Assembly: GCA_950295325.1 (NCBI GenBank)
Contig: OX485803.1
Span: forward strand, 65,549,554 to 65,613,553
Direction: 5' to 3'
DNA length: 64,000 nucleotides
From: Polytrichum commune
Lineage: Eukaryota > Streptophyta > Polytrichopsida > Polytrichales > Polytrichaceae
Made by a program: the position numbers and the translations under genes. Positions within the stretch are counted from its first letter, which is position 1, and every line of letters starts with the position of its first letter. Below, in pieces: positions 1 through 64,000 of the stretch. Under the pieces are notes generated by a model. It saw nothing but the letters and a program-made list of their open reading frames with translations, ran no database searches and was not told the origin of the DNA.

Positions 1-8
1 TAGGCTTC

Positions 9-1906
9 ATGGCCGACAGTGCCCAAGCCAATTGGAACGCTGTTCGCATTGTGTATGGTTCGGGGGATCCCAAAGTTCCCATGGAGGGTCGTGAGCGCAC
101 TTGTTTTTTTCATTGGAAACAATCGCTCGAAAAGCATACAAAATCGTATATAAAGCATGACTTACAAGACCAACATAGACACCTTTGCCTTCAATATCGG
201 AATGCTTCCTCTATGCAAGAGGCGGAGACTAGGTACCTAGCTATCAAGGCTTGGTGGGCGTCATCGAATTGTACGAGTGAGGACGGTCTCAAGCATCTTC
301 AGCTCTGGCTTGCTTTCTGGCACTTCCGCTACCTTCAATGGGGTGGTTTCATGGAACTGGTACATCTCCTTCATGATTCATTTTTGGTTCTTCATGGTTT
401 CGGTTTCTTCTCTCTGTGCCTATTCTAACACTTCATTTCTCCAATCAGGAAAAGGTTTTAACCCAAGACCAGTTGGCCGAGATGCCGTCTTGCAATCTTG
501 CGGAATCCGTCCACAACAAGTGGCTTCAAGCCTCCGGCAACAAGGGTGGAGATCTATACGTGGCTACGGTGGACGACTACATTCGGGCCTTCTTACAAGT
601 TGTTGCATATTACCAGTTCCTTAAAGGTGGAATTGGCGGAGACGGTCCAAGCAAAGAAGAACTCAAGCTCAGGGGTGCTCAACGTCGAGCTCAGCGTACT
701 GGCGACCCCACAATGTTGCAGAAGGTCTTGCTTGACATGCCCGGTGGGGAAGAGTTTTGCACTCGTGATCCACACCTTGAGGGCGCCGAGGTGTTTGGAT
801 CGCAGAAACGAAGACCCGACACTCCAATTGGTGATGATGGTGAAACCCACCGTCCGGATACCGTGAACTTCTCTCGCCCTCCCCCCGGTAAGCGAGTCAC
901 TCGCTCTCAACCTGAAACACTGCCTACTATCATTGAGGAGTCTTCCCCCTCTGTACAAGAGGTTCAAGTACCTTCACCTGCAGGACTTGGTTTCCAGCGT
1001 GTCACCGCCGTGCAAGAAACCAAAGTAGATGTCTCTCTTTGGCATATTGCACGCATACCCTATACCTCTAGGAAGTCTTGTTGGGCTAATCATGCGGGCA
1101 CAAAGAAGAAGTGCACCGCAAGAATCGTCACCAATAACAAGAGCGTCCCTGCGTCGACCTACACCGGTATGTGGCATCACTACAAACTCCAGTCTATGAA
1201 GCGCACTGACTTCGTCTTTTGTCCAAACGAAATCGAGCGTTGCGTCAAGGGCCCTCGTCGGAAATGGGTCATGCCGTTCTCTGCTGATGACCAGAAGCCA
1301 CCTATTCCCCCAATCTGGCCCGTGAAGATTGGTACCAACCTCACCCGCTCGGAGATCTTTGCGCTTGAGAACGCAAGTTTTCAACTCCCACCAAAGGAGC
1401 GCATCACACCGACTCGACTCTTCACCAACTCTGCGACCCCGCTGGATATGTCTCGAATCCGTGTTCCAGAAAACCCCGACTTCATCCCTACCACAAGACT
1501 GTCCAAGCTTGTTCGGCGATCCAGCAGCGCACCTTCGGCAAAGCAGAGGCAGATGGTGGCCTCTGCTGAAGCTATGCATGCAACTGTTCTGAAGTTAACT
1601 ATGATCCCTCAACCGGGATTTGGTTGCATTATCACACTGTAGTCCAAATCAGAACCCCAACCACCCATCTACCAAGTGACAGTGAGTTCTCTTCCAAAGT
1701 GCAACTACGCCTACTTCTTGGATATGATTTCCAAGTTCGGCCGCAAACGAAATTTTTATATGAATTGTAAGCATCTGTATTACATCTTCGTCAAGGTTTC
1801 TAATTTGGATGCGGAAGTGAATTTGTTCATACACGCCCCGACATTTAGTTTCAATGAGGTCAAACTCATCATGGAGGGAGGTCTCTTGACTCAATCTACT
1901 TCCTAG
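9..1906 (+). pseudogene. Mutator-like (MULE) transposase relic, C-terminal part with SWIM finger
   Basis: This is the 3' part of a DNA-transposon transposase; its start lies left of the window. Exon 1 runs to 359 and exon 2 starts at 449, joined in phase across an 89-bp GT-AG intron, giving ...GGFMEL/EKVLTQDQLAEM. Exon 2 stays in one frame to a stop at 1904-1906, apart from one TAG at 1640-1642. After that TAG the frame continues with CNYAYFL...NCKHLYYIF, which resembles a SWIM zinc finger (CxCxnCxH) of Mutator-type transposases, but the second cysteine is tyrosine (codon 1706-1708). The region at 780-960 is Pro/Ser/Arg-rich and looks like a linker. The catalytic core would lie upstream and is not seen, so the Mutator call rests on the finger, the length and the general layout. 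The stop and the lost zinc ligand point to a dead copy. Confidence 0.6.
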
Positions 1907-2067
1907 AATTCCTCTCAACCTAGCACTACATTGGGATATGATATATGTGTCCATTTTTGGACCTCTTGTGAAGCAATAATTGATTGATATAATAAAGATA
2001 TAATCTCAATGATTATGTTTATTCCATTCAAAGTATCGTATTACAATGTATCATTTGTCTATCAACT

Positions 2068-2535
2068 CTATTTTCGTTTTACATACTTCTTGGATGAATC
2101 CGAGGGAGGTGGACCCGATCGAAGCAAATCCATATAAGAAACTGTCTTATCTCTCTTTCGATCCTTCAGCAAAAGATGATGCGGCGGCAAGGCTCTCATC
2201 CGTTTGTGAAATGAAATAGACTTCGAAGATTCCCCTTCCACCTTCACCTCCTCCTCCGTTTCGTTCGATTTGTTTTCATCCAAATCAGCGTCATTCTCGG
2301 GCACATTTTTCTGCTTTTTTTCTTTTTTCTCAAGTTGTTTTTGTTCCTCCCGCGTCCTCCACCTCCATGCTTGTGTAGACTGCGAAAATGGAGTTAGATC
2401 GTAGTCATCACTACTTCGATTTCCAGCAGCAAACGAAAATTCCGGCGATAAATTAACCGGAATATGAGGATCTGCTAGACTTCTAATTTCCTTATCCCAT
2501 CCTAATCCAGCAAACATGTCTCTTTCATCACCCAT
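2068..2535 (-). CDS. Hypothetical charged protein (155 aa) beside the transposase relic
   Basis: An open frame of 155 codons starts at ATG 2533-2535 (MGDERDMFAGLGWDKEIRSL) and ends at a TAG at 2068-2070. The N-terminal third is mixed. Residues from about 75 to 120 are highly charged and rich in Lys, Glu, Asp and Asn, probably a disordered or coiled-coil stretch. The C-terminus is basic (KKYVKRK). I do not recognise the family. It lies tail-to-tail with the transposase, about 160 bp away, so it could be the second ORF of the same transposon, as some Mutator elements carry one, or a small host gene. A frame start 42 bp further upstream is possible, but the chosen ATG is the first one and is followed by the more protein-like sequence. 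Confidence 0.4.
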   Translation of the reverse strand: MGDERDMFAGLGWDKEIRSLADPHIPVNLSPEFSFAAGNRSSDDYDLTPFSQSTQAWRWRTREEQKQLEKKEKKQKNVPENDADLDENKSNETEEEVKVEGESSKSISFHKRMRALPPHHLLLKDRKRDKTVSYMDLLRSGPPPSDSSKKYVKRK

Positions 2536-3249
2536 TGTATGCAAGTGTATATACAATGATGTTGGGTATGAGTCCAATATATAATCTATTCGGCCACAAA
2601 CGATAATTGCTAAAGTCCAAGCTATAGAGTAGACTCACATATAAGACAAAGAGAAAAGTGATGAATAAAAACGAAGGAAGTTGATTATTTTGATTCCTTT
2701 GTATTTTGATTGATTCATTCTTCAATTATACCAATATCAGAAAATCCATTTTCATTGATTTTTTCTTGTAATCATCCATGGTTTTAACAATTCAACCACC
2801 TCGCGGTCTCCAAACTTAGTGAGACCATTTCAATTTCAGGGCATTTTTGTTTCTTTTATGACCTATAATTCCCACGGAAATAGGTCCAATTTTTTTACTA
2901 AGTTTGGCAGATTTTGGAATATTCCAGGCATATTTTTGTCTATTTTTTAAACATTCCTATTTTTATCGGGAAGGTTTGCTATTTTTATTTCATCTATGCT
3001 CTCCGCTCTACGCTCTACGCTCACATACAAGTGTCGTCCCGAAAGCCATGTCACATTGTTGTTTTTTAGAGCAAACCTCGATTTATATAGAACTGAGAAC
3101 AAACATCCAATAGTTGTGGTAAGTCTGATGCTGTAACTATATGTAGTTGACAAGTTACTTGGCTAAATGGCATCTCATTGAATGTCACAGTTTGGCTGCG
3201 ATTCAAGTCATGACTTTTAGTTGACACCATAGCTCCACCAGAATTAACC
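2536..3249. other. AT-rich spacer with a short inverted repeat
   Basis: No convincing gene is seen. An 11-bp perfect inverted repeat lies at 2810-2820 (CCAAACTTAGT) and 2897-2907 (ACTAAGTTTGG), and the left copy sits inside a smaller GGTCTC...GAGACC palindrome. It may be an end of the neighbouring transposon or chance. Confidence 0.4.
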
Positions 3250-6200
3250 ATGAGGTTCAAAAAAAATGTGCATGAGAAACTAAGAATAAGGTGTATGAAA
3301 CGATTTCAACCATGGAATCGCTGTTGGCTTCATAGAAGTGATTTGCAATGTTTTTTGTTGAAACAAACTAAATCATTTTTCAAAGACTTGCGTTGCTGTG
3401 CAATTTGTGGTGTGACGAAGTTAAGTAACCGCAATAAGAAATACCGCTTCCTTCACAATACATATTTCGATGGGGTAGCACCAATGCAAGGATATACCCT
3501 GTACGGTACAACAAACACATACATTGCAAAACACACGACAAACGCCTCAGGGGACAAGATGATTCTTTGTAATCATGTCATTCAAATAGAAAGAATCCTC
3601 CTCATGCCCCTTAGTTAGTGTACTAGCCACCAACGTATATGAAGTCTATTGTCACATTGAATCCTCTGCACGTGTAGTTGTTGTCGTTCATGGACATTGG
3701 TGTGCACATGCAATCTAAAGATTGGGGATTCAGCGTTGGCAAAATTGATTCTCACAGTCTTCTTAATAATTCTTTATTTGGTTGGGCTGAGAACTCTGAT
3801 GCATCCCAAACAATTGAGAATTTGGTGTCATCTTTGACCCCATTGTTGTCTCAAAACCTACATACAAATCCATTATTTCAAAAATACATGACGGTTTTTT
3901 AACAACCAGAAAAAAATACGAGCATGTGTATTCTTACACCATATGTGATTCAACCTATTATTGCCAACATTGGCACACACTCGATGTCATTTCCAACCAT
4001 GGACGTTCCTAGGGATATGTACGATTTTGCACTCTTGTTTGACATGCGCACACAAACACAGCCTAGAAAACATGCCGATTTTTTTCACAATAGGAAATGT
4101 CCATCTTCGAAATGGTTCGCGGTCTGACACTAGAGGGGAGCCTATCACATTCAGGAGAAATATATTGAATGTCGAATTGGAAGGCATGACGCTTGAGAGT
4201 GCGCTATTTCCTTTTTTATTCCACATGGACATGGAGCCTACGAAGGTCGGACTACACTCTCTGAATACCTGAAATATCGGATGACTACATTGTTCTTTCC
4301 TTTCACTCTATACAAACCATATTTGCTATACATGTATGATATACGACAATCCGTGCAATTCTTGAAGGAAGTTTCTCAGCAATGTTTGGAGAAATATATC
4401 AAACAAACCCAACATGTACACCCGCATATGAATGAAGCTGAAGTATTGCAACACGTTACAAAATAAAGTCTTTCATCCTCTATTGAAGGCACTCCACGTT
4501 GGCACAAATATCAACTAAAAGACTTACTCGCAATGGTTGACAAATTTGGAATGTTTGGCCTGTTCCTTACATTAACAGCCGACGAAGCAAGCTCTTTCCG
4601 ATGGGAGGATGTTGCAGATATAGAACAAATAGTCCAACAAATCGATAAGTCCATGACATGGAAAGATTGTCATGTGGAATGTGCTTCCTTATTCCACTCA
4701 CGCGTTCAAAAATTCCTCCATGACTACATACTTTCGGGACCTTGTATACTAGGACGTGTGAAAGAATACGTCGTTCGCTATGAAATACAATTTCGTGGTT
4801 CCTTGCATGCACACATAATGTTGTGGATAGAACATGCAAACTTGGAACGTGTTGCAAATGAAATAACTACAAGCGTTTCTGCAGTATTTGACTCTACATC
4901 AGGCAATTTTATTGAGCCTACTGATACTGAGCAAAACACTTTGTTCAAAATAGCAATGAGAAAGCAACTGCATACATGTACTTCACGATGCCATCATAGA
5001 AAAAGCCATGGCACATGCAAATACGGGTTTTCTTTTCCACCGCATATAGAAGAGCAGACGACGTACAATGTTGATACAAGAAGATGGGATTACTATAGAC
5101 CCCGCAATGAAGACCGCAATGAAGACCGCAATGTTGTGCCATACCACGCAACCTTTTTGCTACTTTGGGGTGCACATATCAATTTGCAAAGAGGTAATAC
5201 AGTTTATTGGTCGTACTACTTGCTGAAATCTGAGCCACATGGACCTATACAATTAGATAAAACAAACGCTGAATGTTTGGGTCTATAAGGTGCCTCAAAT
5301 TCTCAACTGCAATTAATCTCCTCACTTATTATATCGAAGCCAATTTCCCCTACAGAAGCAGCACTGGCTTGTCTTCACATCCCGGTAATCCAAAAAAACT
5401 GAATTGTGAAGTACATTGATTCTAATTCACCTACGCTACAAACAAAGTTGGTTACCAAATCCAGGGTGCTTGGATTCCATCCCATCGATGCATATTGCAA
5501 CAGACCAATTGCTTTTGAAAGCATGACCTTTTTTTAGTACTTTGAAAGATTTGAAACTAACAAAATACAAAAACCGAACATGCCATGCTATGGGGTCGAC
5601 ATGTTTGGATTCTATCTGTACGAGACCACAAAGGTAACAAAGTTTACTGACTTCTATCCCACACACAATACACAGGGTTTCTTCTTCAACATTCTCCTCC
5701 GCAACTTCACATTCAGATATGAAAGACAACTATTGTCTGAGCGCAACACAAACAAGAACTACCTCCTTGAATGTTATATTAGAGGCTTGCTTCCTGATGT
5801 CCAAGCAGTGCAAAACTATTTGTCACAGTATGCTCATCAAAACCTTATTGAGATCGAAAAACATGCGCAATTTTTAGATCGACTTTTGCAAGGCTATCCA
5901 TTCCTCCATCCATTAAACATTTCTAACAATGAAAATATTCCACACGAATTGACCCCTCCTTCATTGCATCGCCTCAGTAGACCAAAAGACCATGTTTTTT
6001 ATATTTAGCTTTCAGGCATGATGCTTGCACCTGACCAACAACGTGTATTCCATGCCATTCTTTAAAATCCAACAGGGTTGCACGTTTTAACTAGAACACC
6101 TGGAAGTGGAAAAACATTTTTTGTTAAATATTTGGCTCAATACTTTCAAACACAAAACAAACTTGTGTTGTTGTCTGCTACAACAGGCGTTGCAGCTTTG

Positions 6201-7326
6201 AGACTGTCCTCAACTGCATCCACAGCACATACATTGTTTCGTATTCCATCACGAGGTTACTTGTCACCACTGCCAAAGCCATCCACTGTACTAGAGCGTT
6301 TACATTGTGCAGACGTAATTGTCATAGATGAAATGTCTATGATAACTAGCTATATGTTATGCACGGTTGAGCATCGCCTCAAACAAGCATGTAGAGACAC
6401 AATTAACAACACATTTTGCAAAAAGCTTGTGCTGCTTGTCGGAGACCTTGCACAACTACCAGCAATATGTGTGCATGCTCCAAAAGCCCCAGATATTATT
6501 TGCAGATGTTGCCACATTAGTTCCGCTTCATGTTGGGCCAGTGCACTGCAGCACAAACTCCAAATATCAGTGCGTCACGCAACTGATCCAATTTACTTGC
6601 AGTTTCTAAACATCATATGAGATAGAGATCGAACCAACAGAATCCAAAATTGAAGCCACATTGTCGACATGCTTTGTCAACGAACTGGAGTTGACGGGCC
6701 ACATTCATGCAGACACAACCATATTATGTTCTCATCGCCAGGATGTGATAATGTACAATGACATTGTGTTCAAAAAAAAATTTGATCAGTCGGAAACAGT
6801 GCGTGTAAACTTGGACAACAATGTAGTGCCAGAAGACAATATGCAACAATGGCTTGACAACCCGCACTTTGACCATATTCATCTTGTTGTTGTGGGTGCA
6901 CTCGTTATGTTCATTGAAAATGTGAGCCTTGCAAAAGGTGCAGTAAACGGAGTTACTGCAACTGTAAAAGGCATCAATGTGGACAGCGCACAAAAGGTTA
7001 CCAGCATTGCCATCGAAGTCAAAAACACTTCTAAGCACATGCTCCTGAAACGTACTACCTTCCAACATGTGTATACATTTGGTAAAAAATTCTACAAAAG
7101 TGGATTTTCAATTGTGCTTGCATACACAATGACTGGTCATAAGTCACAAAGCGCCACTATTTCCACAAATGTGGTGGTAGACATCCGCAATGTCTTTGCC
7201 CCTGGGCTGACTTATGTAATGTTGTGAAGGGTTACGAACCGGCAAAATCTCAAAATCAAAGGACGATTGTCACCATCCCACTTTGTTCCATGTTATCTAT
7301 CATACACCGCTTCTGAAAAGCTGAGT
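3250..7326 (+). mobile_element. Decayed Helitron: Rep (HUH) and PIF1-like helicase relic
   Basis: A rolling-circle transposon protein broken into several frames. At 4190-5290 a Helitron-like N-terminal and Rep region is readable: the HUH-type motif is RGSLHAHIMLW, with His-Ala-His codons at 4806-4814, and the tyrosine motif YWSYYLLK starts at 5205. The Rep piece is followed by more Helitron protein at 5580-6008. A PIF1-type helicase begins near 6070 with a Walker A motif read as RTPGSGKT (6093-6116; Gly is usual where Arg stands) and a Walker B VIVIDEMSM near 6315. At the end, GLTYVML is followed by a stop (7225-7227) and then RVTNRQNLKIKG in the same frame up to 7326, so the last helicase motif is interrupted. 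Other stops and frame changes lie at about 3900, 4127, 4272, 4464, 5288, 6008 and 6620. A 12-bp in-frame duplication (NEDRNEDR) lies near 5103. No 5'-TC or 3'-CTRR end with hairpin could be placed. Confidence 0.85.
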
Positions 7327-7449
7327 TAGAGCTATGTTTTTTGCTCGAAGTTAACACATGCACAGTGACTGGTTTTGCTACTTCTGTGTGCTACAAGAAG
7401 ATGCACTCCGTGTTTCCTTTCTGGAGGAGGATTCAAATCAATTCAGTTT

Positions 7450-7629
7450 GGGAGAGGATGAATTGTTTGTGAAGGGGCGGTGATTTTGGAGCAATAACCG
7501 TATGTGGCAGTCCTGGAAGCTGGATCTCACAACAAGCGGTGTGATCGTTGTTACACGAAGTCCAGTAATATGAAGCAATGCTCTGCATGCAACAGTGTCT
7601 ATTATTGTTGCGTTGATTGCCAGGTAATA
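7450..7629 (+). pseudogene. SET-MYND (SMYD/ASHR-like) exon relic with a MYND zinc finger
   Basis: The frame reads VILEQ, a TAA, then PYVAVLEAGSHNKRCDRCYT and KQCSACNSVYYCCVDCQ. This has the MYND cysteine pattern (CxxC, CxxC, YCxxxC, ending CQ), preceded by the VILEQ-PYV stretch that normally leads into the MYND finger in SET-MYND methyltransferases. The exon ends at a good donor, CCAG/gtaata, at 7624/7625. The in-frame TAA at 7495-7497 breaks the conserved link. No SET domain is visible downstream. The piece starts only about 120 bp after the last readable Helitron codon, so it may be a gene fragment captured by the Helitron, or the Helitron may have landed in an SMYD gene. Confidence 0.55.
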
Positions 7630-7878
7630 ACCAGTGTTCTCCCTGTTCCGCTAGGGGTTTTGGGGTTTAGGGCCCACCACTTTAAAGTTAATGTGCCATC
7701 TCATAGTTAATCAAGAATGGACATATCAACAAAATCTGTTGCTTTGACCACAATTTGATTCCAGGTAAGGTGACTCCACCCATGCCAGTTATCTCATTGG
7801 ATTAGCCTTACAATGTGGATTCGCAAGCCATGCAACTCAAATATTTTGAATCACATCTCAATTTCTGAACCAAAATAC

Positions 7879-8305
7879 GCCATGGCCACGGGTAGATCAC
7901 TCCATTGTCAAGTTGAACACCACGTGCGACCAAAAAAAATCTTCTTTTGGTAAGTTGCACCACCAAAATGGGTCAAATTTTTATCAAAAAAATTTCATGA
8001 GTAGATATACACAGTACCTATGACATAGTCAAAAGTGGTAACCAAATTTGATGATTTGTTTTTTTCCATAAAACATACCATTTCTAACTAGAATGACACA
8101 AAATTGAACTAAAACAATTATTAAAAAAAATAAAGATGACTAAAAATTTCAAAATAGTATTCAAAAGATACTATCAATGGTTATGTATATGTAGAAAAAA
8201 TATCGTAAATTTTAAAATTATATATGGCATGTAATATAGGGGTAGCAAACTTTGTCCGCACGTGGTGTCAACTTGACAATGAAGTGACCTCCCCGTGGCC
8301 ATGGC
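7879..8305. mobile_element. MITE-like element with 52-bp terminal inverted repeats
   Basis: Bases 7879-7930 and 8254-8305 are reverse complements, with three mismatches and two single-base gaps over 52 bp; both ends begin GCCATGGCCACGGG when read inward. The interior is AT-rich, about 320 bp, with no coding potential. This is the form of a non-autonomous DNA transposon. No clear target-site duplication is visible at the edges, so the family is not assigned. Confidence 0.7.
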
Positions 8306-10623
8306 CTGTTGTCACATAGAAAGGTCCATTTGTGCTAGCCATCTTGATCATGCCCCATATTTTCAAAAGAGAAAATACTTCTCAACTAACCTACTATGAA
8401 CTTACCTAACACCCAATGGATGTAAGGATGTGGGACCACAAGTGACATGCCACACTTGCTTTTAGTGGATGCAAATTGAACCCTGGAGGTATTTTGGTGA
8501 TTGCAAATCCTTGCATTCAGCACATTGGTAGGTTTTGAGGCCAGTCAGCTGTGGGCCCTCCCATAGTTTTCAATTTTTATAAATATATATAACTACAATA
8601 TCAACAAATACCACTTTTAAAATAGTGTATAAGATTCAGAAGGGAAGGTTCACAACAACTTTACCACTCTCTTCAAAGTCTCAATGTCCAACCCAGTTGG
8701 CTGAATGAAGCGTTTCAAGGCAGTTGATCCGAGGGCCTCTCATGAATTGATTTTCACATACTATTAGCCTTAGCTTTTTTTAGCATGTGTAAGTACACTC
8801 ATTTTAATTTTAGCTTCGAGAATGAATTTTCAAGAATTAAGTTTATCTGAGCACACACATACATACTGCAGCACATAGTCTAGTTGGCATGCTCTCATTA
8901 GTCAACACCTTATTGTTGCCTATCTTCAGACACAAAGCCTTCTTCCATCTACCAAGATTTCGTTGAAGAGGTGTGTCCCACATGAAATCATTCCTAGGTT
9001 ATCGAGATTACCTAAGAATTACTCCATTTGCAAAACCTAAATAGGCTACTTAAGAATGTAATGCCCACATTTTGAGATCATTTTGAGAATAATAATTCAT
9101 ATCCAGCACACTGAACAATTTTCAATAACACAAACTCACAAGATAATGGGTCTGTATACCTTGCCAATTGCTAGCCAACCATTCATGCAAACTGGGAGCG
9201 TATGAATCAGCAACAACATACTCAGTCTCAAACTTGGAGTTCACATCAGTGGCCCAACTATCAATGACCTGAAATAAGACAGATGATCTCCAATTTGTAG
9301 AAGGCATATTACAGGTAGCAACTGATTAAGGTGTAATGAAAGAGAAGGAGGTCTGGCACAAATTTGCTCTTTATGACCATGCCGACGATACCATACCAGA
9401 TCCACCACAACGTTTGTTTGAATTTTTTGCAAAAGTTGAAATATGGTACCAACATGAACCTCATGAACCAAATTGATCCAAATTGTAGTTCCTTCCAAGA
9501 ATTTTGGCCAGCATAGTTGCAGTTAACTTGGGTTGTCTGTGTGTCTGTGCATGAGACATAGAAGGCTTTGTATCTTGTGAAAACTGCAGATGGTGAGTTC
9601 AGTTGGGACTGGGAGTCTTTCTTTCAGAGTGGGTTACGAGTTTGAGAGAACTTGAGAATAGATTGGACGGTGGTGTTAGTCACAAAGCAGCAACTGAGAG
9701 TTCCGCTTCCACTATATAAAGAGTGTTGCCTAGTATTGTCCTTCATTATGTCTATATTCCTGAGGCTTCTCGTCATTGATTAAGAGTGCATGTCATTCTG
9801 TCCTCCTCTGCAGCCGCAAGCTGCAAGCTTCGTCTTTGCCTCTGCTTTCACCATTCTCAAACGGCATCCGAAAGTCCGAACTTTCATCTTCTGTAAATCA
9901 ACACTATACATTACGTTTCATTGAACATGTTTCATCTTACAGTTTCGTAGTGAATTCTTGCTGATTGCATAGCTTGACGTTACCAAGTTATTCCTGGAAA
10001 CAATATATGCATGACCTTAGTGGGTGTGTTTATCCGAGCTATGCAGGTACAAATTATATTTATCAAGTGTTTTATCGCTTCTGCGTAGGATGAGCAGACA
10101 ATCTACCAAAAAAATTATGTTTCAGAGTGCTACATTATTTCTTCAATTTTAATTACGAGGATCATCACTGCTTAGCATTATTCCTAGATGATGGTTCTAA
10201 CTTACACAAAATCCCATGCTCATTTGAGTTGGGCACCAATTTATAGTTGTCGAGACACAATCCTTTGGCCATTGGACTGACGTTGAACGAAAATGATGGT
10301 TACTTTCTTTGTTTGCGTTACATGGGTGGTCACACGAGAAAGATAGATGGCTACTTAATTTGGACTAATATATACAAGTTGGTGTGACACTTGAGATGGC
10401 CAGTTCATCTCGTTAAACATCCTTTCAAATCACATTAATTTTTTTTCTGTTTCCTCGTGATTATTGGTTGTAATTGTACCAAACAGTCCGGGGTCGTACT
10501 ACAGTTGAGTATATTGGTGATATGATGAAGTGGTCTTTGAGGTACTTGTTTCTGGATTTTGTGATAATCCATTATCGCTTTATTGCCACATACAAGTTTG
10601 AAATTTGGATATGGTGTTTGCAG
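8306..10623. other. AT-rich spacer with weak minus-strand exon-like stretches and a TATA box
   Basis: Mostly AT-rich. On the minus strand an open stretch (9498 to about 9250) and a 109-bp piece at 9160-9268 have intron-like borders (cttatttcag before it, AAG/gtatac after it) and read VIDSWATDVNSKFETEYVVA; the family is not recognised. A TATA-like box, TATATAAA, lies at 9713-9720 on the plus strand, about 0.9 kb upstream of the broken gene that follows. Nothing else is supported. Confidence 0.35.
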
Positions 10624-12102
10624 GATGCTCTTGCAGCATTGAAAACTGGTCGTCTACCACCTCCAAGCGCACTCCCTTCCTTTGAGACTGTAAAAGATAT
10701 CGTAGGCTTTACAAATTATTTTGCAGAGGAGTCCTGTTATTCCACCAGTTCAGCTCCTCCATCTTATACTCGCCCATCAGGTTGTTAACATTTACCTGTT
10801 CAGTGACTTTGTTTTCCCTGAGGCTGTGTGATCTCAGTCGCGAATGGAATCCATTTGCCCAATTGTTTCATGGTTTACGTTATTTCAAGTTCTCTAGTAC
10901 TTATACCTTTCATGCAATTCAAACTCCTCATATCAATGGCTCCTATCAACTACGCAAGCCTGTTGACAAAACTGAAGGCTGATTTGCCGGAGTCAGAGCC
11001 AAAGCCCAAGAAAAGACGTCGCTCCTCCACAACCTCTTTTTATCCCACATAGGCACATAATCGCTTGTTGGATGTTTGCGGTTATAAAGATTTCACGAAT
11101 CCGCCAGCTTTCGATACCATCAAGGAAGCCAACACATTTGTCACTAAATATGCAAACAACAAGAAAGCATTCAAAGACATATATGGCTCAGAGCCATGTC
11201 CAGGTGAATACTCCATCTTCAGTATTAATCTCTAATTACTTGCACCATGACCCGCATTCAACTAACGACCTGCTCGCCTCATAACTACTGAAGTTTCAAA
11301 AAATATTAATATTCCCATTTGTAATTCACATATATGTTTATGCATGTATTGTGTTAATATGTACATATGAATGCCATGATTATTTTGTTGTTCCCTGTGC
11401 ACATGTTTTTTACAAACATAGACAACTTCATGCGCTTTTGAATCAGGTCATGTGAAGATCCTCTTGGACTTATTTCAAATTGACTATGTGGGCGACATAG
11501 ACAAACTCACAGTTTGGAAGGCCAAATCGATGCTCAAGACGGTTGTACCGGGAGATTTGGGAACACATCAAATGTTCTGATTCTACCATGAATTTCGTAT
11601 CACTGACCCTGCAACTTGGTCTGATTTATCGTTTAAACAAGCAACGGCCTTGTTGGAGGCACTGAGTTCTGAACGTGAAGCTGCTGCTGGACTCAAAGCC
11701 CCTGCACCCAATCCCGTTGTGCCCAATACTACTGTTGGTGTCACCAACGTTCCTTCATCTTCCCGTCCAAAATACGGGAAGCATGTCGCTTCAATGTCTA
11801 TACCATAACTTACAGGTACTCTACGTATTCCCATTTGGTTTGATATTTCATTTTCTGTTATAGAAATATCTCTACAATTTAATTTCTAAACTACGCTTTC
11901 CTTTCTACTAGGGCCAACGGACGGGTCTACGTGGGGCAAACGATATCACCGCATGCAAGATACCTACAACATGCCCGCTCCCCACCCCTCAAGATGAGAA
12001 AGGACGCTAGGACTTACCAACCGTTTCTAGCTCATTTTCAGCTGCAAACAGTCTTTACAACAACAAGGAAGTACCTTGCCGATAGGAAGGAGAAACAGTT
12101 GA
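10624..12102 (+). pseudogene. Four-exon decayed gene of unknown family
   Basis: Phase-compatible exons at about 10624-10780, 10898-11203, 11447-11815 and 11912-12102 join through GT-AG borders into one frame. Exon 1 reads DALAALKTGRLPPPSALPSF; exon 2 carries a Lys/Arg-rich patch (KPKKRRR) that could be a nuclear signal; exon 3 reads HVKILLDLFQIDYVGDIDKL. The frame is interrupted by TAG 11050-11052, TGA 11578-11580, TAA 11806-11808, TGA 11995-11997 and TAG 12028-12030, but coding character resumes in the same frame after each. That suggests a once functional protein of at least 330 residues that decayed by point mutation rather than by indels. I do not recognise the family. The setting, between a Helitron and repeats, suggests a transposon gene, but a dead host gene is possible. 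Exon 1 may not be the first. Confidence 0.45.
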
Positions 12103-13740
12103 TATGTATGTATCAATCTCAACCAAATAAATCCTACAATATCTTAAGGGGTAGACCGTCGGCGGACCCTTTGTATTGGATATTGAGGAGAAAATAATAA
12201 ATATATGTTTCCATTCCAATATGGAATTGTTGAGTATGCATCTCTCTGTCGTGTATTTGGACATACCGTAAATCTGAATTCAAGTACAGATTCTATAAAC
12301 ATGATATTGTATTGATGATATGCAAAGCATAACACCTTAGTGTTGACTTTTCAATGGTGAAAAATCCATAAGTGTCACTACAAACTAGGATTTTTATGTA
12401 TAGTTCTTTAAAAAAATCAGGAAAATCCAAATTCATACATTTCTATGCATAATGTATTCACACATTTCTCTCGACTTCTTCTCTCACCTCTCGTTGTTCT
12501 GAAGTGTATAAAACTGTGAATGATGTGCTTTGAGAAATGAAGTCATAAGGTATATGAACGATGATCAATTTGTGATCAGGTGCTCTGAGTCAAAGTGGTG
12601 GTAAGGGAAGATTCTTCTCATGCCATGAGAAATATAACTTGCATCACGAGTTTTGAATCAGGAATGGTTGATTGATACAATAATTAACTCATAAGATCCT
12701 CCTGTGAAAGGAGTGAATCTAATTTATCTCTGCCTAAGACGCACGAGGGGAAGGAGATACACGAATCGTGCATCTCTCCTGTGAAAGGAGATTGAAAAAT
12801 CAGTGAGAATCAATTTGTTCAGACTATAGTCTTGCACTATATAAGGATGTGAAATCCTGTGACTTTGGTGGATCTGCTCGAACAGAATTGAAGAGTGAAT
12901 TGTGGGTATACTTTAGATTGGTTTAAGTGAGAGCATGAATTCCATTCATATAGCCCCTGTAATTTTTCTTTGGACAACATGCTCACGTGTTGATAAGGGT
13001 GGATTATTGGATGAGAAGTACCTAGTTGAGAGGGCGACTACACTCATCCTGATGTCAATGTTGATGTAGCGACCCTGTATCAAGTATTCAAAGTAGAATT
13101 ATCACTCGGAATGGAAATCTAAAGTGGAAGATTCCCAGTGAGACATGAGTAGAGGAGAGTACATTAAATGTCTCTTCGTGTTCGGATGGGCGTAATCCTC
13201 GATTCAGAATATGTAATTGCGATTAGATTTCTTGTGATTGAGGCGATTGACGGAACTGAGACATCTCCAAAGACATTCGCTGCGACCATGGTCTTTTGAG
13301 GATGCCAAGAAGCAGATAAGACAGAGCGTCGAAGTGAGGAAGGTGAGTCGTGAAGGGGAAGAGGCAAGTGTGATTTAACCCATATCGTTTGGGGGAATGC
13401 TCAAGGGCAGGTATATAAGGAGAAGTGGCCAACACCTCGTTCGAGAACAAGACGTTGACTTGGAATTGGTTACTGGTTACTTGCTATTTATTACTAAGAC
13501 TATGGCCCTCTTTGTGAGACTCGTTACTTGGAACTGGTTACTGGTTCTTGAGACTATGGTTGGTTACTCAGACTATGGTTGAGCCGTCTAGACTATGATC
13601 CTAGAGATTAGACTCTTCGCTCAGTCTGGTCCGCTTAGCTCGGTCACTAGGTTCGCGTTACTTGTAACTAGACTTTTGCAAGTTACAGTAAATACCTCTA
13701 CCATCCAAACGCAATAAAAAAATCAAAGAAGGTTGATGCA
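12103..13740. other. Non-coding region with palindromes and TATA boxes, LTR-like in character
   Basis: No protein is recognisable. CTCCTGTGAAAGGAG, itself a small hairpin, occurs at 12699-12713 and again at 12776-12790. Between them an 11-bp-arm palindrome spans 12754-12776 (one mismatch). TATA-like sites lie at 12838-12846 (CTATATAAG) and 13413-13421 (GTATATAAG). A short repeated word (TTGGAAYTGGTTACTGGTT) occurs near 13459 and 13529, with GACTATGG repeats after it. The mix resembles LTR promoter sequence, but no paired LTR, primer-binding site or polypurine tract was found. Confidence 0.25.
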
Positions 13741-15871
13741 TTACAAATATAAGTAACACTTCAAGTTTTTTTGCAACATGATCATGAATCTTTCTCTTTT
13801 TCACGTTCAACTCGTCTACTTCTTCGTTTTATATTACGTCTTATTTCTTCATTCTTTTTCCTTCTAAAAAAACTACCCATTCCAAATTTCATTCTACAAT
13901 TGATAGGCATAATATTATTTCTAGAACATCAACAATTATACAACCTTATGCATTAATCCAAACACAATTATTTTTTAATTCTAGTTATGATGTTATTGAT
14001 GTTGAGATCACTTCAACACATAGAAAATTGATCATTTCTAAGGGTTTCTTATCTTTGGCCAACCAACATCTAAAAACAAATCCAAATTTGCTATTGGACC
14101 TCTCTCCAGTTAAGATCCAGGATCACTTGAATGCATCAAAACTATAAAATTTATCAAATAAATATTCATATTTTTATATTACATTATTTAAGATTTTTTA
14201 TTTTATTTTATTTGTTTATTTAATATAATATACTATTTATATGTTTTTTAATTATATGTTTTCATGTTTCCAATGGCCGTAAAGATTTTATTGCAAGTTT
14301 GAAAATGACCAATGTTATAAATCTCATTCTTTCTAACATCTATGACAGACTTTCGGTTCTTAGAACTCGAATACCCAATACAATGTCATTTTGGAATGTC
14401 AAGCATAATGAAAATTTTCTTACACCAATGTTTATTGCACATGCATATCTTTCATATGATGATGTTATTTTCAGTAATGTTCATCATGAAAATTAGAGGG
14501 AACTCAATGCATGCCTTAATCAAGCATAAGTGATGGTTATAAACACAATCTATTGCATCAATGTCAATGATCATCTTATCAATCCAGATAATTCAAGGCA
14601 AATAATAAGTATTTTACCAATCAAATATTATTAAGTACAATGTAGTCAGGCAAATGAGATACATAGTACATGGATGGGTTGTTCATTGTCCTAGTAAACT
14701 TATGGGATGTAATTATAAACACAGTGGAGAATATTCCATGACATTCTTTGAAAATATGATGTCCACAAATTATAATCAAGTTCAACGTGCTTAAGAAATA
14801 ACTTCATTGTATTGAAATGAAATTGGTGCACAAAATAACATTCATACCTTGAAAACCAACATAAAAGATATAGCAAACCATACTAAGAACCTGAAAGTGG
14901 ACGATAACTATAAGGGCTGAATGGATTGAAACAACAACAATGGAATCTCCTACTTAGACCGCAAACCTATGTACAAAGACAAATATTGGTTGGATAGCAA
15001 TTGTAATGAATGTAAATTACAAAGAGATGAGAGTTTGAGTGTTAAAGACCAAGGTAAAGAGACTAGCAATGACAGAAGCAACAATTCAATGAACTCAAGA
15101 AGATAGGCTCGAATGCGAGAGAATATTAAAAGTTGGAGGGACTAGGAATTCCGAAGTTTGAGGGTTACATGAATGTCAAAGTTTACCTATTTAGATATAG
15201 AAAACCCCATCATTCTATATTGTAGTTTTCTCTACATTTGCTATATTCATAATTTCTTAAACATTCTTCTTTTAGGTATGCAATTTCAATATGAAGTCAT
15301 TATGTTAAAACTAAGTAACCAGTGAGCCCCATAAGCTTCAACATTGACAATTGAAATTCCAACACATTGGAACTTCAAAATTGTATTTAAAACATTCCAG
15401 GAGCTTGATCCAAAAATTGAATCAAATGGAGCAATAACTGAGGCTTGAATTGTGGACACAAAACCATGTCCATTGATTATTGTTCATTGATCATTGTCCA
15501 CTATAATTTTTTTGGGCAAAAATGCCAATTATGAAACAAATCAAATAATATTTTTTTAAACCAATAAAATAAAACAAAATATAAAATATAAAATACTTGA
15601 AATCAATAAACACAGCAATCACAATGGATTGAATTCAAACACATTAAAGAGCATACCATACAAGTTTTGTCAACATCCAAACACAATGGGCCATCAACCC
15701 ATACAACCCCCTTGGCTGCCTCCCAAATACACAAGCAAATCCAACAATGAGGGCAACAATCCCAGAAGAAATGAGGTAGAAACCCTTGGAGCAAGGATGA
15801 TGGCCAACTCCAAAAAACCACATATCATAATTAAGTGATGGCCATAAAGGCCTTGCAAAGATGCACAAAAC
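13741..15871. other. AT-rich spacer without recognisable genes
   Basis: Very AT-rich, with T-runs and A-runs near 14160-14260 and 15540-15590. Open frames are short and have no recognisable motifs. The overlapping minus-strand frames at 15603-15987 are hydrophobic and Trp/Cys-rich, but overlap one another in three registers and look like composition effects. Confidence 0.5.
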
Positions 15872-16167
15872 CAACTTTGATGTGTCCAAAACATTGGAAA
15901 ACACCATCTCGGCACCAAGAGGGCATTTTCCAAGTTTTTAGGCAATCTTAAAAGTCCTAAGAAGCCTTTGATCACTCGAGGCATCATTTTGGAAGATTTT
16001 TATAAGAATCAATAGATTATGGAATGAACTTCAATTGTCCCAAATGCTGGAAAACATCCTCTCAACGCGAGAGGGTGTTTTCCAACATTTTGGGAACCTT
16101 TCAGAAGCCATAAAAGGCCATAGGTATTGCTCATGGCATCATTTTTCAAGAATTTTCAAATAAAAAT
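15872..16167. repeat. Two-copy tandem repeat, each copy containing a foldback
   Basis: Two diverged direct copies of about 140 bp lie at 15872-16010 and 16027-16167, sharing the order TGGAAAACA, CTC, GAG, TTTTCCA, then CATCATTTT. In copy 2 the arms 16039-16063 and 16069-16094 pair almost fully around a 5-base loop (AACGC). Copy 1 keeps a weaker version of the same hairpin. Confidence 0.7.
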
Positions 16168-18624
16168 TACATTTAGATTCAACTTTAATGTGTCTTCAAT
16201 GTTGAAAGCCCCGAGTGGCCCTTAGTGGTATGTTGGGGTCATGTGTAGTTGCAATTTGAACTTGTGCAAAAGCAAAGAATCTTCTTTACACAATTAATGT
16301 CTCATTGCAAATTTTGCACAATTCGACAACTTGTAACTAACATAGCCTCCCTTTAATTTCGATGGAACTATGATTATTATTATTATTGCTAGGTGTGAGG
16401 CCAAACCCACCACCCTTAAGCGTCCTAGTCCGGGTGATGGTCTTGGGAATCACATGTAGTGTATGTAGCGTGAAAATTGATCTCTTCACATCATTAAGCA
16501 TTCATGTCATTTTGAATTACTTTGTTTATTTAGAAGTAGCCTCTTGGCTCGTGGTCGCGTTGGCCTTTTCTAGGGTCCAACCGGCGGCCTTGGCAACACA
16601 AACTCTCAAGGATATTCTCCTTTGGCCTTTGATTATCCTTTCCTTCAACTTGCCCTTGCTAGAGTCCTCCATTTTATCCATTTCTTATAAGCGATTGAAT
16701 CTCCCAAAGAGGACATAAGTGTTAAAAAAACACTCCCTCAATGGTTGATCACAAGTACAATTGCCTTTGAGGCCACACGGAATTCTAGATAAACTAATGC
16801 TTTAACTACTTGGCTTGCACTACAAAATCTAAACACCTAATGTAATGGTTTATCGAAGTACTAATGTAAGGTTTTTTAGGACTAGCCTTGACTAGCTTCT
16901 ATGTTAAGTTGATGTGTAGATAAACTAATGCTTCTCACATCGATCCTCTTCCGGGCAACTCCGAGGCTTAGCCACCTCGTCCCAAGGTCCAGCAGTTAGC
17001 TTAGCCACCTCGTCACAGGGTCCAGCAGTCGCTTAGCCACCTAACTAAATTTCACCATAACCACCTAAGCAACTAATTGCTCAAAGGCCCACATGCGAGC
17101 CTTTAGCTACACTCTTAAATGTAATCCCTCGAGATGCTTAATCGGACAATTGCTAACTCTTTTACTCTTCGGCTAATAAGCTGACTAATTACCTAACATC
17201 ACTAACTAATCCACACACGTGGACCCAAGCTCCAAGAGCCTATAACATTAACTAATCCATACACGTGGACCCAAGCTCCAAGAGCTCATCTCCATTGAGG
17301 GAACTTGAGAGAGAGCTTAACTAACTAACTTCACTAAAAACTAATAACCCACACACGTGGCTCAAGCTCTTAAGAGCTTGCTCCCTTGAGAGCGCTTGAT
17401 GGAGAGAGAGGAAAATGAGAGAGAAACCACCTTAAGTAGTAAAGAGGGAGAGAGGGAGAGAGGGAGAGAGAGGTGAGGATAGGGTGAGAGGATTAGCACC
17501 TCCAATCACAATCCCTTAACCTTCACCTCTAAAGTAGGGACTAATCCCCTTCCACCAAGCTTCCTTCTTCCTAAACTAACAAGGCGGATCCAAAAGTGGG
17601 CATTTAACCCGCGGAGCTCGCCTTGCCTCACCTTACCCCTTACTCACATAATCAAGGCATTCTCCTATTGAAATCAACCTTGAAATAATCACACAACACC
17701 ACCTAATGCCTAAAGTTAAATCCACACCACACTTCATTCTTTTTATGTTTTGTGAATAATCATAATACCTCAAAGTCAAACTAAAATTGGTTTCGAGGAG
17801 TTAATCACCACATGTGGGCACCATTTTGGGCTCACACTAGGGGCGCCAATGAATGCAATTATTAGAGGTTTGAAACATAATATGGTACTTGATATTCCCC
17901 AATCCCAAGTAAAACCTCCCAGGTAAATACCATTGGGTCGTAGGTATAATGGGAAAATGCTAGAGGGTGTACCCCCAGGCATTGCGTCCAGGGAGGACAT
18001 CTCCTATGTGTCATAATTGGAGATATCCCACCTTCCATAATTTTATCTTGTCCACCCTATCATGATCAAGACCAACAATTTCTATAGATGGAATATTTTC
18101 ATTTCGTTTTGTTTACTCCTTGCTTTATATCAACTGCAAATTAACATGTTCCATATACATTTTTGGAAGCCAAATTGGTGATATTTTGTTTGGTTGGTGG
18201 ATCATGGATACATTGCCAAATATGTGTCTCCTTGGACCAATAACCTTACAGTTACTTTGCTTTGTTTTGTATTGTAATTTTCCATAACCTTTCATTTTAT
18301 TTTTATTTTATTTTCATTTCAAAATTCTTAAAATGTTTGTTTCATAACAACTTATTTGTGGTTACTATCATCTCCAAGTTGTTGCAACCTCCTCTTCTTT
18401 CGTAGCCCTCCGACTTTCTTTTTTTCTTTTTTTCTTCCCCCCCCCCCTTCAAGAGCATCTTGAGCAAGTCATCATCGAAGTCATGTTGAGGAGGAGGATA
18501 CGTTCTTCAACTTTACCATTCTCAAGTCCCAACTCATGAGTGCAATTATGTCATAAAGTGGAGAAATCTTAATTAAAAGCATCGATGAAGTCATATGATG
18601 TTGTAGTCGATATCATCACATGTA
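16168..18624. other. Non-coding spacer
   Basis: No gene is recognised. The 110-codon frame at 16386-16718 is hydrophobic without motifs, and the minus-strand 74-codon frame at 17776-18000 is not assignable. The region contains a cytosine run at 18437-18447, short GCCACCTCGTC repeats near 16971-17040, and the tandem repeat described separately. Confidence 0.45.
17203..17378. repeat. Three-copy short direct repeat with an ACACGTGG core
   Basis: Copies at about 17203-17239, 17248-17285 and 17340-17378 share CTAAT-CC-ACACACGTGG-(ACC)-CAAGCTC-AAGAGC. Each contains CACGTG, the plant G-box core, but no gene promoter is evident nearby, so a regulatory role is not supported. Confidence 0.6.
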
Positions 18625-19005
18625 CGTATAGTAGAGGCATTTATTCCCGGTCAAGATAGATACTCATTGGTGATCTATAGGGTACCAAAATTTTGATTAG
18701 GTTGGAATTGAATTTCAATCAAGCTGCAACCAATAGTGCCATGACACGTGTTGTGGTCTTGAGTGCTAAAGTGAGGAAGAATAAATGGTTATGGCAAACT
18801 CTAGACATTGGCAATATGTTGGAGCCAACTTTTGGTTTCAAAAATTCACAAAATAAATAAATTCAAGGAATAAAATTACTAATTTTTTTACAATCCTCTT
18901 GATTTCTATCTTTCTACATGGGAATTTTTTTTTTGTATATCCTTATACTTCTTTTGAATTGGCGCAAAATTTTGTAAGTTATATGTTATGGGCGCCTCTA
19001 CTTTA
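18625..19005. repeat. Dispersed repeat family B, copy 1
   Basis: About 380 bp that is collinear with 50670-51060. Shared blocks include GATTAGGTTGG, TTTCAATC, GTGCCATGACAC versus GTGTCATGACAC, CAATCCTCTTGATTTCTATC and GGGC-CCTCTA. It has no coding potential. Copy 2 lies at the head of the composite repeat at 50.7 kb. Confidence 0.7.
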
Positions 19006-20613
19006 TATATTTAAAATACTTGAAATTTGTGTTTCATTTTTTATAAAAAATACATTCTTAATACTATATACAATAGTTCTACAACTGCTTCCATACATGT
19101 TTGTTGTAGTAGAATTGGCACATCCCAACCTTTGAAACCAATCATGTCACTTCAAAGGTGTCTTTGCACCGCTTTACAATCCACAACCTCCCCCACTTGC
19201 TCCACATGTCCCGACATTGCATACCTTATATTTAAATGGCGTTGATGTACATGCTTGTCGTTTGACAAATCATAATTGTTCAAATATGCAAATTTTGCGT
19301 TTTTCCCAAAGTTTTTGCTTCCGTTATTGTGATTTTTGCATTATTCGGTATACAAACATCTAACCACGAGTGTGTGGATTGATGTCCTTTATGGACTCTC
19401 CTTCAAGCCTACAAGCTCCTCCACATGTTGCCTTAAAATGCATCACTATCACCTTATTAGTTACCTCCACTTTAACATGACTTCATAGACATAACACATA
19501 CAACCCTCGTGGTCTAAACTTTCTTAACTTTGAGAAATCATAATGTACTAGAGACATGATATCTAGTGATGACATATTTTACACACAATTCCCTATGTTG
19601 GCACACATGCTATTTGACTACTTGACAAGGAAAAATGTGATATTTGATCCTTTTTATTTCTTAAAACTAGCGCGCGCACACACACACACACACACATGTT
19701 TTGGGACTATTCGTGTCATTACATGCCTAGTTGTTTCACATTGTTGTCACAATTTATCATACTCAACATACATCGTACAAAGTATTAAGCTATGCACTCA
19801 TAAATCCATGGTGGATCTATATAGTTGCATGACCTTGGTTGAAGTCAAACACACTATTTTTTTAGATTAATTTTTTTTTTGGTTCAATGCATAACAAGGT
19901 TGGTAAGAACAACCTTTACGTCCTAAGAATGTTGTGTTTTTAGTCAAACATCTTTGATTGCCTTGCTTTGATGAGAATTTGACCAAAATTTAAATGATGA
20001 TGGTGTCTATAAATGGCAACATTCATAGAAATACATGAAAGCAACATAAAATTAACAAAACATTTATCTAATTTCATCATAAACATAAATTCACAAAAAT
20101 ATAAAAGGTTTCACAACAACAATAATTGATTTTTTTTCATGATGATTAGAATTACATGATTCACCCCATTAGGTACTAATGGACTTATTTCCCATGGAAC
20201 GCTATATTTTGATCGTCATAAAAATATAGCACATTATTCTTCAAATGATACTATAATGCATGCATATTTAAAAATAAAAGATAAAAATTATCACATAGAA
20301 AGATAGATATAAGATTCAACAAGATCATTGAACAATAATACAATAGTCAAAGCAAGGATACAATGAACCATATGAGACACACCTATCAAAAATGATCACA
20401 TACAAAAAATTGACAAATTTGAATTTTCACTCAAATTCTTTACTCACTCACACACACACATACGAGCATTTCCATGAGAAATCCAGAATTTTGAAGTAGT
20501 GCACAATCTTACCAATCTTACCAATCTAGAACATGCCCCAACCCACCAAAGTTGAGAGACACATACGTACACAGGGTATACCACAACCCTAATTCGAGTA
20601 CTTGTCTTAGTCA
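19006..20613. other. AT-rich spacer with a dinucleotide microsatellite
   Basis: No gene is recognised. A CG/CA dinucleotide run spans 19671-19696. An 8-bp inverted repeat (CCTTTGAA...TTCAAAGG) lies near 19130-19160. Otherwise it is A/T-rich non-coding DNA. Confidence 0.5.
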
Positions 20614-20952
20614 AACACCTATATTTGAGGGGTGCCGTATGTGGTTTGGTGTGACTTCAAGAACAGATACCATTGAGACACGTGTATAAAAAAAGATTGG
20701 GCTGCATGTTCAAAATATGTTAACCATTGTAAGTTCAACAATCGACACCATTGGGATACCGATACGACTGTTGAAACGGACACAAGGACCTTCACCGTGC
20801 TAATGAGCAAGACATTCTTTATGAGCTTCCAAAATCACGAGGAAATTGGGCTACGTTCTTGATTTGGGTGTCCTAATGGCGTGTCTCATATCCTTCCTAG
20901 GAGAAGTGGGCCAGTCAGGAAAAAGTAACCATTTAAGGACCCATCTACCCTT
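20614..20952 (+). repeat. Dispersed repeat family A, copy 1
   Basis: About 340 bp matching 38678-39015 and 54151-54498 in the same orientation. Shared landmarks, in order: ACACCTATATTTGAG, TTAACCATT-TAAGTTCAA, CGACA, ATGAGCTTCC, GAGAAGTGGG and a closing CCCA-CTACC-TT. No coding potential is seen. It ends about 730 bp upstream of the RABH start codon. Confidence 0.65.
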
Positions 20953-24450
<3,498 letters not shown>

Positions 24451-26040
24451 CCAATAAGAGGAGTGATATACTAGTTTCACACCTCAATGTTCACATTGAA
24501 GTTTGGAGACATTCACTGTAGGTGTAATCCTGTACTATCTTTAAGACCCCCAAGCATTGTCAAGGCTTATGTTAGGATACGTCTTGCTGGCTACATTGAG
24601 GGGACATGGTTTTGTGTCCATTTAGGTAGGATGTGGCTGATTGTTTAGTCATCTGATTAGGCTGTTGCAAGCTGCAATTATTCAAGGAGACACAATAGAG
24701 ACCTGGAGGAGTTTCAGAGCAGCCCAATTTTTGGGTCTTGTCTTTTCAGCTGTTCATGTTAGATTCTACTACAGTTCAAATTTAGGACTGAATTGGGTAG
24801 GCTGAAAGTTGAGAGACGCATTAGATAGATATATTTGACATATTGAGCAGTAAGTAGTGTACCGGCTCAGGTCTCATATTTCCTATGCTTGTTCAGTCAA
24901 GTTTGGGGTATTTGTTAGGCAGTGTATTACGATTCTAGAGCTATCAATGGAGCTTACTCCTGGAATTTGTGCACCAGTAATTGTTGAGAACAGTGTTTTC
25001 TATTTGTCAGTCTTGCAGAAACTTTGACTGCCATATGTTTTACTGGCAGTGTAGTGTTGCGAGTTCAGGATTCAATGAATGCATTTTGAGTGCTCAGTGC
25101 AATAAAAATTCAGTCACATGAATTTAGTACCTATCATAGGGCTGCAACTTGTGTGACATTAGTTAGTGCTTGAAGAGTGTTGATGTCACTACACTTTGCG
25201 TAATAATGGAATACTGTCTGAAAATCTTGTATTTACCATTGTTCTCATTCTTGTAGTAGCAAACTTTCTCTTGTATCCCCATCAGGTAGATGATGGCAAC
25301 ATGGGGGTTGAGCTCACAAATTGATGTACAAGTGCATATCTATTGTGTGCATTACTTTGATTTGCCGCCAAGTCTGGGGATGATTTCTCAAACTCAACTC
25401 ATGAAGCTTAACCGGGGTGTGTATATAAACAAAGCACATGACAATTTGTCCGGACTGCAAAATACACTGAAATACTATATATAGTGTCACTTACTATTAG
25501 AAACTACGCAATGCTATATCTATTTACTGTAAATCTCATATTTTACCAACAAATGTCAAATTGGTTGTTTGGACATTACAGAACAACTTTACTTGTTAAA
25601 AATTACATCAATGGTAAAATGATATAGCACTCTGTAATTCCAAATAGTAAGTGACAATTGAAACTTGAAACAGATTTGGACATGATTGACATGGATTCTC
25701 TGTGTTTGTTTAATATGGTGGTCACCATTCTGGTCTGTCCTGACGAAGTTGTTCTGCTTTCTAATCACGATTAGGCTTACAAAGGCTTTTGAATAAGCTA
25801 TATGAGTTTTGCACTTTTGCTAGCTTTGATGTCCATTTGTCTAAGGCCCAAAATCATGACCTTTGGCCATAAATCAAGAGGCATTTTACTTAGGGAAGGA
25901 CCAAATTGAGATAACCCATGAATATAAATACCTTAGGATTGATTTATTCTCACATGCCACTTTGACTATCAAGTAAAACGCAAAGAATTGCATGTATGAA
26001 AGTTTGATGGGCACCTTGAGGACAGAGGAATAGTTGGAGA
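24451..26040. other. RABH 3' region and spacer
   Basis: The first few hundred bases are probably the 3' untranslated region of the RABH gene, but no polyadenylation signal stands out. No other gene is recognised. A small inverted-repeat element at 25485-25656 is listed separately. Confidence 0.4.
25485..25656. mobile_element. Short MITE-like element with 36-bp inverted repeats
   Basis: 25485-25520 and 25621-25656 are reverse complements at 30 of 36 positions; the outer 14 bases (TGTCACTTACTATT) are perfect. The total length is 172 bp and the interior is AT-rich. No target-site duplication was found. The TGTCACTTACTA word also occurs at 54735-54746 inside another inverted-repeat element, hinting at related families. 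Confidence 0.6.
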
Positions 26041-26840
26041 TACATGTTCAAGGCTTTTGTGCTTCCAACTTTCACATATGGCATTGAAATTTGGGGAGGT
26101 GACTTGAAAAACTCTCATTGGTAAGGGTACAAAGATACATATATTGTCTCATCAAAGTTTGTTCTTCAACAACCTATCATATTTTGTTGGCTAAATTTGG
26201 AGAATTTCCCATGAAATTATAAGCTCTAAAGCTAACTATGGATTTTCAACAATGCCATGCCCACGTACCCACCTCTTGGTTGGTTATTCAAGAAGTCTCA
26301 CTTTCTCATCACCTTGCCCAAACAAGGGGCTAACACTTGGCATAGATCTACAACTACATCACGGAACCCCGTGATTAGTATGAGGCCAACGGGCTCGTAG
26401 TCATGCTCGTGTGAAAATACGGGCGTTATTTTTTCTTTTCTTAGATCTACAACCATGTGGAAAGCATGTTGGGGTCTATCTCATCATGGGTACAACCCAA
26501 CATCATCAAAAGTTACATTCGATGATATCAAAGAGGCTTTTGTTGCTAGAGAGTGGAATTCTTTCCATCTCTTTGGGAAGAAACTAGATTACCTACATCT
26601 CAAGGATTTTCTTAAATACGAATGTGAAGTGCACTTGGAGCAACCATTGACACCACAACAACGCAAGATCGTTGTTACTTACCACACCTCGAATCATAGA
26701 CTGGCCATGGAAACCAGATGGTGGTCAAGTATCCCTATCTCTAGAGATAATAGACTATGCCACTTTTGCTCTTATGAGTCACGCTTTGTGTTGCAGTATC
26801 CTCTATACAACCCTGTTAGAGTTAAGTTTCAATGACTTTT
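26041..26840 (+). mobile_element. LINE relic (reverse transcriptase C-terminal part)
   Basis: Reads MFKAFVLPTFTYGIEIWGG near 26047, a typical end of a non-LTR reverse transcriptase, then broken frames. An open stretch follows at 26455-26835 with TFDDIKEAFVAREWNSFHLF and a Cys/His patch (RLCHFCSY). The reading frame is damaged by stops and indels. A foreign 87-bp insertion with target duplications splits it at 26343-26453; across it the flanking sequence can be rejoined (TWHRS / TTMWKACW-like). Confidence 0.75.
26343..26453 (+). mobile_element. 87-bp LINE 3' tail inserted with 12-bp target-site duplications
   Basis: TAGATCTACAAC occurs at 26343-26354 and again at 26442-26453, enclosing 87 bp (26355-26441). 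The insert matches the 3' end of the LINE at 28141-29787: a hairpin ATCACGG-N4-CCGTGAT, then CCAACGGGCTC, then ATACGGGCGT and a T/C-rich end. This is an extremely 5'-truncated retrotransposition event into an older LINE relic. Confidence 0.9.
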
Positions 26841-27892
26841 TGAGAAGGCAATATTAGAGAGTATTTCTTTCAATTAAACCATCAACTTGATATTAGCCTT
26901 TATGTCATGGAGTCCACCACACTCCGCCACTCTAGGGAATTAGTTGGTATGATACCACCTTGATGTATCTTTAGTCTCATAAGGCTTTCGATTTCCCGGA
27001 CTCTAAAATCAATTATATTTCATTTCAAGTGAAACTAAATGTCATATTTGGTGTAGTATCTAAATAACACTTTACTTGGTCTATGATTTGGCATCTATAT
27101 GTCATGCAACCTATTACAAAGATGAAGTGAAATTATAGTTATGTGCTAAAGGTGATTAGATAGGTACATGTGCTATGTACTCAAACCTATAATTCTTTAC
27201 ACAAACCCAAATCTCCTTGTAACTCAATTTTCATAAATATTTTTTTATCCATTTGAAAAATGTATTTGATAAATGGGTTAAATTTTGGATAGGTTCACCT
27301 TTGACATTTTAAGCTCAAACACCAACAAGGAAGAGATCTTTAAACCATAATGGGTGTTTGCCTTTGGGTCGGTAGGCTTTAAGAGTCGATGAAATCCATT
27401 ATAAATTTTGTAACAAATGTATCTTAAAATTGCAAACAATCTATGCCATGACAATGACATAGACACATGGCCACACTTGCTATCCACGTGCAACAATGAA
27501 TTCCTCAATGTTTTAGAATCACTCACCACAATATTCTCACCTAACAAATCGCAAATATCCTCAAATTATGGACCATTATGGATAGTGGTTTTGAATCTAA
27601 GAAACGGATATTTAATATATTTTTCAAAATAGATTTCGACAAACTTGAAGATCAATGTTCCAAACTGTCCTTGGTAAAATTTCAAATATCTAAAAGTACA
27701 ATTTCACTACATAATATTATTTAAGATGCTATCAGCCATTCCATTATAATAGTATTAGTATATTGCTTCACTTGAGTTTTTCAGCTTAAATTTGTCAGTG
27801 CAATGCTTTGTTGTGAGGACAAATTAAAGTATAAATCTGAAAATAATTTGGCTTAATCCTGGTTCCACCCAATGATTGGGGAGAACCGACAG
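26841..27892. other. AT-rich spacer with a small LINE fragment
   Basis: Mostly AT-rich. At 27417-27520 the plus strand reads NLCHDNDIDTWPHLLSTCNN, clearly related to the KNDKDTWPHLLSMCENP stretch of the LINE at 28.1-29.8 kb, so a decayed fragment of a related LINE is present at about 27380-27632. Confidence 0.6.
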
Positions 27893-28105
27893 TTAGTTAC
27901 AAATGAACCAGTTGAGTTTGAGAAAAAATTGGTTGAAGTTCAAGATTGCAGGATAATTACTGATCATTCTAGAGGAATTTATAGAATATACCCCAATTTA
28001 ATAAAGGAAAACCGGAGGATGTCAACATGTAACCGATTGGACTTGCAAACACTAGGATCTCAACCGATTATGCCCAAAAATCTCCCCGACCACTGGTCCC
28101 ACCCA
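27893..28105. repeat. Dispersed repeat family D, copy 1
   Basis: Similar to 51480-51790. Shared blocks are TTGAAGTTCAAG, CATTCTAGAGGAATTTATA, TCAACATGTAAC versus TCACAACATGTAAC, TTGGACTTG-AAACACTAGGAT and a CTCCC-CGAC-ACTGGT end. Non-coding. The second copy carries a recent internal duplication that is absent here. Confidence 0.65.
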
Positions 28106-28140
28106 ATGTACATACTCAACTAAATAATCTAATGTGAATT

Positions 28141-29787
28141 TTGGTAATTTATGAATACTATAATTTCCATCGAAGCCGCCTAGGTAGGACGCAAATCTAC
28201 AATTGGGCATCACAACACATGAAAGGAGGTACACCCAAACAATCTATCCTTAGTAACCAAAACTCGGAAGGACAAATAGAAAGCAACACCGCAGGATCTG
28301 GAATCTACAGCCCCAACAACAACATCCAAATATCAGAAAGACTACCAGGGTACCAAAACATCCTTAGAGCAAAGCTCAATGCAATACTCGTTGCTATCAA
28401 AACCATATGTGCCACCCATACAGACAACCTTAACAATATATTCCTAATCAACAACCATATTTGACACCCAACATCACAACATCACCACCCAGACAAACTA
28501 CTCATAGCAACCATAGTACAACATATCTACTGGACCCCATACACAATTCACTTACATAAAGTACGTGCACACTCGGGAATTATCAGCAACGAAATCGCTA
28601 ACACATTAGCCAACGAAGGGACTCTTAAAGATAAACCAAATAAAACACCACACATACATATAGCTCATCCCACACCTTACTGGCTAGCTAGTTGTCCAAC
28701 CACCACACACGATGGGGCCATCCGTAACCTCCACACAACTATAACCAAAGAACATGGAACTCGCGAAGCGGCAATAGCCAAAAACAAATTCCCATACGTT
28801 GACAAATGGCTATCAAATGACCAAATAAACCACAAACTCTCCAATCATTTTTGGAAAAATGAAAAAGCAACATATGCACAAATATCACAAACTCTAAAAT
28901 TCAGATACACCCAATACATGAGTAACCATAGAAAAAACATCTTTTGGCCACACACACACCAAAACCCCAACTGCACATCGTGCTATAAAAACGATAAAGA
29001 CACATGGCCGCACCTCCTCTCAATGTGTGAAAACCCCTACCTCAAGGGCCTAAGAATTTCCAGACACGATAAGGCGGTGCATCTCATCACACAAACACTA
29101 CAAGCTAACAAGTATACCCGCTTCTTTACACTAACCACCGCCGGTAAAATAAATAACAAATCCCCTGACCAAACAATCCCATAATGTTTACTCAAATGTA
29201 CATGCCCACAAGCCCCTTGCCAATGCCATGCCAAACTCAGACCATACATCCTCTGCATAATCGGAGCCCCAAACCATATACAAACACCCATGGCACCATC
29301 CCCCACAACTATAGTCCAACTCATAGAATTCACATACTGCCATGACAAATTCCCAAAACAAACCATCACACAAAAACATACCAAATATGACCCACTAAAT
29401 AACGCTATACAGAATAATGGGTGGAAAACCAACCCCCTTATAACCATCACAACATGTGTAAGAGGAGCAATACATGAACATTCTATCGAGAAACTAACCA
29501 AACTAAAAATTCCTAAAACCAATATTAAAACCCTCATGAAAAGCCTACACCACAATGCCATTAAATACCTCACCTACCTAATCCTAAACAAAAGAAAACT
29601 AGACAACAAACAAACACCGGTCCCCCCACCATAATGAAATTGGATTAATATTACACCTACGAAGAGCCCACCTCCTAACGGAGGCATAAATCTCTTGCTG
29701 CATCACGGGATACCGTGATCAACATAAGACCAACGGGCTCAAATTCACGCCAATATTTAGATACGGGCGTAATTTTTCTTCTCCTTA
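28141..29787 (+). mobile_element. 5'-truncated LINE with RNase H domain and 3' tail
   Basis: One reading frame runs from 28141 to 29634 with two in-frame stops (TGA 28462-28464, TAA 29182-29184) and no frameshift. It encodes an RNase H region (TAGSGIYSP; LRAKLNAIL; HTDNLNNIFLINNHI; KVRAHSGIISNEIANTLANE), then a C-terminal LINE region with CTSC and CTCPQAPCQC cysteine patches and ends LILNKRKLDNK. Compared with a usual LINE RNase H, the Glu motif reads Lys (LRAK), and Asp reads Asn in NEIAN, so the enzyme is probably dead. The 3' tail at 29699-29787 has the ATCACGG-N4-CCGTGAT hairpin and a T/C-rich end. The plus strand is markedly rich in A and C. The reverse transcriptase part is missing. No target-site duplication was found. 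Confidence 0.85.
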
Positions 29788-32700
29788 ATAACCAACACTT
29801 GAACTTATAATTCACATAATTGAGTCCACATTCACGCATGATAGATACACTGCTATAGCCATACAAACCAACCCAAAAAAAAACATGATTACAATCCCCT
29901 AATCATACAAGTCCAAGAATGGAAAATTAACCCCTGCATAGTTATCACCGAGATTGTTCTAGAGGAACAATGCACACACCCAAAATATAAAGCAATTAAA
30001 ATACTTACAAATCTCAACTTTAATAATAATAAAAATCTATGAAAGAGATACATCAAATAGCCATTAAATACCTCACCGAACTTGACTAATCAAATGAAAA
30101 GTATATAACAAATAGGAGCCAATGCACATGTGGCGGTGATTTTCAAGAACCTTCTTACTTGAACCCAAGTTCCTAGCTTATTAGACTTGCATGCAATGCG
30201 CATGCACCACATTGCTCCAACATTGTGCCACATTCCCATTTTACGAGCTCCTTAATTACTCATGGTGCAATCTGCACGTTGATGTTTCCTGATTAGGTAT
30301 TGTGAATTCCTGCAAAAAATTCTGTTTGTTTTAAACGGTCGGCCTTCTTGTGAAGATTACATTGCAATATGTGTTGATGATTTCAGGGGTTAATTAACGG
30401 TCTCGCCATCCCGCCACATCACATAGCATCGAGTTGGTCCGGTGCCATTTGTATGCGTTGCCGGAATGACATGAAATTCTTCATTGGCATCGACAGATGT
30501 TGCCTCCCGAAATCGAGCTTGAAATTCGCCTCCTCGCAAAATTTTCAATGTTTGAGGAGCGAGAGCACAATGCAGAAGAAATCCGTAGTAGTTAGATTTA
30601 TTCTTGAAAGGGTTTTGGGGTTTCGAGAGGGTTTTTGGTCGGTTGCATTCGCCATCATCATCATCATCATCATCATGAATCAGCAATGTAGACATGTTCA
30701 CGCATCCATCAATAGCTCGAAGTCTTCTTGATTTCTGGCCAGATTGAGTCACGCAAGAGCCACGTATCATCGGTATTATTATTTTCCGAGATCCTGGAAA
30801 CGATTGCTTCCGTTCCGTTGTATGGCGCTATCATCTTGTCATTTCTACGATTGCTTCCTCCCTTTGCATCACCATTGTCTTATAAATTGGGACAGTTCGA
30901 GATTCTACATTTGCTGACCTCTCATGTCCTTTTGGAAACTTGGAGCGTCATGTAACATGACATATCTCCCCTTTGGTTTTTTTAGTGGAAATGGCCCAAT
31001 CCAGTGGCCATGGCGTTCCTCTACTTTCAAAAAAACTTAGTCAATACGATGATCTTGCTTAAGGACTGGTGCACTTAGAATAAATATTGTTACGGTCTGT
31101 AAAGGGTATGGAAACAGAAACAGTTGTGCATTGCCGAAAGCTCCAAGAAACCTGCTTTTGAGGGTAAGGTGTCTTTGAGATGAGCTTCTATGATGGCTGA
31201 CATTGCTTGCATTTACCAAACCCTGACCGTGTCATCTTGAGGGTTCTCCTATCGACATGAACCCGGTTAGGTGCTGAATAAGTTTGTACTTCCAGAGCAA
31301 AGTATCCCAAAAAAAATAATCATGGAACAGAGAGATTTACTGGTTATGATAGAATTAAGGATATGAACTCTTTATATCCTTTGGCTGTTCTACTGTTCCA
31401 GCTGTGATGGGATTTCAATCATGAAATTTGAAGAAATGTCCTTGAGAAATTCTGTGAGTCTGCAAATTTGATGAATTTTAGGCCAAGGTTTACTTTCTTA
31501 TTCTGCTACCGCCATACGTATGGTCTGGACCGCATTGCCATTAGACCATTTGTAGATTTTGTGATGGTAGGGGTTTGTGCAAATTGATATAGTTCTGCTA
31601 CACCGCTCTCAGTCCTTGAAGTTTCCTGTTTATTGAAGGTACCGTGTTTTTCTAGTCTTCCACCTTGAAGTCATCAGTCCTTGTGAAGCTTCGCATTTGA
31701 GTAACTTGTGATGCTTTCTTGCACTTCCACCTGCACAACTTGCATGTAGAAGGGGAATCCCAGGGTTTATAATAGGGCTTCATCATCATATTGGCCATAA
31801 TCTGCACCAGTCCTCAAGAAGTCCCTTGTGTACTTGAAAAATGCATCAATCTGGTCACAGTTGCAAGGAATTTTCTGAGCTGCAGTTGCGTAGTATTGAC
31901 TCGTGGTTCTATCTGGACTTAGGGTAAATGTAATGAGGTAGTTAGATTATTAGTTGACAACATTGCACAGTCTAACCTTGTCATGAACGGAAGCCCGAAC
32001 AGTGATTTATTAGGGCTTCAAGAACCTAAATTCTTGGACCAAGTTCGATGTCCATTGTCATTAGCCATGAATTTGCGGGCTTATCTTGATTAGGTTACAT
32101 TTAGCATGACCAAGATCGCACAGCCTTTTTCCCCTACTTGGAAGCCAATGAGAACCAGTTTATTTGATCCATTGCAGAGTCTTGTTTCACAAATTTACTC
32201 TGTTTAGGGACGTTCTGCTTCGCTCAATTGTGGGTGGTTTAGGGCAGACGCATAGTCAGTCTGGTGAAATATGTTAACCCTCCATCATAGCTGTCGCAAG
32301 AATTTGCTTGCCCTGTTTGCTCTGACCTTTGAGAAGTTTCATCGGTAGTCTGATTCATTAGGGCACCACTGGGCTCGAGATTTCGGCGAAGAACAGTTGT
32401 AACCTATTTGGGCTTGTCAGTAATCAGTTTTGGGTCATGGCCCACCGTGTAGATTATGTAGTCATTATTAACAGGGTGCATTCATATTTTGCAGGTTCAC
32501 AGTGTCCGGGTGTTCCTCCACCGTGTTGTCACTTATACTGAACTGTGGAGGCATTTATATGTCAAGAACTGAGCTAATCTCTCATTATTAGTAAGGTAAT
32601 TAGTCATAAACTTTCTGTACTTTGCTTGTAGGTGAAGTTGCACTATGCGATTTCTTCAAGGTTTATAAGAGGATCTTGTCTTTCTACCTAGAGATCTGGC

Positions 32701-33066
32701 AAATTCCATGGATCATGGAGCCCGACAAGAAGGCTTGTTGGAGGGTGTCAGTCCCTCTGCCTGAATTTTTAATGTCTAATTCCAAGGGTTGAAATTCGTT
32801 GCCTTCTTACACCTCGGACTTTGCCTTATTATGTAACCTACTTGCCGGGTGGTCCTCCTAAAGAAGGGCATGTTCAACATGTTAAGGTTCTTTGTCCTTG
32901 AAATCCGGTCTGACCATCCTTAGGAAGGATGTGTAAGAGGCCATGACATTGTAGAACAGTGGCAACAGTCTATTGTATCTCCCCTCAGATTGTTTTTCCA
33001 TCTTTATGAGGTTTTCTTTGGCTCCAGGGACTTATTGAGGAGGTGTGTGTGCGTTGACTGTGAAAA
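29788..33066. other. Spacer and possible upstream region of the GTE gene
   Basis: No conserved gene is recognised. An ATC trinucleotide run spans 30653-30676. A minus-strand frame at 30390-30770 is listed separately. From about 30950 to 33066 the sequence has mixed composition and could hold the GTE promoter and 5' untranslated exons, but no start or splice border could be fixed. Confidence 0.35.
30390..30695 (-). CDS. Small hypothetical protein with a poly-Asp run
   Basis: A 101-codon frame starting at the internal ATG (MSTLLIHDDDDDDDGECN), where the Asp run is encoded by an ATC/GAT microsatellite. The C-terminal part reads LAPQTLKILRGGEFQARFRE. The frame can be extended to 126 codons from 30770. 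No family is recognised. It may be the end of an unrecognised gene or a chance frame; the trinucleotide repeat itself keeps the frame open. Confidence 0.2.
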   Translation of the reverse strand: MSTLLIHDDDDDDDGECNRPKTLSKPQNPFKNKSNYYGFLLHCALAPQTLKILRGGEFQARFREATSVDANEEFHVIPATHTNGTGPTRCYVMWRDGETVN

Positions 33067-36000
33067 ATGCAAGCACGAACTGGGAATGAGAGTGATGAGG
33101 CCACAACCCCGACTCCCTCTGCACCCGTACAAGAAGGGCGAGGTAATTTTCTAGTTTTACGGAAGAGACAAGCAATGACGATTGTTAATTTTCATGCACA
33201 TCCAATTGAGTTCAAAGTGGTGGGACAGGAGGCAACCATTTGCTACCAATTTTCTTGGAGATTTTGATTTCATGGTTTGGTTAGAGAGATTCATAGCGTT
33301 CTTGATGTCACCATTGTAACATATGGCAGGAGGCAGAGGTAGGGATGGGAGACCACCATTGCCAGTGCCGGCAACAACAGGGGCAGTGAGGGACAGTGAA
33401 ATCGAAGCTGATGAGGATGACATGGAGCAGTCGGAGGCTTCAAGAAACAATCTTAAAGAGCAGGTGCAGGCTTTGGCAGCACAAGTTGAAGAGGTACTTA
33501 CCTCGGCTCCATTGTTGAAGATATGCTGAGGCTAAAGCGTAATGCAGATGATATTTGAATTCTTGGTTTTGAAACAAAACAGAAACACATTCAGAAATGA
33601 ACTCTTTTAAAAGTTTATTGGCTTCTCCATCAGTCAGCCCTAAACACATTGTAGCATATAAACACGTAGTATAGGAAAGTGGAGAATCTTTACAAAGTGA
33701 CAAATGGAAAATAGATTAACAGTCAGAGTGACTGTTCAAGTAATCAGAAACACACTATTCAATTAATCTTCTTTGTCACAGCCCAAAGTGTGTCAATGGT
33801 ACTCAACACTAAAATCACTCTATAAAAACAGCTGCAAAAATTCATCCTTATCATGAAAAAAATCAAACAATTTTGTAGTATTTGGCACCATGGAAAAAGA
33901 GAGGCGAAAAGTAATCTGTTTCAAAAGCTTGCTGAGCTGTCAAGCTAAGTATATGGAAAGTTGGCTGTGAGCAGATAGAGAGGAAGGTAAGTGAAGTAAC
34001 TCGACTGAGGAACATAGCACGCAAGAGCAAGGGAAAAATAGGGACTTTGGGGAAGGATCGTGACAAAGGTGGGAGTAATCCGCAGAAGAAGCAGCAGCAA
34101 GTCGACATAGCTCGGAGGGAAGCTGCTCGTAGCAAACGTATGCAAGAACTTATGCGCCAGGTTGGGACTATTATAAGACAGGTACATAATTCATTAAAGT
34201 TTTCACTTTCCTCGTCTTTGTAGTTCCTTTAGTTCCCAACTATTTGGTCTTTATCTAGTTGGGTGCCCACACAAGGATTTCATATTCCCTCCTGATTATC
34301 ATGGATATCTCACACTTATCATGAGGAGCAGATTATCCAGGTCAAATACTATGTATGTAGCCTATGGGGAATGCACACAAGCAAAATTTTGTAATCAAGT
34401 GATTGATTTGTTGAAGTTATTTTGGTATTCTCATTCAGTTAAACAATTGGCTTAGTTGATTTAAGCATACCTCAACACTGATGCAAGGTAGGGGGTTTTT
34501 GTTAGTGCAGATATCACAACACAAATGGGCTTGGCCTTTTATGAAACCTGTGGATGTGAAGGGTCTTGGTTTGCATGACTATCATGAAGTAAGTGTTGTT
34601 GGTGTTCTTTCAAACTGTACTTGCATTTGTTTCTGACAGCACTGATTTAAAACTGAACTGCTATATTTGATCAACTTGTACTGCCTGAAACACATGACTC
34701 GTGCTTTTGGTGTCATACTATCTCCAAGTGATATGTAACACAGGCGATCAGGGGTGGTGTAGTGTTTTGATATTGTTTTTTTCTTGGGGCGGGGTAGGTT
34801 GTGAAGAAACCTATGGACTTGGGCACAATAAGGGACAAAATGGATGCCAAGGATACAGCAGGATACAAACATGTCCAAGACGTTGGGGATGACATCCGTC
34901 TTGTGTTCACCAATGCTATGACTTATAATCAAGAGGGCTCTGATGTGCACGTGATGGCCAAAACCCTTCTTGACAAATTTGATGAGAAATGGAAGGCTCT
35001 TCTAGAGCCAAAACTGGCTGAGGAGGTACCTCTCTTTGAGGTCCCAGGGCAGTCTGGTTCTATAAATGCTGCTCTCTTTCTTATTCTGCTTTGCAATCAA
35101 TCTCAGCAATAGGGGATAAGATTATGGTTGCCTAGCCTCCCACGGGATGAGTTACGGCTGATTTATGGTTAGTAGGTCTTAGAAACTAGTGGACGTGATA
35201 AGTGATAGGGCATCACTGGTGAACGAATTTCACAATTTCTTGTGAGGTGGAATGCAACAATATCAAATTTCTGTGAATATGATGACTAAGTCCATTTTGT
35301 TTTGATACTGAGTAGCTGGTTGTGAATTCAAATTGACAGGAAGGAAAAAGAAGGCAGGAAGACAAGGAAGTACAGGTGAAGGAAGCGGCAGTTGTGCAGG
35401 CAGCAGAAGAGGTGGCCACAGAGAAAATGGCAGAACAATATGCTGAGGAGGTGAGATTAAGGATCTCATTAAATCGTCATCACTTAGTACAGATCCTAAA
35501 CCATTCAGGCACCCAAATTGGTCAACCCAATTGAAGTCATATCATTTGGAATTGTTTGATATTGAAGCAATTGAGACTGCATTGGAAGGATAGTGACATG
35601 GGTTCCATCCTGGCATAATCTACTTTAGGCAGTCAGACAAGTGTTTGCAGACTGTGAAACGATCATTCACATAATCTTAGCACTTATGTAACACTGAACT
35701 TTTAATTAGCTGATGAGAACCAGTCCTGACACTCATAACATGGGAGGTTGCAGCTAGAGGAGCTTGATAAGCGGCTTGAAGAATTGAAGGAAAAAGCCAC
35801 TCCAAAATTCAGGTGACTTTCAGATCGATCTTCATTTATGTTTCACAAAAATATTCTAAGTACAGCCTAGAAATATTTATTGTGGAGTGTTGACGACTCC
35901 AGAAATACTTCATGCAGGCACTTCTCATATATACATTTCAGTGCAATTTCTAAAGAGATTACTCCTTACTAGGTTTGGATCTTCATACTTGGAGATAATC

Positions 36001-37220
36001 TGCAATATCAAGAGGATATCAACCCACAATTATTTCGGAGACCACTAATTTCTCCCCCACAGTAATTGCATGTGTATGTGTGGCTAAGTGACTTGTCAGC
36101 ACTAGTATTTCAATGCCTGTATTTGTGTTACAAAGTGACATGAACTTTCACATTTTCACAAAGTGACAATGACCTTTACCTGACAGTTTACCGTGCTTCA
36201 TATGTTTTTGAGGTGGAGGTAAATACACATGAATAATACTTTGTGGAACAGTAGTCAGAAGTTGCACTTCTTGACACATATATAGTCATGTCTATATAAC
36301 ATGTTTGATAACAGATTACTGTATTTTGCATAGCAGCAGGGATATGTCTCTTGAGGAGAAACGGCATCTGGGAAGGAGCTTGGGAAAATTACTACCCGAA
36401 AATTTGAACCACGTCATCCAGATCATTGCACAACAAAACCCTGCTTTCAATGCGCTTGCCGATGAAGTTGACGTTGACATTGATGCCCAGGTTTGTTGTG
36501 GTCTTGTTCCTGTTCATCAATCTCATCTGAATATTGTGTGCAACGGGTGGCTTGAATCCAAGGCCTTAACCCAGTTCCCATAGGAACTCTGAGGTGAAGC
36601 CGCTTAAGGCCGAAATAGTGCTAGGATGGGCGACTTCGTCACACTTGATTTTCCTGTTCATCCAACCACTATGGCCCACCCAATCATAGTGGGGGTTATC
36701 TGGATAAATCAGATAATTCTAACCAACCATGCTGGAACCTGTGGGCTCTCCCTTGGGGGAGATAGGTGCATGTCGGCTTGTTCACACATGTTCAACTTTG
36801 AAAGGAGGCAGTAGTCTTCGAGGGCCCTTTATTCTTGTGATGCCTGTTTTGATTACATAGAGTGGGACCAACTTGAAGATGAAGCAACACCATAATTCAC
36901 ACCAGTGGCTACATTGGAGTCATCTCTTCTCTTGAGTGTAACTACTGCATGGAATTTTATTTTTATAAAAAAAGTGTCAAACTACCTGCCTTTGGCACAT
37001 GTACTTCCCTCCAGATTTCTATTTCTTTATGTCCCATCTAACACTTACCTGCCTGAATCAGGATACACCAACACTCTGGAGGTTACATCGGTATGTGAAT
37101 GCTGTGCTTAGCCCTCGAGCAACACCTCAGGCTCCACCCAAGAACCCAAACAAACGAGTTGGTTCTTCAATACACAACAAAAACCCAAGCAAGCGGACCA
37201 AAAGACCTCCCTCGCCTTGA
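33067..37220 (+). CDS. GTE: GTE-type (BET family) bromodomain protein
   Basis: A plant BET-type reader of acetylated histones in the nucleus, about 410 aa, most like the GTE1/IMB1-GTE6 group. Nine exons: 33067-33142, 33330-33493, 33975-34181, 34511-34588, 34798-35025, 35340-35450, 35754-35812, 36340-36490, 37062-37220, all with GT-AG borders and consistent phases. The N-terminus has a coiled coil (LKEQVQALAAQVEE) and a basic patch, then REAARSKRMQELMRQ. The bromodomain follows with WAWPFMKPVDVKGLGLHDYH, the KKPMDLGTI turn and NAMTYNQ, whose Asn contacts acetyl-lysine. An extra-terminal (NET) segment, SLEEKRHLGRSLGKLL, and DTPTLWRLHRYV follow, then a Lys/Arg/Pro-rich tail. Exon 8 has three overlapping acceptors (TAGCAGCAG). 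Further 5' exons could exist. Repeat C copy 1 sits in the last intron. Confidence 0.92.
36549..36928. repeat. Dispersed repeat family C, copy 1 (inside the last GTE intron)
   Basis: About 380 bp collinear with 51907-52283. Shared blocks include TAAGGCC-AAATA, CACCCAATCATA, GAAAGG-GGCA-TAGTC, CCTTTATTCTT-TGATGC versus CCTTTATTCTTTTAATGC, and ACATTGGAGT. It lies between exons 8 and 9 of the bromodomain gene, in the sense strand, and has no coding potential. Confidence 0.7.
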
Positions 37221-38677
37221 TCTGTCACTGAAGCCCTTTTGACTGCTACGTAATCCTCTCCACAGTGTTGAAGTCTGCGTAGATGGTATGCATCATACTC
37301 TTAATCCTTAAAGGTCAAGGTTGTATTTAAAAACCTGAGATGGCTTAAGATGAAAGACTGTCAAAGCTCAAATGTTTGTTTACATCTAAAGAGAAGTTGC
37401 TACAGTTCAATCGAAGTTGCATCCATAAAGTTGAAACCTAAATTTAACATCTTGACATGCCAAAAATTCATATAGAAGATTTCGATAGCCAATATTCAAA
37501 AACAGTTCATAGCAAGGTAAGTTTTAATGAGATTGTATTCTAAGGCTTGAAATTAACTTATGTACCATATAGTTTGAGATATGCAAAAAATACAATCACA
37601 TGTACAAATGGTGGCCTAAAATACTAGATATTACATAGAATTGTACCATGGATCCCTTCACTTACTTGACCGTACCCTAATTTCAACTTCTGTCAATCGG
37701 AGAACCTCATTAGGAGCATGAAGCTATTTCAAGAATGGTCACTTCTCTAAGAATCACAGAAAAGGAAGTTGTGAACAACAAAGTACCATTTTTCCTGTCT
37801 TCAAATCCACATCAGCGCTTAGGCGACCTTTAAGGGTTAAGAGTCTTCTACCATTAATGCCTAATCATCTGAACACTACTGCACTTGGGTTACGAGTTCA
37901 CCCTAAAATGACATTGATAACCTCTAATTTGATCTGCCATTAGATAGTTTTTACTTAGAGTTTGAAAACTAATCTGTTATCAGCAACATATCTGGAAGGT
38001 CTGAACCAGCCTTTTAGAGCACTGCTATTATCCTAACAAGTACATAAGCAGGATATCTGGGAGTACTGGAGGGCAGCGCTCCATTCTCCCTGCCTATGTT
38101 TTTGTTCAATAACTGTGTTGTGCAAGCTGACAGGACAAATCTCCATTTTTTTGTAATTGCAGGTTTGAGCCACAGTACTCGATGTATGTCTTTGGCTTGT
38201 ACATGTACAGGAAATTTTTGTTTGCTGAATTAGTCCCAACATCATCATGTACGTCAACAACAGGCAAGCATAGATTCTCACAGAAAAGAATACCTGTAAT
38301 GAGTTTTTCATAGACATTCTTGTATATCATACTGGATGGCTTTGTTACTACAGCCTCCACTCGATCCACTCTTGATGAAATTTAACATACTTTCATGCAG
38401 CTCAATGTCCACAGTCTTCAAATATTTCTATTGATTACAACTGAAACTGTGATAATTTCTGGTTCAACTGTTCCCCCCTCAGAGTGGCCTATCCTTTCAT
38501 GATACCTCAACAAGGAAATCATCATTGGGGCTTGAACATTGTTCACGAGTATTGCTGTGCTCTTAACTTGTATATAACATGTTGCTTGCTACTCCTATGT
38601 AGCTAGAAAGATTATCCAAGGCCTAGACATCCTAAACTGAGGTAAGTGGGCCTGATCCAGTTACTTAACTTTAATCA
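37221..38677. other. GTE 3' region and spacer
   Basis: The beginning is presumably 3' untranslated sequence. No gene or RNA is recognised. Short minus-strand frames near 38033-38369 overlap in two registers and show no known motif. Confidence 0.4.
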
Positions 38678-39015
38678 TACACCTTTATTTGAGTGGTGTG
38701 TGGTTGAGTGTACATCTAAGAATGGACACCATAAAGATGTGTGTGTTTTCCAAAGAGATTGGATTACATACCCAACAGTTAACCACTCTAGGTTCAATAG
38801 TCAACATAATCGGGGGGATGTATATGATCACTTAAGAAGAAAGAGAATCTTCACTTCGATTATGAATATGATATTTGAATGAGCTTCAAAATTTATGAGG
38901 AAAATGGTTACGGCCTGGATATGAATTTGCTAAAAGTCTTGCATTAATCACGTGTTTAATATCCTAAGAGAAGTGGGTGCAGAGCTAAATGTGCCCGTTT
39001 TAGGCCCACTTACCT
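38678..39015 (+). repeat. Dispersed repeat family A, copy 2
   Basis: The best preserved reference copy: ACACCTTTATTTGAGTGGTG, AAGAATGGACACCATAAAGA, TTAACCACT-TAGGTTCAATAGTC, GAGAATCTTCACTTCGAT, GAGCTTCAAAATTTATGAGG, AAGAGAAGTGGGTGCAGAGC and GGCCCACTTACC occur in this order. It is the same orientation as copies 1 and 3 and reversed relative to copies 4 and 5. Non-coding. Confidence 0.75.
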
Positions 39016-42000
39016 TATGTACTCTTGTGACTCTGTGTGCCATAAATACAGTTGTGGAGGATGTCATTTGAGAATGATGAAGAATGATCATGCTATGAGT
39101 GTATTTGTGAGTCTGATAACTGAAGTGAGGACAATGATTTGAAATGAACACTAAAGTCATGAACATCTTTCCAACTTTTCATGCGTGTGAAGCCACGCTG
39201 TTGACTGACGCCCCATATGGACGCAACCACTGAAATGTGAATTCCATGGGAATACAATATGCAATGTACAGTACTTCAAATATGTGCCCATGATTCTGCC
39301 ATGGGGTGATCAACTACCTTAACCATGCAAAAGTTTACATGTGTGCTATCCAACAATTTCGAGAGTTTTTATTGAGTACAGTAATCAGTACGCATGCCAC
39401 CACAACTTGAGGATCCACCACATCCCCTGAATACTTTTAAGTTACATTTTGCCAACTTGGCTGAAATGCATGCAAAACGATGCTCGAAACTCCACAAGTT
39501 GCTAGTGAAAATTCTTTAAGGTGGGTGGGTCAAGTTCTTTCACAAAGGTATGCACATTGATCATTTGCTGTGAAGTGAAGGCAGCCCTACGAAGCTAGAA
39601 AGTCTAAACTAAAAATAAAATTTTGAAGCAAACTTCACTAGATGTCTAATTAACTGCTCACCACAATATTCATCATTGACCCACATTAGTTGTCTTGCAA
39701 TCACTGGATGGTAATTAGAGAGTGTGTAAAATGATACTTGGTACTACATGACAAGTCATAAGAACCACTCTAATCAACACGCCACACCAATTTTATTGGC
39801 CTATAAAATCTAATTTTTGGCGTTGTTGATATTGATGTAGATATCACATTCACACGATTTGTGTTCTTAAGTATATCGGTGAACTTCATGTAAGTGTTTT
39901 TGAAATTTAGATTAAGTTGAATTCATCATAAATCAGGATTATACAATTTTGGTTGAAACTTGTTGGATGTTTTGAGCATATGGAGGCTTATATGCATAAT
40001 CAAGCTCAAATAAGGATTCGAAGAGATGAAGAACAACAAGTGACCTTAAATGGTTTCTAATATTTAAGTACATGTCAAGTGTGAAATGTGCGTGAACAAA
40101 AATGAAATATTTCGTATTGCTATTTTTTTCCCACCCACATTTCCTTCACAAGTCACCACGACTCCCCAATTCTTGATCTTTCAGTCTCCCTTTTGGTATT
40201 CATAGTCTCTCCACAAGATTGATGTTGTGTTCTCCAAATTTCATGCCAAGGTTCACAATTGATCACGCATCCAAGTGTAAAGCACTTCCAACAACTCTCT
40301 TGCACTTTTATTTGTTTATGCAAATGGCATTTCATTCATAACTTTAGTTTGCATCCATGCACAAACTGGTTATGTCCCATGATTAACAAAAGCAAATGAA
40401 TGTCTTGTTGCTAAGAGTAATTTGTCATCCACTCTCCTCTTGCCGGTTATGTAGTCCTTGACCCCACATGTGCTAGGTCATGCCATGGATGCGATCAATG
40501 TTGTGAACACCTAACTTAATTTAGCCAACTAACTGTAGAGTTTTCCACAATCTTGGGGTTTGCACACTTGCTCTACTAGCCCCACAATTAGGAAGGGCTC
40601 GCCTCATTTTAAGGTAGCTACACCTATTGGCTCGGCATCTAGAGTATTGTCCACGAAGTTTGTGGAATAAACACCCATCATAGAGTGGTTTGCTTTTGAT
40701 CCACATGTTGTGATGAGAGTGATTGGGCATACCTACCTCATAACTTGAATCGAAGGCCATGTAATACTGTAGGCAAGGCTTTGATGTAATCCCTAGGTTT
40801 TGGCATACATGTATATATGCAAATAACGAGTCCAAGTCGGGCTCCATACTACCTACCCAAGCATGTCATTTAACATCAGGTAGATAGAAGGGGAGGATCA
40901 AATATAATGGAAAGTATATCTATTAGATCATCTTTTTGGGATTTGTTGTGGGTTCATTGACACATATGATTATCATTAGAAATTGTGAATGGTCAATCTC
41001 AATTAAGGTGCATTAACCAAAATCTTGTGGGGAGACAACCATACCAAATATTTATTTATTTATTTATTTATTTACGGGAGTTAGACTTGATTCCATCATC
41101 AATTTACTTTACATCAAGAGAACTTGTACATTAAGGGATGAATCAATCAAGTGAGGTGATGGGTGAGACATCCATGTAGTAGTATATCAATTTTGATAGT
41201 TAGTGTGCATGGAAAATTAGTGTGGGTTAGTATAAACGACCATTTGCATGCCATCCAAGAATTGGTTGCTCAATATTGCATTACACATATTTTGACAATC
41301 ACAATGAAACTACCAAAATAGGTAGATATAAACATTGGCTCCTTTGGCTCCTAATGAAGCAAGTATGAATGAAGGGCCTTAGTCTTTGCCTTCAAGCTAT
41401 TGTATTTTTTAAGGGTGGGTTCTATGCATGGGTCCGTAAACAAAAGCCACCCTCAACATAGGGTGTTGATTAAAAAAAACTACATGCATTTATATGGTCC
41501 ACAATAAATTAATAAAATTCACAATGAAGATAGTTGACCAATAAGTCACCTTTTGTTGTGATACTAAAAAAATTATCATCTCACCCAAAGTGATCAAATG
41601 ATGTCCTAAAAGACTTTAGATTCTATTAGGACCTTTGGCAACATATGTTGATTCATTGTGATGACTTTGGCACCTTCTTGAGGGAGGGAGGAGGGCGAAC
41701 CAAATATCATCATATTATATGATATGTTATAGAATGGACTCAAGAGATAACTTCGAAAACATCGTTCAACAACCTCATCCTTGTCAAAACTTTGTGCTCA
41801 AGCTTCGATGGGTGTGACTTATTTCCTACATGGCTGGAAGCTAACATTGTTAAGATTATTATATGAACGCATTTCCCAAAATAAATAGAGTATATGCATT
41901 TTGTGTACTGAAAGTGTCGGCAAAGCAAACCATGCCAAAATAACATGTGGGCCTTGTTCCATTCGAGGACATCGCTTTGGGTAGCCCCATTAAAAAATAT

Positions 42001-42759
42001 AAGAAATTAAAACCAACAATTAGCTAATGAGAACAAGGGCTAGCGAGGGTTATGTAACCTAGGGATAAGGCTATGAGAATCGGTTTTAGGTTTTGTCGGG
42101 TCATGTGCATATTCTATGTACAATCATTAACATCAAAACTAGTAGATTTAAGAATGCATTGGACAATCAAAGTTGTGGCATGGCAATGTAAATTTACATG
42201 TGATGCATGTCTTTTAGTTTCCTTGGTTATTGCGATGCTTCTTGCATGCGTCTGTTTCTCATTGGGACAGACGATAATAATCCTGAACACTATATATATA
42301 TATGAGTGCAAGGGAAGACCCAAAAGATACATAAGATAGGAAGGAAGAAAGGATGGAAGGGAAATGGAACATGAAAACATTTTTTTACTTGTTTTTGTTC
42401 AACCATATGTACCAATAATCTTTCCGACGATATGGCACCTTTCTAGAAGTTTCTTTCTCTAAATATTTGTTGGAGATTAGATAGTAAGAGGGACGTCGGA
42501 AGCATAGATGAGGAGAGGTGAAATAAGTAGAGTTCTCCGCCCCATAAAATAGCGTTCAAAAAGTGAATGATATGAGACTATGGCCATAAAAATCTCCAAA
42601 AAAGAGTAATCTAATAAAGAACAAACAAGTGTGGTGGTGATGGGCTGCGTAAGCTGGAGTGACTCGTGAGCAAAGAGTGGCTTGGAAAGAGCCACACTCA
42701 ACCCTTTTGATTTTTTTTCTCCCAAAAGCTCCCAGACCCTCAGAAGGGTTTCTTCCCAG
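39016..42759. other. Spacer without recognisable genes
   Basis: AT-rich. A (TTTA)n run lies near 41049-41074 and a short (TA)n run near 42293-42303. Open frames (for example the minus strand at 40521-40847) show no recognisable motif. No transposon protein is readable. Confidence 0.45.
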
Positions 42760-44109
42760 GAATATTCTGTGGACAGAGTTCATCCAGAAAGAGGACGTCC
42801 ATCTACTTATTGGTCGCCCATCCACTGGCCTGTGCATCCCATGTGCATCCTACTCGATGGAATTTAGGGGATGATGTTTACCAGAATATCAACATCCAGG
42901 TGACTCGAATGGAGAGTTCACACCGGATGGCATTCGTTCAGGATCCTGAGGGATTCCCTCAGGAATATACCTACTTGGGAGAGTTTTCATCCAGAGGGGA
43001 TGACACACATTTAGTTCCTCCTAATTCTATCATACTGTTCATCCACCTCGGCGGCGTGGCCCACTGAGCTCCGGGCAGAGTTCATCCTGATAGGTGAAAT
43101 CCATCCAGAAGACGATATTCATCCAGCTCATGACGTCCACAATGCAGAGTGAGACCAGAGTTCACCGGATGGCATGCTCCCAAACTCTGTCGTCCAGATT
43201 GGACCAAATGATGTCAAGAGGGGGACCTCAGCGGACGATATTCATCCAGGACGTCCTCTTAGGATTCTGAGGGGCTGATCACACTGGTCAGTTTAGACAC
43301 CATTTGTCGGCATCTCTAGCTGTGAAAATTGGCGGGCCAATATTTAATTCTGAACATAATCCCTATCAACTTCACGGCTGGAAGCGGAAAAAATTTCGGT
43401 GTAATCAAAACATGAGAAGCTTCGCTTTGGACTGTGTCTACTTGGAGGATCATCCATGAAAAGAGAATAGTTTTCATTTCCATGAGCCTTTTGGTTTCTA
43501 GACTTTAAAATCAATTTCATTTCATTTCTCCACGATTATAGCATTATTCAGTTGAGTTTGTATGCTATGTGGGCTTGGGAATAAACCAAATTCTATTTAA
43601 AATTATACTTTGTATATTCTCACAACGAAGCACTATATTGACAAATTCATGCTAAAAAAACTCAGTTGAAGCAATGTACTGGTATTGTTAGAGTGGACCG
43701 GCTGATGACAGCTAAAGAATGTTGTGACCTGTCTTCTTTTTCATCCATTTTTCCAGCGTGGCCCACTGGTACATTCCAAGTAATGACATCCATCCACTAA
43801 AGACGATGTTCATCCACCTATTGAGGTCGGACATGCAGAAAGCGGTTTTTACTGGATGACAACCTTCCAGATTACTCCATCCAGGTTGGAGGACCTTATT
43901 GGACGACATCCATCCACATGGAACATTATTTCATCCATTTTGAGCAACATACATCCGTAGCCATCCAAGTGTCAATCCAAAGAGGATGGTATCAATTCCA
44001 TTTCTTCAAACTCTATTGTGTTATTCACCCGTTCCCATGGCAGAGTTCATCCAGAAAGATGATGTCTATCCATAGGAGACGAGATTGATGCAGTTTACAA
44101 CATCCAGGA

Positions 44110-44147
<38 letters not shown>

Positions 44148-44530
44148 ATGCTTCCAAAATATGTCATCCTAGTTGGAGGGAAAACACACTGATATCAGGG
44201 AGCTCCTAGGATGTTATTCATCCATAAATGGAAAGGAGTCCATCAAATGTGGATGATATTTATAAAATACCCATCCTCTGTCAAATTTGCATCCACTAAA
44301 TTGGCGTGACCCACCAGCACTTGAACTTGGTCATTTCACAATATGCATTTCATCCAAAGGAGACCATATTCATCTACTTTAGGACGTTCAAGTCACGGAT
44401 GACATGCTTCCAATTATGTCGTCCTGGTTGGAGGAAATGCATCCAGAATTCGGGGAGCTCATGGGAGGCGCCTTTCCCATCTAGAGAGGATGATATGCAT
44501 CCTATCGCATCCAGGCTCTGTCGTCGTTCT
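42760..44530. repeat. Degenerate CATCCA-rich repeat array upstream of adenylate kinase
   Basis: The hexamer CATCCA, often as TTCATCCAGA or GACGACATTCATCCA, recurs at least twenty times. Longer words recur too: a GGCGTGGCCCACTG-like block near 43051, 43756, 44302 and 44535, and a GACATGCTTCCAAA..GTCATCCTGGTTGGAGG-like block near 43170, 43856, 44145 and 44397. A (GA)n run lies at 44114-44144. The array ends about 520 bp before the kinase start codon. Confidence 0.65.
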
Positions 44531-45052
44531 CATCGGGTGGCCCCACCGACTGCGTGAGGCGCTTGCACGCCGCTCCTCCTCGCTGGCTATGGCCAGGGCA
44601 GGCCAGGCCAGGCCCGCCATGCCCTAAGACCTCGACGTTCTGTTGTGTCGCTTTCCGCTTGCTCGCTTGCTCGCGCCCTGTCCCCGTCTTTCCGCACGCA
44701 GGAACGCGGCCTAATTGGCGCGCCTCCTCCTCCACCGTTCCCTGCCGACCGTTTCCGCGCCTCCTTTGACTCACTTTTGCCTCCACGTAACTCTGCTCTT
44801 TTTCCTCCCTTCCAACCTTCCCTTCCCTTCCCAAGTTCGCTCCTCTCCAAACCTCGGATTCACACACGCTCGCCTCTCGAGACAGGAGGTAGGACTCAGG
44901 AGGCGTACCCTACCATCGCAGAGCAAGAGATCACAGGACACGCACAGGGACACACGTTGTGTTGTGTTGCGAGGGTTTTTGGTGGACAGGAGTGAATTTT
45001 TTTGTAAGAGTTTTTCGCAAGCGTTTTGGAGGCTTTGATCGAACTAAGGAGG
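44531..45052 (+). promoter_or_regulatory. GC-rich upstream and leader region of adenylate kinase
   Basis: A sharp rise in GC content begins near 44535, with GGCCA-type short repeats near 44591-44620. Open frames on both strands here overlap in several registers and are composition effects. The start codon context is AAGGAGGATGGCGG. No TATA box is firmly placed. Confidence 0.35.
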
Positions 45053-48000
45053 ATGGCGGCGGCGAGCCGCCTGTGGAGCCCGGCTGCGAAGCTGAGGACG
45101 ATGTTATCAAGGAGGAGCGGCACGCAGCAGCAGAAGTGGTGGGCGCGCGACATGGGTTACGCGGCGCAGGCCACCGTGGAGGTGGAAGGATGGAGGCGTG
45201 GGAGTCGCGCGGCGGAGGAAGTGCACTCGCAGGAGCAGGATCGAGGTGTGCAGTGGGTGTTTCTCGGCTGTCCGGGTGTGGGAAAGGGCACATACGCTAG
45301 TCGTCTGGCCAAGTTGATGCAGGTGCCTCATATTGCTATGGGCGATCTGGTCCGCCAGGAGCTTTTGCAGAAGACGCCCATGGCCCAGCAGGTACAACCT
45401 CAATAGCATGTCCCTCTCTCTTCTTTTGTCCTTGATCCTCTGCCGAGATTTTGCAACTTGGATTGGGCATGGTGGGATGTAGTCGTCCACTAATCCTTCA
45501 AACATGCACTTCTTTAATCCCTATAATTTTTTTTCTGGTATCTCCACAGGTGGGTAGATCTGTAGCTATTGCAGAAGACGCCCATAGCCCAGTTGGCCTA
45601 TCCTCAATTGTCATACGATATCCCTCTCTTCTCTTGCCCGTGCTCCTCTGCCGGATTTCTGGTGACATCAGATTGGACATGTGGTTATCTAGTGAATCCT
45701 TTAAGCATGTTCTGCACTGCAGGAATGTCCTTCGGGTTTTTCTGGTGTCTCAATATGGCAGTAGGCATAGAGAAGACGCCCATGGTACAGCAGGTCTTAC
45801 ATCAATAGCCAACGGATCCCTCTTTTTTTCCCTGCCCCTGCTCCTCTGCTGAGTGTGCCTTTCAAATTGGACTGTTTCTGGTGCTGGTGACATAAGAGTG
45901 GGCATGTGGTCGTCTAGTGAATTATTGAACTTTTATTGCACTTCTGTAATTCCCACTGCTGTTTTCCTGGCATCTCAACATGGATGTGGTCCCCCAGGAC
46001 CTTTGGTAGAAGGTGCCCATGGTCCAGCAGGTGTAAACTCACCAGACAATGGATCCCTCTCTCTTCTCTTGTCCTTGCTCCTTTGCGGAGTTTTTTGCAA
46101 TTTAGATTGGGTATGGTGGTGATGATATTAGAATGGGGTTTTATTCATGCGGTGATTGGTTAAAACACGTTATGTAATCCTGTAATTCCCTCTGCTTTTT
46201 CATTGTATCTCAACATGGCAGTAGGTATAGAGCATATCTGGTCCGCCATTAGGTGTTGCAGAAGATGCGTATGGCTTAGCATATCTACACTCAATAGGCA
46301 ATAAATCCTTCTCTTTATCTTTTTATCAATTTGGATTGGTTGTGGTGGTGGTGACACTAGAAGTAGGGATGTGGTCATCTAGTGAATCCTTCAAATCTGC
46401 ACTAATGTAACACTCTTTAGGTCGTTTCTAGTGTCTCCACTTGGCAGTAGGCATGTAGAGCAGACCTGGTCCGCCAGTAGTTTTGCAGAAGATGCCCATG
46501 GTGAATGGACCCTCATCTTTTCTTGCCATGTTCTGTTTCTCCAATTTGGATTGGGTGTGGTGGCGGTGACCAGAATGAGGATGTGTTCATCAAGTGAATC
46601 CCTCCAACATCTTGTGCACTTCTGTAATCCCCTGTAGGGTTGTTTCTTACCTCTCAAAATGGTAGTAGGTATGGAGCCTTCTGTCTGGAATACCAATGTG
46701 CAGCTATGCAATCATATTCTTATTCGTTTCTCTCTAACATGCATTTTTGGACGATAACAAGTTATTGAATACTAGATAAATATAACGGGAGAAGGTGCTA
46801 TGTCAGAGTTCAGCCATCTTGTCTTGTGAGGCGGAACTCTGGTTCTGATAGCTTTGAGAACTTCCATCCATGCTTACTTCGCTGAGCTACGTACAAAATA
46901 TTTTTCCAATGTTTTCTGGCAATAGAGAGGTCGCGAGAAGTTGCAAACGGGCATAGCATGTTGGAAGTCTAGCTGGTATGTGGAGACTCTGTGAGTTACA
47001 GGCATGGTCGAGTGTTGAGGGATGCCTGCTTTGCACTGCATGCAGACTGCAAGTGCAGAGTTGATTGGTAATCCGGACTGTTTTTTTTATATCTGATCTG
47101 CAATTTCAATCTTCCCATAAGAAAGGTAATTATCAAGATTCACATTGGACAGCCACTTAGGTTCTGAGGGATTGTGGAGGGCTCATTGTCAGCTACTGTT
47201 TCACTTTAGGTGTGTGTTGTTCTGTCTTTCCTTTTGCATGGGTTTTGAATATCTAATTTTGTACAAGAGCGCACATATATCTTTCTAGGATCCACCAGAA
47301 TTAGGTAATGGCAAGTGTGGATTGTTATTGCTCTATGTACATGGTGAGGCATGGAAGGGTCTGCTTTTAGCTATGTTCAGACTGTTCAGTTCATTTATTG
47401 TGTACAGTCACACCGTTGCACTTCAGGCATGTGATGATGAGTAGGGGATTGATTAGTTTCTTTGGTGTACAGTTGCAGAAAATTATGGGTTCTGGACAGC
47501 TTCTGCCTGATGAAATCATTTTCCGGCTGTTGTCAAAGCGCCTTGAGACTGGAGTCTCGGAAGGAGAAACAGGCTTCATATTGGATGGCTTCCCACGGAC
47601 TGTACACCAAGCAGTGAGTACCATCCTCTCTCACTGGCATGTCATATTCCTGCCTAGTTGAGTCTGTCCTATGGAGGTCACAAACCTCAACATGGGGTTT
47701 GTGGGCATGGTTCCACTGTGTCTAGAAATCTTCTTTGAAGATAGCAATTAAGCCCAAGCATTTTCTGTTTACTTGCATTCAATAGAGGCAGAATGTCTGT
47801 ACATCCTTCTGGAAGAGAAATGGTTTTGTTGTACCCTGACTGGGACAACTGAAGCATTGCTGATTGCTAGTTCCAAGTAGTAGGACCTGGTTGTATGGTC
47901 CAGGAGTAGCTGTGGGTTGCTCTGATGTTTTAATTTCTCCATTGCGTTTGGAAATCTGTTCAGGGGGGAGTGTTCATTTGGTGATTTCTTGTTGACATCT

Positions 48001-48660
48001 TCTTTGTTTTATGTAGGAAATTATGGAAGAAGTTGCAGAAATCGACTTGGTGGTGAATCTGAAACTACGTGAAGATGTTTTGGTTACCAAATGCCTTGGC
48101 AGGCGAATTTGTAGTCAGTGTGGGGGCAACTTCAATGTTGCAAACATAGATTTTGAGGGTTCTGGGAATGTACCTCGCATCTTTATGCCTCCCCTCCTGC
48201 CCCCTCCATCATGTGCCACCAAGATGACAGTTCGTGCTGATGACACAGAGGAAGTAGTCAAAGCCAGGCTTCGAGTTTATTATGAAGAGGTGGGTATTGT
48301 GACATTCACCCTCTATTTCTTTTAGCAAATTTTTACTGTCAACTCTGATCAGCTTATCATAGATTTGAGCAGCTTATATTAATCTAAGCTTGGGTTACAT
48401 TACATGAATGCTTCTGATAGTTTCTGGGAGTAGGTAGGCAAAATTTGATGGTAATTCTAGCCTGACTTCCAGATGCTAACTGGTACTTGTGTTCATGATT
48501 GCAGAGTAAACCGGTTGAAGACTTCTATCGGTGTCGTGGATTGTTGATGGACTTTGATGTCGCAGGAGGTATTCCTGAGACATGGCCCAGGCTATTGTCT
48601 GCATTGAATTTGGAGGAGAAACAATCTACATCTCATGATAGCCGAAAAATGGCAGCATGA
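45053..48660 (+). CDS. Organellar adenylate kinase (plant type)
   Basis: Catalyses ATP + AMP = 2 ADP, probably in plastids or mitochondria. 302 aa in four phase-0 exons: 45053-45391, 47473-47613, 48017-48289, 48505-48660. The first 65 residues are Arg/Ala/Gln-rich and read as a targeting peptide. Core motifs: P-loop GCPGVGKGT (72-80), HIAMGDLVR (93-101; a Thr is usual where Met-96 stands), [10 protein letters not shown], a LID segment with CSQC that may bind zinc with a later Cys, and [16 protein letters not shown]. The order and the PLLPPP stretch match plant AMK2-like enzymes (Arabidopsis At2g37250 type). The first intron is 2081 bp and contains a tandem array derived from the exon 1/intron 1 junction. 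All four exons join in frame, so the gene appears functional. Confidence 0.92.
45341..46676 (+). repeat. Tandem array of the exon 1/intron 1 junction of adenylate kinase
   Basis: A unit of about 200-250 bp starts in the last codons of exon 1 (CTGGTCCGCC...GCAGAAGACGCCCATGG, 45347-45391), crosses the splice donor and runs into intron 1. It recurs five more times downstream. Exon-derived cores lie at 45571-45596, 45771-45794, 46006-46031, 46234-46281 and 46461-46500. Intronic parts recur in step: TCCCTCTCTCTTCTTTTG, GATTGGGCATGGTGG, TCTAGTGAATCC and CTCAACATGGCAGTAGG. Copies 2 and 3 keep a donor-like CAGCAG/GT. Copies 4 and 5 keep CTGGTCCGCC, while copies 1-3 have lost it. Confidence 0.9.
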
Positions 48661-50669
48661 CCATACACTTGTAGCAAATAACTGGCATCTCTTTGAGAAC
48701 TGCCATATCGGGTCTGAACCATATTTTTTTCAGTTGAGAGCACCACATCTAGGTAACCCTAGAGTGAAGATTTTTGTAGTATGTAGCAGGATACATCCCT
48801 TAGCATGAGGAAAGAATGAGATGCTGAGCATCTCAATTGGGAATATCTGATCCATTCCCTTCGTTCAAAATTCATTACTGTTGTGTGTTGGAATTTATTT
48901 TTTCTGTGCGGGACATCAGCCCGCCACAGCTGAGCTAAAAACCTTTGTACATAACAACTTTGACATTCGTTCATGAAAATACCCTTGCAACTCTCAATAC
49001 TTTTGTTGGGAATATGTATTGACTACCAAATCGTCTTAGATTGAAAAGTGTACTGTAATTTAGAAGCGGGCAATGCTCATTTCCTTCTAGACTCATCTGT
49101 GATTACACCACATAGTAATCTCTTTTCTGATGGACCCTGGGTTGTTGGGTATCTTCAGCGACTGGAAGCATCCCATTCTTATTCTCCATACTAGACTATT
49201 GGCAGTGTGTGGAATTCTGCTAAAGAATGGAAAAGTCCCTATAACTTTAAAAATTTGAGGACTAAGAAGCCAGAGTTATGTTACACCCAACTACAGAGGA
49301 CTATGACAATACACTTAGGAAATCATTGATTCACATCTCTAAAAGTGACTCGTTGATTAGATATTTCTGCTATGAGGTTATATGTAACAAAAGCAGTTTG
49401 TTAAAGGTGGCTTTTCCACCTTCTCTTGTAGATGTCATAGCATATCTCCTAATCCATCTGGTGGATGAGGTTGATACCAAAGTTGGACCAAGTGTATGCT
49501 TAGTTGGATGTATGGTAACAACAATCAATATCAACAATGGTATCATAGAACCTACCCATGGGTATCAACAAAATTTAATACCAGTCAAAATTTGAAATAT
49601 ATGGTGGATGTGTCAAGTTGAGAGAATTATTTTGTGCCCGAGCTATTATTATGGTCAATAGCATTCTAAACCATATTATTGATGCTAGGATGATCAAGGG
49701 TATTGCATGGTTTTACAAGAATGCTATCAAGAGTAAAAGACCATCCAATACCCTTATCCTATTGATATCACAAAATATGACATCCTTATTTTAAGGTCAA
49801 ATGATATCAAAAAAGATGGTGAGACATGTGGGCTAGGGGGCGAGCGCTTGTGCTACCCTATGGAGTGATAAGGTAGGTGCACCTATTTTGGTTTGTGACT
49901 TATTATGGACACTTCAAATTACAAATGTAGTGGACATTGAACACAAAGTATATGTTAAATGTTACAGTGTTGGCATGCCATGAATTCTGTGCACAAATAG
50001 CTCATCCACCATGTAGCACACCACGACATAGGTAAGGCCACAGAATTTTAATTTACTAGAAATTGTATGTAAGGCATTGCAAGCAAGCAAGCATAGGATG
50101 TAATTTGCAGTCCCACATTCTCACAATCATGAGGTGCTAGTCAAGATAATATAATAATTAGATTATTCAAGAAGCACATCATCCCATGCAAAAGGCAGGG
50201 CATGATCAACATAGGTAGCACACATGGATGCCCCTATGTGATCGCAATGGGTCATGAACTTCTCATTATGAAATTCTATGAATTCTACGTTTAAAATGTA
50301 TTACTAAAAAACATGAGATGTTATTTAAACATTTTTAATTGCATGGCTCCCAAATCTACTTTGAATTCCTAATCCAATGAGATAATCGGCATATCAATTG
50401 GATCACACTAAGGACCCAAACTCATGAAAGTGTTGACAATAGGTGCGGTTACCTTTATTTGAAAGTGTTATATGTAAGAAACTATGCCCATTCATAGGCA
50501 TTCATAGCCTTTTTGTAATATGTATGTGGTGGAAGAGGCGTTAGATTCTTGTACATAATATTGATGTATGGACCCCTCACATGCAACATTGGATATGGGA
50601 GTCTGTTGAGGACAATACAATGTGCAACTGTGTAATGGAGGGAGCCATACATATACAAATGCTACCAAC
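48661..50669. other. Adenylate kinase 3' region and spacer
   Basis: The first few hundred bases are probably 3' untranslated sequence. No gene is recognised. The 105-codon frame at 49278-49595 has no motif known to me and may be chance. Confidence 0.4.
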
Positions 50670-52290
50670 AGAGGAGTATGTGTAGTTAAAGCACCTACAC
50701 CTGATCATGACCCCATCGGGAACCTATAAGATGTCAAAATGTCGATTAGGTTGGGACTAAATTTCAATCCAGTCGGCATCAATAGTGTCATGACACATGT
50801 CCCTAGTTTTGACGCTAAAGTGAGGAGGAATGAGCGGTTAACATGCGCAGTTATGGCAGACTTTAGACATGGGTAATATGTTCGGACCAACATTTGCCTT
50901 CAAAATTCACAGTTTTTTCAATTTAAGGAATTAAATTACCATCAAAATTGCAATCCTCTTGATTTCTATCTTCCTACACGGGGTAAATTTGCACTACCTT
51001 ATACTTCTCCATATTTGGCACATAATCTCTGAAGTGATCAATTATGGGCACCTCTATTGTACTAGCTATTCATGATTTTGTCTTGAATTACATTGCAACC
51101 ATGGCAAATATACACAAGTTGGTTGATGTTTATTATTTCATTTGCAATTTAGGGTGTTGTTTTAATGTGCAGTGTGGAAGTGTAGGTAATCCGGAGTTTG
51201 TCAGCAAAACAAGGAATATTTAGCATAGATGGAGGTGAGGTAATATTTAGCATCATGGTAGCAAGGAATGGATTTGGGCGAACCAACCCATACACTCGTT
51301 CCTTGTTGGATGCTTAAACCCTTGCCTCCAAGGAACCAGTGTACGGGTTGGTTTGCCCTAGCCACAAGGAATGGGCAAGGGAACATGGTTGTTGAGGATG
51401 TCAAACCATTTACTGATTGGTCCAGGATCAAGGTAACCAACAGTCGACGGCAGTATGGAGTGGTTGACCAATGAACGGGAAGAACCGGTTTGAGGAATAA
51501 CCAGTTGAAGTTCAAGGCTTCATGAAAATTACCCATCATTCTAGAGGAATCTATACAACATACTTCTAATTAATGAAGAAAACCCGAAGAATCACAACAT
51601 GTAACTGGTTGGACTTGGAAACACTAGGATTTTGACCATGAAAATTACCCATCATTCTAGAGGAATTTATACAACATACTTCTAATTAATGAAGAAAACC
51701 CGAAGAATCACAACATGTAACTGGTTGGACTTGGAAACACTAGGATTTTGACCGACTATGTCTAAAATCTCCCTCGACACTGGTGGTTGACAAAACATTG
51801 GATGACCTTGGTGTTGGACAATGGATAAACTTGCATGAGGTTTGAACCAATGCATGCGTCTCTACAGAGACGTTTGATAAGATTAGAACGATACAAAGAA
51901 AGGGTAGTTTGAGCCCAAGACCTTAAACCCGTGACCCATGAGAAATCCAAGGTTAAGTTGCCTAAGGCCAAAATAATACTCGGATGGTGTAGACCTTCCT
52001 AACGCTTATTTTTTGGTGCACCCTACCACCTGTGATTCACCCAATCATAATGAGGGTATCCAGGTGAACCGGCATATGGGAAGGTTAAGGGCTTGCCCAT
52101 GGGAGAGGGAGGTGTTGGTTGACTTGTCCGTGCTCGTTCAAGGTGTTCACCTCCGAAAGGCAACAATAGTCATCGGGGACCCTTTATTCTTTTAATGCAT
52201 GTTTCAAGATTACATATAGATTTAGACGAGCTTGAAAGTGAAGCAGCACGTCATTCACGTTAGTGGCAACATTGGAGTTGTCTTTCTTTC
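50670..52290. repeat. Composite repeat: families B (copy 2), D (copy 2) and C (copy 2) in a row
   Basis: Three segments that occur separately elsewhere in the window lie here within 1.6 kb and in one orientation: B at 50670-51060, D at 51480-51790 and C at 51907-52283. This suggests a longer element (perhaps an LTR or a non-autonomous transposon) of which other loci hold only parts. No protein domain or terminal repeat is evident. Confidence 0.55.
51521..51752. repeat. Recent 116-bp tandem duplication inside repeat D
   Basis: 51521-51636 and 51637-51752 are identical except for one base (GAATCTATA versus GAATTTATA). The other D copy at 27.9 kb has a single unit, so the duplication happened here and recently. 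Confidence 0.95.
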
Positions 52291-54150
52291 TTCTTTCTTT
52301 CTTCTTTCTTTCAATGTATACTTAGGGTCGACACCACCAATTTGAAGTTATGTAGAGTGTGGCTCAAGATTTTCATATTGTGATTGTGTGTAGAATAACA
52401 GTGGGGACACTTTAGGGACACCAAGGTGTGGAATTGTGGGCAACCACATACAATATGAGGCCCGAGAGAGAGAGCTGACATTTCAAAACTTTTAGAAAGT
52501 TAGAACTTCCTCTTTTCATAGGCCAAATCCTTCAACTTCTTCTTCATTGCAATACAAGGGTGGGTGGGTGGGTGGGAATTTCCACAAGACTCTTTCTATG
52601 TCCTTTGCATCTTCCTATTTGATAACACAATAACATTTTGCATAAAAGAGTCATTTGCAATCATGCCTAACATGATGCGATGTATACCATAAACATTTTG
52701 TGTCAAAATCTAGTTTGCTTTGCAAGAATATGTACCTTACTTAGAGTTTCTGCTATCATATGGTATCCAACAACAAATGTTTGATTCTGATAGTCCCAAG
52801 CCTTGGAATTTAATCATCTACCTTCTTGCTTCACTTCAAAGTACATACAATTAATCCACCACATGTATGGGGTACTTACAAGGGAAATGTTCCTAGTAAC
52901 TATAACCAATAGAAATGCATAAAATGTCATAATCATAATACATCATTGTATTGAAGGTGTGAAGGGCATGCCTCACTTGTGCCCATGCAACCAACCAACA
53001 AACATTTGAGGATTAGTTACATACACGAGGTAAACAACAGTAGGACCCAGTTGTTATCCATGTCGCACACACTTAATCCATTTCAAATGCATCAAAGTAT
53101 TTCAAATTACAACACTCATTGTAAAACGACATATGGTTGTTCAAACCTGTTCCTTGGCCATGATTGGGTTACTCCAAGTAGAATACTCCTCTTGGTGATG
53201 AGCCCTAGTTTTACTAACTTTTAGGTTTAGCACGGATCTATTACCCTAGTGTGTATACACAAAGCTCACCGCACCTCTCACTTGCATGAATGGTAAAAAC
53301 AAATAAGCTCTTTTTAGGGTTAAGGGTTTATATTGGAGTTCTTACCTATGGTAAGTTCTTGTAAACCCTATTTTTATCATGGATTAGAGACGTGGGTCAC
53401 GTCTATTACTCAGGTTACTTTATTCTACTCATTTACATCCTTGTTACATCCATTTCATGGTAAGTATGATTTCTTTTTATTTAGCACATGTGGGATCCAA
53501 TACTTTGCAAGTTGACACGGACACACAGTTGATACAGTTTTAGTCAATGCTATGCCGAAAACTAGGGCCCAACACATTAAACAAACCCACTAGAGATATA
53601 ACACAATAGACAAATCTAATAACAATCATGATTGAGAAATCAATGCATGTCATTCTAGTAGGAGGTGTTATCAATAGAATCACGTGACTCTGAAACTTGT
53701 ATGAAATGTTTATCGTGTGATTACTTTAGCAACTACATCAAGTTAATAATTGTGATACCAATTGTAAATGTGGTATAATTTAGCCCCCAAAACTATCACA
53801 TACAAGCTTTGGCGGTGAAGTGTGACACGCCCAACTATAATCACAAGAACACATGCTTTTATCAATTCAAGTTGCTTAACATTATTCAAGGCCCTTGGGA
53901 AGTTTTCATTTCCATTCCTAGACCTTCATTTAAAAATTCAATAGATCCTTAAAGAATGGAAATTGGCAACATCATCTTCACTTAAAGCAAGGAGGCTTGG
54001 GTCAACCGAGAAGAATTGGTACCCCAACCTGTGAGGGCAATCTACTAATATTGGAGTTCTTAGTGCCAATATACCATACACAAAACTATATAACTTTTAT
54101 TGTACTTGTTGGGTAATGGAAGCGGGTCTTTCATGGTCACTTTTTTTGAT
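52291..54150. other. Spacer with simple-sequence tracts
   Basis: A CTTT-type pyrimidine run spans about 52281-52312 and a (GGGT)n run lies near 52559-52575. No gene is recognised. The short plus-strand frames at 52979-53224 and 53333-53515 show no motif. Confidence 0.45.
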
Positions 54151-54498
54151 TGGACATCTAGATTTTGAGTGATATGTGGTCAGCTGTGCATGTAAGAATT
54201 GACACTAAAAAGACATGTACTCAAAAAAGGATTGACCTATGTGATTGAAATATTTAAACCATTCTAAGTCCAATGGTCGACATAATTGTGGGGGACATAT
54301 ATGACCGTTCGATGTCAATGAGAATCTTCACTTTGACAACGCATAAGATATTCGAGTAAGATCCAAATTCTATGAGGCAAATGGCTACAAACTCAAATTG
54401 GAATTGGCAATCATCTCACACCAAATAATTGCATGTTTCACAACCTACAAGAAGTGGGTGCATAGCTTAAAGTGGCCATTTAACACTTGTCTACCTTA
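54151..54498 (+). repeat. Dispersed repeat family A, copy 3
   Basis: Collinear with copies 1 and 2: AAGAATTGACACTAAAAAGA, TTTAAACCATTCTAAGTCCA, CGACATAATTGTGGGGGAC, GAGAATCTTCACTTTGAC, ATAAGATATTCGAGTAAG and AAGAAGTGGGTGCATAGC occur in order. It sits just upstream of the inverted-repeat element at 54.56 kb. Confidence 0.7.
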
Positions 54499-54560
54499 CT
54501 CAACTCAAAGTTGGCCCACATGTTGAAATCTTCATGAGAGCAACTGGGTGAAGTACAATA

Positions 54561-54963
54561 TACTAAATATTGTGTTTAGTGTCACTAATTCCATTTGTCT
54601 TGTTGAGTTTTAATTGTAAATCGATGTGTGGTGTCACCAACACTAAATGTAAACCCAACATTATTCGTCATTCCTCATAAACAAAAGAAAAATAAGTTGG
54701 GCTTTATAGATTTACAGTATTGCAAATTACTGTCACTTACTAAGTGACTTTTCATCCAAATTCTCAATCATCCATGACAACATTACATGACAAAAGTGTT
54801 AGGATGCAGAATTTACCAAACTTTGTTTCAGTAGTGACATTTAGATGAACTAAAAGTAAGTTGGGATGACAATACTTGTAAACTTATTCATGAGGAGGGT
54901 CTTTTAAAAGAAGGTACCACAATGACCTAAAATACCATATGACACTAAATACAATATTTATTA
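54561..54963. mobile_element. MITE-like element of about 400 bp
   Basis: AAATATTGTGTTTAGTGTCA at 54565-54584 is the reverse complement of 54940-54959 with one mismatch in 20; weaker pairing continues outward by a few bases. The interior is AT-rich and non-coding and contains TGTCACTTACTA, a word shared with the 25.5 kb element. No target duplication is clear. Confidence 0.55.
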
Positions 54964-55892
54964 GTGTAGTGATGAAATTCTCAATTTTGCAAGCCACCTA
55001 TCGAGTGGGAACGTCGGGCGGGATCCATGTCACCATTACCTTAAAAATCACCTCAAAAGCTCACAGGAAGATCATAACATTATTCAATTGCTACCATCCA
55101 TTTTGTTCTAACAATATCAATGACACTACTTCATCCGAGTTTATCAAGCTGAATATGCTATGTTAAGAGAATAAAAATAGAATATGATTCCAAATAGAAT
55201 CTAGCTTATTCCCAGCCTCACCCAACATATAGACTCCGCTGAATAATGTTACGGTCAATGAGCCTAAGCAAGTGAATCGATTGTTCACACCCTAGTTACG
55301 AATTTACAATATGAACATTATGAACAATATTCGCTACATCGACAATGACACCGTGGCACATTACGCAGCACAATGCACTGATCTTAATGAATTCCACGTG
55401 TAAGGGAGGCGACTCCATTACGTCAGAAAGGCAATACTGGGGCTGCCCTAGTCGCAGATTTCGCCTCTCTGGAGGAACGCGAGACTATTCCTTGCGCTTC
55501 ATTTGTGTTCGGAAACCTGGCCCTCCTGGGCCTGCCGATGCGAAGGTGCGAATCTCCAAACCCTACCTCTTCCTCGGTTTTTTTGGAATTGCTTGAGTGT
55601 TGGCAGCATTCATAATGGATGCTTCTTTTTTTCTGTTGTAACTCTGATGTGGCAATGACGAAGGACGAGCGTCAGTGTGTGTGAATTGTGCATTCGAGGT
55701 ATTTAGGGCAACTTTTGATCGCGAGGGCACTCGTGGACGAAACCTGGCCATGAGGCCTGGGAATCTGAATGTGTCAATCTGAAGCTGACTCCTCTTGCTT
55801 TTGGAATTGCCGCCGAACAGGTTGAGTCAATCTCTGTTGCAAGTTTGGGGCTCCGAGCTTACATGAGGGTTTGAGAGGGTTTGTTCCTCGCA
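54964..55892 (+). promoter_or_regulatory. Spacer and upstream region of NDUFV1
   Basis: The first part is AT-rich spacer. From about 55400 GC content rises, as in the leaders of the other genes here. No TATA box is firmly placed. Short frames at 55345-55596 and on the minus strand (55563-56105) overlap the leader and are not supported as genes. Confidence 0.3.
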
Positions 55893-57359
55893 ATGGCGAT
55901 GAAGGGGCTTGGAAGCACAGCTCGCAAGGCTGGCAAGGTTTTGGAGAGTGCGAACAAGGGGTGGAGTCGAGCGTTGAGCCAGGCGACGTCGGGGCCGCAA
56001 GCAACATCGCCGCCTGCACCCCCACCTCCACCGCCAGCGGAGAAGACGCACTTCGGGGGGCTGAAAGATGAGGACCGCATCTTCACGAATGTGTACGGGG
56101 TGCACGATCCGTTTCTCAAGGGTGCACAGAAGCGGGGGGATTGGTACAGGACGAAGGATTTGGTGCTGAAGGGCACAGATTGGATTGTGAACGAGATGAA
56201 GAGGTCAGGGCTACGAGGGCGGGGAGGGGCAGGGTTTCCCTCTGGCTTGAAGTGGTCTTTCATGCCGAAGGTGTCTGACGGCAGGCCGTCATATCTTGTT
56301 GTGAATGCAGACGAAAGCGAGCCGGGTACGTGTAAGGATAGGGAGATCATGCGACACGACCCGCACAAGCTGCTCGAGGGTTGCTTGATTGCGGGAGTGG
56401 GCATGAGGGCGAGGGCGGCGTATATTTACATCCGCGGGGAGTATGTGAATGAGCGCTTGAATTTGGAGAAAGCGCTCCACGAATGCTACAAGGAAGGGTT
56501 CTTTGGGAAGAATGCATGTGGCTCGGGGTACGATTTTGATGTGTACATCCACTACGGAGCAGGTGCGTATATTTGTGGAGAGGAAACTGCACTCCTCGAA
56601 AGTTTGGAGGGGAAGCAAGGTAAACCTCGATTGAAACCTCCTTTCCCTGCAAACGCTGGTCTGTATGGGTGCCCTACCACGGTGACGAACGTGGAGACAG
56701 TTGCCGTGTCGCCAACAATTCTGCGAAGGGGCCCTGAATGGTTTGCCAGCTTCGGGAGGAAAAACAACTCCGGCACGAAGCTATTTTGCATCTCGGGGCA
56801 TGTGAACAAGCCGTGCACGGTCGAAGAGGAAATGAGCATTCCCTTGAAGGAGCTCATCGAGCGGCACTGCGGGGGTGTGAGGGGAGGATGGGACAACCTC
56901 CTAGCCATCATCCCGGGAGGCTCGTCAGTCCCACTTCTCCCAAAGAACATCTGCGACGACGTGCTCATGGATTTTGATGCGTTGAAGGCAGTGCAGTCAG
57001 GGCTTGGAACCGCGGCTGTGATAGTGATGGATAAGTCCACAGATGTGGTGGATGCAATTGCACGCCTGTCATATTTCTACAAGCATGAGAGCTGCGGCCA
57101 GTGCACGCCATGCCGTGAGGGCTCACCATGGCTGTGGACTATGATGGAGAGGTTGAAGGTCGGCAATGCAAAGCTGGAGGAAATTGACATGCTGCAGGAG
57201 GTGACAAAGCAGATCGAGGGGCACACGATCTGTGCATTGGGAGACGCCGCCGCCTGGCCCGTGCAAGGATTGATCAGGCATTTCAGACCTGAGCTCGAGC
57301 GCCGCATACTTGAGCGTGCCGCTAAGGAGAAAGATGAAGTGCAAGTTGCGTATGGATGA
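55893..57359 (+). CDS. NDUFV1: NADH dehydrogenase (complex I) 51-kDa flavoprotein, NDUFV1
   Basis: The FMN- and NADH-binding subunit of mitochondrial complex I, where NADH is oxidised. 488 aa, close to the usual plant length of about 486. It is one uninterrupted exon, although the other four host genes here have introns. The N-terminus ([15 protein letters not shown]) is basic and suits a mitochondrial presequence, followed by a Pro run (residues 41-48). [13 protein letters not shown] (107-118) and the nearby Asn/Asp/Glu stretch bind NADH and [23 protein letters not shown] is at 221-240. The N3 [4Fe-4S] ligands are Cys-401, -404, -407 in [12 protein letters not shown] and Cys-447 in HTICALG. 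ATG 55893 is preferred; the next ATG is two codons on. All key residues are intact, so the gene appears functional. Confidence 0.97.
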
Positions 57360-57970
57360 GGAAGGAGAAATCACCTTAACAAATTCATGCAAAAGCGAGC
57401 GTAACACGACGGCTGCAAGAGGACAACGACATTGGTCTCCCTTTTTGTGATTCATCAAATTTAGTGGCCAGGTGAGGTCTTTCTGATAGTGGCCTCTGAT
57501 TATATCCATGAATAATGCCAACTACTCTTGCTGTAGTTGTTGCCTTCCCTTCGCTCAAGCATTCTTGTACCAGCTCAGAGGAGTTCAAGCTTTGTGGAAA
57601 TGTCACGGACAAATGGACATACTATCTCGATCTGAATTTCGAGACATCAATGGAATAGGTTCTCCTTGATTAAACCATTCACTCACAGGGCCATCTGATT
57701 GATATGGCATCATAGCAGAGCATCGGTAGGTGATGATGATGCATGTTTGGTAGAGTGCCTTAGCTGGTGATCTGGGTGCCATGGATGTTGTTTTGTAATC
57801 TCTTCAGTAAAGTCGCAATGTGAAGCCATGTGAGTCAGTAAGGACACTCAGAAGTCACTCCTCGCCCATAGGCCACTCTCACTTTCTCTTTCTCTTTACT
57901 TCAGAATGTGGACTCCAGCTCTTTTAAAAAATTCTGTACCAATTCTTAAACTAGTAGGGTGATCAATTGC

Positions 57971-58206
57971 ATAGTATGGAAATTGTGTGATCTGGTTAGC
58001 AGTTCTGAATCATGAAGATTGTCTTTCAAGTTCATGAAGTTAAGATGCAAAATTCATCATATGCCAAAGTGAAGATTCTCTTTCTCATTTAAGGATCACA
58101 GAGGTTCTCCCAACTGTTGAACCTTTGAGCACATGCTCCTTCAATTATACTCTCGTTTGTACTACAAGCCTTTCCATATACCACTCAAATACAGGTGTCC
58201 GATTAA
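57971..58206 (-). repeat. Dispersed repeat family A, copy 4
   Basis: Reverse-orientation copy. GTGAAGATTCTCTTTCTC, CTGTTGAACC and ACCACTCAAATACAGGTGT are the reverse complements of the GAGAATCTTCAC, GGTTCAATAG and ACACCTTTATTTGAGTGGT blocks of copy 2. It lacks the far 3' part of the family. Confidence 0.65.
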
Positions 58207-58390
58207 AGAGAGTGACCACATGAGGCCCACACACCTTACAGATGTCCTGGACTCGAATCCTGGTACCCCAATGTCCACAACACCTCGTTCTGACAAGGAA
58301 GAGAAGATGATGATTCTAATATATGTATGCATACAAGGTGTGTGGCCCTATCATGGGCACTACCAACTCCAGAGAATTTTGGTTGTTGGA

Positions 58391-58641
58391 TTGGATTGGA
58401 AATTGTTATATCTTGATTAGCATTTGCGAATCATTTCAGGTTTCAGAATTTTAGTTGAGATGCAAAAGTTAGTAGAGATCAAAGTGAGGACCATGTCTAC
58501 CTTTAAGTGGTCTCATAGGTTCTCTAAACTGCATAAGCTGTTGAACCTAGAATGCTCCCTGCATTGTAAGCACATAGTCTAATAATCTAATTGTAAGATG
58601 TCATTTTGGTCTCTGTTCTTCACTGAAGGTGTCTGATGAAG
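58391..58641 (-). repeat. Dispersed repeat family A, copy 5
   Basis: A second reverse-orientation copy, 420 bp after copy 4 and sharing with it GGAAATTGT-T-ATCT-GTTAGCA, GATGCAAAA-T, CAAAGTGA-GA and GTTGAACCT. The pair looks like a local tandem duplication of an inserted element that has since diverged. Confidence 0.6.
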
Positions 58642-60176
58642 TATACCGACCATAAGGCCCACAAACTCTAGGTGTTAACTTGTCCTATCCATTGCTGGGT
58701 TGCAAAAGCATTCTCATGAACTCTAGCACTATTGTGGGAACTCACTTGGCTCACCACAAAACAAAACAGGATTTTCTGAGAAGATTCTTTTCTGGGAAAC
58801 CCTCCGGCTCCAGAATGGAAAGAGGATGTGAGGAGACCAGAATGGGACCAGAATCCTCCTAATCTCAGTCTACCTGCACAGATTCCTCCACATTTGTGGA
58901 GTTTCTTTTACCCCTAATGTTATTTGATACCGCATTGTGGTCTCAAGCTTGGGGAGACTACCCTAAGCACACCTTGTACCAACATTTTCCACCATGCAAC
59001 ATTATTACCATATTCTTCATGACATGAATGTTGAGGAAAATTGTTCCTGTCCAACTGTTGGGTGTTGAAGGGTGGGCCTACACCAATCTCCATGGATGAA
59101 AGATGAGCTTCTTGCTGGCAAATTTTGTTCCCCAGCTCCAAAGTCTCACTTTGAAACTATGGGATTTGGCATTTCAGAGGTTTTCCGAGGACAGGGGCAA
59201 GTATGCTAAAATCAAAATTAGTCTGGCCTGGAGCTTTTGTGATTTAGTTTTTGGTTCACAGAAGCTACAGTAGTTTTGTGTTGTCGAAAGTAACTTCTAT
59301 AAAAATAACATGACAAAGGAGCGCAGTACAAAACATTCAACAGTTCTTAAATTGGGGTAGTATATTCATGACAATTCATGATGCCTTCAAGGTTTAAGGT
59401 TTTTGATGTCTACAAGGTTGCCACTCAAGCAGAGAACCAGCTTAATCTTCCGGTCGTGTGGTTTATATCCCCACCTTCAAAAAGAACTTGAACATCGCCA
59501 ACTTATTCACATTGTGAAGGAGAAAAGATGCCTGTTTTCATGGTATTTCATAAACTGTCAAGGCTACATTTTATCTGTTCAACCCTTTGTTTGAGTAACA
59601 TCTTGATAATTTTCAATGATAGGTATTGCCAAATGCAAACTGTCACTGTTTATAAAAAGTTAAGTAGGCCAGAGTAAGCAGAAGTAACAAAGACTGCAAT
59701 GAAATCAAAAGCCTCCAATGGTCATACTAAGCAAACAATGAACACGATTGTCAGACTTATATTAGCCATGCTGGAATGCAAATGTGCATTTCATCTTCGT
59801 ACAAGTTCACAATTTACCGTCTAGAAATTGCATACAAACGCCTCCTCGAACCTCCTTCACCCTACAAATGTAACAAGGATCCAACCGGGGGCTACACCTC
59901 GTGCACCACCAGACTCTGCAAATCTACAGGCTAATACAAACTGTAACTGGAGTTCTGGAAGGTATCAAATTAAAAAAGTAACATGCTCTCCCCTTCCCAA
60001 AACATTTTATGAGCTGTAACAGTTTCATTACAAAATGAGCTGTGACATTTCATTACAAAATTAAGCGGCCAGTGATGCATTACACATGCCCTGAACCCTC
60101 AAGAATTAGTTATGTAATTTCCCATTTTACTTTAAACACATGTGAATGAACACACTAACACTACTGTAGCCAAAAT

Positions 60177-63100
60177 CTAGATGCGGAACAACCATCCTCC
60201 CTTAGCGGCGAAAAATGGAGCGAAAACTAGAGACTCCACGGCCATAAGCTTGATCAAGATGTTCAGTGATGGGCCTGAGGTATCCTTCAAAGGATCTCCA
60301 ACGGTGTCTCCGATAACGGCAGCCTTGTGGGCATCTGATCCCTTGGGTCCCAAGCTCTTGGCATGCTCTGAGTTTCCAGCCTGCACAGGATTGAAGAGTT
60401 TAGAATTAGAAGTTACTTTCAGCCCTTACACTAATCCGATCTTAGAAACACAAAATAACAACCATGTGGATTTGCAATTTGCTAATTTTAGGGAACAATT
60501 CTTTATGTGCCTTACACAAATGATAACCAACAGAAGCAGACTATGTTAAGTTGAAAATCTAAACTCAAAGCTTACCTCAATGTATTTCTTGGCGTTGTCC
60601 CATGCTCCTCCAGTGTTGGAAGCAGAGATGGCAATCTGTGGAAAATGACGTTAGAAAAGATTCAAAAAAAATGGTCAGACTGAAGAAGGCAAATCAGATA
60701 AGATTCAGAAGTATAACAAATCCGCTTGACGACATCGAATTTGAAGTAATTACCTGGACTCCAGACACCAAAGCACCAGCCAAAAGCCCTGCCAGAGTCT
60801 CCACACCGAACAAGGTACCGACGATGAGGGGTGTCAACATGACAAGAGCACCGGGTGGGATCATCTCCTTGATAGATGCGTCAGTGGAAATTTCCACACA
60901 TCTCTTGTAGTCGGGCTTGGTGGTACCAGCCATCAATCCGGGGATTTCACGGAACTGCCTCCTCACCTCCTCAACCATGGCCAAAGCAGCCTTTCCAACA
61001 CTCTTCATTGTCATGGCAGAGAACCAGTAAGGCAACATAGCACCAACAATGAGACCCACGAACTCCTTGGGCTGGATGACATCGACGGTAGCGATTCCAG
61101 CCCTGCTCACGTAAGCTCCGAACAAGGCGAGTGAGACAAGTGCAGCTGAGCCAATGGCGAATCCCTTTCCAATAGCAGCAGTGGTGTTTCCAGCAGCATC
61201 AAGAGCATCGGTCCTCTCACGAACCTCGTGGCTCATACCAGCCATCTCAGCAATGCCTCCAGCGTTGTCACTGATGGGACCGTAGGCGTCGATAGCCAAA
61301 CCGGTAGCAAGGGTACTGAGCATACCCAAGGCAGCAACTGCGATACCGTACATGGCGGCGAAGCTGTAACTGAGGTAGATAGCGGCAGCAATAGCGAACA
61401 CTGGGATGATGACCGACTTGTATCCCAGAGCAAGTCCGAAGATGATGTTGGTTGCTGCTCCAGTCCTGCATGAATCAGCCACGTCTTGCACGGGCCTGCA
61501 AAAGTTCAAGTTCCGGAGTCAGTCAAAATTCACATGAATCTGTTTCGACAGCAAGTAAATGTAAGAGAAAACCATAGTTTTTATAGGTCTGTAACTTTAT
61601 ATATGTTTTAAGATATAGATCCTTAGGCACTTGTGATAACATAGTAGAGCACACATTTCAATTTCTTACTGGTAGGCGTTGCTGGTGAAGTACTCAGTTA
61701 CAAATCCGATGATGAGACCAGCCCACAATCCTGAGCCGACACAGAAAAAGATGTGCCTGCAAAACAAAACTTTTCAATGTAAGCCTGCTTCTCACAGAAT
61801 GGAAATAGAAGCATGTGGTTACATATTGCAGACAAGAATGAGAGGATGTGGCACAAACCAGTTCTTGACGACCTTGGGCTCGTGTCCAACGACGTTGATG
61901 GTGAAAGTCTCTGGTAATGCATACCATGACACTGCGAAGATGGCACCAGTCATCAATACGGTGGAGATGATCAACTGCTTCTTCAATGTGGGCTCGATTT
62001 CCTTCACTCCTTTGATCGTGAAAAGGTCGGTGGCGAACAAGGTGGTGATCAGGCATACGATGATACCGGAAGCGCTGATAAGGAGTGGGAAGCACATGGC
62101 AACGAAGTTCCTGTCTGTTCCGAAGGAAGACAGTGATGAAATCACTAAAGCGGCGCAGGTAGACTCAGCGAAGGATCCAAACAAATCGGCTCCCATTCCC
62201 GCAATATCCCCGACATTGTCCCCAACGTTGTCAGCAATCACCTGTAATGCACATACTCGTTTCGTTAATCTTCAACCATCTCAGTAGCCAAAGACGTACT
62301 ATATTTGAAACCACAGCTTCTATAATTGACCGTGACACCGAGTTGTTCTGTGGAATCACTTGGCTTCAGAAGGTGGAAAACAAAATATCAGCATTTAGTG
62401 CATCTGTCTGTTTTTGGTTCATCAATAGCCAATCACGTCATGCATCATTCCGCATCTGATGCGTGGCCACCATTACGCGTATCTCAGAGAAAGTCTCCAC
62501 AAAGTTTATAGAATATGGCTTCAGGCAATATTGAGTGTGTCAACATTGACAATGCCCACAAGCATTGCCCTCAAAATAGTAAGGAATATTGAGCATCACA
62601 AGCCAGATCCAATAGAATTGACAATCGATTTCTTGAGTGAAGATAAATATGAATACCGGCATAAATTAAGCCAAAAGACGTACATGGCTTCAGACAATAT
62701 TGAGTTTGTCAGCATTGGCTATGCCCTCAAAATAGTAAGGAATATTGAGCATCACAAGCCGGAAAACTTCGAAATGCCAAAATACGCTATATCCAATCAA
62801 ACGATTCCAATGGTGCCAAGTTTCCGGTTTTGTTACTGACAAAGAACGCAAACTCACGACAACCCACCCTCCTACTTGCCGAACTCTCATTGTAAAAGAA
62901 ATAGCCTCAGACAGTCATGTCTAGAGCATTGGCACAGCCTCAAATGGTACGGTCAGATAAGAATCATCACAAACCGCCACTTCAACTACATAAAATGTAT
63001 ATTGCAATATGGCTCCACGGACGTAGAATACTATCCCAACCCAATGGACACTAGATGTAGACATTATGAGGGGGCTTACATATCAGCATATCCTCACAAT

Positions 63101-63961
63101 GTCTAGGTCCGTGCCCTCCGGACGCAGTTTAAGACAATAATTCACTTTTTCCGTCGTGTCTAGAATAAATGTATAGGACACAGAACGAACAACAAATCAG
63201 CGGATAAGGTTCCTTGGATTGGCTTCAGATAGTGTCAAATTGTCAGCATAGCAAATGCCTCAAATGGTACGGACAATTCCTCATCATCACAAACCAAACC
63301 GCTTAACAAGTTCTACGACAATACAATAAGGGTACAAACCATCTTAACATGGGAGACAAACTTGAGTTACAAAGCAGCAAACTTACAGCTGGGTTCCTGG
63401 GATCGTCTTCTGGAATATTTTGCTCAATCTTTCCGACCAAATCAGCACCGACATCAGCAGCCTTGGTGTAGATACCGCCACCAACACGTCCGAAAAGAGC
63501 TACAGATGATCCACCCAGACCGTAACCAGTGATAGCCTCGTACAGACCAACCCAGTCATCTCCAAAGTACAACTTGAAGACCAAGATGGTGATGAACAGA
63601 ACAATGAGGCCGTTGGCGGCGAGCAAGAAACCCATAACTGATCCAGATCTGAATGCAACAATGAATGCCTTTCCAACACCCTTGCGTGCCTCCAAAGTGG
63701 TCCTTGCATTGGCGTAGGTAGCAATCCTCATGCCAAGGTATCCTGACAAGGTTGAGGTCAGGGCACCTAAGATGAACGCCACAGTGCTGAAGAATGCGTT
63801 GGCAATGGATGAGGGGCAGCTTATGGTCTCGTCAAAGTCGCATGGCACCCTATCAAAACTGAAGCCTCCGACGGAAGCAAGGAATACAAAGATGATCACG
63901 GAGAAGATACCCATGAAGATACACAAGTAGTAGTACTCGGTAGCGAGGAAAGACTCGGATC
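60177..63961 (-). CDS. AVP1/VHP1: Vacuolar H+-pyrophosphatase, type I (K+-dependent), 5'-partial
   Basis: A membrane pump that uses pyrophosphate hydrolysis to acidify the vacuole. Exons in transcription order: 63961-63387, 62241-61859, 61756-61670, 61495-60754, 60635-60576, 60380-60177; phases fit and the stop is TAG at 60177-60179. The first exon(s), with the first membrane helix, lie beyond the window. Landmarks: [34 protein letters not shown] (pyrophosphate-Mg site), [11 protein letters not shown], the [10 protein letters not shown] stretch and [10 protein letters not shown]. The Ala in GNTTAA marks the K+-dependent type I enzymes; type II has Lys. The C-terminus [20 protein letters not shown] is complete. 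Several long hydrophobic segments match the many helices of the family. It converges on NDUFV1 about 2.8 kb away. The 1145-bp intron at 62242-63386 carries a four-copy repeat. Confidence 0.96.
62517..63295. repeat. Four-copy intronic repeat in the H+-PPase gene
   Basis: Copies of about 73-88 bp at 62517-62604, 62686-62760, 62903-62975 and 63221-63295. Each runs GGCTTCAGACAATATTG-like, CAGCATTG, GCCCTCAAA, then CATCACAAACC. Copies 1 and 2 share AATAGTAAGGAATATTGAGC; copies 3 and 4 share GCCTCAAATGGTACGG. The intervals between starts grow (169, 217, 318 bp). Confidence 0.85.
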
Positions 63962-64000
63962 CTGTAAAGACACATGTCACAATAAGTGAGCCCGCCTAAG

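Follow-up and report, generated by a model that had tools for sequence, protein, structure and literature searches.

A decayed tandem array of the exon 1/intron 1 junction within the first intron of an adenylate kinase-like gene of Polytrichum commune

The adenylate kinase gene and its intron 1 array

The window, the whole stretch of 64,000 nucleotides analysed here, lies on contig C1 of the 408-Mb genome of Polytrichum commune and contains a gene that looks like a plant adenylate kinase; both its type and its long, GC-rich first exon are in keeping with a plant gene. The gene model begins with a start codon at position 45053 and comprises four coding exons, which join to an open product of 302 residues with an ADK domain (PF00406) at residues 71–262 (133.3 bits, compared to a curated cut-off of 26.8). 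Solved adenylate kinases aligned without gaps across the exon 1/exon 2 junction in both of the two alignments printed, supporting the donor CAG/GTACAA (45391/45392) and an acceptor directly before 47473. A protein search against the same genome gave no indication of a second, closely similar gene copy: the best matches beyond its own exons had 37% and 38% identity (E about 1e-13), and one weak, half-length match had 43% identity (E 0.35).

Six tandem units of 209–250 bp each tile positions 45344–46677. The first unit, u0, corresponds to the true junction between exon 1 and intron 1 and consists of the 48 nt at the end of exon 1 (45344–45391) followed by 161 nt of intron, and u1 to u5 are decayed copies located wholly within the intron. 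The original prediction was of about five copies; counting the real junction, there are six units, of which five are wholly intronic. The features of the locus are as follows.

45053–45391, forward strand: coding part of exon 1 of the adenylate kinase gene (open frame, splice-consistent join, ADK domain)
45344–45552, forward strand: u0, the genuine junction of exon 1 and intron 1, with the donor at 45391/45392 (unit alignment, profile, gene model)
45553–45764, forward strand: u1, copy within the intron that has lost both the CTGGTCCGCC block and the donor GT (alignment, profile)
45765–45982, forward strand: u2, intronic copy without the CTGGTCCGCC block, with donor GT (CAG/GTCTTA) (alignment, profile)
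45983–46232, forward strand: u3, intronic copy; block present as GTGGTCCCCC, with donor GT (CAG/GTGTAA) (alignment, profile)
46233–46462, forward strand: u4, intronic copy; block present, donor GT lost (alignment, profile)
46463–46677, forward strand: u5, intronic copy; block present, donor region deleted (alignment, profile)
47473–47613, forward strand: exon 2, which follows exon 1 in the predicted product (frame and join, protein alignment)
48017–48289: coding exon 3 of the gene model
48505–48660: coding exon 4 of the gene model

The unit had been predicted to start in exon 1, to span the splice donor and to be multiplied within its own intron, and both the alignment of the six units and the profile derived from them bear this out. 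The off-diagonal lines expected in a self-comparison dotplot were present from an offset of 204 upward. In a self-BLAST of 45000–47600, a gapped line of 1183 columns occurred at this offset with 64.8% identity (195 bits, E 2e-52), accompanied by additional lines at larger offsets; the best self-match among 100 dinucleotide shuffles of 45341–46677 scored 30.1 bits. When the profile made from the six units was searched against the window, it returned six near-full matches (45344–45554, 45553–45772, 45769–45983, 45983–46232, 46236–46457, and 46463–46676), and the best match beyond these units had an E value of 0.014. Within 45000–47600 and at E values up to 100, a profile of the unit end had no match upstream of 45344 and a profile of the unit start had none after 46677, indicating that the edges of the array are sharp. 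The array was absent from the output of Tandem Repeats Finder, as expected given the divergence of the units. Identity between units was 65–75% in the unit alignment, a level of divergence that would make an assembly artefact a very unlikely source of the array.

The CTGGTCCGCC block had been thought to be missing from the first three copies, and from this it was argued that the array did not grow in simple left-to-right order. The alignment shows that the block is absent from u1 and u2 only, whereas u3 has a recognizable GTGGTCCCCC in its place; the argument on growth order was thus built on a misread copy, and the copies are nearly star-like in their relationships. As the gaps in u1 and u2 are unequal in extent, the two losses look like separate deletions in the alignment, which would make them uninformative on the order of growth.

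Origin, divergence, and age of the units

The 16 codons contributed by the exon to the unit sit within the region whose alignment to other adenylate kinases continues across the junction, indicating that the exon is the source of the array. An origin from a transposon or repeat family was rejected: the initial 300 bases had genome matches at the array alone, in two places, and 45600–46700 matched only itself in a search that skips very common words and hence leaves uniqueness unproven. Duplication of a block of three units was likewise rejected, since u0 and u3 are 75% identical, yet u1/u4 and u2/u5 share only 66% and 65%. An open reading frame within the array was also discarded as a candidate, as its longest stop-free run of 138 codons was reached by 34 of 500 shuffles.

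The intron-derived part of the units differed by K2P distances of 0.35–0.50 between units, with a mean of 0.42 between u0 and the copies and of 0.43 between copies. Plant substitution rates are in the range of 5–15e-9 per site per year, and at these rates the array would be roughly 14–43 million years old. The tree of the units is nearly star-like, as internal branches account for 7% of the tree length, and the three internal supports were 80/100 for u4/u5, then 55 and 44. A tree of this shape is best read as the result of an old burst of expansion followed by separate decay of each unit.

The array also holds an internal clock. If the real exon was constrained and the copies were free, the exon-derived part should be more similar between u0 and the copies than among the copies, and the intron-derived part should display no such gap. 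In the exon-derived part, u0 and the copies were identical at 168/208 positions (80.8%), compared to 247/358 (69.0%) for copy against copy; the corresponding values in the intron-derived part were 495/722 (68.6%) and 1092/1616 (67.6%). The column-bootstrap interval of the contrast was 0.046–0.174, with values at or below zero in 1 of 1000 replicates. Under five alignment settings, the exon-derived values ranged from 80.8 to 81.2% for u0 against copies and from 69.0 to 69.7% for copy against copy, and the intron-derived part of u0 against copies ranged from 64.3% to 68.7%. The presence of the contrast in the exon-derived part and its absence from the intron-derived part strongly indicate that coding selection slowed change in the real exon, with the copies drifting at the rate of the intron. 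Selection on the decoy coding fragments was rejected because decay within the copies is similar in the exon- and intron-derived parts. Differences between copies and exon were also spread evenly over the three codon positions (13/68, 13/70, and 14/70), arguing that the fragments are not maintained as coding sequence.

Taken together, these data most probably reflect a tandem burst across the exon 1 donor, after which the copies were tolerated and decayed neutrally. In an intact adenylate kinase gene, a segment of about 210–250 bp that spans the donor of exon 1 would have been tandemly duplicated, presumably by slippage or unequal exchange, and expanded to about six units within a short time. 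The unit already contains the donor and non-coding intron sequence, so the intron should predate the array; a comparison of intron positions across six kinase-related loci of this genome yielded no clear age for it. Since every copy is located downstream of the original donor, use of this first donor in splicing to exon 2 would remove the entire array and leave the protein unchanged; the extra copies could be tolerated and subsequently be subject to neutral drift. Reading of exon 1 past the true donor (GTA CAA CCT CAA TAG) reaches a TAG after four codons, and an mRNA with such an early stop is probably destroyed by surveillance. The copies are thus most likely harmless leftovers that are spliced out from the first donor. 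The original prediction had left competition for U1, creation of cryptic exons, and neutrality all open; as far as the sequence can tell, neutral decay is favored.

Donor sites in the array and their possible use

Some copies had been predicted to retain a donor-like GT, and this holds for two of the five intronic copies: u2 and u3 carry a GT at the homologous donor position, u1 and u4 no longer do, and u5 has a deletion of this region. The predicted U1 pairing of the true donor was −7.1 kcal/mol. For u1 to u4, the values were −1.5, −5.6, −6.7, and +1.3 kcal/mol, respectively, and the value of −5.4 kcal/mol obtained for u5 stems from a nearby GT rather than the homologous site. Accordingly, none of these sites of u1 to u5 surpasses the true donor. 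Among the GT sites listed in intron 1, which had at least 6/9 consensus matches, two were predicted to pair better with U1 than the true donor, one inside the array at 45550 (−13.0 kcal/mol) and one outside at 47210 (−8.0 kcal/mol). The surrounding stretch at 45526–45558 consists of a pyrimidine-rich tract, CAG, and GTGGGT (45549/45550), and this combination of an acceptor-like and a strong donor-like sequence resembles a recursive splice site. Under loose rules, two candidate cryptic exons that keep the frame were observed at 45448–45549 (102 nt, ending at the GT at 45550) and at 45448–45537.

The array might itself be used in splicing, with the GT at 45550 serving as an alternative exon end, as the end of a cassette exon (45448–45549), or as an intermediate splice site; usage of this or other array sites would then adjust how much functional mRNA is made. 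The cassette of 102 nt would contain no stop and preserve the frame, the site has the strongest predicted U1 pairing of the listed intron 1 GT sites and is preceded by the pyrimidine-rich tract, and the joint acceptor/donor rule it satisfies is met by only three sites in the window on both strands. However, 45549/45550 was picked after the fact and is particular to the u0/u1 border instead of being common to the units, and the copies are decaying as fast as the intron. We therefore consider a role of the array in splicing unlikely. Somewhat less likely still is a more elaborate scenario that would make the locus a fossil trial of competing donors: a single transcript once carried six near-identical 5' splice sites in tandem, the first remained in use, and selection purged the decoys faster than their surroundings; the stronger 45549/45550 site would have arisen within the array and would today act as an alternative exon end or as an intermediate splice site.

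Purging alone would imply that the decoy donors were harmful and disappeared faster than their surroundings, leaving the first as the only good one of six homologous sites. The donor GT is lost or deleted in three of the five copies, no copy site beats the true donor in U1 pairing, and the decoy nonamers were identical to the true nonamer at 20/36 positions compared to a background of 68.6%. This slightly faster decay is a hint of selection against decoys, but it was not significant (binomial P 0.069, from few sites) and fits neutrality as well as weak purging. In addition, losses in three of five copies could also be reached by drift at the observed divergence, and u3 retains a fair site at −6.7 kcal/mol, so that purging appears very improbable.

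It is hardly to be expected that the repeated first-intron sequence acts like certain plant first introns and boosts expression of the gene: TTNGATYTG, a motif from work on intron-mediated enhancement, occurred five times in the array with one mismatch (1.67 expected at the rate of the window), but it had no exact occurrence there, 22 occurrences with two mismatches faced 15.0 expected, and repetition alone inflates such counts.

Tandem arrays in the genome and described boundary duplications

The frequency of tandem arrays was estimated from a sample of 18 stretches of 10 kb, hand-picked at round-number positions on contigs C1–C6. A direct-repeat pair of at least 60 bits was found in 44 of 90 sampled 3-kb windows and in 5 of 41 in the 64-kb window. 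Under a more stringent definition (2.8 units or more, each of at least 60 bp), counted regardless of exon overlap, there were ten arrays in the 18 stretches, with 70–96% identity at the offsets printed, and one in the 64-kb window, namely the array in the adenylate kinase intron. Array formation is routine in this genome, and an array crossing a donor is thus no great surprise. Elsewhere in the window, a 116-bp unit occurs twice in tandem at 51521–51753 with a 99% match, which is either recent or an assembly matter. The region 28001–30000 displays a strong strand asymmetry (GC skew −0.39, AT skew +0.33), and a Pfam scan of 28001–28600 in one frame, in which stops were treated as X, returned no hit.

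Duplications of this type have also been described in other organisms, and together with the commonness of tandem arrays in the genome the published cases (PMC3087553, PMC4974935) indicate that calling the structure unusual was an overstatement. In amphioxus, tandem duplications of intron/exon boundaries have been termed 'mirages' (PMC3087553), and a mirage-type structure is echoed in lancelet PGBD5 (PMC3902484). As reported for amphioxus, mirages occur on both the acceptor and the donor side, with BflGb9 duplicating the 3' boundary of exon 2; BflGb6 has units of 150–160 bp, six of them in one haplotype; and many copies retain splice signals while regular splicing is reported to be undisturbed (PMC3087553). 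The adenylate kinase array shares with these cases that each unit spans a real exon–intron boundary, with u0 holding the real donor, and that some copies carry splice signals, the GT being present in two of five. In contrast to BflGb6, which is described as an acceptor-side array of 81–100% identical units with haplotype-variable copy number and concerted evolution (PMC3087553), it lies on the donor side of a plant gene and its 65–75% identical units are nearly star-like and decayed. Homogenization between units as in BflGb6 was not observed, u4/u5 being the sole group (bootstrap 80); homogenization is, however, a trait of the BflGb6 array and not part of the mirage definition.

Two further systems are related. 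An RdRp gene of potato is likewise a plant gene with a duplicated segment across an intron–exon boundary; the reported duplication comprises two copies with ten nucleotide differences on the acceptor side and gave rise to a new intron visible in RNA reads (PMC4974935), unlike the five old donor-side copies found here inside a presumably pre-existing intron. Human genes in segmental duplications have internal tandem repeats at exon–intron boundaries as well, but these are described as recent and variable, with units of 30 bp on average in about four repeats, and as able to form new introns (PMC2812944). None of the literature matches listed (titles and abstract openings, mostly of open papers) concerned a multi-copy donor-side array in a plant, and we make no claim of a first report. 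Based on these comparisons we would assign the adenylate kinase array to the described mirage kind, as an old and decayed example.

On present evidence, the array is a tidy evolutionary relic and involves no new mechanism. As a clear and old boundary array in which one unit is under coding selection and five are free, it provides its own control for neutral decay, and it may serve as a natural case of how splicing keeps to the right donor with near-identical ones just downstream.
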